Shown here: positions 1-64,000 of the stretch, piece after piece | Layout: every line of letters begins with the position of its first letter | How positions within the stretch are numbered: the stretch's first letter is position 1 | IMG/VR virus record: IMGVR_UViG_3300046458_000091 | Location: 1 to 64,000 of that record | DNA length: 64,000 bases | Source of the DNA: a virus | Direction: 5' to 3' (one strand) | Position numbers and translations under genes: made by a program | Notes under the pieces: generated by a model | Told to the model about the DNA's origin: nothing | What the model saw: only the letters and a program-made list of their open reading frames with translations | The model's database searches: none

Positions 1-42
1 AAAGCGCAGAAAATTAGCTAGTGGCGCTGCTTTTTTGACAAC

Positions 43-339
43 TTACGGTAGTTCTTGGTCCCGCTCTGCGAACAGATTTATCACACGGGCCTTTAATTTA
101 TCGGCCATACAGGGATTCAGCGCGTTTTCGCGCTCCAGCCAGCGGCGCCGCGAGTGGATATCGCCCAGGGTCATCATGAACCGCGCGTAATACTCGACCT
201 TCAGGCCTAGACCCACATCGCAGTACCGCTTGCAGGGCGCCCAGCACTGGCGACAATTAATCAGATGGCTAACGTATACGCCGTGGGCGCTGGCCACCTC
301 TTCGGGGAGTGTGCCGGTCAAAACTCTTCGCGCCTCCAC
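43..339 (-). CDS. Small cysteine-rich protein, unknown
   Basis: 98 residues. I do not recognise the family. The centre has a Cys cluster (CRQCWAPCKRYC, about residues 29-40) that could bind zinc. The frame opens with GTG inside the end of the DUF1064 gene, giving a 22-nt overlap that suggests translational coupling. A TTG a few codons in is an alternative start, because no good ribosome-binding site precedes the GTG. It is the last gene of its chain in the window. Confidence 0.55.
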   Translation of the reverse strand: MEARRVLTGTLPEEVASAHGVYVSHLINCRQCWAPCKRYCDVGLGLKVEYYARFMMTLGDIHSRRRWLERENALNPCMADKLKARVINLFAERDQELP

Positions 340-833
340 TCATAGCCGTCACCAGCCTTTGGCCCCTTCTGCACCGCAATGAACTTGAAGATCGGGTACA
401 GCTCGGCCGCTACCTTGATCTTGACGCGGGCGTCATCCTCCCACCGGCCTTTCACCTCATGCGCCTCAAGCTCACAGCTGGCGGACATTACGAAGAAATC
501 TACGGTGTAGAAGGTCTTGTCAGCCAACCTCAGCTTGATGCCTTCGAACTTGAACCACAGCACGTCCCCGGCACGCTTGAGCTGCTCCAGGTGCGCCGCA
601 TAGGCCTCTTCGGTCTTGTTCATCACACCGGCAGGCAGGCGCCCCAGGGCCTGCATTTTCTGCTTTGCCGTGGGAGCGGGCTTTGCCGGTGTAGGCGCCA
701 CAACGGGCGGCAGGGCAAAGGCTGCTTGCGTGCCCGCCCCTTTCTTTGGCGCAGCGGCACCCGCCAGCGCCCTGCTGGTCATAGCCGGGGGAAGGCTGCG
801 CAACTGCTCTTCGGACATCCAACGTTTAGTCAT
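318..833 (-). CDS. DUF1064 family protein (phage nuclease-like)
   Basis: 171 residues from the ATG at 833 (the frame extends to 866 but that part lies next to a terminator). The N-terminal half is an Ala/Pro/Lys-rich linker. The C-terminal half matches the DUF1064 pattern seen in phage proteins: an opening MNKTEEAYAAHLEQLKRAG, then KLRLADKTFYTVDF and HEVKGRWEDDARVKIKV. The acidic DF and E-V-K residues resemble the core of small endonuclease folds, so a DNA-processing role is a reasonable inference. It follows a terminator and so probably has its own promoter. Confidence 0.7.
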   Translation of the reverse strand: MTKRWMSEEQLRSLPPAMTSRALAGAAAPKKGAGTQAAFALPPVVAPTPAKPAPTAKQKMQALGRLPAGVMNKTEEAYAAHLEQLKRAGDVLWFKFEGIKLRLADKTFYTVDFFVMSASCELEAHEVKGRWEDDARVKIKVAAELYPIFKFIAVQKGPKAGDGYEWRREEF

Positions 834-850
834 GCCCGTATTTTCCCCAC

Positions 851-877
851 AAAAAAGGCGCCTCACTGGGCGCCCTT
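851..877 (-). terminator. Rho-independent terminator
   Basis: Inverted repeat GGCGCC/GGCGCC (857-862 and 869-874) followed, on the minus strand, by six T. It closes the unit ending with the gene at 897-1388. Confidence 0.75.
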
Positions 878-896
878 TGCATGCGTTGCGGGGGTT

Positions 897-1388
897 CTAT
901 TCGGCCGGTGGCTTCTGATCCACGGGCGCCCACGTCAATTTCTCTTCAGTGAGCAGTGCCGCAGCCTGTCGCGCGCCGCGCTCAGTGCGGTAAATGCGGG
1001 GCAGCCCGTCAAAACGCTTGAACCCGCTCCGATCAGATTCGCAGTCCAGCATGAATATTGAAAACCTCGGATCGGTGTCCTTGTCTATCCAAAGCCCAAA
1101 GCCCTTGACCGTCTTGGCTTCCAGGATGGCCACCATGGTACTGGCCTGGACAGTGCTCACTGGGGCTGGCAGCTGGGCCATGGCACGCTGGACCGCAGAC
1201 CGGCGATAGATCGTCTGATTCGCTTTCCCGGCCTTGTCGAGGATTGAGCGGATACCGTCCCGCGCAAGCCTTAGCTCAGGTAAATCAGCACTGGCACGCT
1301 CCAGGGCTGTGTACAGATGATCATCAGCGTGGCCCAGGGCTTCCAGATCGGCCTGGCTCAGGTATACAGATACGCCTTTCTGGCTCAT
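897..1388 (-). CDS. Hypothetical protein, 163 aa
   Basis: Unrecognised. It opens MSQKGVSVYLSQADL. That KGVSV string recurs near the start of its upstream neighbour (KAKGVSVHK), hinting at a shared short module. The body is mixed alpha/beta with no clear motif. It is the last gene before the terminator at 851-877. Confidence 0.6.
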   Translation of the reverse strand: MSQKGVSVYLSQADLEALGHADDHLYTALERASADLPELRLARDGIRSILDKAGKANQTIYRRSAVQRAMAQLPAPVSTVQASTMVAILEAKTVKGFGLWIDKDTDPRFSIFMLDCESDRSGFKRFDGLPRIYRTERGARQAAALLTEEKLTWAPVDQKPPAE

Positions 1389-1406
1389 GACTGCCGGGTT
1401 CCTTTC

Positions 1407-1946
1407 TTATTCGTCTGAATCTGCGGGCTTAGGTATGTGCTTCGCGTGCTTAGGCGGAATACCCAATAGGATGCGCTGGGCTTTGACGGCATGAGGCTTC
1501 TTGTCGATCACCCTGGCGACCTGTGTGTCTGACATCAGACCTAACAGTACTTCCTGCCAAGGAAGCCATGCCGATGAACGCTTGATGCTCATATAGGGCG
1601 CTATGCCTAGATGCTCGCGAGCCCTACGAACAGTCTGCGCGGCTGCTCCTACCATCCTTGCGAACTTGGCGTCGGGGATCTTCCCCAGTAGCGCCAACTG
1701 ATCAGCATCCCAATCACCCGGCACAATCGGCGCCTGGAATGGCGGTATGCCATGAAACTCACGCTTTCTACTCACTGTCCCGACGCTACAGCCCGCGATT
1801 TTCGCAACCTCAGCATCTGGCAACTTGCCAAGCGCCGCCATTGCTTCCTTGCTCCAGTAGAGCCTGCTCTGTCCCGGGGGAGTAAGGTTTATCAATCGCT
1901 CACGTTTGTGCACAGAGACGCCTTTGGCTTTGTTGATCGTGGTCAT
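1407..1946 (-). CDS. Triple helix-turn-helix repeat protein
   Basis: 179 residues built from three tandem copies of a ~45-residue unit, each with a W..e/D...LLG/LG.hPDA/sDtqVA+hh pattern followed by a second helix and a REFHGIP / REHLGIA / QRILLGIP ending. Each unit looks like a helix-turn-helix (DAEVAKIAGCSVGTVSRKR; DAKFARMVGAAAQTVRRAR), so the protein probably reads an extended DNA site. Its target is not evident. It lies between a small 70-aa gene and the 163-aa gene in the same direction. Confidence 0.6.
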   Translation of the reverse strand: MTTINKAKGVSVHKRERLINLTPPGQSRLYWSKEAMAALGKLPDAEVAKIAGCSVGTVSRKREFHGIPPFQAPIVPGDWDADQLALLGKIPDAKFARMVGAAAQTVRRAREHLGIAPYMSIKRSSAWLPWQEVLLGLMSDTQVARVIDKKPHAVKAQRILLGIPPKHAKHIPKPADSDE

Positions 1947-1948
1947 AG

Positions 1949-2161
1949 TTACCGGCCGCCGCCGCTTATGCGCCCGATGAAATTGCTAGAGCTGAACGCT
2001 TCGTCGGGGCGGCGCTCCACATCCTCAGGCCAGTCATACAGCGCCAGGCAACCATCTTCAGCGAAAAGCGTAACGTCTGGGTGATCCACTTCTAACTCAT
2101 CCAGCAAGGCCGCCATGTCCTTGCACAGCTTGTTGAAGCGTTTCGATTGCGCGGGCGTCAT
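1949..2161 (-). CDS. Hypothetical protein, 70 aa
   Basis: Starts at the ATG at 2161, which shares ATGA with the stop of the upstream regulator gene; GGAAA lies upstream at good spacing. Contains an acidic stretch (DELEVDHPDVTLFAEDG) and ends in glycines and arginine. No family recognised. Confidence 0.55.
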   Translation of the reverse strand: MTPAQSKRFNKLCKDMAALLDELEVDHPDVTLFAEDGCLALYDWPEDVERRPDEAFSSSNFIGRISGGGR

Positions 2162-2421
2162 TGCGGGGTTTCCTTGTCGTCTTGGGCGGCCTGGGCACGT
2201 TGCGCCATCTTTTGCAGCATGTAGCCAATGGCCTTTTCCAGCGCCACCAGCGCCCAGTCCGGGCACGGGTTGGAACTGGGACGGGCCGGGTCATTGATCC
2301 AGGAGCGCACTGTGCGCTCCGAACACGGGCGCTCGGTCCAGGCGCTGATCAGCACCGCGCTCTCACGCTGCTTGATGTTGTGGACTTTCAGCAGGTGCCG
2401 AAAGCGCTCGCGATTGTCCAT
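2158..2421 (-). CDS. Cro-like DNA-binding protein
   Basis: 87 residues from the ATG at 2421; an upstream TTG at 2439 is less likely because it falls next to the operator. The N-terminal half has a helix-turn-helix look (HNIKQRESAVLISAW..RPCSERTVRSWI). Two 18-bp palindromic operators lie directly upstream (2443-2486), so autoregulation or control by the LexA-type neighbour is probable. Which of the two binds is not known. Confidence 0.6.
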   Translation of the reverse strand: MDNRERFRHLLKVHNIKQRESAVLISAWTERPCSERTVRSWINDPARPSSNPCPDWALVALEKAIGYMLQKMAQRAQAAQDDKETPQ

Positions 2422-2442
2422 CTTGATGGGTCCGTTCAAGTA

Positions 2443-2486
2443 ATAGGCATAAGTGCCTATGCAAGAGAATAGGCAGTTATGCCTAT
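2443..2486. promoter_or_regulatory. Pair of 18-bp palindromic operators
   Basis: ATAGGCATAAGTGCCTAT (2443-2460) and ATAGGCAGTTATGCCTAT (2469-2486) share ATAGGCA half-sites and centres 26 bp apart. They lie between the LexA-like gene and the Cro-like gene, in the place expected for a repressor controlling the latter. Confidence 0.75.
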
Positions 2487-2497
2487 TACCTCAAGCG

Positions 2498-2893
2498 CTA
2501 TCGGGCGATATCGCTCTCTACCTGATTAAGCTGCCCGCTCAGGACCTCCAGCCAGTCTATCGCCGCGTCGTAGTGGCGTTGCAGGTCGCCAGGTGGCTGC
2601 GCAGCCCTCCACGCCCGCAGCGTGTCTGTGACCTGATCCAGATAGCGCGGATCAGGCGTGACCAGCGCAGGACCCGCCTCGACCGGCAAGATACTGCGCA
2701 TTGCTCCAGGGCGATGCGTTATCAGCCCCTTGCGCAGCAATGCCTTGAGCCGGTCGGCTACGGCGTTCGGTCGCACGCCTGCCATGCTGGCCAGCTCGGC
2801 TACTGAGGGGCTGTAACCGTTCTGGCTGACGAACTGCCGGATATGGGCCAGGGTGATGCTCTGGGTGGGCGTTGCGCCCCTGCTGCCACTCAT
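2498..2893 (-). CDS. LexA-type winged helix protein without peptidase
   Basis: 131 residues from the ATG at 2893, which overlaps the previous stop (ATGA) and has AGGGTG upstream. Residues ~8-65 match the LexA N-terminal DNA-binding domain (HIRQFVSQNGYSPSVAELA, then VADRLKALLRKGLI and PGAMRS). The rest is helical and has none of the Ser-Lys self-cleavage domain of LexA. It is probably a regulator that does not self-cleave, and may act at the paired operators just downstream at 2443-2486. Confidence 0.7.
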   Translation of the reverse strand: MSGSRGATPTQSITLAHIRQFVSQNGYSPSVAELASMAGVRPNAVADRLKALLRKGLITHRPGAMRSILPVEAGPALVTPDPRYLDQVTDTLRAWRAAQPPGDLQRHYDAAIDWLEVLSGQLNQVESDIAR

Positions 2894-3381
2894 ACGCGGC
2901 ACCCTGATGCATTCTTGACCTTAACCAGCTCCAGGGCATGCCGGATCATGTCGGCGCCGGTAGGCCTGCCGAAACGCTTGCGTACGGTCAATTTGGGCCT
3001 TTCACCCTGCGGCGCGGCCTCCCCATCACCACAGGAGTAGTTGGCGAACATCCAGTATGAATCTGCTTTCATCCAGTCCATTGTCTCTGGCGCCGTCCAA
3101 TACATCATGTCCCTGTACGCCTGATAGACGGTGAAATGGTCCTCACCCTCCCCAAAGTAGTCCAGGCCACCGCCGATGCTTGGGACGTGGTTTACACGCA
3201 CCTTAGCTTCGTAGTATCGCCGGACCTCGCCAGCGGTTGGTGGCGGCTTGTCGTCACCCCGCCACAAGCTGACGTACCGTTCGAATTCGTTGTCGATCCA
3301 GATACGGCCGATAACACGCGGCTGACCGACCAGGATGGCGGCCAGGCGCTTGCTCAGCTTCTTTTCAATCCGTGGCTTCAC
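2890..3381 (-). CDS. Hypothetical protein, 163 aa
   Basis: GTG start overlapping the preceding stop (GTGA). Contains many aromatic residues (YWTAPETMDWMKADSYWMF) and a basic C-terminus (RPKLTVRKRFGRPTGADM). Not recognised. It sits in a coupled chain between an Arc-like protein and a LexA-type protein. Confidence 0.6.
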   Translation of the reverse strand: MKPRIEKKLSKRLAAILVGQPRVIGRIWIDNEFERYVSLWRGDDKPPPTAGEVRRYYEAKVRVNHVPSIGGGLDYFGEGEDHFTVYQAYRDMMYWTAPETMDWMKADSYWMFANYSCGDGEAAPQGERPKLTVRKRFGRPTGADMIRHALELVKVKNASGCRV

Positions 3382-3770
3382 TCCGGCGCAACCTGCCCGA
3401 GTGCCGCCAGCTGCGCAACCAACTGAGCCTTGAGGGCCGCCACGGCATCCAGCTGGAGCGCCAATTCGTCGTTATCGTCCAGGTACTTGCGCAGCGCCTG
3501 GATGATCACGCCGTTCATGCTGCGGTCATCCTCGCCGCCACGGCGCGCCACCTCAGCACGCATGCCATCAGGAAGCCGGACAACGAACTTATCCGCGTCC
3601 CGGGAACCCCTCATGTACATAGGCTGGCGCCCCTCTTTGACCGGCATGGCCACCACAGGCGGCGCGGACGTCTCGAAAGTTACCGGCTCCACCTCTTGGC
3701 TGAGGGGTGGCAGGCTGATCATGCGGCGCTCTGCGGCGCGGGTAAGGGCTTCGGCGGCTACTTGGTTCAT
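3378..3770 (-). CDS. Arc-like ribbon-helix-helix protein
   Basis: 130 residues from the ATG at 3770 (longer readings run into the upstream gene in another frame). Residues ~55-95 match an Arc/Mnt-type fold: DADKFVVRLPDGMRAEVA (beta strand and helix 1), then DDRSMNGVIIQALRKYL (helix 2 with the typical SMN). A C-terminal helix rich in Leu and Gln probably mediates oligomerisation. Likely a transcription repressor of the element. Confidence 0.75.
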   Translation of the reverse strand: MNQVAAEALTRAAERRMISLPPLSQEVEPVTFETSAPPVVAMPVKEGRQPMYMRGSRDADKFVVRLPDGMRAEVARRGGEDDRSMNGVIIQALRKYLDDNDELALQLDAVAALKAQLVAQLAALGQVAPE

Positions 3771-4051
3771 GGCTTTACTACCTTGAGGCTTGGTTTCTGT
3801 GGATTGGTAGGGGATACGGGCAGGTCTTTGGCTATGTCGGTGCAAGCGTGGGCCACGGTCAACAGCACCGCATTCGTCAGGGATGGCCCTACATCGCCAA
3901 TCATTGCGCCAGCTGCTGAAGTGATGAATCCCGCCCACAGCTGGCCCTTGGCGTCGTTGTCGAATATGAAATTGTCTGCGGCGACCTGCTGGAACGTCTG
4001 GGCGAGCAGCGCCCACATGTCTTGTCCAAGTTGAACGTTGGGGTTGTTCAT
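3767..4051 (-). CDS. Hypothetical protein, 94 aa
   Basis: Begins at the ATG at 4051 and ends in an ATGA overlap with the Arc-like gene. It has a short glycine/alanine stretch (ITSAAGAMIGDVG) that may pack a helix pair. No family recognised. Confidence 0.5.
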   Translation of the reverse strand: MNNPNVQLGQDMWALLAQTFQQVAADNFIFDNDAKGQLWAGFITSAAGAMIGDVGPSLTNAVLLTVAHACTDIAKDLPVSPTNPQKPSLKVVKP

Positions 4052-4103
4052 GCCTTGAAATATCCTTCTCGGGGATCTGCGGCCTTCGGAGCACTCATGC
4101 TGT

Positions 4104-5021
4104 TCATTCGCATAGTCCGTAGATCGATGTGCACATGGGGGAATCTTGCTGCCGCAGAAAGTCGAACTGGTGGCCACCACGGGCGGTCTGGCTCCACTCC
4201 ACCAGTTCGTCGATACCGTGGCCACGCTCATCGCTGGTGAAGAACGTCCCGCTGGCCCGCTTGCTGGCCTTGCTGACGATGGCTTCCCATTGGCGGATCT
4301 TGTCTATCTGGTCTGGGAAGCGCTGGGCAATTTCCAGCAGCTCATCTTTTCGGCAGTTTATGCACGGCATACACCCCACCCGGCCCATGCCCTGGGCATA
4401 AAGCGGGTTGGGCCTGATCCCGTGCTTGCGGTGCATCGCGAATACCTGCTCCACATCCCATTGGAGGATCGGGCGGTAGTTCCAAAGCTCTGCGCCGCTG
4501 GGGTTAGTGCTTTTGTGCTCGCGCATGGTCAATAGCGCGCGACGTGACGATTCATCGGCCCGCACGCCCTGCCAGCTCACAACATCCGCGCCGGTATCAA
4601 GCAATGGGTCTTGGACTTGCGCGGTGATGGGGAGACGCTTCAGTTCTTCAGAGCAGAATGCAGCCTGTGAACTGGGGAATCGGCCTTTCCATACGCACAA
4701 ATCCAAAAATGGGTTGCCGGTCGGCTGTAGCACCTCAAGAGCGTCAGCAATGATCGACTCAGAGACGCCTGCTGCACGCCACTTCTGATTGACGAATGCG
4801 CGCTTGCCTGCAATCCGGCCGGTGAAGTCGGCCTTTACCCGGCGTATCGAAACGCCAAGGGCCTGCTCCAGGTAGTCCAGGTATTCATAGGTCTGCGGGT
4901 GCTCGTTGCCGGTGTCGGCGAAAACGGCCTGCATATTCTCTGCATGCAGCTCAAGCGCCAGCAACAGAAGCGCCGTCGAGTCCTTCCCGCCGCTGACGCT
5001 GATAATGTTGTGCTCAATCAC
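4104..5021 (-). CDS. PAPS reductase-like PP-loop protein
   Basis: About 305 residues, from a GTG at 5021 that overlaps the previous stop (GTGA); a TTG at 5036 is the alternative. The N-terminal SVSGGKDSTALLLLALE is the PP-loop of the ATP pyrophosphatase/PAPS reductase family, and ADTGNEHPQTYEY follows as expected. Further on are WQGVRADES and a cysteine group (GCMPCINCRKDE) that could hold zinc or an iron-sulfur cluster. Phage relatives are often annotated as PAPS reductase, but the real substrate is unknown. Roles in DNA modification or tRNA thiolation are conceivable. Confidence 0.75.
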   Translation of the reverse strand: MIEHNIISVSGGKDSTALLLLALELHAENMQAVFADTGNEHPQTYEYLDYLEQALGVSIRRVKADFTGRIAGKRAFVNQKWRAAGVSESIIADALEVLQPTGNPFLDLCVWKGRFPSSQAAFCSEELKRLPITAQVQDPLLDTGADVVSWQGVRADESSRRALLTMREHKSTNPSGAELWNYRPILQWDVEQVFAMHRKHGIRPNPLYAQGMGRVGCMPCINCRKDELLEIAQRFPDQIDKIRQWEAIVSKASKRASGTFFTSDERGHGIDELVEWSQTARGGHQFDFLRQQDSPMCTSIYGLCE

Positions 5022-5440
5022 TTCTGGCGCCCCCAACGGTCGGCCAGGCGATTGCCGTGGTGTTTCCCCTTGCCAAGGCGTTGCCGGGCGTCATCCTCCA
5101 CAAGCTCAAGGACAGGCAGGGGCTCAGCCATCTGCTTGTAATTGGTGCGCCCGGTGATCTGAAGGAAGCCGCGCGCAGCCATGAATTCCCCCAGTCGGCG
5201 GCGAATCTCAAAGCCACGTTGTTCAGCATCGATCATGGCCATGAACTGTAATAAGCCTTCGCTATCGAAACTCTCCACCGTGAATGTGGCAGTTATCTCG
5301 CCGATACAACCGGCGCAATCGACTGTTTCAACATCGGCAAGCAGGCAGCCGGTGGAGGCTGCTGGCCATGGGAACTGATCGATCTGCATTGTCACGTCGC
5401 CGATGGTCAAGGTGGCGTTGGTGGCAGTTAATCTGGTCAC
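5018..5440 (-). CDS. Hypothetical protein, 140 aa
   Basis: GTG start with GTGA overlap; the stop overlaps the start of the PP-loop gene, so the two are probably translated together. The C-terminus is basic (RQRLGKGKHHGNRLADRWGRQK). Family not recognised. Confidence 0.55.
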   Translation of the reverse strand: MTRLTATNATLTIGDVTMQIDQFPWPAASTGCLLADVETVDCAGCIGEITATFTVESFDSEGLLQFMAMIDAEQRGFEIRRRLGEFMAARGFLQITGRTNYKQMAEPLPVLELVEDDARQRLGKGKHHGNRLADRWGRQK

Positions 5441-6135
5441 TGCGCCACCGCCTGGGCCTGGGCCTTCTGTTCCATGATCATGCGGGCGGCGTGCCGAACG
5501 CGGTAAAGACGGCGCCAGACACTATCGGTAGGCTTGCGCAGGCTCCATTCCCAGGTATCGCCGATGTCCAGCAGTTCCTCATGATCAGTTAGCCATTCAT
5601 GGGCTCTGCTGGGGTCGCTTTCGTCTTCGAACTCCCAAGCCTCATGCAGCGCCACCGCCAGGGCGGACAGCTCCGGGTCCTCAGACTGGGCGATCTGGTC
5701 CAGCAGCCAGCTGTTCAGGTCGGCGCCACGCCCACGGATCTGCGGATAGTTGCCCCGCATCCACTCCGGTGCAGATGCGTGCTTGCTGGCCACCAGTTCG
5801 CAAATGGCCTCTTCGACGTGTCCGATGAAGTTGGGCCGGTTGAAATCGGTCTGCTTGCTGGTCGCCTCAAGCTTTGAGTAGATGTAGTCCGGGTCATTAC
5901 CAGCCAAAAACTTGATGCCGTAACTTGCGCCAACGCCGAACGCCAGAGAGCCGATATCGCCGAACACAGCAATACCGAACCGCGTAACGCAGATATCAAA
6001 CGCCAAGTGAATGCTTCCGGGCTCTTGACAGCGCCACACCTCAACGCCGTTGGTATTGACCAATTCGGTATAGGCGTGATTCTTCAGACATTCGGCGGTG
6101 TCGGTGACCAGCTTGCTCTGTTCTTCTCGGTTCAC
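5437..6135 (-). CDS. Hypothetical protein, 232 aa
   Basis: GTG start overlapping the upstream stop. The middle has a glycine-rich hydrophobic stretch (IAVFGDIGSLAFGVGASYGI). The C-terminal half is helical and acidic, with several Trp. Unrecognised; part of the coupled chain 6869-4104. Confidence 0.6.
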   Translation of the reverse strand: MNREEQSKLVTDTAECLKNHAYTELVNTNGVEVWRCQEPGSIHLAFDICVTRFGIAVFGDIGSLAFGVGASYGIKFLAGNDPDYIYSKLEATSKQTDFNRPNFIGHVEEAICELVASKHASAPEWMRGNYPQIRGRGADLNSWLLDQIAQSEDPELSALAVALHEAWEFEDESDPSRAHEWLTDHEELLDIGDTWEWSLRKPTDSVWRRLYRVRHAARMIMEQKAQAQAVAQ

Positions 6136-6869
6136 TTCGGGGCTTCCTGTTCCGCCTTGGGGCGCTTCTCTTTGATACCAGCACCATCCACAGGGGCCGC
6201 CGTTGTACCGGCGAACTCATGCATGCCACCGCTCATGTACTCGTTGCCCGTTTCGAAGGGCTCCACCAGGTGCCACGTCCAGCGGCCTTTTAGGTCACAG
6301 GTCAGCCAGACCGCCCAGGCCGGGGCGTTCTGCCATACCGGGCGGGGCTTGACCTTGGATCTTGGCTTTGGCGGGATGTCTGAAGTCTTGCGCGGCGGCT
6401 TACGCGGCAACAGCTTCTGTACCACCGGCAGCCCCTTTGACAGGGCGTCGGCGCGCTCGCGCTCACGTAGGCCTTCCTCAAACTTGCGGGACACCCTGGC
6501 GCTGCCAAGGTTGTCCTCTGGGTAAATGCCTCGCTGGCAGTGCGGGCATGACGGCACGTCTCTGCGGCTGCGCCATACCTGTTCAACACGCTTGGCGGCC
6601 ACAAGGTGCAGAACCGTGTCGCGTTCTTCATTCACCGCCGCCAGCTTCCGGTTAAACGCCTTAGCGTGGTTTTCCCAGAAGTCTCTGAGCATGTTCAAGG
6701 CCCAGTAAGCGGACACCTGAACCTTGCAGTCACAGCAAATTACCGTCTCGCCTACCGTGTCGATTTCAAGGTTGCGGTGCTGGCAGCCTTCACGGGTTCT
6801 CTTGTAATCATTCTTGATGCGCGCAAGCCGCAGCTCACCTATCTCTACGACGTTATCTGTGTCCGTCAT
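6132..6869 (-). CDS. Zinc-ribbon-containing hypothetical protein
   Basis: 245 residues. Two cysteine pairs, CQH...CCDCK near residues 29-48 and CPHCQRG near 108, suggest one or two zinc sites. A long helical segment lies between them. The C-terminal third is Lys/Pro-rich. First gene of its chain, downstream of a terminator and an 8-bp repeat array, so a promoter in 6870-6965 is likely. Confidence 0.6.
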   Translation of the reverse strand: MTDTDNVVEIGELRLARIKNDYKRTREGCQHRNLEIDTVGETVICCDCKVQVSAYWALNMLRDFWENHAKAFNRKLAAVNEERDTVLHLVAAKRVEQVWRSRRDVPSCPHCQRGIYPEDNLGSARVSRKFEEGLRERERADALSKGLPVVQKLLPRKPPRKTSDIPPKPRSKVKPRPVWQNAPAWAVWLTCDLKGRWTWHLVEPFETGNEYMSGGMHEFAGTTAAPVDGAGIKEKRPKAEQEAPK

Positions 6870-6965
6870 TCACACGTACCTGGATGCGTTTCTAGCTGGG
6901 GCCGACTCTACCACCCCCACACTTGCTGCAACATCGTTTTAATATATATGCGCCGATCATAAGGC

Positions 6966-6990
6966 AAAAAAAACCCGCCGTATAGGCGGG
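6966..6990 (-). terminator. Rho-independent terminator
   Basis: CCCGCC (6974-6979) pairs with GGCGGG (6985-6990); on the minus strand the hairpin is followed by a run of T. It closes the unit ending at 7024. Confidence 0.8.
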
Positions 6991-6994
6991 ATTA

Positions 6995-7038
6995 GAGTTT
7001 TAACTCTTTAACTCCAAAACTCTTTAACTCTTTAGAGT
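6995..7038. repeat. 8-bp periodic array A
   Basis: ACTC/GAGT cores start at 6995, 7003, 7011, 7019, 7027 and 7035, exactly 8 bp apart, with A/T-rich spacers (TTTA, CAAA, TTTA). First and last units are inverted. The array overlaps the end of the gene at 7024-7374 and lies upstream of the next unit. It belongs to the same repeat family as the array before parA. Confidence 0.85.
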
Positions 7039-7374
7039 CATCCCCTTGATGGGCTCCGCGTCCCGTGTACGCGGGCGCCCCACCATGCAGGGGACACTCT
7101 CGCAGTCCACCTGATCGCACGGGGCGTCACTGCCGCAGCAGCTGGGGCAGGACGGCACCGCCACCTGTTTAGGTTTGGCCACCAGCTCCTGAAACAGATT
7201 GTCGGGGTTCTTCTGGCAGTCACACTGCGCGACCGGGGCCCGGTGCAGCTGGCCACAGCCGACGCACTCATACAGCGTGATCGCCGTCCGGCCTAAAACG
7301 GCGTCAGGGAAAGCGCCGTGACTCCAGTACCAGGCCCGCCGATCTGCCTCGCTCAAGTCGTGGACTAGGGTCAT
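7024..7374 (-). CDS. Cysteine-rich hypothetical protein
   Basis: 116 residues from the ATG at 7374 (GAGG at good spacing; ATGA overlap with the upstream gene). Many paired Cys (CVGCGQLH, CDCQ, CPSCCGSDAPCDQVDC) suggest two zinc sites. The last codons are made by the 8-bp repeat array. Confidence 0.6.
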   Translation of the reverse strand: MTLVHDLSEADRRAWYWSHGAFPDAVLGRTAITLYECVGCGQLHRAPVAQCDCQKNPDNLFQELVAKPKQVAVPSCPSCCGSDAPCDQVDCESVPCMVGRPRTRDAEPIKGMTLKS

Positions 7375-7583
7375 TGCATACCTCTTAGCTTCATGATCAA
7401 CAGAAACACCGCCAGCGCCACCATGGGCAGCCCCATACAAAGGACGGCAGCCAGGTTGAAGCTATCCCGCTCTTTTTCCCTTTGCGGCATTTCCTCAAAG
7501 TACTGCGTGAGCCACGCGCGGCGCTCTTCGGGCGTGAGGTCATCCCGTGGAGTCCTCAGCGGTTCGCGCTTGAAATCAGTCAT
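7371..7583 (-). CDS. Small single-pass membrane protein
   Basis: 70 residues: a charged helical N-terminal part with many Arg and Glu, then one transmembrane segment near the C-terminus (LAAVLCMGLPMVALAVFLLI). Probably anchored with its N-terminal domain in the cytoplasm. Role unknown; coupled to both neighbours. Confidence 0.6.
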   Translation of the reverse strand: MTDFKREPLRTPRDDLTPEERRAWLTQYFEEMPQREKERDSFNLAAVLCMGLPMVALAVFLLIMKLRGMQ

Positions 7584-7974
7584 GCTCCCGCCCTAGAAGC
7601 TCGACACCATCGCCGCCTTTGGGGACGCCATAGCCATCGACCAACGCCCGCTGTAACCGGGAAACCAAACCCTCTACGTCTGCCCGCTCCCACACAGCAA
7701 ACAGTTGACCCGGCTCGCGCATTCCGTCACGGCACTCAGTGTTGAAATGCAGGTTGATAGAGACGCCTTTTTCTTGGGCAGCCTCCAGCAGCGCATATGT
7801 CTCGCAGGAACCACTTGAATCAACCTCATCGGTAAGGCTGGCATAGTAGAAGTCGCGGGAGTGCTCGGATGACTCATGCTTGACCATCAGCACATCGAAA
7901 AACTGCGGCTGGTACTTCGCAAACACAGTTCCGGGCGGCATGGCCAGGAACGTGTCAAGGTCCACGATTCTCAC
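7576..7974 (-). CDS. Hypothetical protein, 132 aa
   Basis: GTG start overlapping the upstream stop. No motif recognised; mixed alpha/beta composition with a C-terminal helix (VEGLVSRLQRALVDG). Confidence 0.55.
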   Translation of the reverse strand: MRIVDLDTFLAMPPGTVFAKYQPQFFDVLMVKHESSEHSRDFYYASLTDEVDSSGSCETYALLEAAQEKGVSINLHFNTECRDGMREPGQLFAVWERADVEGLVSRLQRALVDGYGVPKGGDGVELLGREHD

Positions 7975-8183
7975 TCAGCGCCACCGGCCAGCTGCTTTTG
8001 GGCGGCTTCCAGTTCGGCAGTCAGGCGTGTGATTTCGGCCGCCGACTGCTCATGCAGGGTGATGTCGGTAGCCAATGGGCCGCCTACAACGCTGTCGTAC
8101 TTCTTGATGCGTGCCTGGAGCCGATCCAGCAATGGGCGGTCGTCCAAGGCATTGTTCTTGAGCTGTCTGATTGTATTAGGCAT
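7971..8183 (-). CDS. Small coiled-coil protein
   Basis: 70 residues, helical, with a heptad-like C-terminus (ITRLTAELEAAQKQLAG). GGGAG precedes the ATG. Unknown role. Confidence 0.55.
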   Translation of the reverse strand: MPNTIRQLKNNALDDRPLLDRLQARIKKYDSVVGGPLATDITLHEQSAAEITRLTAELEAAQKQLAGGAE

Positions 8184-8233
8184 TGCGGGGTCTCCCTGCC
8201 CGCAGTTATGCGGGCATGTTCAAAGTGTTCGTG

Positions 8234-9259
8234 TTATTGACCAGCGACAGGAGGCGGCGCGCCAGCGGGGTTGTACAGGTGCTCTTCACCGGCAGCCAGG
8301 CTGCGCATATCGCTCGCATATTCGTCGTGGTCGGTGGCGTTCTTCCTCGCGGTGCTCAACCGGTCAAGCTCCGCCTTTCCTGGCTGATCGATGCCATAGA
8401 CGGCCTTTTCCGCTTCCTCAGCCTCGGCCCTACAACGCTTTGCAATGGCGTCATGGTAGGCCGCAGCCCTGTGCAGCCCAGGAATCGCCGCAACGGCCTC
8501 AGGCTCGCGTCCGTACAGAGCGCAGGTGCGGGATGTGTTGTATCCATCGATCCAGGCCGGGCGTTGCTCAGGCGCGATACAGTCCGGCGCCTCAGTACAG
8601 AGCGGCGGGACGTATACCGGATCGATCTTGTCCAGGGCCTGGCGGAACTGCTCCACGTAATCCGCAGTAGACGCAGCGCCCCAGCTGTTCAGCAGGCATT
8701 GTGGCTCAGGCTCACAGCCTTCATCCTCGGGCTCATCGCTTGGATCACCCGGCACCATGAAGAATTCGTGCTCAATCGCCGTGAGGTAGTCAAAGAATCG
8801 TTGCATCGTCTTGATGTTGCCCAGGACCGTGCCAGGCGTGCGGGCAAGCTGACCAATACCCATGGCTGCATAGATGCGTTCAAGCGTCACGTACGCATCG
8901 CTGGGGGCTCCCAGGTACACCGGAACAGCTCGATACGCCCCGTCGTCCCGCAGGCCTTCATTCAGCGCCTTCACTTCAGCTGCAAGTGCCTCGGCAGACT
9001 CTGCAACACACTGTTCGCCAAGGTACGGTTTGTTGTCCTGGCCAACGATGGCAAACATGAGCGGCTCAGCGGGCGCCTGGGCAATCGCTGACTCGGCAAT
9101 CAGCCTGACTGAGTACACATATGTGCCATTGTCTGGGTTGACGCCAGCCGGGCCATACGGGCCTTCAGAGCTTGGTGCGTAGGTCGATGACACCAGCTTG
9201 CCGTTTTGGTCGGTCAAGTAATGCATCCAGTGTTCTGTGCGCATATCGAAGTTATTCAT
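8234..9259 (-). CDS. Hypothetical protein, 341 aa
   Basis: Not recognised. The centre has an acidic Cys-containing stretch (SDEPEDEGCEPEPQC) and the C-terminal part is a long charged helix (AIAKRCRAEAEEAEKAVYG). Its start lies inside the end of the 235-aa upstream gene, a typical coupled arrangement. Confidence 0.55.
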   Translation of the reverse strand: MNNFDMRTEHWMHYLTDQNGKLVSSTYAPSSEGPYGPAGVNPDNGTYVYSVRLIAESAIAQAPAEPLMFAIVGQDNKPYLGEQCVAESAEALAAEVKALNEGLRDDGAYRAVPVYLGAPSDAYVTLERIYAAMGIGQLARTPGTVLGNIKTMQRFFDYLTAIEHEFFMVPGDPSDEPEDEGCEPEPQCLLNSWGAASTADYVEQFRQALDKIDPVYVPPLCTEAPDCIAPEQRPAWIDGYNTSRTCALYGREPEAVAAIPGLHRAAAYHDAIAKRCRAEAEEAEKAVYGIDQPGKAELDRLSTARKNATDHDEYASDMRSLAAGEEHLYNPAGAPPPVAGQ

Positions 9260-9959
9260 GGGAGTCAGCCTTTGTGATTGGGGTTGTCTGGGCTAACTCC
9301 ATGCCCTGGGGGTGTTCCTGTGATTCATATTTCCAGAGGGTTGTAAGTTCGCTGCCGTCGCCGTCAACCTCGACAAGGATGGCGCCCGGGACGCTGTAGT
9401 CATACCCGACCACCGTGCCATGGCCTTTCGAAACAATGACCCGGGCATTCAGCTGCGGCAGGTGGGCGGCGCGCTGGTCTGGCTCGCCGGACTTCGCGAC
9501 CGGTGCAGGCGGATGCGCTGGCGCAGCGAGGGCGGCGTGGGCCATCCATCCAGACAGCCGGAGATTCAGGTCGATAGAGTCGGTTTTCTCAATGGAGCGC
9601 CCATTCATTGATAGGTACTCCTTGCGGTCGCTTGAGTAGAAGACGCCCTCCTGAACGATGAAGGCGCGCTCAAATCTTGCCCGCTCCGTACCGTCGTCTA
9701 CCAACGGGGCGGCAGACTCGCAAGGAGCTTCACCCGTGTAAGCAATGCAGCCATGCTTATCGCTGCCATGGAATGCACATTCTGCCGACTGGTCGGCAGT
9801 GGCTGCTAGCAGGTTGCGCAACTGTTCCAGGCCGTTGCTGATCATTTCCTTGCCCAGGTCGGACATTGGTGCGTATCCCCGGCTGGGCGGAGGGATTCGC
9901 CAGGACGCCTCAATAGTCTCCAGCAGCTCACGCGGCACCGGCACAAGGTTGTTATTCAT
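9252..9959 (-). CDS. Hypothetical protein, 235 aa
   Basis: Unrecognised. The C-terminal ~60 residues (NARVIVSKGHGTVVGYDYS...ILVEVDGDGSELTTLW) look like a small beta-barrel. The N-terminal half is helical. Overlaps both neighbours by 8 nt. Confidence 0.55.
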   Translation of the reverse strand: MNNNLVPVPRELLETIEASWRIPPPSRGYAPMSDLGKEMISNGLEQLRNLLAATADQSAECAFHGSDKHGCIAYTGEAPCESAAPLVDDGTERARFERAFIVQEGVFYSSDRKEYLSMNGRSIEKTDSIDLNLRLSGWMAHAALAAPAHPPAPVAKSGEPDQRAAHLPQLNARVIVSKGHGTVVGYDYSVPGAILVEVDGDGSELTTLWKYESQEHPQGMELAQTTPITKADSHE

Positions 9960-10179
9960 CGCTCAAGTCCTCGGTCAACAGGGCGCGCTCATGAGCAACC
10001 AGATCAGCCACCACACCTTCCACCTGAAGCAAAATTTCTTCAGGGTTTGCTGCGCGACGAATCTCAACCCTTAGCAACTGGATGGCCGCAGCGAGGCGTG
10101 TGTCGTATACATGAGCCTCAAACCCGCCGCACTTGGCTTCTTGCACCATGATCATGCCGATTACATTCATTCCGCTCAT
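9952..10179 (-). CDS. Hypothetical protein, 75 aa
   Basis: Mostly helical (TRLAAAIQLLRVEIRRA, ILLQVEGVVADLVAHERALL). ATGA-type overlap with the upstream gene. No family recognised. Confidence 0.5.
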   Translation of the reverse strand: MSGMNVIGMIMVQEAKCGGFEAHVYDTRLAAAIQLLRVEIRRAANPEEILLQVEGVVADLVAHERALLTEDLSDE

Positions 10180-10601
10180 TGCGCACCATCCTTGGCGGTT
10201 GGTGCGGCCTGTAGGGCGGACTTCAACGCCGCCTCTGAATCTGCCCAGAACTTTGCGTGGTGTTCCAGCTCATCACACCGCGCCTTGAGCGCGTCGGCTT
10301 CCACCTTCCGGTCATGCGCCAGGCGCTGATAGTCGGTGACCTGCTGGCTCAATGTGCCCAGCACTACCTTGTCTTCAGCGGCGGACGCCTTGAGCGTGTC
10401 GCGCTCGCCGGTCAGCACTGCAATCTGGGCTTTCAGTGCCTCGGCGGTAGCCAGGTCGATCAACTCCACGTCGTCGATTACGAGCGCGGCCCCCTTGGCG
10501 GTCAAGGTCACGCCGCTATCCAAGCTTTTGTCGATACGCGCCAGCACTGTCAGGCCGTGCGCTGGCTGTGCCTGCGGGGTGCCTACTGCTTTGTCTTCCA
10601 T
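10176..10601 (-). CDS. Coiled-coil hypothetical protein
   Basis: 141 residues, with a long coiled coil over the C-terminal two thirds (LKAQIAVLTGERDTLKAS, then DALKARCDELEHHAKFW). Lies directly downstream of an 8-bp repeat array, so its expression may depend on the array-binding protein. Confidence 0.55.
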   Translation of the reverse strand: MEDKAVGTPQAQPAHGLTVLARIDKSLDSGVTLTAKGAALVIDDVELIDLATAEALKAQIAVLTGERDTLKASAAEDKVVLGTLSQQVTDYQRLAHDRKVEADALKARCDELEHHAKFWADSEAALKSALQAAPTAKDGAQ

Positions 10602-10616
10602 TTCGCTACCTGCTTA

Positions 10617-10660
10617 GAGTTAAAGAGTTTTAGAGCAAAGGAGTTTTAGAGTTAAAACTC
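10617..10660. repeat. 8-bp periodic array B
   Basis: GAGT at 10617, 10625, 10641 and 10649, GAGC at 10633 and ACTC at 10657: six units in exact 8-bp register. Mostly the inverse orientation of array A. Overlaps the end of the 335-aa gene and lies upstream of the gene starting at 10601. Confidence 0.85.
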
Positions 10661-11659
10661 CGGGACGCTTGTGTCCCATTTCGCGTTATCAGGCTCGACT
10701 GCATACACCTTGCCACCACCCTTGAGGTACTCAATGGCCAGCGCTACAGGAAACACGGGGGAGACGCCCGCATTCACGCTTTCGCACAGATAGAACGCTT
10801 GCTGTCCAACCTCCAGGACGCACCAGCCCTTCCCATACAGGAAGGCATAGAACGTGATGTCTCCAAAATCATTGACGCGAAAATGCGTAACCCGGCTATC
10901 TGTACCTATAGCCTGCTCCAGATGCTCAAGGTGCATCGTCACCAGGTCGCCGGGCAGGCCGCGCTGCTTGTAATGCAGCGGCGGCCGCATCTTCAGCCGG
11001 TTGCAATCGTTGACCAGCCACTGAAATGACTTGATCGGCCCGGCCATATCATTCTCTTTATGCGCCATGGCAATTTCCGCCCGACGATTGGGCGTACGAG
11101 CCGGAGCCGGACGTGCTGGCGCTGGGGCGGCCTTGGCTCCTGGCACAAGCTTGGGGTTCTGCTGGCGAAGGGCATCGAATGCACGGCGCTTCGCTTCGCC
11201 CTCCAGCGGCGGCGATGGCGGCGTCTCTTCTGCGGCCATCTCTACGGGCTCAGGCTCCGGGGCGGGCTCTGGGGTTTGAGCTACCACCGGCTCAGGCTCA
11301 GGCTCAAGCGCGGGCTGGGGTTCCGGTTCCGGGGCAGGTTGCGGCGCTGCTACTGGGGTAGCAGCTGGCGCAGGCGCAACTGTGAGCACCGGCTTAGGCT
11401 GGGGCCTTAACAGCTCCGGGCGCTCTTGCAGCTCGTATATGACCGGCTCTTCGCCCTCTTCAGCGTATTTAACGCTTGCGATGGTGCGCCCCTGGGCTGC
11501 CTGCTCTTCGACCCACTCCACCAGCGCCAGGCCTCGGGCCATCAGCAGCGGGAGATTGTTGTGGTGGCACTGGCGTAGCAGATCCTGGGCCCGGGCCATG
11601 CTCGCATCACCCATGCTGAACGACACATCGTGACGGTTTGTGCGTGTCGGGGCGCTCAT
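10652..11659 (-). CDS. Two-domain protein with proline-rich linker
   Basis: 335 residues. An N-terminal helical region (~1-85) is joined by a long Pro-Glu/Pro-Ala linker (~90-190, many PEPE repeats) to a C-terminal globular domain (~205-335, GPIKSFQWLVNDCNRLKMRP onward). The linker suggests an extended arm. Function not recognised. Its 3' end overlaps array B. Confidence 0.55.
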   Translation of the reverse strand: MSAPTRTNRHDVSFSMGDASMARAQDLLRQCHHNNLPLLMARGLALVEWVEEQAAQGRTIASVKYAEEGEEPVIYELQERPELLRPQPKPVLTVAPAPAATPVAAPQPAPEPEPQPALEPEPEPVVAQTPEPAPEPEPVEMAAEETPPSPPLEGEAKRRAFDALRQQNPKLVPGAKAAPAPARPAPARTPNRRAEIAMAHKENDMAGPIKSFQWLVNDCNRLKMRPPLHYKQRGLPGDLVTMHLEHLEQAIGTDSRVTHFRVNDFGDITFYAFLYGKGWCVLEVGQQAFYLCESVNAGVSPVFPVALAIEYLKGGGKVYAVEPDNAKWDTSVPEF

Positions 11660-12003
11660 CTGTAGAGACTCTGCAAAGGCTCAGCGAGGAACTGCTCTAC
11701 GGCGTAGGTCACTGACGTTGTAGTGATGTAGCGCACGCCCTCATTCATCAGGGGCAGGCACCGATGCATCAGATCGCGCGCCCTCACCAGATCAGCGGCT
11801 TGCTTTGCCTCACGCTCACTGGCGGGCTCACGCTCTACCAGGTCGCGGGCATGCTCGCTTGGCTCACCGGCAGCGATGATGCGCAACATGTTCAGGCGCG
11901 CCCCGGCCGGGCTCCGCAAGTCGGTGGCCTCGCCCGTCAGGGCTACGACGTCACCGTAGATCCCCGCCAGCAGCTCGCGGGTAACCAGCATGTACTCAGC
12001 CAT
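11656..12003 (-). CDS. Hypothetical protein, 115 aa
   Basis: Helical protein with a charged middle. Its ATG overlaps the stop of a 16-codon ORF (11996-12046). An 8-bp array, a terminator and a CGCCAGAGATAA leader element lie upstream, making this the first gene of the unit 12003-10652. Confidence 0.55.
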   Translation of the reverse strand: MAEYMLVTRELLAGIYGDVVALTGEATDLRSPAGARLNMLRIIAAGEPSEHARDLVEREPASEREAKQAADLVRARDLMHRCLPLMNEGVRYITTTSVTYAVEQFLAEPLQSLYR

Positions 12004-12046
12004 GTTTCCACCCCCGGCCCGGGGCCCATTCGTTGATCGTGTTCAT
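11996..12046 (-). CDS. Possible leader peptide, 16 codons
   Basis: The frame encodes MNTINEWAPGRGWKHG. AAGG sits 8 nt before the ATG, and the stop overlaps the next gene's start by 8 nt. It could be a leader peptide or a translation-coupling device. An in-frame ATG at 12055 would add three codons. Length alone cannot prove it is real. Confidence 0.4.
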   Translation of the reverse strand: MNTINEWAPGRGWKHG

Positions 12047-12057
12047 CAGGTGCATCC

Positions 12058-12069
12058 TTATCTCTGGCG
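12058..12069 (-). promoter_or_regulatory. Leader element CGCCAGAGATAA
   Basis: Read on the minus strand, CGCCAGAGATAA ends just before AAGG and the leader ORF start. The same element recurs before the genes starting at 16494, 17262 and 43396, at 21011 on the plus strand, and in weaker form before 14816 and 46829. Confidence 0.5.
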
Positions 12070-12114
12070 TTGACTGCGGGGGAATAATTACATCAAAACG
12101 ATAATGTGTCATTA

Positions 12115-12143
12115 ACTCTTTTAACTCTAAAACTCTTTAACTC
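12115..12143. repeat. 8-bp periodic array C
   Basis: ACTC cores at 12115, 12124, 12132 and 12140 (spacings 9, 8, 8). Lies upstream of the gene at 12003 and separated from array D by a terminator. Confidence 0.75.
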
Positions 12144-12182
12144 CACACCGCCTGACCTCCCGCACAGGCCTCGCACAAACAA

Positions 12183-12214
12183 AAAACGGCAAGGCCGTGA
12201 CTGGCCTTGCCGTT
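12183..12214 (-). terminator. Strong rho-independent terminator
   Basis: Perfect 12-bp stem AACGGCAAGGCC (12185-12196) and GGCCTTGCCGTT (12203-12214), loop of six, followed on the minus strand by six or more T. It separates the unit ending at 12246 from that starting at 12003. Confidence 0.9.
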
Positions 12215-12218
12215 CGTA

Positions 12219-12246
12219 GAGTTAAAACTCTTTAGAGTTTTAGAGT
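12219..12246. repeat. 8-bp periodic array D
   Basis: GAGT 12219, ACTC 12227, GAGT 12235, GAGT 12243: four units in exact 8-bp register with alternating orientation. It touches the stop of the gene at 12246. Confidence 0.8.
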
Positions 12247-12869
12247 TAGGGGGCGTTTGCACCTCCACACCTTGGGCAGTCCCCGAAGCGTTGCCGCTCA
12301 GAGATGAACACCCCGCAGGGTTCGCACCGGTAGCGCCCCTTCTTTGGTCGCTGGGGCTTGGCCAACTTGATGCCGGTTCCCTTCAGTGCCGCCTTGATGT
12401 CCACGCGGCCGCTGGCCACCACCTTGCGCGCCAGGGCGTCTGCCATGGCCTTGGGGATCGCCCTTACACCCTGGCGGGCATAGGAGCCGACCGACACACC
12501 GACGCTACCCGGATACACCTCAGCCTCTGCCAGGTTGTCGCTGTGTCGGCCGTCGAAGGTCAGCCAGATCAGGTCGTTACCGTTCCAGGCGCCAGCAACA
12601 AACAGACAGGTGTGCTCTGCGGTGGCCAGCTCTGCCGCGACCTCATCCGGTTTGACGTACTGGTGATCAACCGCCAGCGTGTGGCGCTCCATCAGGTACG
12701 GCACCGGCCAGGGCAGATCGGTTTCCCGGCACTCATTCTGTTTGGTGGCTTCCTCCAGGGTGAAGCGCTGGGCCGCGTCCAGGTTGGACGTGTAGCTACC
12801 GGCCTGGGCCCAGAACATCAAACGGTCGCCTGTGAGCGCCCTGGAGTCTTGCAGCAGGAATTCACTCAT
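12246..12869 (-). CDS. Hypothetical protein with C-terminal zinc ribbon
   Basis: 207 residues. The last ~30 hold YRCEPCGVFI and FGDCPRCGG, a four-Cys zinc ribbon. The rest is unrecognised. ATG shared with the stop of the upstream 91-aa gene. It could bind nucleic acid through the ribbon. Confidence 0.6.
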   Translation of the reverse strand: MSEFLLQDSRALTGDRLMFWAQAGSYTSNLDAAQRFTLEEATKQNECRETDLPWPVPYLMERHTLAVDHQYVKPDEVAAELATAEHTCLFVAGAWNGNDLIWLTFDGRHSDNLAEAEVYPGSVGVSVGSYARQGVRAIPKAMADALARKVVASGRVDIKAALKGTGIKLAKPQRPKKGRYRCEPCGVFISERQRFGDCPRCGGANAP

Positions 12870-13144
12870 TAATGCGCCCTCAGTATGGCGAGGCGCTTTT
12901 CCGCTTCCTCAATGGCGTCAGGGATTGTCTGAGACGACACAAAAGCCCCGTTAGGCCCCTGGGCATCGTAGCCCACCTTGAACTCAACAACGCTGGGCCA
13001 GGTTTTCGGGGCGTTGTGCATGTCCCACTCATAAAGACGCGGTTCAATACTCCATTCCCGCTGTGCATGCTTGAACCCGAGAGGGCCTAGCACCAGATAG
13101 CCGCCCCCTGGCAACTCAAAGTAATTCGGCTCACGACTGGCCAT
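12869..13144 (-). CDS. Hypothetical protein, 91 aa
   Basis: A compact beta-rich N-terminus (YFELPGGGYLVLGPLGFKH) and a helical C-terminus (IPDAIEEAEKRLAILRAH). Overlaps the end of the DUF2786 gene by 14 nt. Not recognised. Confidence 0.55.
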   Translation of the reverse strand: MASREPNYFELPGGGYLVLGPLGFKHAQREWSIEPRLYEWDMHNAPKTWPSVVEFKVGYDAQGPNGAFVSSQTIPDAIEEAEKRLAILRAH

Positions 13145-13934
13145 GACTGAAACCTATAGACACTTGCTCTTGCCCAGCCGCGCCCACTCCTGGGCTTAAC
13201 TGAGCGTTGCGACCGGCCTTGATACCATTCACCAGGTCACTGATATTCTTTGCTCGGGGCTTGCGTCTACGTTGGGTGTGTACCCCTTCGCCACCCGTCG
13301 CCTTGTCGAGGTAAGCCTCGATAAGCGTACTTTCTTGGCTCTGCACAGCTATCAGGGCCTTTTCATCGCCAGCGGCCTCCTGGACGTCTTCCTGGGGCAC
13401 TAATGCTTGCAGCTTCTTCTCAATCTGCGAGACCCACGCTTCAGCAAAGTCATTACCGCGCGTGGTCGGCGAATAGGCGCCGATACCCACAACGCCGCGC
13501 TTGATGTCGGCCACGTAGTTTTTACGCGCCAGCTCGACCTGCACGTAGATGGCGTCATAAGCATATTTTGCAATCTCCGGCGCCGGAGAAACGCCAATAA
13601 ATACGGCGTGCTCTTCCCTTCCGGTTTGGCGCTTGCCCTGTTGGTTCCATACCGCGTACGTCAAGGTTTTGCAGTTGAAGACCCGCGCCACCATGCCCGC
13701 CAGATGCTTGTCCCAGGCCGGACGCTTGGAACAGACCTTGCTGCCGTCCGCCTGCTTGACGTCAGACAGGTGAATGTCGGTCTCTGTGACGCGGTATTTG
13801 TGCATCAGCTTTTGGGCTTGCCGGAGCGCGGCCGCCGCTTCGTGCTCGTTGGAGCTGGTGGCCAGCGCAAGGCAATGCTTGATCTTGCGGATGACGCGCG
13901 CCAGTTCGGTTTGATCAATCTCTGGCTCAGACAT
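13131..13934 (-). CDS. DUF2786 family protein
   Basis: 267 residues from the ATG at 13934. The N-terminal ~50 residues match DUF2786: VIRKIKHCLALATSSNEHEA, then AALRQAQKLMHKYRV. The family is common in phages and plasmids and has no proven function; some members carry a C-terminal nuclease-like region. Here the rest is mixed alpha/beta with a basic C-terminus (TQRRRKPRAKN). Confidence 0.8.
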   Translation of the reverse strand: MSEPEIDQTELARVIRKIKHCLALATSSNEHEAAAALRQAQKLMHKYRVTETDIHLSDVKQADGSKVCSKRPAWDKHLAGMVARVFNCKTLTYAVWNQQGKRQTGREEHAVFIGVSPAPEIAKYAYDAIYVQVELARKNYVADIKRGVVGIGAYSPTTRGNDFAEAWVSQIEKKLQALVPQEDVQEAAGDEKALIAVQSQESTLIEAYLDKATGGEGVHTQRRRKPRAKNISDLVNGIKAGRNAQLSPGVGAAGQEQVSIGFSHGQS

Positions 13935-14349
13935 GGGCGTGCCCCACAGAGCCAGCGAGCAGCTCATCCGGGACCGCAAAGAACTGGAGCCGCCCCTTGT
14001 ACGGAATGAACGGCCACGACTGCGGGCTGCGCAGTACAAACCCTATTTGCCCCATGTACCACGGGGAGGCGCTGGATTCGACGCAATCCACCAGTTCCAC
14101 AGAGCCAATGAGGCCGCCGCACCACTTCTGTTTCATTTCCTGAAAGGACGGTAAGTCGCGCAGCAGCTGGATATCGGCAATTCGCATGGCGAACTCCAGG
14201 CCGTCGCAATACTCTTCATTGGTCATGCCGCTGGCGGCGTGCACCAGAAAGCGCCCGCGTAGCTTGGTTGGCCAACTGCGATTCTCGATGTCCTTACCGG
14301 CGTTCAGGATCAGCCACGCCCAGGGCTGTCGAATGGACAGGGCCTTCAT
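13927..14349 (-). CDS. ASCH domain protein
   Basis: 140 residues. The opening MKALSIRQPWAWLIL, followed by GKDIENRSWPTKLRGRFLVH, is the signature of phage ASCH (PUA-like) proteins. The fold is tied to RNA binding or processing of modified nucleosides; the role here is unknown. Overlaps both neighbours, so it is translated with the DUF2786 gene. Confidence 0.85.
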   Translation of the reverse strand: MKALSIRQPWAWLILNAGKDIENRSWPTKLRGRFLVHAASGMTNEEYCDGLEFAMRIADIQLLRDLPSFQEMKQKWCGGLIGSVELVDCVESSASPWYMGQIGFVLRSPQSWPFIPYKGRLQFFAVPDELLAGSVGHAHV

Positions 14350-14816
14350 AGCTTGCCGCTCAGCTTGTCCTGCATGTACTGGAAGCCATCGCGCACATCA
14401 CGCATAGCCAGCGTGCCGGTGATGTCCACGTTGCGCAGCGCCACGGTTAGAAACTCCAGCATCTGCCGGTCATTCCATTCTGTGGGGGTCATGGCCAACG
14501 GCAAACCGTTGCGATAGAGGGGGCCTTGCTCTTCCAGCCAGCCCTGCACCTCTCCACCAGACCACATTTTTCGCATTGCGGTGGGGAAGCGAACACGCTG
14601 TGGGCTCGCCCCGGGCACCTTATTCGGCTCTCCCATGAGCGTAACCCCGTCGTGTTTGGCCTTGCGGATCTGGCCAATGATGTCGATGAGCATGGCTTGA
14701 GGGGCAGCGCCCGCCTCGCCATTGAGCAGCACGTCAAGTTCACGTACCAGTACATCAACCTCATCGGCTGGATAGAAGTGGCCATGAGCCATTTCGTCGG
14801 ATCTTACAGTCTGCAT
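14346..14816 (-). CDS. Hypothetical protein, 156 aa
   Basis: Starts at the ATG at 14816, preceded by a TCGCCAGAGA leader element. Helical. The C-terminal part (TEWNDRQMLEFLTVALRNVD) has no known match that I can see. ATGA overlap with the ASCH gene. Confidence 0.55.
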   Translation of the reverse strand: MQTVRSDEMAHGHFYPADEVDVLVRELDVLLNGEAGAAPQAMLIDIIGQIRKAKHDGVTLMGEPNKVPGASPQRVRFPTAMRKMWSGGEVQGWLEEQGPLYRNGLPLAMTPTEWNDRQMLEFLTVALRNVDITGTLAMRDVRDGFQYMQDKLSGKL

Positions 14817-14851
14817 AGTCTTTTCTCTGGCGATTTTTGGACTTTGAAGGA

Positions 14852-15235
14852 TCAGCAAGCACCAAAAACGTGCTTGAGCGGTGTATCAAGATGGTGGCGG
14901 CATAGCCAAACGATGGGTTCAAGCTTGTGAAAGGGCAGCTGGAAGCCCGTACCGGCAGACAGCGCGGATTCATCGCACAGGCCCCGGTATCGGTGCGTGA
15001 CCTGTGGCCAGGACGCCAGCAGGGTTTGACAGAGCGTGTCGAAGTAGCCGTCCGGCACAACCGGGTTGTCCAGCAGGTAATAGCGAATGCTGTGTTCCAG
15101 GTACTCCCCAAACAGAGCGTTCAGCTCCAGGTTGACTGGGGTTCGTACCGGCGCTGCGGCCGGGGGCGCGACAGGCTCCGGCGCGGCGAACAGATCCAGC
15201 TGCGGCAACGGCGCCTTACTCACAGCGCGCCTCAC
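14852..15235 (-). CDS. LigA-related protein (DNA ligase Ia-like domain only)
   Basis: 127 residues, opening with GTG. After a Pro/Ala-rich N-terminus, residues ~38-105 resemble the first (Ia) domain of NAD-dependent DNA ligases: YYLLDNPVVPDGYFDTLCQ, then a DESALSAGTGFQLPF stretch similar to the ligase SPTQ-VG region. The adenylation domain and catalytic Lys are absent, so it cannot be a ligase. It may bind NMN/NAD or a ligase partner. Placed just after an 8-bp array. Confidence 0.6.
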   Translation of the reverse strand: MRRAVSKAPLPQLDLFAAPEPVAPPAAAPVRTPVNLELNALFGEYLEHSIRYYLLDNPVVPDGYFDTLCQTLLASWPQVTHRYRGLCDESALSAGTGFQLPFHKLEPIVWLCRHHLDTPLKHVFGAC

Positions 15236-15464
15236 TTGGAGTTAAGGAGTTAAAACTCTTTAACTCTTTAACTCCTTGGCCGGTGCTGGGGCACGCGGCC
15301 TTGGTTTTCAGTGCTGCAAGCGCCCAGGCCATCAGGCCGCCCGGCTGGGGCCGGACGTCTGCGGCATTCTGGGAAAGCCAGGTCTGAAGCTCGGCGGCCT
15401 CAACGCTGTCTTGCCGGAGCGCCGTCGATATCGGCGCCTGGCTGGCCACCTTGACCCGGGTCAC
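15216..15464 (-). CDS. Hypothetical protein, 82 aa
   Basis: GTG start overlapping the upstream stop. The last ~18 residues (KELKSFNSLTPSEARCE) are encoded by repeat array E, so the protein's tail may just be the array read through. It overlaps the start of the LigA-related gene. Confidence 0.45.
   Translation of the reverse strand: MTRVKVASQAPISTALRQDSVEAAELQTWLSQNAADVRPQPGGLMAWALAALKTKAACPSTGQGVKELKSFNSLTPSEARCE
15239..15274. repeat. 8-bp periodic array E
   Basis: GAGT 15239 and 15247, ACTC 15255, 15263 and 15271: five units in perfect 8-bp register, orientation switching in the middle. Upstream of the LigA-related gene and inside the end of the 82-aa gene. Confidence 0.85.
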
Positions 15465-16141
15465 GCCGCGCGCTCTTCAGCGAGTGGTTCAGCATTGATA
15501 ATCGGCAGCTGGGCAGCGGCCTCACGGCAAAGGCGGATCTGATCAGCTGAGTAGCCCCAGAAGTTGCCGCCACCTATGCGCCGGTCGATGCCGATGTAGG
15601 CCAGGTCAATACGCTCACCGCGCATGACGTAGTTGCGCAGCTCCAGGATGAGGTCACGCAGCGTGCTGTCGTGGCTGAAGCCCTTCCACTTGTTCTGTGA
15701 ATGGACCTCAATCGCGGCGCCGGTCTGGTCGTGCAGGTACACCCGGCCGCTGTAGCTCAGCTGGGCTACGCGGTCGTTGGTGCGCGAGTAGAAGAACCCC
15801 CGCCCGTAGCTCGAAATGATCTGAATCAGCCGGTTGGCGTACTCACAGCGCAGCAGGCGGGCAAACAGCGTGATGCCGTGCTCAACAATCCCCGCCGCGA
15901 GCATGTCCATGGCCAGCTTCTCGCACAGCTCCGACCGGGAGGCGTCGATATCGGCATTGCCCACGCCACACACCTCCAGTTCAGCCGTGGTCAAGCTGGC
16001 CAGGTGGGTCGCAATCAGACGCATTTTGCCGCTGTTGACGCCATGTACCCGCGCGCTGAACTTGAAACGCTGGTTTCCCACCATGGCAGCGACCCAATCA
16101 GGTTTCGCCACTGGGAATTCTTGAAGCTGGTCCATTATCAC
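15461..16141 (-). CDS. Hypothetical protein, 226 aa
   Basis: Opens with GTG (GTGA overlap) or the ATG two codons later. Contains many aromatic and basic residues in the C-terminal half (GRGFFYSRTNDRVAQLSYSG, YIGIDRRIGGGNFWGYS). Unrecognised. Confidence 0.55.
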   Translation of the reverse strand: MIMDQLQEFPVAKPDWVAAMVGNQRFKFSARVHGVNSGKMRLIATHLASLTTAELEVCGVGNADIDASRSELCEKLAMDMLAAGIVEHGITLFARLLRCEYANRLIQIISSYGRGFFYSRTNDRVAQLSYSGRVYLHDQTGAAIEVHSQNKWKGFSHDSTLRDLILELRNYVMRGERIDLAYIGIDRRIGGGNFWGYSADQIRLCREAAAQLPIINAEPLAEERAA

Positions 16142-16494
16142 AGCACCTCAGGGCGCACCGGGCGCCCGATATAGGGTTCAAGTCGGCTGGCGGCAACGTT
16201 GGCAATCTCGATCATGCCCGCACGCCGGTTTTGGGGGGTCTTGCCAATGACGCTATTGCCTTCCAGGGACTCCACCAGCAGCACGATATGCATCGGTTCG
16301 GCCGTAATAGCCTTGCCTGCCGCGAGGTTCTGCGCGATGTCGCGGGCAGCATCTGCCCAGCGTTCGGCGTCAAAGTGTGGGGGCGGGTTGATTTCGAACA
16401 CATCGGCCAGAATTTCGGGACAGGCCAGAGAGCGCATGCGATGCGCTATCAGGTCCGCCGACATTCGGCCAAACAGGATAGGTAGGGCTGACAT
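16138..16494 (-). CDS. Hypothetical protein, 118 aa
   Basis: Starts at the ATG at 16494 rather than 16524, because AAATCGCCAGAGATA lies between the two, as in other leaders. Helical with a C-terminal IEIANVAASRLEPYIGRP. Not recognised. Confidence 0.55.
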   Translation of the reverse strand: MSALPILFGRMSADLIAHRMRSLACPEILADVFEINPPPHFDAERWADAARDIAQNLAAGKAITAEPMHIVLLVESLEGNSVIGKTPQNRRAGMIEIANVAASRLEPYIGRPVRPEVL

Positions 16495-16499
16495 TGGGG

Positions 16500-16514
16500 T
16501 ATCTCTGGCGATTT
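16500..16514 (-). promoter_or_regulatory. Leader element CGCCAGAGATA
   Basis: AAATCGCCAGAGATA read on the minus strand, 5 nt before the start codon at 16494. Its AGAG may serve as Shine-Dalgarno sequence. Confidence 0.5.
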
Positions 16515-16524
16515 GAAGAGACAT

Positions 16525-16624
16525 CAGCTTATCACCATATCCTGAATAATATATAGCAGTTTGTGTACTGAAACTTATTACTTGTGGCGGGGGACACTGC
16601 TATCCCCCGACACAAAATGACCGA
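16525..16624. other. 100-bp intergenic region with hairpin
   Basis: Holds the stem CGGGGG...CCCCCG (about 16588-16609) without a T run, and an A/T-rich stretch around 16540-16560 that could hold a promoter for the gene at 16494. No clear -35 seen. Confidence 0.4.
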
Positions 16625-16846
16625 TTAAGTTGCGGTGGTAAAGCTCAGGCCCACCGCCTGGCGCAGGCGCCCAGCTCGATGCGAACGGTGCAGCGGCTCC
16701 TGTCCCTCATCCAGCGGCCAGTACATGAGCTTTTTGCAGTCCGCACAGCGCTTGCGCTGGAGTGACGTCATTTCGATTAGCGCGTGACTGCCGCAGGTGC
16801 ACTGCTTGCAGGAACGCTTGACCTCCACCACCGGCTCACTGCTCAT
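16625..16846 (-). CDS. Small zinc-finger protein
   Basis: 73 residues from the ATG at 16846, which has a perfect AAGGAGG upstream and an ATGA overlap with the Ref-like gene. CKQCTCGSH and KRCADCKK form a likely zinc site. Perhaps works with the nuclease it is coupled to. Confidence 0.6.
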   Translation of the reverse strand: MSSEPVVEVKRSCKQCTCGSHALIEMTSLQRKRCADCKKLMYWPLDEGQEPLHRSHRAGRLRQAVGLSFTTAT

Positions 16847-17262
16847 GCTGCGGCCTCCTTGGTTGCACTGGAGTACTGCTCGCTTTCGTACCACTTGGCC
16901 AGCAACGCATGGACGCCATCGGGAACCACGCGCCCGGACGTCGCGACAAGCCGCGCGCAGGCCTCCACCAGTTCGATTTCCCGGCCGTACTCCGCAATCC
17001 ACCTGGCTTTGTGGCCATGGACCGCGAGCATGTTCGGATTGGGCCCGGTGCCTTGCTGGTGATGACCGGCGCACAGCGGCAGCACGTAGTAATGGGCATG
17101 AGCCTTTGTGCGCCCGTCACAGTGGTGGATTGATACGTGGGCTTGCTCGCTGTGGTCCCTGGGGTGACCGTCGAGCAGGCAGCAGATGCAACCACAGATG
17201 TCGGCAACGTCATGGAACCATTGCCCCTCGGTTTTGTTGGGGTTTTTCCCGGAATGCTGCAT
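16843..17262 (-). CDS. Ref-like RecA-dependent nuclease
   Basis: 139 residues. Contains the HNH-type core of the phage P1 Ref family: CGCICCLLDG, VSIHHCDGRTKAHAHY, LPLCAGHHQQGTG and AVHGHKARW. Ref of P1 cuts DNA at RecA-made D-loops; the same kind of role is inferred here. Start chosen at the ATG just after a CGCCAGAGATAA leader. Its 5' end overlaps the 3' end of the winged-helix gene. Confidence 0.75.
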   Translation of the reverse strand: MQHSGKNPNKTEGQWFHDVADICGCICCLLDGHPRDHSEQAHVSIHHCDGRTKAHAHYYVLPLCAGHHQQGTGPNPNMLAVHGHKARWIAEYGREIELVEACARLVATSGRVVPDGVHALLAKWYESEQYSSATKEAAA

Positions 17263-18331
17263 GGGGGTTTATCTCTGGCGATTGAGGTATGGGTGATGCG
17301 ATTGGGCGGCCCTGAGGGGCCTGGGTTTGCTGTTTCAGCGCACGACTGGCTGCGATGCTCGCCGGGGTGCGCTTTGGTGCTGGTGTTGCTCCCTGGCGCC
17401 CTGGGGGTGGCGCAGAGTTCAAGGCTTCAGCCGCTTTTACGACCTCCGCTACCTTGTTCGCTCGCTTTTTCGCTTCTGCGACTTGCTGAGCTTTCACGGC
17501 GTAGCCTTCGCAGGACTTCAGGAGGGCGCCCACGGGGTGGCGAGCATCGACCAGACTGGGGGCGTCCTCTTTTTCAACGAAGTAGGTGGCCGCAGCTGGG
17601 GCAGCGGCCTGGATTCTTGCAACGACTTTGCCCATCAGTCCGGCCACGGTGACGTTGTGCACCGGCCAGACCTTGTATCGGGCCTTGAACGCGATGGCAT
17701 AGGCACGCCAGGCGGCGTACGTGGCGCTGGTGGGATTGCTCGGGTACTCGGCGGGGTAGCCAGCCGGGACCGTCAGGTCCTCGGGCAGATCGCCTGGCCC
17801 TTCCGCTGCCTGGGGGGAGACAGAAGGTTTTCTAACTGCTTTTTCAGTCTTAAATGATCTTTCAGTCTTATCTAATGTTTCGGGCTTTGCCGTAACCGGT
17901 GGCACCGTTTCCGGCAAATCCGTAAGCGGTTTAACTGGCGATTTCACCGCTTCCGTCTTTTCCGTAAACGGATACTTGCCCTTGGCCCGCAGGTCCCGCT
18001 CATACTCGGCGGCGGCCTCTAGATCAGGGGTTTCAGATACTTCGTACTCAACGCCAACGAACTCGCCGCCCGCGCGGTTGAACCAGCGGTACACGTAGCC
18101 CGCGAGGCGCAGCTCGTTGATGATCAGGTACACCTTGTCGCGTTTCGCGGCCTTCCCGATGGCGCTCGCGGTGCAACTGAGTAGGTCGGTCATCTGGACT
18201 TGCCAGTGGTCCGGCTTGCTCAGCAGATAGACCAGCATGCCCCGGGCTTCCCAGGACAGCCGATCATCACCAATGACGGACATTGGCAGCACATAAAACT
18301 GGGTTCGACGTTCGGCGCGTTTGATGCTCAC
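17210..18331 (-). CDS. Winged-helix replication-type protein
   Basis: 373 residues from the GTG at 18331 (AAGGGGG upstream). The N-terminal ~100 residues look like the winged helix of phage replication organisers: YVLPMSVIGDDRLSWEARGM, then a second helix pair and a wing. The middle is a Lys/Pro/Glu-rich linker; the C-terminal part is helical and Ala/Gln/Pro-rich. May load helicase at a phage origin, but that is inference; the plasmid initiator is a different gene at 54.3-55.1 kb. Confidence 0.6.
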   Translation of the reverse strand: MSIKRAERRTQFYVLPMSVIGDDRLSWEARGMLVYLLSKPDHWQVQMTDLLSCTASAIGKAAKRDKVYLIINELRLAGYVYRWFNRAGGEFVGVEYEVSETPDLEAAAEYERDLRAKGKYPFTEKTEAVKSPVKPLTDLPETVPPVTAKPETLDKTERSFKTEKAVRKPSVSPQAAEGPGDLPEDLTVPAGYPAEYPSNPTSATYAAWRAYAIAFKARYKVWPVHNVTVAGLMGKVVARIQAAAPAAATYFVEKEDAPSLVDARHPVGALLKSCEGYAVKAQQVAEAKKRANKVAEVVKAAEALNSAPPPGRQGATPAPKRTPASIAASRALKQQTQAPQGRPIASPIPQSPEINPHAAFREKPQQNRGAMVP

Positions 18332-18403
18332 AGAGCACCCCCTTGTTGCGGAATGCTTGTTGCTGGGAATTCTTCGGGCACACACGGGCGCTGAGGGGCG
18401 CAA

Positions 18404-18484
18404 TCAGGGTCAGATTGGCTCAGCGAAACGCCGTAAAATGCGGGGGGAACAGGGCTCAGAAGTTTGCAGAACCGGAGCCTGTGG
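18404..18484. other. Upstream part of divergent intergenic region
   Basis: Between the winged-helix gene and the promoter of the candidate RNA. Contains nothing further that I can support. Confidence 0.4.
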
Positions 18485-18490
18485 TATACT
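18463..18490 (+). promoter_or_regulatory. Probable sigma-70 promoter
   Basis: TATACT (18485-18490) with TTTGCA (18463-18468), spacing 16. It would start a plus-strand transcript of about 205 nt that ends at the terminator near 18700. Confidence 0.55.
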
Positions 18491-18536
18491 CGGGCTAGCA
18501 GCAAAGCAGGCCTCCTTGCTGTTCTGGAGGTCTGTT

Positions 18537-18593
18537 GTGTCTGTCGAAAAGCAGGCCCCCTGGGAAGCCGTGGTAGAAAACGCTCAGGCGTAG
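18537..18593 (+). CDS. Short ORF, 18 codons
   Basis: GGAGG lies 6 nt before a GTG that opens a frame encoding MSVEKQAPWEAVVENAQA. The Shine-Dalgarno sequence can be closed by an upstream pairing. Could be a leader peptide or small protein; not proven. Confidence 0.4.
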   Translation: MSVEKQAPWEAVVENAQA

Positions 18594-18661
18594 TCGTCCA
18601 CTACTCTCCACAGGCAAGCATGGATTGCTTACGGGTAGATGGTGTTTTTCCATATGCGTCT

Positions 18662-18702
18662 AAAAAGAACTCTAAACCTTGGCGGGGGCGGGTTCTTTTT
18701 TT
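18662..18702. terminator. Bidirectional terminator
   Basis: AAAAAGAAC (18662-18670) and GTTCTTTTT (18692-18700) enclose a G-rich loop, with A runs on one side and T runs on the other. It can stop both the plus-strand RNA and minus-strand transcription from the gene at 18794-19327. Confidence 0.7.
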
Positions 18703-18793
18703 TCGTCTCCATTTTGAGCGTTGGAGCCGTTTCAGCTCAGCGCGGCGTGCTATATACCATATCCCAAACGCAGCCGTCTAAAGCTTTTTGTCC

Positions 18794-19327
18794 CTATACA
18801 TTTTCCTCAGTTGTCACTTTGCCACCATCAGAATCGCCCGCAACGGCTTGATTTACGGGCTTTTTCGCACGTAAAGCCGCGACCGCTTGCAGGTAAAGAT
18901 TCTTGGAAACCCCACGTTCACCCGACGGAGCGGCGGTGATCTGCGCAAGCTTGGTCTTGCTGCTCTTCACCCACGCCCGATCAAGCTCATACGTCTTGAA
19001 TTTGCGCAGCAGACGTATGGCCCGAACCTTGGATGCGCGCAGCTCCCGTTCCGGCAAGGGGTGGTCAAAGAACCCGAACGGCAAGCGCATGTGCATCTCC
19101 AGCTTGCGCGCCAGCTTCTCGGTGATCGCATACCGGTCGTTGCATGCCACGCTGATCTGATTCGAAAGCGACAGGGCTTCCTTGTCCGTCATGTCGTGGA
19201 ACACATTGAGCCGGACGCCCTCCCCCTTCAGATCCACATACACGTTGAACCGTCGCTGTCGCTCCTGTTGGGCCGCTTTCACGGCGTCCTCATAGGTCTC
19301 AGCGCCTTCAAACACTTCTAAATTCAT
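18794..19327 (-). CDS. Hypothetical protein divergent from ssb
   Basis: 177 residues, charged and helical. Contains a basic central segment (ASKVRAIRLLRKFKTYELDR) and a C-terminal LYLQAVAALRAKKPVN. It is transcribed away from ssb, and the shared promoter region holds a palindrome (19377-19391), so it may regulate the divergent pair. Family not recognised. Confidence 0.5.
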   Translation of the reverse strand: MNLEVFEGAETYEDAVKAAQQERQRRFNVYVDLKGEGVRLNVFHDMTDKEALSLSNQISVACNDRYAITEKLARKLEMHMRLPFGFFDHPLPERELRASKVRAIRLLRKFKTYELDRAWVKSSKTKLAQITAAPSGERGVSKNLYLQAVAALRAKKPVNQAVAGDSDGGKVTTEENV

Positions 19328-19376
19328 CGTACCAACCGCAAAAACAATGATTACAGGCTGATACTACCCCATCCAT

Positions 19377-19391
19377 ACATCAAAGCGATGT
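19377..19391. promoter_or_regulatory. Palindrome between divergent genes
   Basis: ACATC aaagc GATGT in the 152-bp region between the 177-aa gene and ssb. Similar sites occur at 52414-52428 and, more loosely, near 12090. Possible operator. Confidence 0.4.
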
Positions 19392-19479
19392 TTTGCGCTC
19401 TGGAATGCCTTATCGTATGTCCGGCCAGGGTTTCGTGCGGCATATTTTTGTATAGGGATACTTTAGGAGACGGTCATTT

Positions 19480-19998
19480 ATGGCTCGCGGTGTTAACAAA
19501 GTCATCCTGGTTGGAACGGTCGGCCAGGACCCGGAAACGCGGTATTTGCCCAATGGGAACGCGGTCACGAACCTCAGCCTGGCTACCAGCGAGCAGTGGA
19601 CCGACAAGCAAACCGGCCAGAAGGTAGAGAAAACCGAATGGCACCGCGTTTCCCTCTTCGGCAAGGTTGCGGAAATCGCCGGGCAGTACTTGAACAAGGG
19701 TTCGCAGGTCTACATCGAAGGCAAGCTTCAAACCCGCGAGTGGGAAAAAGACGGCATCAAGCGCTACACCACTGAAATCGTCGTAGACATGCAAGGCACC
19801 ATGCAGCTGCTCGGCGGCCGCCCCCAGGGCCAGGACCAGCAGACACGGCAGCAATCTCACCCGCAGGACCAGCAGGCGCGCCAGGCGCCACGCCAGCAGC
19901 AACGACCGGCGCAACAGCACCAGCAGAGCCAGCAAGGCGCTCTGCCAGAAGATGACGACATACCTTTCGCGCCGCTGCACCACTTGCAGGGCGCGTAA
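19480..19998 (+). CDS. ssb: Single-stranded DNA-binding protein
   Basis: 172 residues. The OB-fold occupies residues 1-~112 ([19 protein letters not shown], then [18 protein letters not shown] and [15 protein letters not shown]). A long Gln/Pro/Arg-rich linker follows. The acidic DDDIPF tip that normally ends SSB proteins is present but followed by nine more residues (APLHHLQGA), which could alter contacts with host repair enzymes. AGGAG precedes the ATG. First gene of a plus-strand unit with rdgC. Confidence 0.95.
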
Positions 19999-20023
19999 CC
20001 CCCAACCCCAGTAAGGGACGTTC

Positions 20024-20944
20024 ATGTTTTTCAAGAATCTACAGGTTTACCGCTTTACCCAGCAGCTGCCCCTGGACGCCGAAGCGTTGCAGGCGGCGCT
20101 GGCCACTAAACCAGCCCGGGAGCCTGCTACCCAGGAATTCAACACCTACGGCTTTGTCGCCCCCTTCGCCCAGGGCGAGGACGCGCCGCTGGTGCACTTC
20201 AGCCACGGCTACATGCTGATCGCCGCCAGCAAGGCCAGCCGCCAGCTGCCCGGATCGGTCGTCACCCAGCAGGTGAAAAAGAAGATCGATGTCATCGAAA
20301 GGGAGCAGATGCGCAAGGTCTACAAGAAGGAACGCGACCAGCTGAAGGATGAAGTCATTCAGGCGCTGTTGCCCCATGCCTTCGTACGCTACTCCCGCAC
20401 GTTTGCCGCGCTCGACCTGGCGGCCGGTCTGATCCTGGTCAACACCGCCAGCGCCGCCGCTGCTGAGGATCTGCTCTCTACGCTGCGTGAAGTCATCGGC
20501 ACGCTGCCGGTACGCCCTGTCACGCTGAAAATATCCCCGGCAGCGTCCATGACTGCCTGGGTCAAGGACCAAAAGCCCCCGGCTGACTTCTTTGCACTCA
20601 ACGACGCCATTCTGCGGGACATCCACGAAGACGGCGGCTTTGTGAACTGCAAGGGCCAGGACCTGACCAGTGATGAAATCCAGCTGCATTTGAGCACCGG
20701 CAAGCAAGTCACTCAGCTGGCGCTGGCCTGGCAGGACAAACTGTCGTTCGTGCTCGATGACACGGGCGGGATCAAGCGCGTGCGCTTTGAGGACATTCTC
20801 ACCGATCAGGCCGAACAGGATGGCGGCGACGACGCGCTGGGCCAGCTGGACGCCAGCTTTGTGCTCATGATGCTCACGCTCAAGGCGTTCTTGGCATCGC
20901 TGTATGACGCCCTCGGCGGCGAGGATGTCCCCCAGGGCATTTGA
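20024..20944 (+). CDS. rdgC: RdgC recombination-associated protein
   Basis: 306 residues, the usual RdgC length, with the family pattern from the start ([12 protein letters not shown]) through [20 protein letters not shown] and [19 protein letters not shown] to the C-terminal LFVLMM-like helix. RdgC forms a ring around duplex DNA and limits RecA action. Carried with ssb 25 nt upstream, it probably shields or steers replication intermediates of the element. A terminator follows. Confidence 0.95.
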
Positions 20945-20956
20945 TCAAACTCCAGA

Positions 20957-20995
20957 CGAAAAAAAGCCGCGTAGCCCCCCAGGGCTTCGCGGCCT
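20957..20995. terminator. Terminator after rdgC
   Basis: GCCGCG-t-AGCCC and GGGCT-t-CGCGGC form a long stem (about 20966-20992). The T run is strong on the minus strand (A run at 20960-20965) and weaker on the plus strand (CTCTT). Confidence 0.7.
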
Positions 20996-21005
20996 CTTCC
21001 CACTT

Positions 21006-21021
21006 AAATCGCCAGAGATAA
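21006..21021 (+). promoter_or_regulatory. Leader element AAATCGCCAGAGATAA
   Basis: The only plus-strand copy of the element. Here it lies in the loop of an inverted repeat CCACTTA...TAAGTGG (21000-21025), 59 nt before the gene at 21080. Confidence 0.45.
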
Positions 21022-21079
21022 GTGGCCGGGATGATACCCGAATCATCACGCAGGCCATAGTTTTGCAGGGATTAACCAG

Positions 21080-21337
21080 ATGAAAGCAGTCTTCAACGGC
21101 AGCAGTACCAGTACCTCCGGCAAACAGCCCAAGAAACCGACCACCTGGTGGGGAACAGTCACCGCCATTGGCAGCAATGGGGACGCCTCAGAGGTTAAAT
21201 GGCGTTCCGACAGGCCGCTCTCTTACCGGGAGGCCATGGAATCGGTAGGACTGGCCATGGATGAGGCAGAAGGAAGTTATGCCGAAACCTACCAGCGGAC
21301 ACCAGACCGCGTGACCTTCAGCATCGAATGCCGGTAG
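21080..21337 (+). CDS. Hypothetical protein, 85 aa
   Basis: Ser/Thr-rich start followed by a small mixed domain (WWGTVTAIGSNGDASEVKWR). GGGATTAACCAG upstream of the ATG. No family recognised. Confidence 0.55.
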   Translation: MKAVFNGSSTSTSGKQPKKPTTWWGTVTAIGSNGDASEVKWRSDRPLSYREAMESVGLAMDEAEGSYAETYQRTPDRVTFSIECR

Positions 21338-21345
21338 GGGGATCT

Positions 21346-21426
21346 ATGGCCAGACAAATGACAGAAGCCGATTTCCGCCTGCCTAACGTCGCAGGCTGGC
21401 GTCACGCAGCCGCCCTCAATGAGTGA
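21346..21426 (+). CDS. Very small protein, 26 aa
   Basis: GGGGG precedes the ATG by 4 nt, right after the stop of the gene before. The frame reads MARQMTEADFRLPNVAGWRH and six more residues. It ends in an 8-nt overlap with the next start, the same arrangement as the surrounding genes, which argues that it is translated. Confidence 0.5.
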   Translation: MARQMTEADFRLPNVAGWRHAAALNE

Positions 21427-21925
21427 GGCAGCATATTACCGCCCAGTCAGCCTGGAGCCGCTGGATTTCGCGCTGAAGAAGATGATCTTCTCGCCGGACA
21501 TCTGCACGAAGGTGCAAGGCGGCGCCGCCTCCATGGTGATCGTCCCCTTTGACCCTCAGCCGATCCTGGATCATGTGGAGCTGGCCAGCGCCGGGCTACA
21601 CCTGGACGACTCCCCGGGCCTGATGCGTGTCGTGCGCCAGGCGTTCCGCACCGGCCTCATCAGCCGCACCATTGCCCCGATCCAGCTTGGCCACGCCTTT
21701 GAGCTGCTGGAAGAGCTGCCCGCCCAGAAGCTGGCCCGCTTCGGTACTGGACTTGTCCGGCGCCTTGAAATTGCCCGCTTTGATGACCTCAATGAAACCC
21801 AGTGGCAGGCCTGCGGCTACCGAACTAAAGCCGATTTCCACAAGTATTGGACCATATCACTGCCTGCAACTCCGGCTGAAATAAATCCGTGGTGCTGGTT
21901 AATTCAATTTGATTACAAGGTGTAA
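21419..21925 (+). CDS. Hypothetical phage protein, 168 aa
   Basis: Helical N-terminal region; the end (PAEINPWCWLIQFDYKV) resembles the closing strand NPWVWVxEF seen in ASCH/PUA-like phage proteins. That similarity is short, so no function is claimed. Confidence 0.55.
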   Translation: MSEAAYYRPVSLEPLDFALKKMIFSPDICTKVQGGAASMVIVPFDPQPILDHVELASAGLHLDDSPGLMRVVRQAFRTGLISRTIAPIQLGHAFELLEELPAQKLARFGTGLVRRLEIARFDDLNETQWQACGYRTKADFHKYWTISLPATPAEINPWCWLIQFDYKV

Positions 21926-21931
21926 ATAAAC

Positions 21932-22321
21932 ATGTACTCAATTTCATTAATTACGTTGGCCGTTGGCTTAACGTTCTTTTATCGGGCGATGCATCCGACT
22001 GTATTAATGGCCCGAATCGGGGTCAATTTCGCCAATCCCGGGGACGGCACCACAATCAGAAGCCTGGCCAGGCGCGCAAGACTGGCGCTCGGTCTCGCCA
22101 TTATGGTATTGGCGTGCACTGTCGGTAAGATACTGCCAAATGAGCTGGCTAATGGGCTGGATGTTACCGCGCTGAGACAAATTGACCTGCAAAAAATCAG
22201 AACCGATAATCGTTTGACGTCAGAAAAACGACACGCGGCGGAAATGATCGAAATTTTCGGCAGCGCGGATGCGTACCTCGCTTACCTAAAAGCCCAATCC
22301 GCGACGAAAATCGGCTTATAA
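21932..22321 (+). CDS. Membrane protein, two segments
   Basis: 129 residues with two likely transmembrane helices (SISLITLAVGLTFFY near the start; LALGLAIMVLACTVG near residue 55) and a helical cytoplasmic tail. A/T-rich compared with its neighbours. Unknown role. Confidence 0.55.
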   Translation: MYSISLITLAVGLTFFYRAMHPTVLMARIGVNFANPGDGTTIRSLARRARLALGLAIMVLACTVGKILPNELANGLDVTALRQIDLQKIRTDNRLTSEKRHAAEMIEIFGSADAYLAYLKAQSATKIGL

Positions 22322-22633
22322 TCCTACCGCTCGTCCGAAACCGACGTATTTACAAGAACATTTCCGCCGCCCAGCAGACAAACCCTCTACGGTTTGTCTG
22401 TGGGGCTGCGTGTGGGTTTGCGGGCCGTTGAAAGGGCTAAACCCCAGTGTCTACGGGGTCCAAACGGCGAGTGATCGGGGATACCATATCCCCAGCACTT
22501 TCAGGCACTATCCGCGTCCTTTTGGTGTTCTACACCCTGAAATTCAAAACTGTCTAATAGCTGTCTAAAGATTCTCCCCGCAATGGATGCCTTACCGCTG
22601 TACCGCAGAAACTCGCACAAAAGGTAAAACCGC
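22322..22633. other. Hairpin-rich region before the integrase
   Basis: 312 bp without a gene. It holds three strong hairpins: CAGACAAACC/GGTTTGTCTG (22375-22400), ACCCC/GGGGT near 22440-22460, and GGGGATA/TATCCCC (about 22477-22493). Two direct repeats CTGTCTAA (22550 and 22561) lie nearer the integrase. The layout suits an attachment site with arm sites, but no core could be identified. Confidence 0.45.
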
Positions 22634-23854
22634 ATGCCTCTCACGCAGAAGTTTGTACAAACCCACACCGAACCTGGGCGTTATGCTGATAAAAACGGTT
22701 TGATGCTTTGCATCTCTCCACGCGGGTCCAAATCGTGGATCTGCCGCTATCAGCTCAACAAAGTTCGGCGCGATGCAGGCCTGGGTGTCTACCCAGCGGT
22801 CTCGCTCGCTAACGCGAGAGCCAAGTGTCTTGAGCTGAAATTGAAGCTCGCCAACGGCATTGACCCGCTGGAAGAGAAGCGCCGCAACGTCCGGGCGAAC
22901 ATCACGTTCAAAGACGAAGCCATGGCGATGATCGAACGCTATCGCCTGGGCTGGTCCGAAAAGCACACCAGCCAGTGGGAAAACTCCCTGCGGGACCATG
23001 TTTATCCGTTTATTGGCTCGGTGCCGATCGCCGACGTAGACACGGATAAAATCGTTGAGCTGCTCGACCCGATCTGGCGTGAAATGCCGGAGTCAGCCCG
23101 CCGTATCCGCAATCGAATTGAACGTATATTGGACTTTTCGAAAACCTGCGGGCACCGCGAAGGGGAAAACCCGGCGCGCTGGGCTGGCCACCTGCAAAAC
23201 AAGATGACCCGGGACAAGCCCGATTCCACGCCCCTGGAGTCGATGCCTTACTCGCGGCTGCCCAATTTCATGGAAAAGATCGAAGGCGAGATATCCCGGG
23301 CCGCGCGCTGCCTGCAATTCGTCATCCTGACAGCCTGCCGCAGTACTGAAGCCATGGGCGCTGAGTGGGATGAAATCGATTTCGAGACGCGCACCTGGGT
23401 GATTCCGGCTGTCCGCATGAAGGGCCGCGTCGAGCACCACGTACCGCTCAGCGATGCCGCCATGCAGGTCCTCAAGGACGTGCACACCCGTGGCCGCAGC
23501 AAGCTGATTTTCCCAGGCCGTGACCTTGAGAAGATGATGCCCAACAACGCCATGCGCCGGGTACTGATCAAGCACGGGGAAAGCGCTACGCCCCACGGCT
23601 TCCGCTCGACGTTCCGCATGTGGGCTGCTGAGAAAACGAAATTCCCGAATGACCTGTGTGAGATTGCGATTGCTCACGTCGTGGGCACTGCCACATCACG
23701 GGCTTACAACAGGGGGAATATGCTGGAGTTAAGGCGCCCGCTCATGGAACGGTGGGCTAAATATGCCACGTCCCAGAGCATTGCGCCCCGGAGCCTGGAC
23801 GATAGAGTCAGGGCTTCCGCCCCCCGTGAACACGTTATGCACGGACATGCGTAA
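22634..23854 (+). CDS. Tyrosine recombinase (P4-type integrase)
   Basis: 406 residues. N-terminal arm-binding domain of the P4 integrase kind (GRYADKNGLMLCISPRGSKS), a core-binding domain (~90-185), and a catalytic domain with Arg in TACRSTEAMGAEWDE, HGFRSTFR, a His in IAHVVG and the nucleophile Tyr in RAYNRGN. Complete and apparently active. In an element that also has rep and par genes it may serve chromosomal integration or resolve multimers. AAAAGG lies upstream of the ATG. Confidence 0.9.
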   Translation: MPLTQKFVQTHTEPGRYADKNGLMLCISPRGSKSWICRYQLNKVRRDAGLGVYPAVSLANARAKCLELKLKLANGIDPLEEKRRNVRANITFKDEAMAMIERYRLGWSEKHTSQWENSLRDHVYPFIGSVPIADVDTDKIVELLDPIWREMPESARRIRNRIERILDFSKTCGHREGENPARWAGHLQNKMTRDKPDSTPLESMPYSRLPNFMEKIEGEISRAARCLQFVILTACRSTEAMGAEWDEIDFETRTWVIPAVRMKGRVEHHVPLSDAAMQVLKDVHTRGRSKLIFPGRDLEKMMPNNAMRRVLIKHGESATPHGFRSTFRMWAAEKTKFPNDLCEIAIAHVVGTATSRAYNRGNMLELRRPLMERWAKYATSQSIAPRSLDDRVRASAPREHVMHGHA

Positions 23855-23907
23855 CGAGCCCACAAGGATGAGGTAAGCACTGGCGACCATTGAGGTCGCC
23901 GGGGCGC

Positions 23908-24378
23908 TTAACTCGTACACCACCCGGCTTTTTTCTCGCCGTGGTAGCTGACAGCGAGCCCTTTGCTGATCAGCACGTCAGAAACGTTCGTATCGCCGAC
24001 CCACACCTGGGCCAGGATGCGGAAATACTTGTCGCGGCCCATGTCGCGCAGCTCGATGGGTTCGCCGCTGTCCAGCAAGGCGAGCAACGCAGTTCTGGCC
24101 TTATCGGACAAGGCCTCTTCCTTCTCTTTCGCCAGCGGATCGGCGCAGTGGCTATGCCGCTCCGGGGTATCCATGCCTTCAATGCGCACCCCGATATGCT
24201 TACCGGCAAAGGCTGGCCACTGCGGGACGTCCAGAAAAACCGTGTCGCCGTCGTAAACCTCGGTGATTGTCGCCCGGTCCACGGGAAAATTCCCGTAGCT
24301 GGGGTCATCCGCCAGGGCGGTGTTTGCCTGCATGGTGGCCAGCAGCGCAAGCGCCAGGCCGATCAAGATTTTGTTCAC
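23908..24378 (-). CDS. Secreted staphylococcal-nuclease-like protein
   Basis: 156 residues with a signal peptide (KILIGLALALLATMQANTALA). The thermonuclease fold follows: VYDGDTVFLD, RIEGMDTPERH and GRDKYFRILAQVWV carry the usual Asp and Arg positions. Predicted to act in the periplasm, perhaps on host DNA during lysis or on incoming DNA. It ends the minus-strand unit that contains the lysis genes. Confidence 0.85.
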   Translation of the reverse strand: MNKILIGLALALLATMQANTALADDPSYGNFPVDRATITEVYDGDTVFLDVPQWPAFAGKHIGVRIEGMDTPERHSHCADPLAKEKEEALSDKARTALLALLDSGEPIELRDMGRDKYFRILAQVWVGDTNVSDVLISKGLAVSYHGEKKAGWCTS

Positions 24379-24437
24379 TAAAGCGGTCTCCAGGTTGAAC
24401 CCCTCATCGCAAGTAGATAAGGGGTGGTATTAGACCC

Positions 24438-24938
24438 TTAGCCAGCGGCCAGGGTGATGTGGGGGATGTCCGGGATCTTGAACCGTACGCGGTAGTCGGC
24501 AATCTCCTGGTCAGAGAGCAGGGAGACGTCGAAGTCTGCCCAGGTCACGCCAGCGGCCTGGCATTCGTTCCAGCTGTGCCACCCGCCCAGGTCCAGCCCA
24601 GCGTGCAGGGCGGCCTGTTGTGCCTCATTGGCGCCCATGGTGCCGCACATCTCGGCGAAGAGCTGGTCCAGGGTGTGGCGCTGAACGCCGGTCACCTTGC
24701 TCAACAGGTACTGGGCGTCATGCATGGCCCCAGGGACGCGGTGGTCTACGTTGCCGAAGGCCCATTGCGCCAGGTCGGGGATGCTGGCCAGGTCGGTCAG
24801 CATGCCCCGGGGGCCTTCCCATACCTTGCCCTTGCTGTCGGTGTAGCGGAACGTGTCCAGCACCGCATAGAGCTTGTTCGATGCCAGGGTGCGGTACGGC
24901 CGCAGCCGTGGGATGACGTCGAAACCGGGCTTAACCAT
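24438..24938 (-). CDS. DUF1353 family protein
   Basis: 166 residues from the ATG at 24938. GPRGMLTDLASIPDLAQWAF and PGAMHDAQYLL are the DUF1353 signature, found in many phage lysis/tail regions. Function unknown. Overlaps the end of the lipoprotein gene. Confidence 0.8.
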   Translation of the reverse strand: MVKPGFDVIPRLRPYRTLASNKLYAVLDTFRYTDSKGKVWEGPRGMLTDLASIPDLAQWAFGNVDHRVPGAMHDAQYLLSKVTGVQRHTLDQLFAEMCGTMGANEAQQAALHAGLDLGGWHSWNECQAAGVTWADFDVSLLSDQEIADYRVRFKIPDIPHITLAAG

Positions 24939-25401
24939 AGGTCGGCGCCAGGCGCATTTCACGCAGCGCCGCCTTTACCGTGTCATCCGGTGGCGTCACC
25001 GGCAGCGGGCCTGGCGCGGTGGACGGCGCCGGGGGCAGCGCCTGGATGTCCTCGGCCTGCTGGGTGCTCAATTCGCCGTTGGCCACCGCCGACTTGATTG
25101 CCGCGTCGAGCACCTCGGGCGCCTTCTCCTGGGCAACGCTGGCCAGCACCACCGGCAGCGACTTGTCGGCGTTGACGATGTTGCACAGCCCGGAGTTGTA
25201 GACCTTGCCCGCCACCACCAGCTGCACCACGGCGCGCTGTTCCGGCGTGAGGGCGCAATAGTTGCTTACCGCATCGCTGGCCACGTTGTAGACGGCGCCG
25301 CCGACCGTGGAGACTGCCGTTTTCACGCCGGAGCAGCCCGCCAGCACGACTACAGAGAGGCCTGCGAGGCACAGGCTGGAGACCATCAGGATACGTTTCA
25401 T
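24931..25401 (-). CDS. Phage lipoprotein
   Basis: 156 residues from the ATG at 25401. Signal peptide with lipobox LAGC (Cys at about residue 23), then a helical periplasmic domain with two further Cys and a Pro-rich end. Location between endolysin and DUF1353 suggests an outer-membrane lysis factor (spanin-like) or an exclusion protein; sequence alone does not decide. Confidence 0.75.
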   Translation of the reverse strand: MKRILMVSSLCLAGLSVVVLAGCSGVKTAVSTVGGAVYNVASDAVSNYCALTPEQRAVVQLVVAGKVYNSGLCNIVNADKSLPVVLASVAQEKAPEVLDAAIKSAVANGELSTQQAEDIQALPPAPSTAPGPLPVTPPDDTVKAALREMRLAPTYG

Positions 25402-25844
25402 GCCACACCTTTGAAGAAAATGTGATGCCCCAGGCGCAGGGTTTGAGTTGCACCGGCCACCCACGCGGGGGCCTTGGGCATCGTGGTTGCGTAGTAGTGA
25501 GTCGCCCCACTGGTTGGATCGGGGCCAACGTCATTGACGACGGCGGTGGCCACCTGCAAAGCCTTCTTGTACTCACCGGCCGGGATCGGCCGGGCGCCCT
25601 TGAGGTAGGGCGAGTTCGGGTCGTTGGCGTTCCAGCAGCTGAACTGGTACGGCTTCTGGCACACGCCTGCGTAACCCTCGCCCCACCATGAATTACTGCG
25701 GCCGTCGTTGACCCGGTTACGGATCGTCCAGGCCACCGCCTTCATCCCTTCCAGGCTTTCGCCACGGGCCTCGCCCCAGAGCGTGCGGGCCAGCACGTCG
25801 ATATCGGTGGCCGTCGCTTTAGCTTGCTGGGTCGGGGGTGTCAT
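25398..25844 (-). CDS. SleB-type cell wall hydrolase (endolysin)
   Basis: 148 residues. Matches the Hydrolase_2/SleB family: LARTLWGEARGESLEGMKAV, with the catalytic Glu in GEARGE, then NRV, FSCW and GATHYYA. Cleaves the glycan backbone of peptidoglycan. Lacks a signal peptide, so it needs the holin-like gene that overlaps it upstream. ATGA overlap with the lipoprotein. Confidence 0.88.
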   Translation of the reverse strand: MTPPTQQAKATATDIDVLARTLWGEARGESLEGMKAVAWTIRNRVNDGRSNSWWGEGYAGVCQKPYQFSCWNANDPNSPYLKGARPIPAGEYKKALQVATAVVNDVGPDPTSGATHYYATTMPKAPAWVAGATQTLRLGHHIFFKGVA

Positions 25845-26070
25845 CGCCGCTGATCTCCTTGAGAGTCTTGCTGATGTAATGAACTGCCAGGTTGGCGGCC
25901 TTGGCGACCGCTGAAATCATCCCGTACAGCACCGGGTCAAACGGTGGGGTGGCGGCGTAATACGCCATGATCCCCACCAGTGAATCCAGGAACAGACCAA
26001 TGCCAAAGACGATGACGTTGGCCTGTTTGAGCAGCGTCTTACGCCGCGCTTTGGTCTTACTTACGGGCAT
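25819..26070 (-). CDS. Holin-like membrane protein
   Basis: 83 residues from the ATG at 26070 (GGGAG upstream). Basic N-terminus, then two membrane segments (VIVFGIGLFLDSLVGIMAYYA and a second near residues 46-65), and a charged tail. Size and place directly before the endolysin fit a holin. Confidence 0.7.
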   Translation of the reverse strand: MPVSKTKARRKTLLKQANVIVFGIGLFLDSLVGIMAYYAATPPFDPVLYGMISAVAKAANLAVHYISKTLKEISGDDTPDPAS

Positions 26071-26383
26071 AGGGGCTCCCTTTCTCGTACTGCTCAAGCT
26101 TGATTCGCAGCGTGAGCGTTTCCTGCTTGAGTGCATCCACTTCAGTGCGCAGCAGCGCCAGGGACTGGTCATGCACCCGCACATCGCGCTGAACCAGAGC
26201 CATGTCGCGATTGAAGTTGTTGATGGAGGTAATGATGCTGTCCAGCTTGTTGATGGCGCTGGAGCCCACGGCCAGGATTGCAGCAACTGCAAGGCCCTGG
26301 AGCACGCTCATTACCCATTTAACAATCGGGGAGTCGGTGAAGCGTTGCGCCTTCTCGGCCATATCCGTGCCTAACTTGTTCAT
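26057..26383 (-). CDS. Membrane-anchored coiled-coil protein
   Basis: 108 residues. One membrane helix (VMSVLQGLAVAAILAVGSSA) near residue 25, followed by a long coiled coil (DVRVHDQSLALLRTEVDALK onward). Resembles inner-membrane spanin or XhlA-like proteins. First gene of the lysis group. Confidence 0.6.
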   Translation of the reverse strand: MNKLGTDMAEKAQRFTDSPIVKWVMSVLQGLAVAAILAVGSSAINKLDSIITSINNFNRDMALVQRDVRVHDQSLALLRTEVDALKQETLTLRIKLEQYEKGSPYARK

Positions 26384-26442
26384 GGTGGCTTTCCGATATT
26401 TTCAACGGTTTTGCGCTCCCCTCTCGGGCCAGGTTTGCGCGG

Positions 26443-26733
26443 TTATGTGCCCTTCTTGGCGATGATTTGCGCCACGATCCCGACAGACCGAATGATTGCG
26501 TCAAGGCGGTTCAGCTCGGCCTGGACGACCTTGTTTTCGTTCTCGCGATTTTTCTTCCAGTTCGCGAAGGGTTTGCTTTCGAATAACTTCCTGATCGTGC
26601 TTTCGGTCAGTTTTCCGCAGCGGGTCAGGTCCTGGCCGAAGTACAGCGCCAGCTCTGCCCGAACGTCGTTATACGAATCCCATAATTTGACGCGCCCGCT
26701 CGCTGATGCAGGAATGGGCAGGAAATCGGGCGG
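26443..26733 (-). CDS. Frameshift extension of tail chaperone (no start codon)
   Basis: A 96-codon open frame beginning after a stop at 26734 and overlapping the end of the chaperone gene. It has no ATG and no GTG or TTG until near its end, yet reads like a real protein (NDVRAELALYFGQDLTRCGK, VVQAELNRLDAIIRSVGI). It is in the +1 frame of the gene above. The sequence CGA TTT CCT, with TTT at 26723-26725, allows a +1 slip from TTT to TTC, joining 243 residues to 92 more. Tail chaperones of many phages use such a shift. Confidence 0.6.
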   Translation of the reverse strand, partial: PPDFLPIPASASGRVKLWDSYNDVRAELALYFGQDLTRCGKLTESTIRKLFESKPFANWKKNRENENKVVQAELNRLDAIIRSVGIVAQIIAKKGT

Positions 26734-27451
26734 TTACGACCTCTGGCACCTCCTCGCCGGGCGTCTCAGACACCTTGGCGGCCACCAGCCCGTACTGGCT
26801 GGTGACGACGTGCATCAGGTGCGCGGCGGTCATGGTCGCGTCCATGTAGGCGTCAAAGAACGCGCAGAATTTGCGGTCCTTCATCCTGCGAATGGGGGTG
26901 ATGCGCTCCACCAGCGCGGCGGCATACGACGCATCGTCGATGTAAACCAGCGGCTCATCGTCAACGCCGCGCACGCACGCCGCCATGGACGCGCACCACC
27001 AGCTGTAATCGGTGGCCTGGTACACGCCATCGTCTATGAGCGTCTCGATGGCCTCAGCCTGGTAACCCAGCATCGGGCTGAAAATCAGCGATTCCCCCCC
27101 GAACTGGAACGGGATATCGGCGACGTAATCGGTCTGTTCCAGGATGTAATCGGCATAGAACGTCTGCCGGGTGTCGCCCTTTTCATGCAGCGGGAAGTTC
27201 GGACCATCGTCGCGGGTGCCGCTCATGTAGCTGGCCACCACATGCATGCGCTCATTGACCGACCAATGCCGGGGGTCGGCCACGGCGCCTGGCCGGTCAA
27301 TCGGCTTGCAGATGAAGCTCAGCAGCTTGGAGATGGTTCGCTGCTCATGTACCGCTGGGATTTCACACAGCGCCTGAATTTGATCCATCTCCAGCTCTTC
27401 CATGTTCACGGAGATGCGACGGGTGTTAACCGGGTTGATGTACTTATTCAT
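26669..27451 (-). CDS. Putative tail assembly chaperone
   Basis: 260 residues. Position after tube/baseplate genes, acidic composition and the overlapping frame without a start codon all fit a tail assembly chaperone. Noted stretches: EIPAVHEQRTISKLLSFICK, HWSVNERMHVVASYMSG. Identification is by context. Confidence 0.55.
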   Translation of the reverse strand: MNKYINPVNTRRISVNMEELEMDQIQALCEIPAVHEQRTISKLLSFICKPIDRPGAVADPRHWSVNERMHVVASYMSGTRDDGPNFPLHEKGDTRQTFYADYILEQTDYVADIPFQFGGESLIFSPMLGYQAEAIETLIDDGVYQATDYSWWCASMAACVRGVDDEPLVYIDDASYAAALVERITPIRRMKDRKFCAFFDAYMDATMTAAHLMHVVTSQYGLVAAKVSETPGEEVPEVVTARFPAHSCISERARQIMGFV

Positions 27452-28167
27452 AGGGCGCCAAATGAGTCGTGTTGCGTGAAAGTGAGGTTGAGCGCGGTGA
27501 ATTCGTCAGTGCTTCGCGAGAGGTTGACCTCACACGACACAGGGACCATGACCCAGCTCTTGGAGTAGCCCCGGCTTTCCTCAACGGCGCCGTGGGTGAT
27601 CTTGATGGTGTTTACGTAATCGCTCGGGACAGCAAAGGAGCCGTCCTTTGGCGTGGCGACGGCTTGCAGCTCGTCAAACCAGCTCTTGATTTCGCCATCG
27701 GCGTCGTAACAGACGATGCGCAGCTCTACCGGGTCGTTACCGGTAGGCGCCAGCGTGAAACCCGACCCGATCTTGATCGGCTCCCACCCCAGCTGGACGC
27801 TGTTGTAGGTGACCTCGGTGGACAGCAAGTTGACTCGCGGCGCGCTGATCTTGCCCACCGGGTCGATACCGATGTGCCAGAGGTTCGTGCGCTCGCGATT
27901 GACCGCTGCCGCCTCTTCGTACATCTGAAGAACCGTGCTCCAGGACTGGCCAGCCAAAACGATGTTGCCGCCGCTGCCGCCGTTGAAGGCATTCGTGCGG
28001 CCAAAGATGTTGTCCGCGATCTTGTTTGCAGCGCCGTTCAGGTTGCCGCCCAGCAGATCCCGGGCAGCACTGGTGTACTTGAGTACGCTGCTGTCGATTT
28101 TGCTGGTGATCTTGTTCGTGACCGCATCAGTTGCTTGATAGGCCAGGCGTTCGAAGATGTTGCCCAT
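27448..28167 (-). CDS. Tail tube/baseplate protein
   Basis: 239 residues. Helical Ala/Asn-rich N-terminus then a beta-rich domain (VNLLSTEVTYNSVQLGWEP ... VPVSCEVNLSRSTDEFTALN). Its plan, helical tail then strand-rich body, matches the 397-aa protein at 29139-30332, so the two may be related tube-cap or initiator proteins. ATGA overlap with the chaperone. Confidence 0.55.
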   Translation of the reverse strand: MGNIFERLAYQATDAVTNKITSKIDSSVLKYTSAARDLLGGNLNGAANKIADNIFGRTNAFNGGSGGNIVLAGQSWSTVLQMYEEAAAVNRERTNLWHIGIDPVGKISAPRVNLLSTEVTYNSVQLGWEPIKIGSGFTLAPTGNDPVELRIVCYDADGEIKSWFDELQAVATPKDGSFAVPSDYVNTIKITHGAVEESRGYSKSWVMVPVSCEVNLSRSTDEFTALNLTFTQHDSFGAL

Positions 28168-28571
28168 CAGATCGACCTCACCTCAAAGCTGAACGTCAGC
28201 GAGGGGAGGCGCAACTCATAGTCGGAGATGGCCACCGCCACCTCAGCGACAGCGCGGCCCCACGGATCTGCGCCTTGACTGCGCGAGACCTCGTAAGCGG
28301 TGCTGTTTTCCTTCTCCATGTACATCACCCACAGGGGCTCAATAATGGCCAGTTCGCTGGGGCTCAAGTCGAAGTCTTGCGCCCCCAAGGCGGTCGGAGT
28401 CGCGTCGATATCGGTATGCACGCCATCGGTTGACTGGGCGCTGGCCAGCTGGGCATACCCGCAGTACTTGCGCACTGCGGCCCGCAGGCTGCGGGTTATC
28501 TGCTCTTCTTCCAGCGCGCAGCCAATCGGCAGCACAGCGATGAACTGTTCTACTAATTGGCTGATTTTCAT
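28167..28571 (-). CDS. Structural protein of tail region, 134 aa
   Basis: Starts at the ATG at 28571. Helical first half, then SPSELAIIEPLWVMYMEKEN, and a strand-rich C-terminus (ELRLPSLTFSFEVRSI). Lies between tube-like genes and probably acts in tail completion or baseplate. Confidence 0.55.
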   Translation of the reverse strand: MKISQLVEQFIAVLPIGCALEEEQITRSLRAAVRKYCGYAQLASAQSTDGVHTDIDATPTALGAQDFDLSPSELAIIEPLWVMYMEKENSTAYEVSRSQGADPWGRAVAEVAVAISDYELRLPSLTFSFEVRSI

Positions 28572-28573
28572 GG

Positions 28574-29047
28574 TTACTGATTCGCAAACCAGTGGTAGTG
28601 CAGCGTGCCGGCCAGAAGGAGAACCTGGCTGTCGTTTTCCCAGTCGCGGTCGGGCTGATCCATGACCAGAAAGGCGTCGATGATGCTTTCTTTCTGGGTG
28701 TAATCGTCCGGGCGACCGGCGTAGATGGTCGCGTTGAACGTGCCACCGTTCGCCAAGATTGCCTTGAGCATTTCGTGGGCATGACTGCGGACGGTCTCGT
28801 AGATACCGCACGGGCCTTCTTGCTTGGTCTTGACCTGCTTGGGCTGGCCCATTTCCTGACCCAGAGGGCCGAAATACGGGATGTTGTCGCCCACGGTCGG
28901 AATCGGCCACGGGAACTGTTTGATCAGCAGCGTCATGTCTTCGAATCCTTCGATGACAATCTGCGCGTCAGCCTGGACGGCCTTACGGCCCATGTCCTGC
29001 GTGTTTTGGTACGTGCGACTCAAAATCGCCATTTTGGAAACGGTCAT
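28574..29047 (-). CDS. Putative tail tube protein
   Basis: 157 residues. Beta-rich with YETVRSHAHEMLKAILANGG and a C-terminal VLLLAGTLHYHWFANQ. Size and location suit a tube subunit, though the sequence does not prove it. Preceded by AGGGTGATGT. A terminator lies upstream, so it starts a new unit. Confidence 0.5.
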   Translation of the reverse strand: MTVSKMAILSRTYQNTQDMGRKAVQADAQIVIEGFEDMTLLIKQFPWPIPTVGDNIPYFGPLGQEMGQPKQVKTKQEGPCGIYETVRSHAHEMLKAILANGGTFNATIYAGRPDDYTQKESIIDAFLVMDQPDRDWENDSQVLLLAGTLHYHWFANQ

Positions 29048-29093
29048 ACATCACCCTTTGGGAATCTCAACAAACAGGGCAATCGTCACACGT

Positions 29094-29116
29094 AAAAAAA
29101 CCCGCTTTTGGGCGGG
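29094..29116 (-). terminator. Rho-independent terminator
   Basis: CCCGC (29101-29105) pairs with GCGGG (29112-29116); seven T follow on the minus strand. Closes the sheath-397-aa unit. Confidence 0.8.
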
Positions 29117-29138
29117 CTTTGCAGGGTTTTTAGGCGCG

Positions 29139-30332
29139 TTACCGGGCGAAAAATCGCTTGATATCGGGCCGATCCAGAGCCGTGAGCGTGGCCATGGAAA
29201 TCTGCACCGGCAAGTCGATGTAATAACCCTTGTTGTCCTTGGGCGCGTCGAGCGGGAAGCTGACGTTTTCAATCACCATCGGCGCCCAGGTGCGGCCCGC
29301 GTAGGTGAAGCCCAACAGGCGCGGCGCCTTGGACGGAAACAGGGCCTTGATAAAGCTGTCGATGTCCTTGGTGGTTTGCAGCACCTCAGACAAGATGCCG
29401 TCCTCTGCCAGCTCCTGGGGGAATACCCACTCCAGCAGGCGCGTCAGCGGCTGTTCCACTTCCTTGAGCGCATCGTGCCAAGCCTTGAAATGCAGGGTGA
29501 AGTTCAGCTTTAACGGCGGCATGCCCGAAAACACCTGGCGCGAATTGAGCTTGGTGATACCGGTGCGGCCTTCAAGGTCGCGCATAACGCTCTTGAGCTT
29601 GTCAGAGCCCGCATTGAGCGTATCGGCTATCGCGCCATCCTTGAACGGGGAAATCGCCTGTAGCGCGTTCAGGACCGGCACCAGCGAGCCCGATTGCAAC
29701 ATCCCCGCCAGCGCGGGGGCCTTGGTCTCAGGCCCGGTGTTCTCGAAAGGCGACTGCCAGTTCTGCTGGATTTCCAGCGAACCCTCTTTGAGGGCGCCAT
29801 AGACCCCCTCAAACTCTTGAATATCGGCCACGCCCTTCGCGTCACACACGAAAATGCGCGCCAGGAACAGCGGCGACAGCGACCCCCAGTCGCCGCCCAG
29901 GTCAGAACTGAGCGACTTGGCGCCGGGAATGTACTCGCCGACCAGACCGGCGCCACCGTCGAAAATGTTCGATACGACCTGTTCCGGGTCGGCGTTCTTC
30001 ACGTCATCGACCAAACCGCTAACCTTGTCCGCTACGCCATCGTAGACGTCACTGATCGTGGTCTTGCCGTTCCACAGGTCGGATACCGTATCGCTGACGG
30101 TGCCTAACGCCCCTTCAATGGCCTTGCGGTTGGCGGTGCCGCCTACAAGACTGTCCAGGCGGCCTACACCGGCCTTGATGATGCCGGAGGCGGCGCCAGC
30201 GGCACCGTCCCCTATGAACTTGGTGGCTGACCCCAGCAGTTTGTTAGACGTCGCCCCGGCAGCGGTTCCGGTCACGTCTTTTACGGTGCCGGAGACCGAT
30301 TGCCCGAGGCTGTCTAAACTGAAGTCAGCCAT
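29139..30332 (-). CDS. Tail/baseplate structural protein, 397 aa
   Basis: N-terminal ~130 residues are Ala/Gly/Asp-rich and helical with repeated DxVxGxV patterns; the rest is strand-rich and ends GYYIDLPVQISMATLTALDR. Similar in plan to the 239-aa protein downstream. Probably a tube-terminus or baseplate component. Confidence 0.5.
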   Translation of the reverse strand: MADFSLDSLGQSVSGTVKDVTGTAAGATSNKLLGSATKFIGDGAAGAASGIIKAGVGRLDSLVGGTANRKAIEGALGTVSDTVSDLWNGKTTISDVYDGVADKVSGLVDDVKNADPEQVVSNIFDGGAGLVGEYIPGAKSLSSDLGGDWGSLSPLFLARIFVCDAKGVADIQEFEGVYGALKEGSLEIQQNWQSPFENTGPETKAPALAGMLQSGSLVPVLNALQAISPFKDGAIADTLNAGSDKLKSVMRDLEGRTGITKLNSRQVFSGMPPLKLNFTLHFKAWHDALKEVEQPLTRLLEWVFPQELAEDGILSEVLQTTKDIDSFIKALFPSKAPRLLGFTYAGRTWAPMVIENVSFPLDAPKDNKGYYIDLPVQISMATLTALDRPDIKRFFAR

Positions 30333-30335
30333 TTC

Positions 30336-31079
30336 TTACTTGCCCAGCATGCGGCGGCGTAGACGCATCGACTTCGCGCGCCGCATCTTCGCTGCACCGG
30401 AGAAGGCCTTTTTCTGCATTTTACGCACGGCGCTTTTCTGGGCAGCGGTCAGGCGAACGTGGCCGCTGACTCGCTTTTTGATGCGCACTTTCTTGCCCTG
30501 GCGCACGGCCATGACCTTCTTGTAGACCGCATCCATCATGTTGTCATCGTCGCCACTGACGAACTTGTCCGCGTCGTCGAGCATGGCATCGTCGCCCTGC
30601 GGCAGCTTATCCAGAAGTGCGTCATGCACGCGGGCAGCTACTTCGTTGTCGAAGCTCATTTCTTCGCCCAGCAAGGCGTCAATGTCTTCAGGGGCAATAC
30701 CTTTATCTTCCATGTAGTCGCCGATCAGATCGGACAGATTCGCGGCATAGTCGGATTCGGCGTCGGTGATTTCTTCGTCGCCATCCGTGGCCACGCCGAC
30801 AATCAGCGCATACAGGCGGTCGCCGTAGCCTTCGCCCTTTTCAAGCTCCGACTCAGACCACTCCTGGACGATCATCACCGCGTCTTGGCGCATTTCGGCG
30901 GTGATGAGGGTGTCAGGCGCGTTTTCCTCGGTGATGTCGTCGAGCATGGCGCCCGGCTGATTCAGCGGCTTTTCTTGTTGCTGCTGTTGTTGCTGTTGCT
31001 GTTGTTGGTCAACAGCCGGTGCGGCGTAGGCCTGGGTGATGGCCGCGCCAGCGGCCAGTACGGTTTTCAGGTAGTTCAT
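30336..31079 (-). CDS. Virion-associated protein with poly-Gln and basic tail
   Basis: 247 residues. The start looks like a signal peptide (MNYLKTVLAAGAAITQAYA), followed by eleven Gln in a row, a strongly acidic middle (MLDDITEENAPD to DDDNMMDAV) and a very basic C-terminal 60 residues. The tail suggests nucleic acid contact, for example an internal head or ejected protein. Lies between sheath and 397-aa gene. Confidence 0.55.
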   Translation of the reverse strand: MNYLKTVLAAGAAITQAYAAPAVDQQQQQQQQQQQEKPLNQPGAMLDDITEENAPDTLITAEMRQDAVMIVQEWSESELEKGEGYGDRLYALIVGVATDGDEEITDAESDYAANLSDLIGDYMEDKGIAPEDIDALLGEEMSFDNEVAARVHDALLDKLPQGDDAMLDDADKFVSGDDDNMMDAVYKKVMAVRQGKKVRIKKRVSGHVRLTAAQKSAVRKMQKKAFSGAAKMRRAKSMRLRRRMLGK

Positions 31080-31091
31080 GGGGTCACCTCC

Positions 31092-32738
31092 TTACGGGCG
31101 CACGATGTTTTGCTGGTTGCTGATAACCCGGGCGGTGCCGACGTAAGACATGAATGTCTCGATGGCCATCCGTTCCATGGGTTGGTTTTCGCTCGGCTGG
31201 ATAGTGGCGTTGTAGGCGCCGCCGTCGAGTTCAGCGCTCGGTTGAAGCCAGCCCGCCGACTTCAGCGCTGGGAAAAACTTCGCTACAAAGTCTTCGGTTG
31301 TCTTGACTGCCTGATCCATTGGCTTTTGCAGGGCTTGCTGAGCCACGGCTGCAATCGTGTCGTCCACGTAAGTCGCCATTTCCACAACGGCGATGAGCTT
31401 GGTGGCGCCCTCGGTTTTCGCGCCGGTCAGGGAGTCCCACCAGACGAAATTGCCGCCGCTCACGTAGTCCACATAGAACACAGGGTTGATACGGCTGGCC
31501 GCCAGGGTTTCCAGGTCGTCCGATTCCAGCTCTACGGTCTGGATCATGCCGGTACGGGTAACCGCGAAATCACTGCCCGCGATCACGACATTGCGTTTTG
31601 CGATGCCCTTGGCGTTGACCACTGCGTTACGCGCGCAGCGCAGGCCGATGTTCAAGCCGGACGTGCCGATGAAAGCCTGGCCACCCGCTGCCGGATTGGT
31701 AGCCGTGAACGGGGCCCAATAGCACTGGCTGTAGATGATGTCGGTATCGCCGCCTACGGAGTCGTAGAAGTTAACGGCAGCCTCAACGCTGAAGCGGCCC
31801 GGGATGTCCCACGGCACCTGGCGGTTGATGTCCTTGCCCAGCTGGAGCAGGCGAGAAAGCAGCGCAACGCTTTCGGTGCCGCCAGAGCCAATGTAGGTGA
31901 ACGAAGGCTTGGCACGGCGCAGGCGCGCTACAGCAGCGTCCAGGTCGGCATTGGTGTACAGCGTCGGGCCTTCAGTGAAGTACTGGAGCGGCGAGCCAGA
32001 GAAAATATCCTTGTTGCCGGTCTTGCCGTAGAACACGCAGGTCGGCGGGATAACCGCGTCCAGCGCCACATCAGTCACCAGCAGCAGGTCGGTGTACTGG
32101 GTCACGATGTCGGTAATGAAGTAGCTCTTACCGAATTCGTCCAGAGCAGCCGGATCAAGCGAGCCAGTGTAAGGACCCAGCACGATTTCGTTGGTATTCA
32201 CGTCACGCAGTTGCAGGGTGACGATTTTGGAGGCCTGGGCCACGCCCGCGTCATTTTCAACCGCGACAGCATGGATTTCGGGCTGCACGCCCTCGCTGAA
32301 GCATTCCAGGTGCTTGATGGCCAGCAGATCACCTGCCGACAAGCCCACCTCTTCATCGACCAGTTTCCATACCGGCGTTGCAGTAGCGCCCTGGGCCGGG
32401 GGCAAGGAAGCGGTGGCCACCATCAGCTGGTTCTTAGCGCTGGCACTAACCAGACGCGAGACAACGGCCTGTACGGTGCCCGCCTTGAGGGCTTCATAGA
32501 TATGAACGTAGGGCTGCGCCAGGGCGCTGGCCGACATCGACTGAGCAGCGCCCAGCCAGCGGGTTTGCTTGCCCTTGGAAACCGCAAAGGCCTTGTCAAT
32601 GCGCCCACGGCTAAAGCGGCCAGTGATGGCCATGTTGTGCGCCACAGTGTTGGTGCTGGGCTGTTCGGACATGTCGTTGATCGGGTACAGCAGTACGCCG
32701 GAACGCTTGTCGATGGTGCGCGAGAAAGGAATGGTCAT
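31092..32738 (-). CDS. Contractile tail sheath protein
   Basis: 548 residues. The C-terminal part carries sheath-like features (INPVFYVDYVSGGNFVWWDS and a final GTARVISNQQNIV), and the size and position, after capsid genes and before tube genes, fit. This makes the particle a myovirus type. The N-terminal ~80 residues begin the inter-subunit arm region (SGVLLYPINDMSEQPS). Confidence 0.75.
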   Translation of the reverse strand: MTIPFSRTIDKRSGVLLYPINDMSEQPSTNTVAHNMAITGRFSRGRIDKAFAVSKGKQTRWLGAAQSMSASALAQPYVHIYEALKAGTVQAVVSRLVSASAKNQLMVATASLPPAQGATATPVWKLVDEEVGLSAGDLLAIKHLECFSEGVQPEIHAVAVENDAGVAQASKIVTLQLRDVNTNEIVLGPYTGSLDPAALDEFGKSYFITDIVTQYTDLLLVTDVALDAVIPPTCVFYGKTGNKDIFSGSPLQYFTEGPTLYTNADLDAAVARLRRAKPSFTYIGSGGTESVALLSRLLQLGKDINRQVPWDIPGRFSVEAAVNFYDSVGGDTDIIYSQCYWAPFTATNPAAGGQAFIGTSGLNIGLRCARNAVVNAKGIAKRNVVIAGSDFAVTRTGMIQTVELESDDLETLAASRINPVFYVDYVSGGNFVWWDSLTGAKTEGATKLIAVVEMATYVDDTIAAVAQQALQKPMDQAVKTTEDFVAKFFPALKSAGWLQPSAELDGGAYNATIQPSENQPMERMAIETFMSYVGTARVISNQQNIVRP

Positions 32739-33169
32739 TGCTGAGCCTCCACAGGGGCAGCGGCTGGAGCTGCGGCCTCAGTTTTGCCAGGCTTGGTGAC
32801 CTTGGCGGTGCTCTTGCCCGCTGTCGAATCGGCAGGCGTATCACCTACCGGGTCAAGAGGCGCCTCAGGGACCGGCGCCACCACTTGGGGAGCGGTCAGC
32901 TCTGCGAAGTCCTCAGCATCACTGCCAGCACGGCTGGCCAGCTGGGACAGATCGGTAACCAGCAGCCAGGCCTGGTCAATGCTGCGTACGCGCACCTTCA
33001 CGGCCTCGCCCGGGGCGATAGGGGTGTTGATGCCCGAGGACGGGACTACCAACGCCTTGATGTGCTTGTGCTTCAGCTCCAGCACGAAGGGGAAGGTCTG
33101 ACCATCCACCAGTTTCTCAACGAGAGCCTGCGGGGCGTCACCTGCCTTGCTATCAATCTTTACTGTCAT
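32735..33169 (-). CDS. Capsid accessory protein, paralogue of next gene
   Basis: 144 residues. A beta-sandwich-like domain (~25-85: FVLELKHKHIKALVVPSSGI, then IAPGEAVKVRVRSIDQAW) followed by an Ala/Pro/Lys tail. The domain resembles the C-terminal domain of the 227-aa gene, including a (P/N)..I(A)P(G/A)..V.V.V pattern. Possibly decoration or head-tail joining. Confidence 0.55.
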   Translation of the reverse strand: MTVKIDSKAGDAPQALVEKLVDGQTFPFVLELKHKHIKALVVPSSGINTPIAPGEAVKVRVRSIDQAWLLVTDLSQLASRAGSDAEDFAELTAPQVVAPVPEAPLDPVGDTPADSTAGKSTAKVTKPGKTEAAAPAAAPVEAQQ

Positions 33170-33836
33170 ACATCACCTGCAAACCCAAAAGGTTGTTCCA
33201 CTTGTGCGCCCGTGCACTGCTGGTCAGCGCCTTGCTGAGCTTCGCCCACTGCACCTGGTCAACCTCGACCGCGACAGTCCCGTAGGCGGGAATGGCAACG
33301 TTCGGCCCGGCCACTGCAAAGCGGTCTCGGGTGTTGTTGGTAAGGGTCACAGTGGCGGGGAAGTCAGCGATTTCAGGCAGCACCCACCCTGTAAAAGGTA
33401 CGGCACCGGAATCGGTGTTTTTGGCAGGGGTTTGCGCCCGTTGCGCGTCTTCAGCAATGGCCAGATCCCAGGCTTTCGCGTCGTTGCGCTCGCCGTCTTC
33501 ATGGATGGCGTCATCCCAAGCGGCCAGGCCTTCCGTGCGCAGGGCGTCATAAGCACGGGCCTCATCCTCTGCAAGAGCCATCGCAGCGGCGTCAGCGGCT
33601 GCCGCGTCGGTCAGGCGTTTCAGTTCGGCAGCCGGATCGGCATCACCACCACCCGAGCCATCGCCACCCTCGGGCCCGGACCCACCTGGTGGAGCGCCCG
33701 CACCTGGAGCAGGTGCGGCAGCGCCAGGCGTTGCGCCTGGCTCTTTAACTTCATCCTTCGCGCCAGCGGCGCCCGCCTTGGGCGCCTTGGCGGCAACGGC
33801 CTTATCCGTTGCCTTTTTAGTCGTAGTGCCAGCCAT
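33153..33836 (-). CDS. Capsid accessory protein with low-complexity arm
   Basis: 227 residues. First ~70 are Ala/Gly/Pro/Lys-rich, then a helical region, then a beta domain (~155-215: ATVTLTNNTRDRFAVAG, VAIPAYGTVAVEVDQVQW) akin to the neighbouring 144-aa protein. Lies directly behind the capsid gene, so probably binds the shell. Confidence 0.55.
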   Translation of the reverse strand: MAGTTTKKATDKAVAAKAPKAGAAGAKDEVKEPGATPGAAAPAPGAGAPPGGSGPEGGDGSGGGDADPAAELKRLTDAAAADAAAMALAEDEARAYDALRTEGLAAWDDAIHEDGERNDAKAWDLAIAEDAQRAQTPAKNTDSGAVPFTGWVLPEIADFPATVTLTNNTRDRFAVAGPNVAIPAYGTVAVEVDQVQWAKLSKALTSSARAHKWNNLLGLQVMYDSKD

Positions 33837-33849
33837 GACGGCCCCCTGA

Positions 33850-35532
33850 TCAGGTCAGTGCAAACACGTTCTTGATGGTGATCAGCGCGCAACCCAGGGC
33901 CGAAGCCTTGTGCGGGTTGGCTTCAGTCAGTTGACGACTGAACAGCGCAGCACCGGTTTTCAGGTCGGAATTGACCGCCAGCGGGATCAGGGTCGGCGAG
34001 ACCGCATCAGAGAAGACAATCGGGTTACGCGCCACTTGCGGGGAGCGGCCGATGCACAGCATCTCGATGTCGGTCTCGGTTTCTTCGACGACATACGGGT
34101 CATAGATGACGTCGTATTTGCCCTTGTAGCGGCCCACGCGCCAGAAGCCAGGCTTCGCGTCAACGCCGGACGATACGAAGTCGTTGCTGTCCATCGACAG
34201 GAACTGAGCCATACCGATAGCGCCCACGTAGATGAACGCCAGGCCGTATTCCATGGTGGTGTTGGCCACCGCCTGGTCAACAGCCGCGACGAACGAACCG
34301 AAGTCGCGCCAGCCCTGCGCACGGGTCTTCTGGAGCAGCATTTCAGCCGCGTTGAAGTCGTAAGTGCGGTGGGTGTTCTTCGCCAGCTTTTTGACCTTGC
34401 GCAGAGCCGCGATATAGCGCTCGTTGGCCAGCTGAGTACGCGCTGCCTGGACCGCGATGGTCAGGCGGTCGGCGCCCAGTTCCGACTGGGACTGGCTACG
34501 CGAATCAGGGGTGGCCTGCATGATCACGCGCGAGGGCGCGCAGTACAGGGAGAAGCTGGTAGCGATGGTGCCAATGTTCGGCGCCAGGGCTGGGTTTTGC
34601 TCGAAATCGATAAACGCCTGTGCGTCTACATCGACGTCCGCAGGCAGCGCCGTAGCGAACGCCAGAGAGCCCACGCCGGTTTTTACGTTGATTACACCGG
34701 TAATGGAGTAATCGGTGCCGCCCGCCGAAAAGGAGCCGACCAGATTGGAGTTGTCAGTGCCGGAGTTGTTGGACTGCTCGAAAGCAACCGAAAAACCGTT
34801 AACTGCGATGGTGGTGCGGTTACGCAGCACAGGTACGGTGCCGCCAGCGCCACCGCTTTGGGTGGTAATGGCAAAGGTGCCGCTCTTGCGGTCGCCCGCG
34901 ATGGTCACCGGCACAACACGTTCAGAACGGGTGTACTCCTGGCCACCGGCCACGCCGTCGATGATGTCACCCGCTTTGTAGGCGCCGAAGGTGGAGCCTG
35001 CAATGGAGGTAATGATTGCCAACTTCGACTCGTTAGAGCTGAGGTCGGACGGCAGGTAAGCGCCGAACGGAATCGCCTCGCTCAGACCGCCAGTGATGGC
35101 CACCGCGATGCGGTTCGGCTGGTGCGACAGGGACGCCGACGTGTTGTTGGTACTGATGCTGTCGAGGGTGACGCCATCGGGCAGGACGTTGGTGGCCTTG
35201 CCGTCAGAGATGTTTTCGGCCTGGGACAGAACGGCGTCCAGCAGGTCGGCGGACGGGGTGAAACCGTGTTGGCGTTCGAAGGCGTTGATGCCGTCGAGCA
35301 TGGAGGTTACGGCCAGGGCCTTGTTCTGGTCGCCGTCGATACGGTCCAGCAGGCGGCGCATGCGTTCAGGGGCCAGGCGTGCAGCGTCGGAGACAACGTT
35401 TTTCACAACGTCTTGGGATGCCGGGCTCAGGCTGTCGAGCATTGCGCCGTTATTACGGGCTGCCGCGACCATCGAACCAACTCGTTCCTCGACTTCGTAC
35501 AAGCCGGAGTCGGGCGCGTAAAGATTGGGCAT
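33850..35532 (-). CDS. Major capsid protein
   Basis: 560 residues. The C-terminal third has the typical pattern of large capsid proteins: GRYKGKYDVIYDPY, then IGRSPQVARNPIV, ending in TEANPHKASALGCALITIKN. The N-terminal ~110 helical residues may be a scaffold-like domain removed on maturation. A short string IPFGAYLPSD recurs in a downstream proline-rich protein (41612-42325). First gene of the head-tail unit. Confidence 0.8.
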   Translation of the reverse strand: MPNLYAPDSGLYEVEERVGSMVAAARNNGAMLDSLSPASQDVVKNVVSDAARLAPERMRRLLDRIDGDQNKALAVTSMLDGINAFERQHGFTPSADLLDAVLSQAENISDGKATNVLPDGVTLDSISTNNTSASLSHQPNRIAVAITGGLSEAIPFGAYLPSDLSSNESKLAIITSIAGSTFGAYKAGDIIDGVAGGQEYTRSERVVPVTIAGDRKSGTFAITTQSGGAGGTVPVLRNRTTIAVNGFSVAFEQSNNSGTDNSNLVGSFSAGGTDYSITGVINVKTGVGSLAFATALPADVDVDAQAFIDFEQNPALAPNIGTIATSFSLYCAPSRVIMQATPDSRSQSQSELGADRLTIAVQAARTQLANERYIAALRKVKKLAKNTHRTYDFNAAEMLLQKTRAQGWRDFGSFVAAVDQAVANTTMEYGLAFIYVGAIGMAQFLSMDSNDFVSSGVDAKPGFWRVGRYKGKYDVIYDPYVVEETETDIEMLCIGRSPQVARNPIVFSDAVSPTLIPLAVNSDLKTGAALFSRQLTEANPHKASALGCALITIKNVFALT

Positions 35533-35600
35533 TACGTGTTACCTCATTACTGATGATGGGCTGCGCCCGATACGTTTCAGAAATGATGGTAAGGGTCCAA

Positions 35601-35622
35601 AACCCCCGTTTTTGGCGGGGGT
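35601..35622 (-). terminator. Rho-independent terminator
   Basis: ACCCCCG (35602-35608) pairs with the complementary run ending at 35622; short T run on the minus strand. Ends the giant-protein unit before the capsid operon. Confidence 0.7.
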
Positions 35623-35648
35623 TTGCACGGTTTTCACGCGGCGCGCTG

Positions 35649-38600
35649 CTACTTTTCGAGCACGATCAAACGCCCCCCGGCGTCGGTTTGCGCCAGCAGG
35701 TTTTTATCCTTGAAGGTGCCGCCTTCCAGGGGTTCGACCGTGGCGTCATGGGACTCAAGCCAGGCCCTGAAGGACGTCGCCGCCGCATCTCGACCGAAGA
35801 AAACCCCTTCCCCTGCGATGGCTACCAGCGTTCCGCCAGGCGCCAACATGCCGAAGGCGCGCATGATGTGAGCGGCGTCCCGGCGATTGCTAAAGGGTGG
35901 GTTCATGATGATGGCCGGGTACGGCTGTTCCGGCGTGAAGGTGTCGAAGTCGTTGCCAACCACGTTGTAGCCCTTGGCCGTGAGGATCTCGCGCAGCTGG
36001 TCGGACAGCTCGATGACATCCACTTCCCCGCCAGCAGCCTTTGCAGCGTCCGCCAGGTTGCCATTGCCCGCGCTGGGCTCCAGTACCCGCATGCCTTTCT
36101 TGATACCCGCCAGGGTGGCCATACGCTGCGCCAGGTGCGCAGGGGTAGGGAAGAAATCCAGGCCCACTTTCTGGCCGATGATGGCCCGTTCAGCTTTCTT
36201 GATGGGGTCCTCTTCGACCTTTGCAACCATCATCGGAATCAGCTCGCGCACGGCGGCCTGCATGGTGGCCACGTCGGTGATGCCCATGCGCGCCAGCCGA
36301 TCTGTCTTGGCGATGGCCTCCATGGGGGCCTCCAGAATCCATGAGCCGGTGCCGGTGCCTTTTAGCGCGTCGTTGGCCTTACGGGTAATGGCCATGTCCT
36401 CGCTGTTCATGGTGAAGCGCTCAGACCGCTGGCCCATCTTGGCCAGGGCTGCAATCAGTCGGCTGTTACCTTTGGGGTTCTGCTTGGCGATGGCTTCCGA
36501 CGCCTTACGGAAACGTTCAGACCATGTGATCAGGCTCGGCATAGTGACGTGCTTGAGGTCGTTATCATCGACCGGGCGGCCTTTGCGGCTCAGCTGCTCG
36601 CTGTAGCTCAGATGCTTATCAGCTTCGTATTGCGCAAGGTGCAGCGCCTTTTGCAGCTCTTCCAACTGGGCCCGGCTCGACAGCTTGGCCAGCAAACCGG
36701 CTGTACCGTTTTCGATGGCGTCGGCGATGTTGTTCAACGTCTGGCCAGCGGCTTTGTCGTAGGAAGCGCGAGCGACGGAACTGGCGGCCATACCAGCACG
36801 CCGGGCGGTGTTGGTGTTGCGCTCCTGGTTCATGCCCGCGTGACCGGTCTCTACGGCTTTATTCGCCACAGCACGCAGCTTTTCCACCTGGTTGGACAGC
36901 GCCTTTTGCGCGCGCTCTGCGGCCTGGCGTTCTGCGGTGGCGAGCTGCTCGGCCTGCTGTTCTGGAGACAGCACGACCGGCGCCTGGGCGGCCGGGATGT
37001 GGGCGGTCTCGCCGGACAAGTACTTCTCGCGGATGAAGTACCCGCCGTTCATGCGCCAGGTGTACGGGTCGATTTCCTTGGCTTGCGCCTGGGTCAGGTC
37101 GGTGCGGATGATGCCGCGCAGCACCTTGTCGCGCTTGGTGGTGTATTCAATGATCTGGTGGGCCACGTCGGACGCTGGCGGCGGCTCAGGCGCCTCAGCT
37201 GGCTCCGGCTCCGACAGTTCGCCCTCAATGAACATATTCAGGACCAGCCCGCCCATATCATCCAGCATGACATCGGCGTTTTCGTGTTCTACACTTGCCC
37301 CTGACGGATGCCCTGAATAGTTATCAGGGGAACATCTGCCCCCTAAAGCGGTGCTTGTTGAATCAAGCATCGCTTTTTCTTTGGGCGGGTCAATCATCAG
37401 GTCGTAATACAGATGACCCATGTTGTCTTTCTCGACGACCACCCGTACCGCTATCGACTCTCCCGCCAACGCCACGACGCTGCTCAGGTTGTAATAGCCC
37501 ACGACCTGGGGCTTTTTGTCGAGCTTGAAATTCTGCACAAACTCGGCCGCCGTGGCGCTCGCCAGGATCTGCGGCACCGCATGCAGCAATTTGATTTTCT
37601 TGGGGTTGCCGCTGAACGCCAACGTCTCCTTGATGCCGCGCTGTCGAATTTCGACCTGGGCCCCAAGCACCGGGCAATTCACCATCTGCCCGCGCATAGC
37701 CTTCAAATACGCTTCAGCAGCGCCCCGCAAGGCCTTCTTGCCCTCAGGGGTGTCCGGGAACTCTCCGAACTCAGTGCCGGTTAACTCAATCGGCGGCTTC
37801 GGTACGTCCGGCTCTTCAGCTGTCTGGTCTTGCTGGGCGGCCTGCTCAAGCGGTATGACAATTCCGCCTTTCTCCACAAAGCTCGCCAGCGTTACGCCGG
37901 GAGCCAGGGAAAATGGCTTAGATTGGGCACGTAGGTTATTGAGCACTACGCCATCTTGCCGCAACTGAGCCAATGCGCTGGGACCTTCGGCGTTCGCCCC
38001 CTGGAGTTGCAGGCTGCCCAGCGTATTGCGGTCGGAGCGGCCGGTTTTCTCAAGGCACTCAACGATTTTGTATTTAGCCCGTGCGACCTGGAATTCACGA
38101 AGAGGCAACTTATCGATACGGCTGGCCGCGTACAGGCTGAATGTATCGAAGCCCACCGCCTTCGCTGCATACTGGTCGGCCGCGTCTGAATCGTCGCCTT
38201 TGGCCTCTTGCTCGGACGGCGCCGCAGGCTGCTCGATTTCCGGCATGACGGCCAGCTTGCGGGCCGCCTCCACCAGCGCGTCAAAGTCCTTGCCGACGAT
38301 ACGAATACCGTTACCGCCACCCGGGAGGCGGTAGCTCAACGTCAAGCCAAGTTCCTGCTTTTCCACGCGCGCCCAGGAGCCGACCGGCGTGCTACTGATC
38401 TTGCGGCTCACTACGCCCTGGTTATGGCGCTGATCGTACGGCAGGGTGTCGAGCCAGGAGACGAACGCGGTGGCCAGCACCTTCTGCTGGGCAATCATGC
38501 TGTCATAGCCAGCCTCAGCCGGTGGCATATCCGGCCGGGCGAATACGGGGTTTGCGCCGCCTTCAAAGCCTGCCCGGGTCAGGAACATGTTATTGGCGTT

Positions 38601-39257
38601 TTCCAGCACCCATACGGTGCCCAGCTTGCCCGCCCGGTAGTTGCGCAGGACGTAGCCGTTGGCCTTGGCCGCCTTGATGCCCTCCAGCGTGGCCCTGGCC
38701 GCTTCTGCGCCTCGATCTGCCTCACCATTGATGGTGACTGTCGCCGTGAACGAAAGGTGCTGTACGTTGCCCTGGTAGAACCAGACAGACGTATCTGCCC
38801 GGCTGTTGATGGCGTCGGCCTTCAGAGAGCCCGCAGGCGTGAGCACGTCGGCGGCCTTGACCATGTGCGGCTTGTTGTTAGCCGTAGCGATGTCGCGGGC
38901 TTTCCCGGCCTCCCAGGCGGCGGCCTCATCCCGGTCAGAGATGGCCTTTATGGCAGCGCTAAGGCGGTCAATTGCCGCGCCAGCGGCCGGGCTGACGTGC
39001 CCTGTGTTCAGCAGCTTTTCGTACTGGTCCAGGTCAGCCCGGGCCGCTTCACGTTCCGCAATGAGCGGGTCAGTCTCCGGCGCTGGCCGGGCGGCGCCCA
39101 GGATGGCGCGCAGCTCCAGGCCCCGGGCACTGGCCCGCACCTTCTCGATGGCGCTCAGCGTCCCGGCCTCCAGGCTGTCGCGGATCTGCAACAACTCAGC
39201 GCTGAAACGCATTAACTCTAAAGAGTTATAACTCTTTAACTCTATTGTCTCAGTCAT
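35649..39257 (-). CDS. Giant polyvalent protein with C-terminal adenine methylase
   Basis: 1202 residues, multi-domain. N-terminal helical module shared with the 771-aa protein; an LPD3-like region roughly at 500-630 (EFPDTPEGKKALRGAAEAYL, GIKETLAFSGNP); a segment IDPYTWRMNGGYFIREKY near the middle; and a Rossmann methylase at the end with EPSAGNG (~1060) and NPPF (~1119), the adenine-N6 motifs. Such proteins enter the host with phage DNA and block restriction (the P1 DarB kind). ATG at 39257 overlaps the stop of the 771-aa gene; an in-frame ATG at 39212, just after the repeat array, is an alternative. Confidence 0.85.
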   Translation of the reverse strand: MTETIELKSYNSLELMRFSAELLQIRDSLEAGTLSAIEKVRASARGLELRAILGAARPAPETDPLIAEREAARADLDQYEKLLNTGHVSPAAGAAIDRLSAAIKAISDRDEAAAWEAGKARDIATANNKPHMVKAADVLTPAGSLKADAINSRADTSVWFYQGNVQHLSFTATVTINGEADRGAEAARATLEGIKAAKANGYVLRNYRAGKLGTVWVLENANNMFLTRAGFEGGANPVFARPDMPPAEAGYDSMIAQQKVLATAFVSWLDTLPYDQRHNQGVVSRKISSTPVGSWARVEKQELGLTLSYRLPGGGNGIRIVGKDFDALVEAARKLAVMPEIEQPAAPSEQEAKGDDSDAADQYAAKAVGFDTFSLYAASRIDKLPLREFQVARAKYKIVECLEKTGRSDRNTLGSLQLQGANAEGPSALAQLRQDGVVLNNLRAQSKPFSLAPGVTLASFVEKGGIVIPLEQAAQQDQTAEEPDVPKPPIELTGTEFGEFPDTPEGKKALRGAAEAYLKAMRGQMVNCPVLGAQVEIRQRGIKETLAFSGNPKKIKLLHAVPQILASATAAEFVQNFKLDKKPQVVGYYNLSSVVALAGESIAVRVVVEKDNMGHLYYDLMIDPPKEKAMLDSTSTALGGRCSPDNYSGHPSGASVEHENADVMLDDMGGLVLNMFIEGELSEPEPAEAPEPPPASDVAHQIIEYTTKRDKVLRGIIRTDLTQAQAKEIDPYTWRMNGGYFIREKYLSGETAHIPAAQAPVVLSPEQQAEQLATAERQAAERAQKALSNQVEKLRAVANKAVETGHAGMNQERNTNTARRAGMAASSVARASYDKAAGQTLNNIADAIENGTAGLLAKLSSRAQLEELQKALHLAQYEADKHLSYSEQLSRKGRPVDDNDLKHVTMPSLITWSERFRKASEAIAKQNPKGNSRLIAALAKMGQRSERFTMNSEDMAITRKANDALKGTGTGSWILEAPMEAIAKTDRLARMGITDVATMQAAVRELIPMMVAKVEEDPIKKAERAIIGQKVGLDFFPTPAHLAQRMATLAGIKKGMRVLEPSAGNGNLADAAKAAGGEVDVIELSDQLREILTAKGYNVVGNDFDTFTPEQPYPAIIMNPPFSNRRDAAHIMRAFGMLAPGGTLVAIAGEGVFFGRDAAATSFRAWLESHDATVEPLEGGTFKDKNLLAQTDAGGRLIVLEK
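39215..39242. repeat. 8-bp periodic array F
   Basis: ACTC 39215, GAGT 39223, ACTC 39231 and ACTC 39239: four units in exact 8-bp register, lying inside the first codons of the 1202-aa gene (encoding ELKSYNSLEL) between two possible starts. Confidence 0.8.
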
Positions 39258-41565
39258 GCATTACCCCAAAAATCGAATCCAGCAGCGCTGTCTGTGTCAT
39301 TGCTTTTTCAAAGGCCTTTTCATCGCGCAGGGCGGCGAACACCTGGTCAAACGCGGCATTGATGCGCGCGCGCTCTTCCCCTTCCGGGTATGGCTTGAAG
39401 GGCATCCCCAGGGCGGGCAGGTAGTGGTACTTGTTGTCAGCCAGGCAGCTGAGGTAATCGTTTTTGCGGTCCATGGCGGTCAACTTGTCTTCCAGGTAGG
39501 CCTGGAACGCGCGGGCGGCCATTTCGTGGGTCTCAGACCACTTACGTCCGGCTACACCGTCGTCGAGCGCTTGAGCCTCGACGTAGAAGCGCGACACGCT
39601 GGCGCCGGTCTTGGCGGTTGCCTCGGTGGCACCGACCGGCGAGTAGTACGCGGCGGCCAGCTGGCGCCACAGCTTTTTCTGCTTGAGCATGCCCGGGCTG
39701 GTTTCGCCCTCATATCGCTTATCTACCGCCAGCACCGCAGGCTCCAGGGCGCCCGCCTGCTTGATGGCCAGCGCCACATAGCCTGAACTGTTCTCGATAT
39801 TGACGATGGCTGTGGCCCGGCTCTTGGGCGTCAGCTTGATGGTCTCCACCAGTCGCTCAGAGCCGCTGGTTAGGGCGGCCTTGAGCTGGACGAAGGCGGC
39901 GCGGATCGGCCCGGCAGGCATCAGCTCAGGGCGTTCCGTCGCAAACTCTTCCTTGGCGCCCTCTTCTCCGCGCAGCAGGGACGGCATGATGTTGTCCAGG
40001 GCCTTGAACGCTTCGTGTCCCTGGCTACCGGCGCCGTTGAGCTTGGTAATGTTGATGACGCGCTCTACCGGTTCGTAGTGGGCCTTCGCCGCGCCCTTCC
40101 CGCCCGCACCACGCGCCCCGAACGCCATGCCCAGGCGCCCGCCGAACCCAAGCTTGTCCTCTTCGATCTGGAGGACGTCGCTCATGTCCATCCAGGCCCC
40201 GGCGCTCTGCTCTACGTGCCACTTGGCGGCGGCGAAGTCCTCTTGTACCCAGGTGCCGGACTGCACCGCCCGAAAGCCGCACAGCTTTTCAAGGTCGGCC
40301 GTGGACGTCACTGTCACCGGCCGCCCGCCGCTGCGTTCGAACTTCTCGACCACCTTCAGGGTGAAGGTGATGCGCTTTTTAGGCGCCTGGCGCTCTGGAT
40401 CTGGCTTTTCCTTTTCGGCCCAGTCCCAGTTATCGGGCTCCCCTTCCTCAGCCTTGGCCACCTGCCCGGCAAAGGTGCCGGTGCGCAGGCGCTGGAACAT
40501 GACCGCGTTGATAAAGCGGCTGCCCATGGACGTCCAGGCCTGGGCCTCTGGTGTGCGCAGGTGGCGGGCCTTGGCGGCGTCCTCCAGGGCGGTTTTCTGC
40601 GCCTCGACATCGGCAATCTGTGCCCGCAGCGCTGCAAACTCTTCCTTAGTGGCCGCCACCTCGCTGCCGTACGCGGCGATATCGGCAGCAGCTGCGGCCG
40701 TGGTCGTTTCTACCGCCTCTTCGTGCATGGGCGCGACCTTCCAGCCGCGTTTGACTCGGTTTTCAAGCTCGGCCTTGGCCTGGTCCCGCGCCGCCGTGGT
40801 CCGGCTCATCGCGTTGTACAGGGTGTTACGGCCGACCATGATTGCTTTCTGCCGGTCGCCCAGTTCTGCCCGCTGCTGAGTCAGCGCGTTGAACTGCTCC
40901 ACCTCATCACTGTTGAGGCTCGCGCCGGTCAGCTCTTCCCCGATCTCAGCCGCAGCCGCCACCACTTCCTCAGTGGTCGTGAGCCGCTCCATCCGCGTGC
41001 GCAGCGTCTCAATGCCGATGGCATAGGATCTGCGCGACTTGGGGCTGTCCTCGGCTGGCATGGGGGCAATGGCGGCGTACAGGCGATTGACCAGATAGCC
41101 CGCCTGGGGCGTCATGCCGCTTTCACGCTGGGCCGCCCAGTCAACACTACCGAACAGGTTGGCCTTTTTGATCAGTTCGCGCGCCTGGCGCGGATTCTCT
41201 TCAATGGCCTTGAAGTCGATGTCAGAGACCCGGAGCATCTGCCCGGCTTCACGCGCCAGCTTGATCGACTGGGCGGCCAGCTCTTTACGGCTGCCGGAGA
41301 TGTACCCGGTGTCCTTGTAGCGGTAGTTTTCGGCGTTCGGGTCATCGCTCAAGCCGTCGTCGGCGGCGAACTCTGCGGCCTGCTCAGCATCGACCGGCAC
41401 GGGACCGGTGGCAGTCTCGCCGCCCAGGGCGGCATAGAGCGCCAGCGCCTCGGTGGTGGCGCGGATCTGCTCCATGGCGTTCAAGCTGCCGGACTGAAGT
41501 TGCTCACGCAGTTGCAGCAGCCTGGCGGCGCTGCGGGCCTGCTCGATGGAAGAAAGGGAATTCAT
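39250..41565 (-). CDS. Polyvalent protein with LPD1-type domain
   Basis: 771 residues. N-terminal helical module like that of the 1202-aa protein, a long helical middle with coiled coil (~230-340), then an LPD1-type domain from about residue 410: KLCGFRAVQSGTWV, then LGFGGRLGMAFGARG, ERVINITKLNGAGSQGHEAF. In such proteins the GxGSxxHE site resembles a metallopeptidase HE motif. Likely packaged in the virion and released into the cell early. Confidence 0.8.
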   Translation of the reverse strand: MNSLSSIEQARSAARLLQLREQLQSGSLNAMEQIRATTEALALYAALGGETATGPVPVDAEQAAEFAADDGLSDDPNAENYRYKDTGYISGSRKELAAQSIKLAREAGQMLRVSDIDFKAIEENPRQARELIKKANLFGSVDWAAQRESGMTPQAGYLVNRLYAAIAPMPAEDSPKSRRSYAIGIETLRTRMERLTTTEEVVAAAAEIGEELTGASLNSDEVEQFNALTQQRAELGDRQKAIMVGRNTLYNAMSRTTAARDQAKAELENRVKRGWKVAPMHEEAVETTTAAAAADIAAYGSEVAATKEEFAALRAQIADVEAQKTALEDAAKARHLRTPEAQAWTSMGSRFINAVMFQRLRTGTFAGQVAKAEEGEPDNWDWAEKEKPDPERQAPKKRITFTLKVVEKFERSGGRPVTVTSTADLEKLCGFRAVQSGTWVQEDFAAAKWHVEQSAGAWMDMSDVLQIEEDKLGFGGRLGMAFGARGAGGKGAAKAHYEPVERVINITKLNGAGSQGHEAFKALDNIMPSLLRGEEGAKEEFATERPELMPAGPIRAAFVQLKAALTSGSERLVETIKLTPKSRATAIVNIENSSGYVALAIKQAGALEPAVLAVDKRYEGETSPGMLKQKKLWRQLAAAYYSPVGATEATAKTGASVSRFYVEAQALDDGVAGRKWSETHEMAARAFQAYLEDKLTAMDRKNDYLSCLADNKYHYLPALGMPFKPYPEGEERARINAAFDQVFAALRDEKAFEKAMTQTALLDSIFGVMHD

Positions 41566-41611
41566 GAAACGGGCTCACATGATATGCAAGCCCGTATTTT
41601 GAAGCCTTGAA

Positions 41612-42325
41612 TCAGGCCGCTACGGCGGGGGTTTGCTCGACAACTGGGCGTTCCACGAACACGAAACGCTCCATGAAATGCTCAAGCGTGTGCAGCTCGG
41701 TGGCCGTCGTGTTGGGGCTGCGGATTTCCACGTCCATACCTTTCAGATTCGCCAGGTCGGAGATGTCCAGGGAATCCAATATCCAGCGGCGCTGCTTATG
41801 CGGCAAGGTGAAGCGCGGGTGCTCGGTGAAGATGTCGCCGATCTTCCAGTTAACCGGCTTGCGCATGTCCGGCTGACGCGGCTTTTCGGCCTGCTCCTGG
41901 ACTGGCACAGGCTCGGCCGCAGCTGCTGGACCCGGGGGCGGTGGAGGCGGCAACAGTTCCGGCTCCACGTCGCACGGCAGATAGACGCCGAACGGAATCG
42001 CCAGGCTCTGCCCACCTGGTGGCGCATGCACCTTCAGCGTGGGCGTCACGTCCGGCACCAGTTCCGGCAGCGCGGGCGGCTCTTCCAACGCCAGCACAGG
42101 GCACGCCAGCAGATCAGCGAACGTCTTGTACAGGCCCGTTGCGGGCTCGATGGGCACGCATACATGGCCTAGGCCTGCGAGGGTCACATTCAGTTCCGCC
42201 AGCAGCCTGGGAAACGATCCAGCGCCGACAATCAGGACCTGCCGGGCCTTCTCTACGTCCTCCTTGGTCTGCACCAGCTCGCGCAACACCTGGTCACAGC
42301 CCCGCGATACCTTCTCTTCGCTCAT
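41612..42325 (-). CDS. Proline-rich protein sharing a capsid motif
   Basis: 237 residues from the ATG at 42325. Helical N-terminal part, then GGQSLAIPFGVYLPCDVE, close to the capsid protein's IPFGAYLPSD, then a poly-Pro linker and a C-terminal domain (KPVNWKIGDIFTEHPRFTLP). Lies in the polyvalent gene unit. Maybe a head-associated factor. Confidence 0.5.
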   Translation of the reverse strand: MSEEKVSRGCDQVLRELVQTKEDVEKARQVLIVGAGSFPRLLAELNVTLAGLGHVCVPIEPATGLYKTFADLLACPVLALEEPPALPELVPDVTPTLKVHAPPGGQSLAIPFGVYLPCDVEPELLPPPPPPGPAAAAEPVPVQEQAEKPRQPDMRKPVNWKIGDIFTEHPRFTLPHKQRRWILDSLDISDLANLKGMDVEIRSPNTTATELHTLEHFMERFVFVERPVVEQTPAVAA

Positions 42326-42370
42326 ACCCTTCACCTTATGTCTGCATTGGCCACCGTGGCCGGTGTGCAA

Positions 42371-42432
42371 ACTCTAAACCTCTAAAACTCTTTAACTCTT
42401 TGGCATGTTTGCAGCCAAAAACTCTAAAACTC
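42371..42432. repeat. 8-bp periodic array G
   Basis: ACTC 42371, CCTC 42379, ACTC 42387 and 42395 (8-bp register), then ACTC 42421 and 42429 after a 26-bp gap. Upstream of the proline-rich gene and the polyvalent genes. Confidence 0.8.
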
Positions 42433-42437
42433 CGGGC

Positions 42438-42463
42438 AATAAAAAGCCCGCACGCGGCGGGCT
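42438..42463 (-). terminator. Rho-independent terminator (duplicate type)
   Basis: AGCCCGC/GCGGGCT stem with five T on the minus strand. The 24-bp core is identical to the terminator at 48734-48757. Confidence 0.8.
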
Positions 42464-42482
42464 TGGGGGTCTGCTGGTCAAA

Positions 42483-42929
42483 TCACTTACCGGCCGCCTC
42501 GACGGCAGCGGCTCTGAATTCTCTTTGAGTCTCGACAGTGCGCCGCAACGCCTCAAGCATCAGCAGGCATTCATAGGCTGGCCGATTGGTTTCAGGGTTA
42601 CTGTAGGCATCCATGAAGCTATTGATCAGGCTGCGCAGCAACCCGCCTGTGTCGTCGTTCTGCGTGATCGACATCACCACGAATTGTTCCAGACGGATAG
42701 GCTCCGACTTCTTGAAGAAATCAAGGCCGACGCGGGTGGCCACCTCAGTCAGGCACCGGCCCACCATCTCGCGCGATTCAGCGGGCGTTAGCCGCGTCCG
42801 TGTCCCGGCTTTTATCATGCCGCCCATTTCAAGGCGGCGGCCAGTGGTAGGGCCGTACGGGACCTTTTCAATCTCGCGCAGCTTGGCCTCCACGGCCTCA
42901 GCAACCTCTACAGTCTTATCCATGCTCAT
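42483..42929 (-). CDS. Hypothetical protein, 148 aa
   Basis: Helical protein (SREMVGRCLTEVATRVGL, LLMLEALRRTVETQREF). Opens in an ATGA overlap with the zinc-finger gene upstream. Unrecognised. Confidence 0.55.
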   Translation of the reverse strand: MSMDKTVEVAEAVEAKLREIEKVPYGPTTGRRLEMGGMIKAGTRTRLTPAESREMVGRCLTEVATRVGLDFFKKSEPIRLEQFVVMSITQNDDTGGLLRSLINSFMDAYSNPETNRPAYECLLMLEALRRTVETQREFRAAAVEAAGK

Positions 42930-43396
42930 GCCGCCTTTGTCGTTGGTTTGAGGCGCTTGGCAGCCACTACGCCGGTTTTGGTCAGTCCGGCCTGGTAGGC
43001 CTCGACGTCGGCGCGGATCACTTCCAGCTCTTGTACGGTGTACACCATCTGGATCGGCTTACCGACCGCATGATAGACGGCGATATCGTCACCGGTTTTC
43101 TTGCGCACGCCGTGAACACGCACGCGGGAGCCGCTGAGCAGCTCGACGCGATTAACGGCGCTGGTGATCTTCAGGTTGCCAATGATGAATTCGATCACGT
43201 CGCCCACCTGGACGTCTTGAATCGGCTTTACCAGCAGCCTGCGCATGTACTCACGCGCCGCACGGCCGCGCCTGGTCAACACGGCGCCGCTGCCCTCACA
43301 GGGAACGCAGGCAAAGCCTTTTCGTTGCCCTGCGCCATTACAGCGCGTGCACGGGTTACTTTCAAACTTGGGTCCTGCAAGTGTTTGGGTCTTCAT
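42926..43396 (-). CDS. DnaJ-type zinc finger protein
   Basis: 156 residues. CTRCNGAGQRKGFACVPCEG near residues 16-35 is a single CxxCxGxG double repeat as in DnaJ zinc domains. The rest includes a small beta domain (KPIQDVQVGDVIEFIIGNL). A CGCCAGAGATAA leader lies just before the ATG. Confidence 0.65.
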   Translation of the reverse strand: MKTQTLAGPKFESNPCTRCNGAGQRKGFACVPCEGSGAVLTRRGRAAREYMRRLLVKPIQDVQVGDVIEFIIGNLKITSAVNRVELLSGSRVRVHGVRKKTGDDIAVYHAVGKPIQMVYTVQELEVIRADVEAYQAGLTKTGVVAAKRLKPTTKAA

Positions 43397-43400
43397 AACG

Positions 43401-43417
43401 TTTATCTCTGGCGGTTT
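43401..43417 (-). promoter_or_regulatory. Leader element CGCCAGAGATAAA
   Basis: AACCGCCAGAGATAAA on the minus strand, 4 nt before the start codon at 43396. Confidence 0.5.
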
Positions 43418-43426
43418 TTTAAAACG

Positions 43427-43657
43427 TTACCGGTCGGCCAGCCTTTCCAGGGCGTACTGAACCGGGTATGGGGCTGTTGAGGTTTTCGGGTCACTACTGA
43501 GGTACAAACGCAATACACGCGGGTCAATGCCGATAGTCTGCGCCGCAGCGACTTGGGTAAGGCCGCTGGCGGCGATCAGCTCGCGCAGGTACAACGGGTC
43601 AGGATTATGCAGCCTGGCGTCGGGCTTGACTGTGGCGCCTGCTTTTTTAACCGGCAC
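43427..43657 (-). CDS. Small helix-turn-helix protein
   Basis: 76 residues from the GTG at 43657 (GGAG at spacing 7). YLRELIAASGLTQVAAAQTI is a helix-turn-helix of the Cro/C1 type. It overlaps the previous gene by 11 nt. Possible regulator of the small accessory genes. Confidence 0.6.
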   Translation of the reverse strand: MPVKKAGATVKPDARLHNPDPLYLRELIAASGLTQVAAAQTIGIDPRVLRLYLSSDPKTSTAPYPVQYALERLADR

Positions 43658-44147
43658 TGCTGGGCTCCAGATCGGCTGTAGGCTGGATGATGGTATTGAA
43701 GAGGTCCGCGATTGCTTCAGCACGGACCACCGCCAGCGTTTCAGAACATTCGTCGCAGCCCAGCACGAAAAGACAAGTAACTTCGTTGGTGCGCAAGCGC
43801 CCCTCAGGAACGCCGGAGCCATTCTTGTAATGCGTATCCCAGGTCAAGGCCGTGCTGTGGCATTCGCGGCATTCGCGGATTTTGCCGGTGATTGCATCCA
43901 GCAAACCGCCCCGCGCCTTGAGCACGTCACGTTCTTTGCCAAGTTCAGCATTCTCATGACGCTGCGCGGACATTTGAAGGCGGTGATCAGCAAGCAAAAT
44001 CAGTGGATCTGCCACGGCATAGTGTTCTGGCTTGCTGGTTAGGAGTACTTCAATATCTGGCGCCATCTCACCGGTCACGCGATAACCGATTATCTCTGGC
44101 TCTTCCTCGGCGCCCGACTGCTTAAACTTCTGCTCTGGCGTGTTCAT
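43647..44147 (-). CDS. Hypothetical protein with two Cys pairs
   Basis: 166 residues. CRECHS and CDECSE may hold one zinc ion; the middle has a helical segment (RHENAELGKERDVLKA). Not recognised. Confidence 0.55.
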   Translation of the reverse strand: MNTPEQKFKQSGAEEEPEIIGYRVTGEMAPDIEVLLTSKPEHYAVADPLILLADHRLQMSAQRHENAELGKERDVLKARGGLLDAITGKIRECRECHSTALTWDTHYKNGSGVPEGRLRTNEVTCLFVLGCDECSETLAVVRAEAIADLFNTIIQPTADLEPSSAG

Positions 44148-44180
44148 GGTTCCCTCTCTTGGCGCATGTCTAGTACTGAC

Positions 44181-44202
44181 AAACCCCCAATAAAGGGGGT
44201 TT
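44181..44202 (-). terminator. Hairpin terminator
   Basis: AAACCCCC/GGGGGTTT stem with a 6-nt loop after the 62-aa gene; T tract short. Confidence 0.6.
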
Positions 44203-44218
44203 AGGGCGGCAGGCCTGC

Positions 44219-44407
44219 TTAGGCGTAGATTTCGCAGCAGTCGCTGTCATAGCCGTGAGTCATGCGCTCCATCTTGACCTCTTCACACTTGCCGCCTGCC
44301 GCAATGTACTTCTCAGTGGCGCTGGCTTCGCTCTGTGCGGTGATGAACGCTACTACAGCGTTGTCTGCGTTGCGGGCTTTGTACAGGTTGCGGAATGCGT
44401 TCATCAT
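44219..44407 (-). CDS. Small protein under repeated operator
   Basis: 62 residues (or 61 from the second ATG). Opens MMNAFRNLYKARNADNAVVA; ends CCEIYA. AGGAGC precedes it. Its promoter carries the TAGGTAATATTTACCTA operator that is duplicated before the gene at 48649. Unknown function. Confidence 0.55.
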   Translation of the reverse strand: MMNAFRNLYKARNADNAVVAFITAQSEASATEKYIAAGGKCEEVKMERMTHGYDSDCCEIYA

Positions 44408-44440
44408 TTTTGCTGCTCCTGGGTGCGTTTCGGTGAAGCC

Positions 44441-44469
44441 AATATAGGTAATATTTACCTAATGTACAA
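44441..44469 (-). promoter_or_regulatory. Promoter with palindromic operator (copy 1)
   Basis: On the minus strand TTGTAC, 17 nt, TATATT. The spacer holds TAGGTAAATATTACCTA, a 17-bp palindrome (44445-44461). The surrounding ~40 bp are nearly identical to 48687-48715. Also continues with a shared upstream AAGCTTTTATTCAGG. Confidence 0.8.
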
Positions 44470-44489
44470 GCTTTTATTCAGGATAAAGA

Positions 44490-44510
44490 AAAGCCCGGAA
44501 TAACCGGGCT
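44490..44510 (-). terminator. Rho-independent terminator
   Basis: AGCCCGG (44492-44498) and CCGGGCT (44504-44510), T-rich on the minus strand. Ends the RHH gene unit. Confidence 0.75.
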
Positions 44511-44542
44511 CCTGGTGCAACACTTTCGCGAGCTGGCAGCGC

Positions 44543-44815
44543 CTACTCTTCCCCGCCCTGTGGCCGACTGGCCGCTCTCGCCTCCCACTCAGCTTTCACA
44601 GCGTCCAGGGGTTTAACCCGGCCCGCTTCGACATCGGCGAGACCTTCTTGCACGGCCTGTACGTGCCACAGGTTGGCTTTAACGTATTCATTGATGGCGC
44701 GCTCAACGTGATAACTGCGTTCACGCTCTGTTGCCTTGCACAGCGCGTCAAGCTGACCGGCCAGTTCTGCCGATATACGTGCAGAGACAACCGCCGTCTG
44801 TTTCTTGGTGGACAT
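44543..44815 (-). CDS. Ribbon-helix-helix antitoxin-like protein
   Basis: 90 residues. TAVVSARISAELAGQLDALC plus SYHVERAINEYVKANLW is a CopG/ParD-type fold. The C-terminal extension (ADVEAGRVKPLDAVKAEWEA) resembles the toxin-binding tails of such antitoxins, but no toxin gene is adjacent, so it may act alone as a repressor. Confidence 0.7.
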   Translation of the reverse strand: MSTKKQTAVVSARISAELAGQLDALCKATERERSYHVERAINEYVKANLWHVQAVQEGLADVEAGRVKPLDAVKAEWEARAASRPQGGEE

Positions 44816-44899
44816 CGAAAAGCCTCATCGTTTCACGAACTTGAAAATAGCACTCTTGCAGCGGCTTGCCCGCCCAGGTACTGCCGGGCGGGCAAGTGC

Positions 44900-45298
44900 T
44901 TAGTTTCTCTGTTCCTCGGTACTGGTCGCCCGCAGCTTCGCTATGACTTCCTGGAAGCTTGAGTGCAGCACCGGCCACCCCTTCCCCGGCGCCAGGGCCG
45001 ACGCATCCAGGCGGCGTATAGAGACGGCAAGGCGTACCCGAGGGTGCACATGTCCGACCGTCGCCAGCCAGCCCGCGCAAGCGACCTCGCCGCCTTCTTT
45101 GGACTGGTGACAGGCGAACAGGCTGTCAGTGTAGGACGGCCCGAACCCTTCGGCGCAGGGGCTGGTTTTAGCCAGGCCCTCAGCCTTGGCCAGGGAGAAC
45201 GCCGGGATATCGGTGGCGTCCTTGTCTGTCCGCCACGGGCAGCCTAGGCACGGTTTGGCGATCCTAGGAAACTCGGCTTGATCAAACATACGCTTCAA
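44900..45298 (-). CDS. DUF6283-like Cys-rich protein
   Basis: 132 residues. An N-terminal CLGCPWRTDKDA motif, then CAEGF, FACHQS and ACAGW, match a phage/actinobacterial Cys-rich family annotated DUF6283. The Cys set suggests metal or cluster binding. Overlaps the 86-aa gene. Confidence 0.6.
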   Translation of the reverse strand: MKRMFDQAEFPRIAKPCLGCPWRTDKDATDIPAFSLAKAEGLAKTSPCAEGFGPSYTDSLFACHQSKEGGEVACAGWLATVGHVHPRVRLAVSIRRLDASALAPGKGWPVLHSSFQEVIAKLRATSTEEQRN

Positions 45299-45542
45299 CT
45301 AGGCATTCGCCGCGATGCTTGTATTCCGCGATCCCAGAGCCTACGCGCACGCCGACAGCGGGCTGCATGTACCCATTCGACTGGTCCCAGTCCTCAATGG
45401 CCTGATCAATCTGGGCATTGGTGACGTTGAACCGCTTTGCCGCCTCGCGAAACGTCGGGTAGCTCGCCCCCTTGCCGTCCGCCTCAGCTTTGGCGGCGTA
45501 CTCGCAGGCGTAGTCAAAAAGGGCTTTCGGTGTGATGGCCAT
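45282..45542 (-). CDS. Hypothetical protein, 86 aa
   Basis: Contains a helix-turn-helix-like stretch (TFREAAKRFNVTNAQIDQAI) and a small beta end. Probably DNA binding but weakly supported. Confidence 0.5.
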   Translation of the reverse strand: MAITPKALFDYACEYAAKAEADGKGASYPTFREAAKRFNVTNAQIDQAIEDWDQSNGYMQPAVGVRVGSGIAEYKHRGECLVEAYV

Positions 45543-45554
45543 GATCTTCCCCTA

Positions 45555-46829
45555 TTACTCTTCAGGCAGGCCCAGGCTGGCAGCCGTGACGCCCAGCAGT
45601 CCCGCCCATTTTTGCCCCATCGTCACGACATACGCAGACTCAGACGGCGAAAGGGTCTCAACGGCTTTTATCGCATAGTCGAGCACGCGATGTCCGGCGT
45701 TGGGGGCAATGATACTCATCTTGCTGCCCGGCTCCAGCAGCTGGCCCTCGACGATCTGCGTGCCGACCCATGTGCGCCCCTGGAACGGCTGGCAGTCAAT
45801 GACGATGCCGTCACGGACATACCACTCTGTGAAGTCCTGGCCACGGTCCTCCAGGGAAATGTGCTGCACCAGCACAGGCGCTGCCGGTGTCATGTCGGCG
45901 CTCGCTGCCACATAGGCCGCGTGCTCAAGGAAAACCATGGCCAGCGGGTCCCACTGATCCAACAGCACAAGGTCTTCCTCAGCCATTTCAGCGCGCGGCG
46001 TCAACAAATACCGGCCCAATTCGTCAAAGTGACACGGCAACGGCGTCTTAGTGGCGAACCGATCATAGGAGGCTGGATTCAGGGTTACCCGCCGATCCTT
46101 CACCGCCTCGACCGCGTGAACGTTGCACTGCGCGCGTAGGTTCAGGAACCGCTTACGGTAGTCGCTTGAATTAGGGCGCTCGCCCAAACGGCTGCGTACC
46201 AGAAGCTTGAGGCCCAGCCGTTCAAGAATCTTGATGAACTGAGCGCCAAGGCCGGACACATCGACCAGCACAGTGCAGTTTTTGTACTCGTTTGCTGTCG
46301 CGGCTACTACGGCGGCCATCTGCAACAGATCATCAGAAAACGAATCCAAAACGCCCGCTACTTCCTCGACACAGCGGGGCTCTTTGGCCATCCGGTCGCC
46401 ATTGCCAAAGACGCGAAACAATGTCGCCACCGTCCGTTCACGCATCACGCCTGCGCCCACAACAACCGAAATCAGGTAGCCGGATGACTCGCCAGGCCTG
46501 ATAACGCTGCCGGGCTCATGTGACAGGCAAGGCTGCAACTCTTCAGGCCTCAACAGGCTGTTGGCGGCTACTGGCTCCTTGGCCTCCACTGCGGCCTCAT
46601 CATCCGCGACCGGCGTGCAGTGATCCAGGCTGACGCAACCGGATTTGCCCTCTAACCAAATCACAGCGGTGCGGCCGCTCAGTACCTGGGCTTCGCTCTT
46701 GGTCCGGCCGCGAAAGGTTTCGCCCTCGCCCACAATTTCCTCATAGGAAACCATGGCGCCCTCTTTGTATTTCGCGTTCCAGGCATCGCAAATGGCTTGC
46801 AGCTCTGGGTTTGCTTTCACTGTTGCCAT
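45555..46829 (-). CDS. Terminase-nuclease-like protein, 424 aa
   Basis: Residues ~165-260 contain VLVDVSGLGAQFIKILERLG and later SSDYRKRFLNLRAQCNVHA, a pattern like the RNase H-type nuclease of large terminases (VxVDxxGxG ... F.N.RA). No ATPase Walker motif is present, so it would be a detached nuclease domain. The N- and C-terminal parts are unrecognised. A variant leader element lies upstream. Confidence 0.45.
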   Translation of the reverse strand: MATVKANPELQAICDAWNAKYKEGAMVSYEEIVGEGETFRGRTKSEAQVLSGRTAVIWLEGKSGCVSLDHCTPVADDEAAVEAKEPVAANSLLRPEELQPCLSHEPGSVIRPGESSGYLISVVVGAGVMRERTVATLFRVFGNGDRMAKEPRCVEEVAGVLDSFSDDLLQMAAVVAATANEYKNCTVLVDVSGLGAQFIKILERLGLKLLVRSRLGERPNSSDYRKRFLNLRAQCNVHAVEAVKDRRVTLNPASYDRFATKTPLPCHFDELGRYLLTPRAEMAEEDLVLLDQWDPLAMVFLEHAAYVAASADMTPAAPVLVQHISLEDRGQDFTEWYVRDGIVIDCQPFQGRTWVGTQIVEGQLLEPGSKMSIIAPNAGHRVLDYAIKAVETLSPSESAYVVTMGQKWAGLLGVTAASLGLPEE

Positions 46830-46887
46830 GGGGCTTTTCCTTTCAATCTCTGGGGTGATTGAACGCCGTTGACCGGCGCCTGGGGCA

Positions 46888-47652
46888 TTACTTTTTCGCC
46901 GGAGCGGCCAGCAAAGGCAGAGCCCCGTTTGTAATGGCGAGCTGAAGCTTGGCAGGATCAGAAAAGAACGAATCCATGGTCCGGGCCATCGTACAAATTG
47001 CCGTCAACGATTCAGCAAAGAACCGAGCCGCTTCCTCGGTGTATGGCATCGAATCCAGGGAGGCGTAGTTTTTCTTCGTCGTGCACTTGATGAAGTGATT
47101 GAGACGAAACGCCCACTCCATTCCCTTGAGCGGGCCATGGTTTCCGGTATCTGCGTATTCAAACTCTGTTTTAGTACTGTTGGCGCGCTTATGAGTCACA
47201 CGATCAACGACTTCAGCGAATAGACCAATCCCAAACGGGCCGTGAGTATCTTGACTGAATGACAGGCGATTACCGACCTTCGACCACTGACCATCCTTTG
47301 CATTGCTGCCGTTTGGATGGATGGACCCGTCTAAGCACTCCCAGTACGAAACCCGCAGATCGATGTCATAAACAATGACCCGCTCCCGCGTTGTTTCAAC
47401 GCTAAGGTGTTCCTGCATCAGTTTTTGAACGTGACGCTTTGCTGTATCCAGGTCGCGGTGCTCGACGCGCCAGTTCTTCCGTGGCTTGGTGATGGCGATG
47501 TTCGCCGTTCGGGTGAGTACCACATCTGCCAGTTCGTCCGGGATGACGATGGCAAACACTCCTTGTCCATCTACTGAACATTCGGCCACGAACTCCATGA
47601 CCTCCCCTGTTGCATTCTCATGCCTGAAGGGGATTTTCGGCATACTCGCCAT
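46888..47652 (-). CDS. Hypothetical protein, 254 aa
   Basis: Mixed alpha/beta, with a phage-like central region (YDIDLRVSYWECLDGSIHPN). Function unknown. Separate unit with a terminator upstream at 47685-47706. Confidence 0.55.
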   Translation of the reverse strand: MASMPKIPFRHENATGEVMEFVAECSVDGQGVFAIVIPDELADVVLTRTANIAITKPRKNWRVEHRDLDTAKRHVQKLMQEHLSVETTRERVIVYDIDLRVSYWECLDGSIHPNGSNAKDGQWSKVGNRLSFSQDTHGPFGIGLFAEVVDRVTHKRANSTKTEFEYADTGNHGPLKGMEWAFRLNHFIKCTTKKNYASLDSMPYTEEAARFFAESLTAICTMARTMDSFFSDPAKLQLAITNGALPLLAAPAKK

Positions 47653-47684
47653 AATTGGTACTCTCGCAGGTAGTTGTTACTGGA

Positions 47685-47706
47685 AAAGCCCCAATTAAGG
47701 GGCTTT
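47685..47706 (-). terminator. Rho-independent terminator
   Basis: AAAGCCCC/GGGGCTTT stem with 6-nt loop, after the 137-aa gene. Confidence 0.7.
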
Positions 47707-47727
47707 ACAGGGTATATCGGCTGGCGC

Positions 47728-48141
47728 TCAGCGCTTGAAGGCCTCAGCGGCGTGCAGCTCGGCCAGATCCTTGCGTACGGCAGCGATATAGCGAGGATTG
47801 TCAGGATGGGTTGCAATCAGCCGTTCATATTCGGCGCGTTCGTGAGCCATGTGGGCCTTGGCGAATTCCAGCGCCATCGCGTGGGCCTCTTCGTCGGCCA
47901 GATCGGGCAAGGTGATGGCGGTGCGCTGGCGCGTAATTTCTGCTCCAGCCCAAACTTGTGTCCAAGTGACGTCAGCACCTGGATGGAAGTGGCGACCCAT
48001 CATCACGCCGGTATCTGCATTCACCAGCGTCATCTGCTTAACGCCACACGACATAACCACTGCGCGGGTATAGCTCCAGGTGCCTTTGCTGTCCCAGTCG
48101 CTGAAGTGGATAACAATCTGTCCTTTCTTGAACGCTTTCAT
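47728..48141 (-). CDS. Hypothetical protein, 137 aa
   Basis: Starts at the ATG at 48141 (GGGGAAGC upstream). Beta-rich N-terminus (GQIVIHFSDWDSKGTWSYTR) and a helical C-terminus (AHAMALEFAKAHMAHERAEY). Unrecognised. Confidence 0.55.
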   Translation of the reverse strand: MKAFKKGQIVIHFSDWDSKGTWSYTRAVVMSCGVKQMTLVNADTGVMMGRHFHPGADVTWTQVWAGAEITRQRTAITLPDLADEEAHAMALEFAKAHMAHERAEYERLIATHPDNPRYIAAVRKDLAELHAAEAFKR

Positions 48142-48195
48142 GCTTGCTTCCCCGCTGATGGTGTCCGGCAGCCCTGCTGAGCCCTGTACTGGCAA

Positions 48196-48213
48196 AGCCC
48201 CAGTTAAGGGGCT
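48196..48213 (-). terminator. Hairpin terminator
   Basis: AGCCCC/GGGGCT stem between the 138-aa and 137-aa genes; short T run on the minus strand. Confidence 0.6.
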
Positions 48214-48232
48214 GACGCATCTGACCTGTCGG

Positions 48233-48649
48233 TTACCGAAGGCCAACCAGCTTTGCCAGGCTGACCTGCTGTTCTTTGATCCATTCGTCACGCTTGCCGC
48301 CGTTGACTTCCTCCACCACCACCTGCCAATCGGTTGATGCTCTCCACTTGCGGGCCACGGCATCAGCGCCAACCGCACTGCTCGACCAGCCGACATAACC
48401 CCATTCCGACTCAGTAGGCTTTTTGAACAGGACGATATGGGTGTAAGCGTTTTTGCTGTTACGGGTTACGAGCTGGCCGCCTGGCAGCATGTGGGTGAAC
48501 AAGGTGGGCTTGACCTTTGGGGCTTCTACCTTTGTGTAATGAACGTCGTAGTAGCCAGTGCCTGCGTACTCAATGCGGGTTTCGCCAACGCACTTATCAG
48601 CGAATTTCTTGGCAGACTTCTGATTTGCGCAGCGTTTGGTGGCGTTCAT
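48233..48649 (-). CDS. Protein under repeated operator, 138 aa
   Basis: Starts at the ATG at 48649. Basic N-terminus with Lys and Cys (KRCANQKSAKKFADKC), then a strand-rich body (YTHIVLFKKPTESEWGYVGW). Shares its promoter-operator with the 62-aa gene at 44219-44407, so they are probably co-regulated. Function unknown. Confidence 0.55.
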   Translation of the reverse strand: MNATKRCANQKSAKKFADKCVGETRIEYAGTGYYDVHYTKVEAPKVKPTLFTHMLPGGQLVTRNSKNAYTHIVLFKKPTESEWGYVGWSSSAVGADAVARKWRASTDWQVVVEEVNGGKRDEWIKEQQVSLAKLVGLR

Positions 48650-48686
48650 TTCAGCTTGCTCCGGCGTTGTCCGTTTCGATGGGCTC

Positions 48687-48715
48687 AATATAGGTAATAT
48701 TTACCTAAAGTACAA
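48687..48715 (-). promoter_or_regulatory. Promoter with palindromic operator (copy 2)
   Basis: TTGTAC (48710-48715), 17-bp spacer, TATATT (48687-48692) on the minus strand. The palindrome TAGGTAATATTTACCTA is at 48691-48707. Confidence 0.8.
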
Positions 48716-48733
48716 GCTTTTATTCAGGTCAAC

Positions 48734-48757
48734 AAAAAGCCCGCACGCGGCGGGCTT
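48734..48757 (-). terminator. Rho-independent terminator (duplicate type)
   Basis: AAGCCCG (48737-48743) and CGGGCTT (48751-48757); five T follow on the minus strand. Same 24-bp core as the terminator at 42441. Confidence 0.8.
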
Positions 48758-48778
48758 CGTCATCATCTTGCCGAACAG

Positions 48779-50806
48779 TCAGAAAGTGCCAGCCGTGGCC
48801 TTGAGCGCATAGGTGGCATAGGCGTCTGAGGCCTCGATAAACAGCTCTCGCAGCTCGCCCTCCCCGTAGGCTGCATAGATGCGTTCCATCTCCTTGAGCA
48901 CGTCCGCAGGCGCGCCCAGATCGGTGGAACCTTCAATGATGCTGTCCAGGTACTCTTTTGCCTTCTGCACTTGCTCATCCTCGGTTGGGTCTGGTGGTGG
49001 TTGTACCGCTTCAGGTTGCGGCGGTGGTTGATCGGTCTCCGGCTCCGACGTTGCCGCCTGGCGCACGGCTTCGGCCGCCTCCTGGGGCGTCTTGCCATCG
49101 GCGAACAGCTGGCCGGTCAATGCTTCTTGAGTCATGGCCACGGCCTGGGCGTCACCATCGGACGCCTCCAGCAGTTCGGCCAGGGTCTGGATAAAGGCCT
49201 CATCCCACGCCGGGCGCAGCAACACAGGCGCGGGCTCTGGCACTTCAGGTGCAGTCTGTTGCTGATCGGCCAGGGCTTTGGCGTCCGCTTCTGCCTTCGC
49301 ATCCACAGCGGCCAGCCCAGCGCCATCCGTACCGGCCTTGGCCGCCCGCACCAGCGCCCCGCCCACGTCGGCCATGATTTCGGCCTTGGTGACGGCTGCC
49401 GCGTCCAGCTTGAACCCGGCCTTGGTCAGCAGCTCGCGCAGGTCATCCTGGCTGTCGATGCCCTCAATCACCTTGAGCGCGGCGTCGATATCGCCAGCCT
49501 TCAGGCCGTCCGTGAATTTGGCCAGGTCGTCGCGGGTATCTTCCGGTGGCGGTGGCTCGGGGAATAAGCCCGGCTCACCACCTGGCGGCGTGGCCTTTTT
49601 CTTCTCCAGCTGGGCGGTCAGGTCAACAATCTGAGCGTCCAGGTCGGCCAACTGGGCGGTTTTGCTGTCTACGGCCGCCTTCGCCTCAGCCAGCGCCGCG
49701 TCGTCAGCGGCCTTGTTCTCGTTGGCCTTACCGAACTTCGCGCTGTTCTTCTGCACCAGCGCCATGATGCGCCGGGCAACGATACGCGGGTTCAGATCCT
49801 GGCCGCGCTCGGGCGCCACGGTGGCGGTAATGTCCCGCTTGTTCAGTACCCATTTCCAGCTGATCAGTTCATCACTGGCCATGAGCTTGTTCGGCGTGCT
49901 GTCCGGGTTGTGGAAGAACACCGACACGCTCTGGCCGTCATCCATGGAGAACAGCATGCCCACCTGGGTGGTGCCACGGCTCTTGAATGGCTTGCTGACA
50001 TCGACGCTTTCCGCCTTCACGTCGCCGCCCACGTTCTGCATCACGCGCAGCAGCTGGGAGGCCTTGCGGTCGAACTGCTTGTACTCGATCACCATGGCAT
50101 CCAGCATGCCGTCGTCGCTCAACTCCTGGGCGATGTCATCCATGGTGGCGCTGTCCATCATCAGGCTGTCGGCGTCATTGCGGCGCAGCTCGTACAGCAG
50201 GTCCGCTACGGTGGTGTCTACCGGCAGGTTGTCGGCGCCCCAGCGCGCGAATACGTCAGTCATGCTCAAGGTCTCATCTTTGGGGATATTGGGGAGGTCG
50301 GCGCTCAGTGGCTGGCTGAGGTCGCCATGCTTGAGCCAGTACTTGAACTGGGTGACGGTGCAGGCAGTCATGCTGCCCAGGCCTTGCCACCCGCGTTCAT
50401 AGGAATTCATGTAGGCGTTGCGGGCCTGTTCCTCATCCATGAACCCAAGCATTACCTTGTGCTCATCAAACGAGCCGTCAGCGGCATTCTGGTTGACCAC
50501 GTACACGGCCTGGCTCTCTGGCGCCGGGCCAACGTAGATGTCCACCGCGTCACCGTCCGCGCCCTTGGTGCCGTTCACATACCCGTAATGCGCCATACAG
50601 GTGATTGACCACGCCTTACCGTCGCTCTTGCCACGGCGCGGCTGGTGCATCGGTGTCTCGATGGTGATGCGCATCCCGTGGAGCTGCGTGGAGCCCTTGG
50701 CATAGTTACCGGCCCGGATCTGCTCCGGCGTCGGTTCAGCGGTTGACCCCAAGCCGAACGCGCCCGCGTGTGCGGCACTTTGAAGATTGCTAAAAATGTC
50801 GGTCAT
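48779..50806 (-). CDS. Polyvalent protein: InPase-like and DarA-like domains
   Basis: 675 residues. Residues ~35-165 include GKSDGKAWSITCMAHYGYVN and GADGDAVDIYVGP, an inorganic-pyrophosphatase-like domain known from phage polyvalent proteins. Residues ~235-370 (FDRKASQLLRVMQNVGGDVK onward) match the DarA-type domain of the 403-aa protein. A coiled coil follows, then helical regions and a Pro/Gln-rich linker. Probably injected with the DNA to protect it. Confidence 0.75.
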   Translation of the reverse strand: MTDIFSNLQSAAHAGAFGLGSTAEPTPEQIRAGNYAKGSTQLHGMRITIETPMHQPRRGKSDGKAWSITCMAHYGYVNGTKGADGDAVDIYVGPAPESQAVYVVNQNAADGSFDEHKVMLGFMDEEQARNAYMNSYERGWQGLGSMTACTVTQFKYWLKHGDLSQPLSADLPNIPKDETLSMTDVFARWGADNLPVDTTVADLLYELRRNDADSLMMDSATMDDIAQELSDDGMLDAMVIEYKQFDRKASQLLRVMQNVGGDVKAESVDVSKPFKSRGTTQVGMLFSMDDGQSVSVFFHNPDSTPNKLMASDELISWKWVLNKRDITATVAPERGQDLNPRIVARRIMALVQKNSAKFGKANENKAADDAALAEAKAAVDSKTAQLADLDAQIVDLTAQLEKKKATPPGGEPGLFPEPPPPEDTRDDLAKFTDGLKAGDIDAALKVIEGIDSQDDLRELLTKAGFKLDAAAVTKAEIMADVGGALVRAAKAGTDGAGLAAVDAKAEADAKALADQQQTAPEVPEPAPVLLRPAWDEAFIQTLAELLEASDGDAQAVAMTQEALTGQLFADGKTPQEAAEAVRQAATSEPETDQPPPQPEAVQPPPDPTEDEQVQKAKEYLDSIIEGSTDLGAPADVLKEMERIYAAYGEGELRELFIEASDAYATYALKATAGTF

Positions 50807-50889
50807 CGGACCCGCTCCATCCTAAAGCCGCAACGATACCGCTGCATTCCCTGCCCTACCCCCGAGGGTTTGCGCCGAATCACAGGCAC

Positions 50890-50914
50890 AAAAAAGGGCG
50901 CCACGCAGCGCCCT
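50890..50914 (-). terminator. Rho-independent terminator
   Basis: AGGGCGC (50895-50901) and GCGCCCT (50908-50914) with T run on the minus strand. Closes the partition unit. Confidence 0.8.
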
Positions 50915-50935
50915 GGGGTGCTTCGTCAGCTTGGA

Positions 50936-51232
50936 TCAGATCGACAACGGTGCTTCGTCGATCAGAGCGCCAATGATTTCCGACATCGTGCGGCCACGGT
51001 CAGCCGCCAGGAAGCGCAGTTTCTTTTTCTGCGCCGCACTGATGTACGTCTGGATACGCTCTTTGGCCCCCAGCTCCTTGACGCCTTGGTCTTTAACTTC
51101 CTTCACAGCCGACAAGGCCTTGGTGGCCACGGCGCCCAGAGCAGGCGCGGCGGGCTTTTTCTCGGGCGCGATTGCTGGCGTAGCGGGGGCGGGGGTCGGC
51201 TTGGAACGGTCTCGCAGTTTGATTCCGGTCAT
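50936..51232 (-). CDS. Partition RHH protein (ParB analogue)
   Basis: 98 residues. Pro/Ala-rich flexible N-terminus, then a ribbon-helix-helix (ERIQTYISAAQKKKLRFLAA, GRTMSEIIGALIDEA). Small RHH proteins with flexible arms downstream of a ParA are centromere binders (ParG/omega kind). Repeat array H lies just before its ATG and array I before parA, so it probably binds the 8-bp units and represses its own operon. Confidence 0.7.
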   Translation of the reverse strand: MTGIKLRDRSKPTPAPATPAIAPEKKPAAPALGAVATKALSAVKEVKDQGVKELGAKERIQTYISAAQKKKLRFLAADRGRTMSEIIGALIDEAPLSI

Positions 51233-51250
51233 GACTCACCTGATAAATTA

Positions 51251-51296
51251 GAGTTAAGAAGTTAAACACACTTTAACTCATTAACTCTTTTAACTC
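51251..51296. repeat. 8-bp periodic array H
   Basis: GAGT 51251, AAGT 51259, then ACTC 51276, 51284 and 51293. Less regular than the others (register 8, gap, 8, 9). Lies between parA and the RHH gene, about 19 bp before the latter's start. Confidence 0.75.
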
Positions 51297-51300
51297 CAAA

Positions 51301-51939
51301 TCACCGACCCAGCAGGGCCAGCACCTCAGCTTTCAGCTGACGCAGCTCGGATGCCGCAGCACAACGCGGGCGAGTATCCAGGGGCGTGCGGCCAATGGCT
51401 TGGGCCTTGGGGTGTTCCTGGCGAAAAGTGAGTGCGGTCTTCAGAACTGGGAGGTTGTAGCCCGCCAACGTTTCGGCAACCGTGTTGCTTAGGGTGGCGC
51501 CCTTAACTGAGCGCGTAATCAGGAAAACCGCCTGTAGCGTCTTGCCTGTGCCTTCCAGTTCCGCCTGCCGGGCTTCGATCATGTCCACCAGATCAGCGCA
51601 CGCCCACACGTCAAAGGGCGCAGGGGACACGGGGATAATCACCAGATCAGCAACCGCCAGCGTCAATTGAGTGAGTTTTGCCGCCTTGGCCAGGCCGTCA
51701 ACAATCACCAGATCGTTGTGCAGCTTGGGGATTTCAGCGACCAGCTGGGACTGCTTGATAGAGAACACGGTCATTGGCTGCTCTTCGTGCGCCTCGCTCC
51801 ACTCACGCAGGCTGCCCTGTACGTCCGAATCGACCAGAACCACGTCCAGGCCATCCAGCGCCATGGCGCGGCCCAGGCCCGTGACTGTGGTGGTTTTGCC
51901 TGCGCCGCCCTTGGGGTTCAACACCGCCATTACCGTCAT
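51301..51939 (-). CDS. parA: ParA partition ATPase
   Basis: 212 residues from the ATG at 51939: AAAGG lies 9 nt upstream of it but only 1 nt before the alternative ATG at 51948. KGGAGKTTT is the deviant Walker A, VVLVDSDVQGS the Walker A' and LVIVDGLA the Walker B. Short ParA without an N-terminal DNA-binding domain, the kind that pairs with small RHH partners. Moves plasmid copies over the nucleoid. Confidence 0.9.
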   Translation of the reverse strand: MTVMAVLNPKGGAGKTTTVTGLGRAMALDGLDVVLVDSDVQGSLREWSEAHEEQPMTVFSIKQSQLVAEIPKLHNDLVIVDGLAKAAKLTQLTLAVADLVIIPVSPAPFDVWACADLVDMIEARQAELEGTGKTLQAVFLITRSVKGATLSNTVAETLAGYNLPVLKTALTFRQEHPKAQAIGRTPLDTRPRCAAASELRQLKAEVLALLGR

Positions 51940-51978
51940 CTGAAACATCCTTTTGATATATGGGTTCGGCGCAGTGTA

Positions 51979-52046
51979 ACTCTAAAACTCTAAAACTCAA
52001 TACCTCTAAAACTCCTTAACTCATAAACTCTAAAACTCTTTAACTC
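51979..52046. repeat. 8-bp periodic array I (probable parS)
   Basis: Nine units starting at 51979, 51987, 51995, 52003, 52011, 52019, 52027, 52035 and 52043, each ACTC (CCTC once) plus four A/T-rich bases, all in one orientation with no break in register. It sits 40 bp upstream of parA. Longest array of the family in the window and so the best candidate for the centromere and par operator. Confidence 0.85.
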
Positions 52047-52056
52047 CAGACAGGCA

Positions 52057-52082
52057 CAAAAAAGCCCCGGAATACGGGGCTT
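52057..52082 (-). terminator. Rho-independent terminator
   Basis: AGCCCCG (52063-52069) and CGGGGCT (52075-52081), T run on the minus strand; ends the unit of the small membrane protein just before array I. Confidence 0.8.
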
Positions 52083-52099
52083 CGGGGCACAGCGGATGC

Positions 52100-52336
52100 T
52101 TACCGACTGACGATTCGTCTGTCCAAATCCGGCGCGACTTTCTTCGGGCATGGCTTGGATGGGTCTTTGGGCCAGGACCCATCGGCGACCATCTCACAAT
52201 AAAACTTCTGATCAGAGACCGCCTGATCGTAGTCGCTGCCGCCGACCCAGCCACAGAGGGCCAGGTACAAACCAGCGACCACAAGGGCAGAGATCCCCAC
52301 AACCTTACGATTAATCCTCAGTTCTTCCGTCGTCAT
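52100..52336 (-). CDS. Small membrane protein, 78 aa
   Basis: From the ATG at 52336 (AAAGG at spacing 9; an ATG at 52363 is the alternative). One membrane helix (VVGISALVVAGLYLALCGWV), then a domain with two Cys (FYCEMVADGSWPKDPSKPC) likely outside the membrane. Unknown. Confidence 0.55.
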   Translation of the reverse strand: MTTEELRINRKVVGISALVVAGLYLALCGWVGGSDYDQAVSDQKFYCEMVADGSWPKDPSKPCPKKVAPDLDRRIVSR

Positions 52337-52413
52337 GTCTTCACACCTTTGAGTGGTTGTCATAAGCTGACGGAGCGAACATTATCATTTTGTTTATTTT
52401 ACGCAACTACAAA

Positions 52414-52428
52414 ACATCATTTTGATGT
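52414..52428. promoter_or_regulatory. Palindrome in divergent promoter region
   Basis: ACATCA ttt TGATGT between the membrane protein gene and the plus-strand gene at 52449; A/T-rich surroundings. Similar half-sites at 19377-19391. Confidence 0.45.
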
Positions 52429-52448
52429 ATTTAATCGGAGACAGCACG

Positions 52449-52931
52449 ATGTCAGATACCCCGGCAGGGATGAAAATAATGGTCACGGTAGGCGGTTACG
52501 GTGGCGCAGGTGCTGAGCCGATCACCCTCACAGCCTTTAAAAACAATGCATTAGGGACGACGGTCATCCTGGGCAAGGTTGGGTATAGGGATATACCAGA
52601 CGAAGGCTTTGCCTTTGTCACGAATCTGCGCCTGGCGAACTACGACAGTCTGTTCCGGGACGAAGACATGGGCGCCGCCATCGTGGCGTTCAAAGAGGGC
52701 GAAGGGATGGGCACGATCCTGTTCGACGACGAAGCGATGAAGTACCGCCCCCGGATCGAAATCGACGGCGTGGACACGAAGGGTCAGAAATACCGGCTGG
52801 GCGGGGATATGACGAACGGGGAGATTGCTGTGCTGGCGCTGGCGCATTTCCTCTCGCGCCAGCGCTCCATGAGTGCCGTCTTCAACATGAGCGACGAACT
52901 CATGCGGGTGTATCAGATCAGGTCGATTTAG
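52449..52931 (+). CDS. Lone plus-strand hypothetical protein
   Basis: 160 residues from the ATG at 52449 (GGAG at spacing 8). Strand-rich, with Gly near the start (MVTVGGYGGAGAEPITLTAF), acidic overall. It is the only plus-strand gene between 24 kb and the window end and has its own promoter region with a palindrome, so is probably expressed on its own. Confidence 0.6.
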   Translation: MSDTPAGMKIMVTVGGYGGAGAEPITLTAFKNNALGTTVILGKVGYRDIPDEGFAFVTNLRLANYDSLFRDEDMGAAIVAFKEGEGMGTILFDDEAMKYRPRIEIDGVDTKGQKYRLGGDMTNGEIAVLALAHFLSRQRSMSAVFNMSDELMRVYQIRSI

Positions 52932-54139
52932 TCCTGGGCAGCGAAAGGGACCCCATACGGGTCGTACCCGGCATCCTCAAGCGCTGACCGGCCAGCATTC
53001 GTGAGCATATACAGACCCTCGGTGGTCTCCACCAGACCCAGCGCCAGCAGCTGAGCCAGCGCAGCCTGATCCTTGATTTCTTCAGCGTCGGCGGCCGAAA
53101 TCACAGCGATGCTGACCAGCTCAGCCAGACCGGCGTCACTCAGACCCGTGTCGGCGCTGTCCAGCATCGCAATGGCGGTCTTGAACGACAGCGCAAGGTT
53201 GCGCTCCAGGGCGGCCTGATCAAGGTTGCCCTCAGATTCGTTGATTGGGGCGTTGTTCTCCACCACGGCCAGGGCCTGGCGCAGCTGCTCGACAGCGCCA
53301 GCGGTGGCCAGGCTATCCAGCATCACCGGATCTGCCGTGACGATATCCCGCGCCGCGACGTAGGCCGCAGCCACCACCAGTTCAGCCGGTTGCTCTGGTA
53401 CGTCCGCGACCTGGCCCCCGTCGATGCTATCCAGGAGCGCCGCCGCAGCCTTACCGGCAGCATTGAGCACGTTCGCCCCTTCGTCGGTGTAGCGGTCAAC
53501 CCAGCCCAACTCAATCAGGTCATCACGCCCCGCCTTGCTGGGAATGTCCCCGTCATCCAACGGCCCCATCTCTGCCAAGGCGCGCAACACGTCCTTGGCC
53601 GCATCGTTCAGTTCTGCCGGTGCCTTCGCCTGCGGCTCCATACTGTCGGTCATGGCGCCCAGCTGCTGCTGGAGATCGGCCACGGTCGCTGCACGGTCGG
53701 CAATCTGGGTGTCCAGCTGCGCCAGGCGCTCCGCGTAGACCTGGGACTGTTTGGGCTTCGTCGTGCGCATGCCCCGGGGCAGCTCAATCTGTTTGCGCGC
53801 CTGGGCCTTCTGGAATGCAGCTTGGTTTCGCTCAGCCAGGGCCGCGATTTCAGCCACGGCCGCCGCGCTGTCGGTCTGGTTCTTCAGTGGCACCGCGTTG
53901 CCGTTCAGCGTGACCTGGAAGATATCGCCGGTAGCATTCACACGCAGCACCACCACCTGGCCGCTCGCCAGCGTCAAGGTGGCCTCGCGGTAGGTCACGC
54001 CCGATACGCGGCGCTTCTTGTCGTTGAACTCATACCCGGCCACGGCCTGGCCTGCTCTGATCATCAGTTGGCTGACTTTCTTGAGGGCCTTGTCTGCGGC
54101 CTGTGCGCTGGAGAAATCAAGCGTATTCGTTGCTGGCAT
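52928..54139 (-). CDS. DarA-like antirestriction polyvalent protein
   Basis: 403 residues. Residues ~10-120 match the DarA N-terminal domain: KVSQLMIRAGQAVAGYEFND, then SGVTYREATLTLASGQVVVL, TGDIFQVTLNG and PLKNQTD. A coiled coil (~130-165) and a helical remainder with winged-helix-like parts follow. In P1 DarA is packaged in the head and protects incoming DNA against type I restriction. The domain also occurs in the 675-aa protein. Confidence 0.8.
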   Translation of the reverse strand: MPATNTLDFSSAQAADKALKKVSQLMIRAGQAVAGYEFNDKKRRVSGVTYREATLTLASGQVVVLRVNATGDIFQVTLNGNAVPLKNQTDSAAAVAEIAALAERNQAAFQKAQARKQIELPRGMRTTKPKQSQVYAERLAQLDTQIADRAATVADLQQQLGAMTDSMEPQAKAPAELNDAAKDVLRALAEMGPLDDGDIPSKAGRDDLIELGWVDRYTDEGANVLNAAGKAAAALLDSIDGGQVADVPEQPAELVVAAAYVAARDIVTADPVMLDSLATAGAVEQLRQALAVVENNAPINESEGNLDQAALERNLALSFKTAIAMLDSADTGLSDAGLAELVSIAVISAADAEEIKDQAALAQLLALGLVETTEGLYMLTNAGRSALEDAGYDPYGVPFAAQD

Positions 54140-54269
54140 GGCTGCCCCCGATTATTGAAAACAATGGCGTTCATTGTGACCCATCGGTAGGCACTCCCTG
54201 TTTTTGGCTTTGCGTCGTCCTGCACGCCGCACAATCACCACCGGCAAGGTGCCACGGGCTACCGGCACG

Positions 54270-55124
54270 CTAAACAGGCTTCAGAACGGCCCCCAGACGT
54301 GTCAGCGCCGCACTGGTTGTCTCTCCCGGCCTGGCCAACCGGCTCAGTTCGTATGCAGACAGCTGGACAGGCTTCTTGGGCTTCTCAGACCGCTTAGGCT
54401 TGGCGTTAGGCTGTTCAAGCACGAAATCTTTCGGCAGACGCTTGGTGTCAATGCTGAATTTCAGATGCGAGATTTTGCGCCCTGTGCGCATGACTTCGTA
54501 ATCAACCTGCAACGGGCTGTGCTCATTCACCTGATTGATGGCGGGCTCAATGACGTAACGACGCAGGTCAGCCATAAGAGTGTATTTGTCGTGCAGCTGA
54601 AGCCACTTGCGCAGATCCTCCAAGGCAATTTCCCTGGCTCCTACCGACGTGTACTGAATCAGCATTTCAAACAACCGAATGCCGTAGATGCTGGTCATCC
54701 GCGCCACATCTGATAAATGGTATCGCGTGAACTGAGCTTTCAACTCGGTGAGATATGGCAGCATGTCTTTGTTAAAGCGCAGGTTAATCGTGCCTTCCTG
54801 CTCGTTGTACACGATTGTCTGCACCCAACTGGCCTCAAGCGTCTTGGACTTAGGCCCGCCGCCATTGGGCTCTAGGTCTATGCTGACGTCACGTCGGCGC
54901 AGCTTACGGGATGCTTCAAACAGCTCCTTGTACATCGACTTGCTGTCCGAACCGGTCGCCAAGGCAATGTCCGAAACCGGTACGCTGTACATCACTTCGT
55001 CGGTGATCGGCGAACCGCGATCAACCTGCGCAATGCAAGCTAAGATAATGCGCTGCTCTGCTACGGACAGCGTGTATGACGCCTCAATCAGGGCGTTGGA
55101 TTTATAGATATTGTGGTCTGCCAT
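54270..55124 (-). CDS. Plasmid replication initiator (Rep_3 family)
   Basis: 284 residues from the ATG at 55124. NIYKSNALIEASYTLSVAEQ followed by RIILACIAQV is the classic Rep_3 start; two winged-helix units follow (MTSIYGIRLFEMLIQY, LRKWLQLHDKYTLMADLR, then AINQVNEHSPLQVDYE). It binds the iterons immediately upstream to start replication and limits copy number. The open frame runs on to 55268 but that part is made of iterons. Confidence 0.9.
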   Translation of the reverse strand: MADHNIYKSNALIEASYTLSVAEQRIILACIAQVDRGSPITDEVMYSVPVSDIALATGSDSKSMYKELFEASRKLRRRDVSIDLEPNGGGPKSKTLEASWVQTIVYNEQEGTINLRFNKDMLPYLTELKAQFTRYHLSDVARMTSIYGIRLFEMLIQYTSVGAREIALEDLRKWLQLHDKYTLMADLRRYVIEPAINQVNEHSPLQVDYEVMRTGRKISHLKFSIDTKRLPKDFVLEQPNAKPKRSEKPKKPVQLSAYELSRLARPGETTSAALTRLGAVLKPV

Positions 55125-55663
55125 GGTCTTAATGTGGAAATCCTTTAGCGATCTTCCATGCTGACCCTGAATCACTCCACATTGCAACCCTGAATCACTC
55201 CACATCCCACCCTGAATCACTCCACAATTGACCCTGAATCCCTCATAGTTAACCCTGAATAGCACCACATTTAAACGCTACAGGCCCCGTAATACGCGGC
55301 CTGTAGCGGTGCGAAAAGAAGAAAAGATTTAAAAGAAAAAGAAATAAAAAGCGAATTTAAGTTTTTGGGGGCGTAGGAGCGAGATTTGTGGCTAACCAGC
55401 AAAACGAGGGCTTTTGACCCTGAATCACTCCACATTTAGAGCGGGGCCTCTCGGCGCAGGCTTATCAGGGCGATAACTAAATGCCTGGAAAGCCTGTAAA
55501 CAAGGCGTCTGCGGGGTTACAGAAGGACGCGAAACAGGGCTGTGAGCCTTTAAGACAGCAGTACAGGGATTAAATCCACGATCAGCGGGTTTATTCCGCC
55601 ACTACACATCAAATGACCCTGAATCCCTCCACATTGAGCTAGTCGCCTGATACCGCCAAACCC
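55125..55663. other. Probable replication origin
   Basis: 539 bp without a gene between rep and the PAAR gene. It contains seven iterons and an A-rich stretch (about 55311-55368, mostly A/G) that could be the melting site. No convincing DnaA box was seen. Confidence 0.8.
55164..55634. repeat. Iterons of the origin
   Basis: Consensus ACCCTGAATCACTCCACAT at 55164, 55187, 55209 (last base differs), 55231 (degenerate), 55252 (AGCACCACAT variant), then isolated copies at 55417 and 55616 (CCCTCCACAT variant). The first five are 21-23 bp apart, one helical turn multiple, as expected for Rep_3 binding sites. Confidence 0.9.
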
Positions 55664-55927
55664 CTAACCAGCCAGCACATTGGCAGATCCCGACGCAGTG
55701 TCACCGCAGTTCGCCGCATCCCCCGCCCGGCACACGCCAATCCCCTCAGCAAACACCGTCCCGCTGGCCCCGACCATAACCGGCCCGGCATGCAGCCCTG
55801 ACCCGTGTCCGGTGACGTCGGCGCCCTTGACGGCCACAGGGGCGCCGTTGACCAGCACAGAGGGTGCAAGTACTCCCTTGATGATTCCGCCCGCTGCATC
55901 GACTCCCACGCGCGCTACGCCCGGCAT
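55664..55927 (-). CDS. PAAR-domain tail spike tip
   Basis: 87 residues. Gly-rich with VLVNGAPVAVKGADVTGHGS and further Gly-x-x patterns typical of PAAR proteins. It caps the central spike of contractile tails. The last gene of the tail unit before the origin. Confidence 0.75.
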   Translation of the reverse strand: MPGVARVGVDAAGGIIKGVLAPSVLVNGAPVAVKGADVTGHGSGLHAGPVMVGASGTVFAEGIGVCRAGDAANCGDTASGSANVLAG

Positions 55928-55938
55928 AAAGCCCCCTA

Positions 55939-56382
55939 TCAGTTGAGTTTGATCTTGCTGGCCACCGCAACGATATCGGCGCTGGTCAGCGTGATGCTTG
56001 TGCCCCCCACCACCAGGGTGATTTTCGATCCCGCCTTTAACGTGATGGTCTGGGCGTTCACCGTGTAGTCCACGTCGGCGTTGATTTCGAAATTGTCATG
56101 GTTCCAGCGCCGTGTGCCGACCTCATTGCCGGTGTTCGGGTTGCGAGAGCCGGTGATGATCGGGCGGCGGTGATCACCGGCAATGAACTGCACCCATACC
56201 GGTTTCCCGACCACCATGCGGATTTCGGTATCTGTCGAGTCATCCCCAATTGGGTATTCGATTTCTGCCAGGGGGAATACCCCGGCCCCATCAGTGAATG
56301 GTGGGATAGAGACACGAACCTCACGGGCCTCACGCCCCACCGTCACCTCTTCAATGACTGCGGGCCACTTGTTACCGGGCAT
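55939..56382 (-). CDS. Baseplate spike protein (gpV/gp5-like)
   Basis: 147 residues from the ATG at 56382, preceded by GGGAG at spacing 8; longer readings lack a ribosome site. OB-fold region (EVRVSIPPFTDGAG, KPVWVQFIAGDHRRPIITG) followed by strand repeats ending TLKAGSKITLVVGGTSITLT, as in P2 gpV. Forms the central spike under the PAAR tip. Confidence 0.75.
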   Translation of the reverse strand: MPGNKWPAVIEEVTVGREAREVRVSIPPFTDGAGVFPLAEIEYPIGDDSTDTEIRMVVGKPVWVQFIAGDHRRPIITGSRNPNTGNEVGTRRWNHDNFEINADVDYTVNAQTITLKAGSKITLVVGGTSITLTSADIVAVASKIKLN

Positions 56383-57271
56383 TGACCAGACTCCCAAGCC
56401 ATAGGCAGCTGCGGCTCTCTTGAGTGCCTTCCAGCGACTCAAAGGCGTGTGCTGCGGTAATTACTGGATAATTCACCCCGGCGACCCGTAGGACGTCACC
56501 GCCGTTGATCTGCTGGCAGATCGTGCTGTTCACCGTGTGGTTGCGTACCAGCACACAGCTGAGGTTGCGTAGCTGGCGGTCATCTGCAAGCGCGGTGAAG
56601 GAAATGCGCCGGGAGTCGCCCATTTGCCCGGTCACAATCGAAGCGTCTCGGCCCACGGTGTAGTACGACGGCACGTCCATCATCTGGAGGAAGTCGCTGT
56701 CCACCTTGGCGCTGCTGTCGATCTGGCTGATATCGGCGACGGGTGACTGCTTGGCCATGTCTGTGATGCGCATGGCGCTGATCTTGCCATCACGCAGCAC
56801 CAGGACTGCCCCTTCCTCTTGCAGCACCTGGGCGATGGCATAGCTCGGTTCCTTGCCCTTGAAGCAAGTGAACCGGGGGACGGCAAAGTCATTGCCTATC
56901 GATACCTGGGCGCCGCACGCGCGGTAGATGGCGCCCAGGGTCGTGTTCTCCAGGATCACCGCCCCGGGCAGGGGCTCAGCGATAGCGGCGCAGGACTTCA
57001 GCAGCGCGGTAACCTGCATGGCCTGCTGTTGCTCCTTGCCCTGGACCTGGCCAACCGGCTGAGCCTTGTCGGTCTTCACGATCTTGTACGCTAGGTTTTC
57101 CCGGCCCGCCCAGACCGTTACGCCCTTCTTGAGCTTGTCCTGCATGCCGCTGATCAACTTCACGTTGAATTCCAGCGTGCGCGGCACGGGCGCCAGGTCA
57201 GAACGGCCGGTCCACTTAATCAGGACGTCCGTGGGGATCTGGTCGCCCTTCTCGCTCAGGTAGACATTCAC
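56372..57271 (-). CDS. Baseplate hub protein
   Basis: 299 residues, GTG start with GTGA overlap. Strand-rich with DLAPVPRTLEFNVKLISGM and RRISFTALADDRQLRNLS. The position directly before the spike gene matches tail protein D/gp27-like hubs. Confidence 0.6.
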   Translation of the reverse strand: MNVYLSEKGDQIPTDVLIKWTGRSDLAPVPRTLEFNVKLISGMQDKLKKGVTVWAGRENLAYKIVKTDKAQPVGQVQGKEQQQAMQVTALLKSCAAIAEPLPGAVILENTTLGAIYRACGAQVSIGNDFAVPRFTCFKGKEPSYAIAQVLQEEGAVLVLRDGKISAMRITDMAKQSPVADISQIDSSAKVDSDFLQMMDVPSYYTVGRDASIVTGQMGDSRRISFTALADDRQLRNLSCVLVRNHTVNSTICQQINGGDVLRVAGVNYPVITAAHAFESLEGTQESRSCLWLGSLVNAR

Positions 57272-58050
57272 TCAGGCGTACCCCAGGTGATACCGGAATT
57301 TGTAGTCGTTGAACCCGTTCCAGATGAGTTGTCCAGGTGCGACACAGATTGCGTGGCCGGGAAGCCTGGCGGGTTGCGCCCGCTGCCGTCGTTCTCTTCC
57401 CCTGGGCGCGGGGCGTCAAACCACGGGATCGTGCACTTGAGCGTCATATCAGCAAACAGCACCTTGATGTTCTTGCCCTCCACCTTGAACTCCATGAAGT
57501 CCAGGCGGTTGCTCTCCAGCTCGACCGGCGACGGTACGATGTACTCGCCGAACGTGTAATGGGCGTCAAAGCACCGATTCTTGGGCTCAAACACGAATCC
57601 GGCCAGCTGGGCCGCCAGGCTCTGTGCAGAACCGCCCTCGCTGGCCACAATGACCACCTGGGCCCGGCGCTCCACCATGCTGTGCCGGTAGCCGTACCAG
57701 GACCCGCCCTCTTCGATCTGCAACAGCCGCCGCCCGATCTGCTGGCCACCCCAGTCCACGCCCACTTGGGGCAGGTTGTCGTCGATGGCCAGCAGCACCA
57801 CCGGAAACAGCGTCGTGTTGCCCTGGGGGCCGTTCTGGTTCTTCCGGTAGGCGGCGATCATGTCCACCACTTCATCGATCATGCGGCTTGGCACCCACTG
57901 CACAGCCTCAGCGAAGGGCTTGTCCAGGAAGGCCTGCACCGCCTTGGTGTCGATGTAGTCGGCATAGATCCCATCGCGCCAGCGGGCGAGGTACTGCGCA
58001 AGCCCGATCTTGATCTGATCGAAACTGCCATTGAGGGTACGCGGGGGCAT
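57268..58050 (-). CDS. Baseplate or tail structural protein, 260 aa
   Basis: From the ATG at 58050; the frame continues to 58104 but that part lies within a terminator stem. Features: RMIDEVVDMIAAYRKNQNG and a beta-rich second half (YIVPSPVELESNRLDFMEFK); Gly/Ser-rich end. Function by context. Confidence 0.5.
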   Translation of the reverse strand: MPPRTLNGSFDQIKIGLAQYLARWRDGIYADYIDTKAVQAFLDKPFAEAVQWVPSRMIDEVVDMIAAYRKNQNGPQGNTTLFPVVLLAIDDNLPQVGVDWGGQQIGRRLLQIEEGGSWYGYRHSMVERRAQVVIVASEGGSAQSLAAQLAGFVFEPKNRCFDAHYTFGEYIVPSPVELESNRLDFMEFKVEGKNIKVLFADMTLKCTIPWFDAPRPGEENDGSGRNPPGFPATQSVSHLDNSSGTGSTTTNSGITWGTPE

Positions 58051-58095
58051 AGGGCACTCAGCTGCTTGAGGAATCGCAGAATGATGCCCATAAAA

Positions 58096-58119
58096 AACCG
58101 CCACATTGCGCGGCGGTTT
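58096..58119 (-). terminator. Rho-independent terminator
   Basis: AAACCGCC (58096-58103) and GGCGGTTT (58112-58119), continuing into T on the minus strand; separates the tail-fibre unit from the hub unit. Confidence 0.8.
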
Positions 58120-58143
58120 GCAGGGTCTGGCGAGGCGTAGGCG

Positions 58144-58530
58144 TTAGATCGGCTTGCCGGTCAGAATCGCCGCCATGCGGTCCTCTGTCAGCACTTCCAG
58201 CTCCACCAGGTTAGCCAGCGCCCCCTGAACAGACGGCAAGCTCAGGTCAACTGTTCTCAGGCTTGAACTATCGAACAGGCGGGACCACCAGACGGCAAGG
58301 TCAGTATCTGGGTTGTCGGTGGCGAGCTTCTTGGCCGCGCGCTCTTCGGCAGGCGTGAACAGGTTGCGGAACTCATCAGGTGTACGGGTCAGTGGCGAGC
58401 CGTCGTCAACGGTGAAGTCCGCCAGCTTGGCGATAATGAACGTGCTCCCGTCCAGGCAGATGGAGTCATCGTGCGCCACCAGGGTCGTGTATTCAGTGCG
58501 GTTGCCCGCGCTATCAGTGATAGATGGCAT
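58144..58530 (-). CDS. Tail fibre-associated small protein
   Basis: 128 residues. Short strand-rich N-terminus, then FRNLFTPAEERAAKKLATDN and a helical end. Follows the large fibre gene as chaperone or linker proteins often do. Not recognised. Confidence 0.5.
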   Translation of the reverse strand: MPSITDSAGNRTEYTTLVAHDDSICLDGSTFIIAKLADFTVDDGSPLTRTPDEFRNLFTPAEERAAKKLATDNPDTDLAVWWSRLFDSSSLRTVDLSLPSVQGALANLVELEVLTEDRMAAILTGKPI

Positions 58531-58531
58531 G

Positions 58532-60577
58532 TCAGCTAAACCCCTTCAAGTTGATAAATCCACTGCTCATGAAGCCCGAGTTACCAGCCGGGACGTTGGC
58601 GCTTGCGTCAAATGTCTGGAATACCGCTTTCCAGGGCGAAGAAACAGGGAAAACGCCCTTGGTATTTACGACTAGTGCACCACCCTCAGCCGCCGCATTC
58701 GCTGCGACCCCAAGCAAGATAGTTGTTTTTGGCTTGAGGTATACCGCCAGTGTACCCAGCGATGAGGCATCGTTATAACCACTCGCCCCGCTCAGCAACA
58801 AACCTTGCGCAAATACGCGAATGTTTGACGAGTTGTAAAACGCCTGCGTTACCGTGTTGAAATTCGTATAAGACAGGAAATTAAGATTCAAGTCATAGGT
58901 GATAACAACCAAATATGAGGAACTAACCGTCGTACAAACAAAATACAGGTATTTTCCTGTTTCATCGACAAACGAGCGAATCGGATAGCTTACGTCGATT
59001 GTCCCACGGCCCGTAATAGCGTTCATAGCGTCACCGCTAAGAACTGTCACCCCGGTATTGGAAATAGTGAATGTTAGCAAGTCAACCGGACTCGACGTGA
59101 GCCCAACGCTAGCAGCACCGTACACCATGTCGTTGAAAACGGTAACGCTGAACCCTAGCCCTGTGCCGCCGCCAGAATATCCAAAGTTCAACAGAAGCTC
59201 TAGTTTAACAACCACCCCGGCATTATTTACAAATGCATAGTAAGCCCACGACGTATTGGTCGAGCATGGCAAAAGATAAACCGTACCAGTCGTAAGCTTT
59301 GCCACTACAGGGGCGTTATATGGCCCGACGTTACTGCCAAGACTCACAAGCGGTGATGCTGCGGAAACATCGACACCAGCAGGCGTCATATATCGCAAGT
59401 ACCATTTGTAGTCCGACAGATTGCAGCTAACAATCAGAAAGTTACCGCCAGCATCGGACGATAGGCGAATGCCAATCGTAGTGTTGGCGTTTGTCAGCGC
59501 GCTAGACGCCTTAACCACAACTCCGGCATCACTCACCACACCATAATAACCACTAATGTAGTTTGACCACATGATGTTATTGGTTGTTGGGGAGACGGCA
59601 ATGCACAATTGTTGATAAACAGCTGCAATCAGCGTTACAACAGCGCCGCGCAGGCTTCCATCAGCCTCGATTACTGCATAGTAACAACCGCCACTTCCCG
59701 ACGAGGATGTGAACACATAGCCAAAAGCACCAGCAGTACCGCTTTTAACTGGCACAGGCTTTGCGTAGGTGTCATATGGGGCATTCGCATCTTTAAGATG
59801 GTTATGCCACGCAAGCGCCGAAAGCAGGCTTGTGACGGGCCTGCTCGTAACGCCGGTTGCAGAAACATAGTCAATACCGTTACCGGTAAACAGAATCGCG
59901 CCGCCGTTGCTGGTTGGCTGGATATGAAAAACGCCAATACCTACACCAACGCCAGACGCGCCCGCAATTGTGCCGCTATAGATTGCACGCAAAGACGGAT
60001 TGAGAATGGAAAACGAAATTGTCGATACGTTCTGGCCGGTCAGCCAGGTGACCAGAATATTGCCGTTGCTCAGCAGCGAGAACGAACAGCTGTTGACCAG
60101 AATCGCAACGCTGTTGTCGTTGGAAACGTTAAACACCTGTCCTTTAGCCTGCACCACCCCCCTGGAGTTGTATTTGTACAGGGTGATCGACCGGCGATAT
60201 GGCCCGGAGCCGCTGTAGCCGCTCGCCAGCAGGTACATCGAACCGTCCGGGCCGATTTGTGTAAGCGACCCTACAGAGTTCGCGGTAGCGCCTGGGAAGT
60301 CGTCATAGAAGAATGCCTGCAAGGTTGGTCCGGTAGCCAGCGCTGCCTTGGGCGGCATGTTGGACTGATTAACAATCGCGCCTGTCTTCCAGTCAACGAA
60401 CACCAAGTCGTTGAGTTCGAACGGTGCGTTCGCCGTCACCGCCAGCTGCGTCTGAGCGCCGCCTACGCTGGTAATGCTTACGTTGCTGCTGGAACCCGAC
60501 GTCGTGCCGGTACTGCTGCCTGCTGTGACGCCTAAGGCCGAACGAGACGGAAAGCCTTTGCTTGCGGTGTTGGCCAT
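58532..60577 (-). CDS. Large receptor-binding/tail fibre protein
   Basis: 681 residues. Ser/Gly-rich N-terminal segment, then repeated strand pairs with NGNILVTW, GGNFLIVS and similar blades that suggest a beta-propeller or fibre. A/T content is clearly higher than in neighbouring genes, so it was probably acquired or is evolving quickly. Likely decides host range. Confidence 0.6.
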   Translation of the reverse strand: MANTASKGFPSRSALGVTAGSSTGTTSGSSSNVSITSVGGAQTQLAVTANAPFELNDLVFVDWKTGAIVNQSNMPPKAALATGPTLQAFFYDDFPGATANSVGSLTQIGPDGSMYLLASGYSGSGPYRRSITLYKYNSRGVVQAKGQVFNVSNDNSVAILVNSCSFSLLSNGNILVTWLTGQNVSTISFSILNPSLRAIYSGTIAGASGVGVGIGVFHIQPTSNGGAILFTGNGIDYVSATGVTSRPVTSLLSALAWHNHLKDANAPYDTYAKPVPVKSGTAGAFGYVFTSSSGSGGCYYAVIEADGSLRGAVVTLIAAVYQQLCIAVSPTTNNIMWSNYISGYYGVVSDAGVVVKASSALTNANTTIGIRLSSDAGGNFLIVSCNLSDYKWYLRYMTPAGVDVSAASPLVSLGSNVGPYNAPVVAKLTTGTVYLLPCSTNTSWAYYAFVNNAGVVVKLELLLNFGYSGGGTGLGFSVTVFNDMVYGAASVGLTSSPVDLLTFTISNTGVTVLSGDAMNAITGRGTIDVSYPIRSFVDETGKYLYFVCTTVSSSYLVVITYDLNLNFLSYTNFNTVTQAFYNSSNIRVFAQGLLLSGASGYNDASSLGTLAVYLKPKTTILLGVAANAAAEGGALVVNTKGVFPVSSPWKAVFQTFDASANVPAGNSGFMSSGFINLKGFS

Positions 60578-60963
60578 TAGAAGTCACCCCCGTACAGAGT
60601 CACGTTGATGGCTTCGCCCTTTTCGGTCGAGGCCTTGAACGAAAAGCCTTTTGGCACAATCAGGCCGTCAGGAAACGACACGATGGTCTCAAACGATTTA
60701 TTCGTGGGAGTGGGAGTCACCGCGTCAACGATGATTTCAGTCTGGAGCACGACCTTGGCGCCATTCACCAGGAACAGGCGAACCATGCCCGCCGTCGTAG
60801 CGCCTGCGGCCTTGATGATGGCCTGATCGACTCGCGACCCATTGTCAGCGGCATCAAACGAGACGTCACCGAATACGCCAGTACCGTCCCGGTTTGGGTT
60901 GGCCGTGGTCAGCTTCATGGCCACGACATGCGGCACAGACGTAAATTGTGGAAAGTTGGACAT
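60577..60963 (-). CDS. Fibre-attached structural protein, 128 aa
   Basis: From the ATG at 60963. Beta-sandwich-like (AAGATTAGMVRLFLVNGAKV, SFETIVSFPDGLIVPKGFSF). Shares its last base with the fibre gene start. Probably a fibre adaptor. Confidence 0.55.
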   Translation of the reverse strand: MSNFPQFTSVPHVVAMKLTTANPNRDGTGVFGDVSFDAADNGSRVDQAIIKAAGATTAGMVRLFLVNGAKVVLQTEIIVDAVTPTPTNKSFETIVSFPDGLIVPKGFSFKASTEKGEAINVTLYGGDF

Positions 60964-60964
60964 C

Positions 60965-61999
60965 TCAGATATACCCCTGATTGAAGAGTGCGAGGGCCAT
61001 ATACCTGGATTGGTCCCCCATGCTGTTCGTGGCCGCCGAAAGGGCCTGTTTGGTTGCGTACTGCGTGTGCGGGTCCGGGTCATCCAGGTGGTCAGCCATA
61101 GCGTCGGAGAGGTCGGTTTTCTTGGCGTAGGTTTCGTCTACGTATTCCTTGTAATCCGTAAGCGCCCCGCTCAGCTCGCTGGTACTCATAGAGCCCATCA
61201 GCTGGAAGCCGTTACCCTGATACACCAGGTCGTACACGCCACCCACGCGGATGTCGCTCGGGTCCAGCGGGTCGCCACCGGTCTTGAAGATAGGGACGGC
61301 TGGCTGGCCGTTGACCGAAACCGTCACGACGCCCGTGTTCGCACTGACGGCCTTGAAACGGACGTTCTGCCAGTTCTGGTAACCATCGGCAAGATCAATG
61401 CCGGTGCCCAGCGTCAGCTGGATGGCGTTGGCGGTGCCCGCGACTGTCTTGGCTGCCAAGTACGACATAGCGTCCGGGAAGCGCGACCACAGCACGTACT
61501 GTGGGTGGGCGTCGGCACTACCTTCGTGCGCGGCCAGGGCGGCCAGCGCTGGCGCTGTGGATGTGTCCACGATGATGTTGACTACGCCGGTCGGCAGACC
61601 AACCAGCGACAGGTCAGAGTGCATCACGAACGGCACGCCATCGGTCTTGTAGACGACTGCCTTACCGTCTGCGGTGGAGTAGACGAACACCAGGACGTCA
61701 CCGGCCCACCAACCAACCTCGGTGACCTTCGTGCCGCCCGTGTCTTCACTCCACACGGAAATCATGCGGATCTGGCCCACCGTGGGCCTGCTGGCGCCCA
61801 CCAGAGGCACATGACCGCTAACCTCGGACGTGAGCGCAACCTCAGCCCCTGTCGGGGCGTAGGTGCCGATACCGTAGGTCATGTGGGTCAGATCAAGGCT
61901 GAGCCCGGTGTTTTTTGCGTTGAATGCCGCGTCCCGACCCGCATTAGTGAGGGTCGGCTGGATTAGCAGCGTGTTGGATGTACTGAGCGAGTCGGCCAT
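60965..61999 (-). CDS. Tail-collar fibre protein
   Basis: 344 residues. NAGRDAAFNAKNTGLSLDLT and THMTYGIGTYAPTGAEVALT match the DUF3751 N-terminal domain of P2-type fibres, which attaches to the baseplate. The C-terminal part has helices and repeated DPHTQYATKQ-type segments. Confidence 0.75.
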   Translation of the reverse strand: MADSLSTSNTLLIQPTLTNAGRDAAFNAKNTGLSLDLTHMTYGIGTYAPTGAEVALTSEVSGHVPLVGASRPTVGQIRMISVWSEDTGGTKVTEVGWWAGDVLVFVYSTADGKAVVYKTDGVPFVMHSDLSLVGLPTGVVNIIVDTSTAPALAALAAHEGSADAHPQYVLWSRFPDAMSYLAAKTVAGTANAIQLTLGTGIDLADGYQNWQNVRFKAVSANTGVVTVSVNGQPAVPIFKTGGDPLDPSDIRVGGVYDLVYQGNGFQLMGSMSTSELSGALTDYKEYVDETYAKKTDLSDAMADHLDDPDPHTQYATKQALSAATNSMGDQSRYMALALFNQGYI

Positions 62000-62047
62000 A
62001 GAGCCCCCTGTGTTCCGATGCCGATAAGCTACAGGGGGAAAAAAGGC

Positions 62048-62764
62048 CTACTGGAGGTGACTTTGCATGTTTCGCCGGGGTGGCTGGCTGTAGAACACGG
62101 TCGCACCACCAGACGCGGCCGGTAGTGCTTGCTCAGTGGAGCTGGCCACCGGCAGGTCAGTTGTGATGATCGTGCCCTTGATGCGCACGACTTGGGCGCC
62201 ACCGGCCACCATGGCCATGCCCATCTGCCAGGTGGTGCGGCGCAATACACGGATCAGCAGCACGAAACGCGCAGCCACGGCGCTACGGGCCGCCGCCAGC
62301 ACCTGCTGAGGGATCAGATCGGTGTCAACGTCCACGCGAAAGCGGCTTGTCAGGAAGTAGTCTTCCAGATCCCCGCCCGCGCGTAGGAGTTCATCCTTGC
62401 TCAGCATGTCGGCCGGGTAGTTGCCGTCTACCGGGCAATACATCTGGTCAATGACGTTGACGCCGCCGAACAGGGACCGCAGGTAGGTATCCAGAAACAT
62501 GGTGCCGCGCTGGGGGTTGTTGTAGCGCCAGGCGTGCAGCAGGTAGCGGATGGATTCATTGGTGCCACCCCGGACCAGGGCCAGGCCGTCGCGCCCCAAC
62601 AGCATGCTGATGAACTCATCAGACGCCAGGTGCGGCGTCGGGTAGAGCGCTATTTCATGCACCTTGTCGGCTAGAAACTTCTTGTACAAGCTCAGGAACA
62701 GAGCCTTGAACTCAGATTCAATGGCGTCGTACTCGGCACTACGCTGGAGCGGGATCAGATCCAT
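62048..62764 (-). CDS. Tail protein I-like baseplate protein
   Basis: 238 residues. Lies between the J-like gene and the fibre gene as gpI does. MDLIPLQRSAEYDAIESEFK, then YLLHAWRYNNPQRGTMFLD. Joins fibre and baseplate by analogy. Confidence 0.55.
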   Translation of the reverse strand: MDLIPLQRSAEYDAIESEFKALFLSLYKKFLADKVHEIALYPTPHLASDEFISMLLGRDGLALVRGGTNESIRYLLHAWRYNNPQRGTMFLDTYLRSLFGGVNVIDQMYCPVDGNYPADMLSKDELLRAGGDLEDYFLTSRFRVDVDTDLIPQQVLAAARSAVAARFVLLIRVLRRTTWQMGMAMVAGGAQVVRIKGTIITTDLPVASSTEQALPAASGGATVFYSQPPRRNMQSHLQ

Positions 62765-64000
62765 TTAGAAATTCTCGCTCGTTGGCACAACCTGGAGGCT
62801 CGCCTCGGTGACATAGCGAAAATGCTCCGGGAGTACTTCAACCGCTTCGCCGGTATCGACGGTCATGTCTGCCAGGCGCTGAGTGAGCGCCGGGATGTTG
62901 TCTTTGATCAGCGCGTACAGATCCTTTCTGAGAATCTTCGCCTCGCCACGGCGCGCCCAGGCCGAATTTCGGCCGTATTCCGACAGGATCAGCGCCCGCA
63001 CCGATTGCAGCACCGCCGCGCTGTCGAACGTGGACGGGATTGTCAGGCCCAGGATCAGCGGCAGTTCAATGGCTACGGGGTCCACGAAGCCGAACCGGTA
63101 GCTATCGTCGGCGGCCAGGACCACGGCTTTGACTTCCTCTTGCAGGGTGGTGGGCTCTGTACCGTCGCGCAGGACCGAAAAGAACAGTTTGTTGATGTTC
63201 TTTACGTTGTAGCCCCGAATCTGCTCTTCGCGGGTTTCGTTCCACACTGACAGGAACGTGAGCGACTGGACGTTTTCACGTACCAGAAAGTCGAAGTTTG
63301 CGAGCATCACCGCGTTACGGCTGAAGATCCCCGGGAAGCTGCACACCTCGCGCAGGGTCTCAAGGCTCATAGGGGCGGCCCCAGCCTGTTTGACCTCGGC
63401 CAGCTTCATCGTGGCGAACTGATCACCCGCGTTGATGTACTCAAACGCGAAGGTTCCGCCCACGGACTGGGCGATATCGCCCTCTGTGTCATAGATCGTG
63501 ATCGTGAGTACTTCACCGGTCGCGGGCTGCTTACCGGCCAGGCCGTCGATGCCAAACATCACACTCATAATCTGATTTTCGTCAGATTTGATGTGGTACA
63601 CCGGGTCACCGGACTGCACGTTGCAGAACTCGGCGGTATAGGTGTACCCGTCCACCGCGACCTCAGCGATATAGCCCACGTCGGGTTGGGCCAGCTCCAC
63701 GGTATAGAACGGGGTGTTCTTGGTGACGGTGTGGGTGATGGTGCGCATGGTGACCTGCCGGGCCACCACGGTCGCCGGGGCGTCCGGTGTCGCGGTGCCG
63801 CCCGTAGTGACGCGCCAGGACCGTCCGGCCTGATCGATCAGGGACCGACCGGCAAGCACCTGGATGGCGCCGAACGTGCTCACCAGGCTCACGCTGTCGA
63901 TGGTGGGCGTGGCGAAGGGCAGCACACCCTTTACCGCCGCGTCAGCCAGGATCGTTGAGTCACGGGACGGCCCGTAGACCTCCCCCGCCGTTACCTCAAT
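62765..64000 (-). CDS. Baseplate J-like protein (partial)
   Basis: The frame continues to the window edge at 64000: 25 codons lie before the first possible GTG (63925) and read like the same protein (VYGPSRDSTILADAAVKG), so the start is outside. Contains a strand-rich region (PFYTVELAQPDVGYIAEVAV, EVLTITIYDTEGDIAQ) and helical parts, as in gpJ/gp47 wedge proteins. Confidence 0.7.
   Translation of the reverse strand: MEVTAGEVYGPSRDSTILADAAVKGVLPFATPTIDSVSLVSTFGAIQVLAGRSLIDQAGRSWRVTTGGTATPDAPATVVARQVTMRTITHTVTKNTPFYTVELAQPDVGYIAEVAVDGYTYTAEFCNVQSGDPVYHIKSDENQIMSVMFGIDGLAGKQPATGEVLTITIYDTEGDIAQSVGGTFAFEYINAGDQFATMKLAEVKQAGAAPMSLETLREVCSFPGIFSRNAVMLANFDFLVRENVQSLTFLSVWNETREEQIRGYNVKNINKLFFSVLRDGTEPTTLQEEVKAVVLAADDSYRFGFVDPVAIELPLILGLTIPSTFDSAAVLQSVRALILSEYGRNSAWARRGEAKILRKDLYALIKDNIPALTQRLADMTVDTGEAVEVLPEHFRYVTEASLQVVPTSENF

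Follow-up and report, generated by a model that had tools for sequence, protein, structure and literature searches.

A conserved RNA gene, probably structured, beside the initiator-like gene of Pseudomonas phage-plasmids, with a candidate Rsm-binding loop

The window, by which the whole 64,000-nucleotide stretch analysed is meant, spans positions 1-64000 of a virus record that is 82,801 bases long. Its genes include those for a tail sheath, baseplate, Rep3 plasmid initiator, ParA, tyrosine integrase, SSB, RdgC and a Ref-type nuclease; this combination of tail genes with a plasmid initiator, ParA and an integrase marks its source, judged by gene content, as a temperate Pseudomonas phage-plasmid of approximately 83 kb. 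The closest plasmid records are those of P. atacamensis (81 kb), P. putida pKF715C (95 kb) and P. fluorescens DR133 (81 kb), the other closest records being IMG/VR contigs, many of them of about 80-90 kb, and one P. azerbaijanoccidentalis draft contig. The features of the locus described here are as follows, in window coordinates.

17210-18331, minus strand: gene resembling a replication initiator, divergent from the RNA; its PHROGs match is replication initiation protein / DnaD-like loader
18463-18490, plus strand: predicted promoter of the RNA, TTTGCA and TATACT separated by 16 nt, with an extended -10 (TGTGG) that is found in every homolog
18497-18703, plus strand: predicted non-coding RNA of about 207 nt, matched by covariance model R1, its promoter-to-terminator unit kept in 20 homologs
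18499-18545, plus strand: extra 5' stretch containing the pseudoknot, unique to the window copy and with no counterpart in relatives
18537-18593, plus strand: 18-codon GTG open reading frame (ORF) with GGAGG upstream, probably not a product; no counterpart linked to a Shine-Dalgarno (SD) site in relatives
18546-18650, plus strand: possible outer helix P1a, tentative in the window, GAAAAGCA (18546-18553) with UGUUUUUC (18643-18650), a position that fits groups A and C
18561-18613, plus strand: P2, a variable hairpin directly before P3, predicted by folding; a variable hairpin precedes P3 in other groups as well
18616-18630, plus strand: P3 hairpin, AAGC-AUGGAUU-GCUU, with its ANGGA loop at 18620-18624; present in all homologs, with N variable
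18661-18761, minus strand: convergent promoter-like TATGGTATATA (18751-18761) and a predicted RNA of about 84 nt ending at the same terminator
18662-18703, both strands: bidirectional terminator AAAAAGAAC...GTTCTTTTTTTT, a stem with U-tract common to the plus RNA and minus transcripts, in all homologs
18794-19327, minus strand: 177-aa putative DNA-binding regulator, convergent with the RNA, with a weak CI helix-turn-helix profile match

A unit made up of an extended -10 promoter, a structured RNA of 146-217 nt and a bidirectional terminator is found in 20 homologs, which fall into several groups and are carried by plasmids, IMG/VR contigs and one draft genome; wherever the flanks are held, it sits between the same two genes, the 177-aa gene and the initiator-like gene. 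Group A comprises L015, L028, L039, L047, L048 and L053, group B L002-L006, group C L007-L011 and L069, and group D L110 and L111, while L001, the nearest homolog to the window in the DNA search, is kept separate. Several of these 21 sequences (window plus 20 homologs) are near-identical, so that the independent lineages number fewer than 21. In the window, TTTGCA lies at 18463-18468 and the extended -10, TGTGGTATACT, at 18480-18490. By consensus scan alone this promoter is not above chance (1 found, 0.6 expected); promoter, RNA and terminator are credible because the same unit is conserved in the 20 homologs. The original prediction had framed about 205 nt by these two signals, with the RNA as a likely product, and both points are backed by this conservation; it had also doubted the longer frame spanning the terminator, which indeed is not a gene. 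Among relatives, the extended -10 reads TGTGGTATACT, TGTGGTATAGT, TATGGTAAAGT or TGTGGTACAAT and the terminator takes the form AAAAGAACC...GGTTCTTTTTTTT, with the sequence inside the terminator loop conserved in the R1 alignments.

No gene is annotated at the RNA locus in two annotated plasmids (NZ_CP070504 and NZ_AP015032), and in Rfam no family, riboswitches, C4 antisense RNA and others included, exceeded its gathering threshold for the RNA; a permissive Rfam search gave only a sub-threshold match, positioned outside the RNA. The covariance model R1, which was built from group A only, matches the window at 18585-18704 with 34.9 bits, L001 with 42.5 and the group B and C copies with 22.5-36.5, against a background maximum of 20.4 bits in contigs fetched for their terminators; scores outside group A owe part to the terminator and are taken as support, not proof. 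The matches to L110 (37.2 bits) and L111 (34.0 bits) consist mostly of the terminator, with a poor alignment outside it. Over 150 Pseudomonas genomes, R1 returned terminators, one unrelated match of 26.7 bits (L113) and the phage-plasmid itself, and no chromosomal homolog of the RNA. When more hosts were sought with the 177-aa regulator, it was found in only 1 of 400 Pseudomonas genomes. A P. psychrotolerans plasmid (L055, pPRS08-11306) was considered as a further carrier on the basis of its similar gene order and rejected, as it has no R1 match; the 700-bp gap at its positions 3303-4000 has no recognisable RNA but contains repeats of the CTCC/GGAG type and a hairpin-like stretch that includes GGA. 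The locus is very probably a real, structured phage RNA gene, judged from its sequence and that of its relatives, and would add an unannotated conserved RNA family to this group of phage-plasmids.

In single-sequence folding, the stability of the whole RNA exceeds that of shuffles only slightly (z -1.7). Covarying helices support an RNA structure. In its conserved core the variable hairpin P2 is directly followed by P3, and in several groups longer-range helices close this two-hairpin unit. The P1a of group A joins the 5' end to the segment after P3 and has compensatory pairs at columns 8/110 (C-G four times, U-A twice) and 9/109 (G-C three times, U-A twice, A-U once); P3 and P5 also co-vary in this group. 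Doubly changed cells number 10 in group A against 2.9 in shuffles, its covariation score was reached by 0 of 500 shuffles, and slid partners, used as a control, pair in less than half of the cells. Group C has an independent long-range helix at the place of P1a, with one C-G to U-A change. The case for P1a is made by covariation because individual duplex z-scores are weak outside group A, and in the window's own fold the helix is not predicted (probability 0.01). One alignment, A4, in which P1a was misplaced, was excluded.

Over 15 distinct sequences P3 is 98% paired, with two pairs showing double changes and a covariation score reached by 3 of 500 shuffles, and in the window it has a pair probability of 0.95, with its GGA unpaired at 0.95. 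Single-sequence prediction left P3 unfolded in L001 and L002, and one group C consensus fold did not choose it. G-U pairs outnumber A-C oppositions on the plus strand (7 versus 4), weakly favouring this strand as the one transcribed. Two further candidates were dropped after inspection by eye: a kissing contact between the P3 loop and P2, which only L001 and, in part, L048 suggested, and very short minigenes after P3, which occur in group C only and are not conserved.

The promoter itself is straddled by an operator-like inverted repeat, CCGGAG/CTCGGG (18472-18494, around the -10), which is exact as CCCGAG-N11-CTCGGG in L002-L006. Within each group such palindromes are strongly conserved, but they vary from group to group; they can be regarded as candidate repressor operators, as if different repressors acted in each group. 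This pattern also suits a reading in which there is no functional RNA and only DNA elements, namely operators, two promoters and the bidirectional terminator, have been selected; that reading would, however, account neither for compensatory pairs and G-U pairs fitting one strand nor for a near-invariant unpaired loop in the transcribed part, and it is very improbable. In form, the palindrome is CCSGAG-N11-CTCGGG in the window and group B, GCGCGAACGTGTTAACGCGC in group A (L053:3838 and L053:5645) and TGCAAAGCC-N6-GGCTTTGC in group C (L010:8806). In several contigs the group A palindrome has a second, diverged copy, located beyond the Ref gene at about 1.8 kb from the first.

The window copy differs from its relatives by an extra stretch of approximately 45-50 nt, AAAGCAGGCC occurring twice (18503-18512 and 18548-18557), and this stretch holds a pseudoknot and the ribosome site of the 18-codon ORF. 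It had been proposed that the pseudoknot closes this SD site, in the manner of preQ1 and SAM-II riboswitches or IncI repZ control. The complementary pairs do exist, CAGCAA (18499-18504) with TTGCTG (18516-18521) as stem 1 and GGCCTCC (18509-18515) with GGAGGTC (18526-18532) as stem 2, with H-type geometry and 4-nt loops, and the ORF does follow GGAGG. However, H-type pseudoknots whose stems reach at least 6 and 7 pairs arise in 178 of 2000 (about 9%) dinucleotide shuffles of the 215-nt stretch, the 64-kb window contains 43 of them on the plus strand and 13 on the minus strand, and a plain extended hairpin is preferred at the site in single-sequence thermodynamic folding. Both stems are absent in all relatives, an outcome that the original prediction had itself named as refuting, although other stems are conserved there; no comparable SD-linked ORF is found in them, and no Rfam riboswitch family matches, so the likeness to preQ1, SAM-II and repZ holds on paper and in the window copy only. 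Pseudoknot and ORF are left unsupported because both rely on sequence that no relative possesses: the former is probably a chance feature of the window copy, the peptide is a doubtful product, and a pseudoknot-gated leader ORF is scarcely credible.

The surroundings of the RNA recall the cII-oop-O layout of lambda, with a putative regulator, a convergent RNA and an initiator carrying internal iteron-like repeats. As with OOP, a small RNA with its own promoter and terminator lies between a DNA-binding regulator and an initiator, convergent with the former and divergent from the latter, although the identity of the regulator here is weak: the 177-aa protein matches the profile of a phage CI helix-turn-helix only weakly (7nkv, E 3.4e-5), and it has no Pfam or PHROG match and a predicted structure of middling confidence with which a fold search gave nothing. 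The minus extended -10 (TATGGTATA at 18753-18761) is present in all 19 sequences examined, preceded by TTAGACG in groups A and B, L001 and the window. In groups A and B the predicted minus RNA of about 84 nt can form a hairpin, with few compensating changes. Three iteron-like repeats (..CCGTAANCGG) lie inside the initiator-like gene at 17873-17971; the lambda origin is within the O gene, where its repeats are likewise internal.

RNAs of the OOP type lower the mRNA of the regulator through RNase III. By analogy, the RNA or its transcription might dampen the convergent regulator by position, through the shared terminator: polymerases might collide, read-through might yield antisense RNA, or the two RNAs might touch where their 3' ends overlap. 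On this reading the fold would serve stability. The matching layout, the bidirectional terminator with its conserved convergent minus promoter and the conserved sequence within the terminator loop all speak for such control, yet it has no need of a near-invariant loop located about 40 nt upstream of the terminator, and a defining feature of OOP is that it is antisense to the coding region of the regulator (PMC12197685). The present RNA ends at 18703 and the coding region at 18794; because it stops about 90 nt short, with no overlap, it is not an OOP-type antisense, and it is not a proven OOP. It is also longer (146-217 nt versus 77 nt for OOP; PMC12197685) and has as a feature of its own the structured core with a near-invariant GGA-loop hairpin. 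Control by position of this kind, by any of these routes, is considered unlikely.

Of the whole RNA, the P3 hairpin with its near-invariant loop is the part that varies least. In 19 of the 21 sequences this hairpin has the form RGC-7 nt-GCY with an ANGGA loop, while the two members of group D have AGCGC-AGGA-GCGCU; at this site L015 and L053 read CACGGAUG. All four bases (A, U, C and G) occur as N, and what follows GGA is variable too, whereas A and GGA stay constant. Each RNA contains 1-5 GGA motifs, of which one site is conserved and the others are mostly paired, and folding places the P3 GGA as the most exposed in most RNAs. The motif that RsmE reads is A(N)GGAX placed in a loop, best atop a stem, with N counting by its presence and not its identity (PMC4005645); the plasmid protein RsmQ likewise binds AnGGA where it tops a stem loop (PMC9928087). 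With A and GGA fixed and N free, the P3 loop pattern matches, at the sequence level, the recognition signature of RsmA, RsmE and CsrA. The affinity of RsmE drops with extra nucleotides between hexaloop and stem (PMC4005645), and the P3 loop has 7 nt in most copies, one more than the best hexaloop. No CsrA family gene was found in the record of the window or in seven related records, and the partner would therefore be the RsmA or RsmE of the host. Whether the RNA would bind an Rsm protein is, on this evidence, about an even question.

A C-rich stretch 5' of P3 in most homologs offers a different use of the RNA, as a trans-acting sRNA that would use its variable C-rich segments (CCUCC, CCCCC, UCUCC) to base-pair with phage or host mRNAs at purine-rich ribosome sites. 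This stretch is mostly paired within P2, however, and in 18 of 19 cases duplexes with the translation start of the adjacent initiator do not surpass those of shuffles, making base pairing in trans rather improbable. Antisense action on that translation start was itself tried as a candidate and rejected, as L001 gave the only signal.

The reading preferred here is that of a phage sRNA, running from the extended -10 promoter to the bidirectional terminator and most likely acting by binding host Rsm, for which confidence falls slightly short of even. We infer that the RNA would be transcribed from the promoter beside the operator-like palindrome when this is active in the phage cycle, and that P3 would present its A-N-GGA loop to host RsmA or RsmE. 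Bound Rsm could thereby be taken from host or phage mRNAs; alternatively, Rsm could steer the stability and pairing of the RNA itself. That the RNA is a decoy or adaptor coupling the phage replication switch to the Gac-Rsm state of the host is a more tentative proposal, possible yet on balance doubtful. RsmX, RsmY and RsmZ, and the CsrB and CsrC sponges, likewise carry A(N)GGA in hairpin loops, and the Pseudomonas context is shared; they have several GGA hairpins, whereas the present RNA has one that is conserved, is phage-borne, differs in overall fold and has no Rfam match.

Mobile elements are known to touch the host Rsm network, as RsmQ is encoded on a Pseudomonas plasmid and csrA alleles occur on Pseudomonas phages (PMC9928087, PMC7366521). 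Those elements encode a protein, whereas the present phage would supply an RNA ligand only (PMC9928087, PMC7366521), which, if true, would be the RNA counterpart of plasmid-borne Rsm proteins and would link lysogeny or replication control of phage-plasmids to the lifestyle control of pseudomonads. In the open-access literature searched, no report of a phage RNA binding Rsm or Csr was found, and a review of phage sRNAs does not mention CsrA. With this RNA, it can be asked directly whether phages tap the Rsm network by means of RNA.

A second, Rep3-type plasmid initiator (54270-55268) and ParA (51301-51948) are encoded by the same phage in addition to the initiator-like gene, so that its plasmid and lytic replication systems may be separate. 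At the start of the initiator-like gene (18329-18370, minus strand), a pair of alternative hairpins is conserved in most relatives: one can form between (GG)UGCU at the SD site and an AGCA(CC) lying upstream, the other between GUGCUC and GAGCAU across the start codon, an arrangement that looks like translational control of the initiator.
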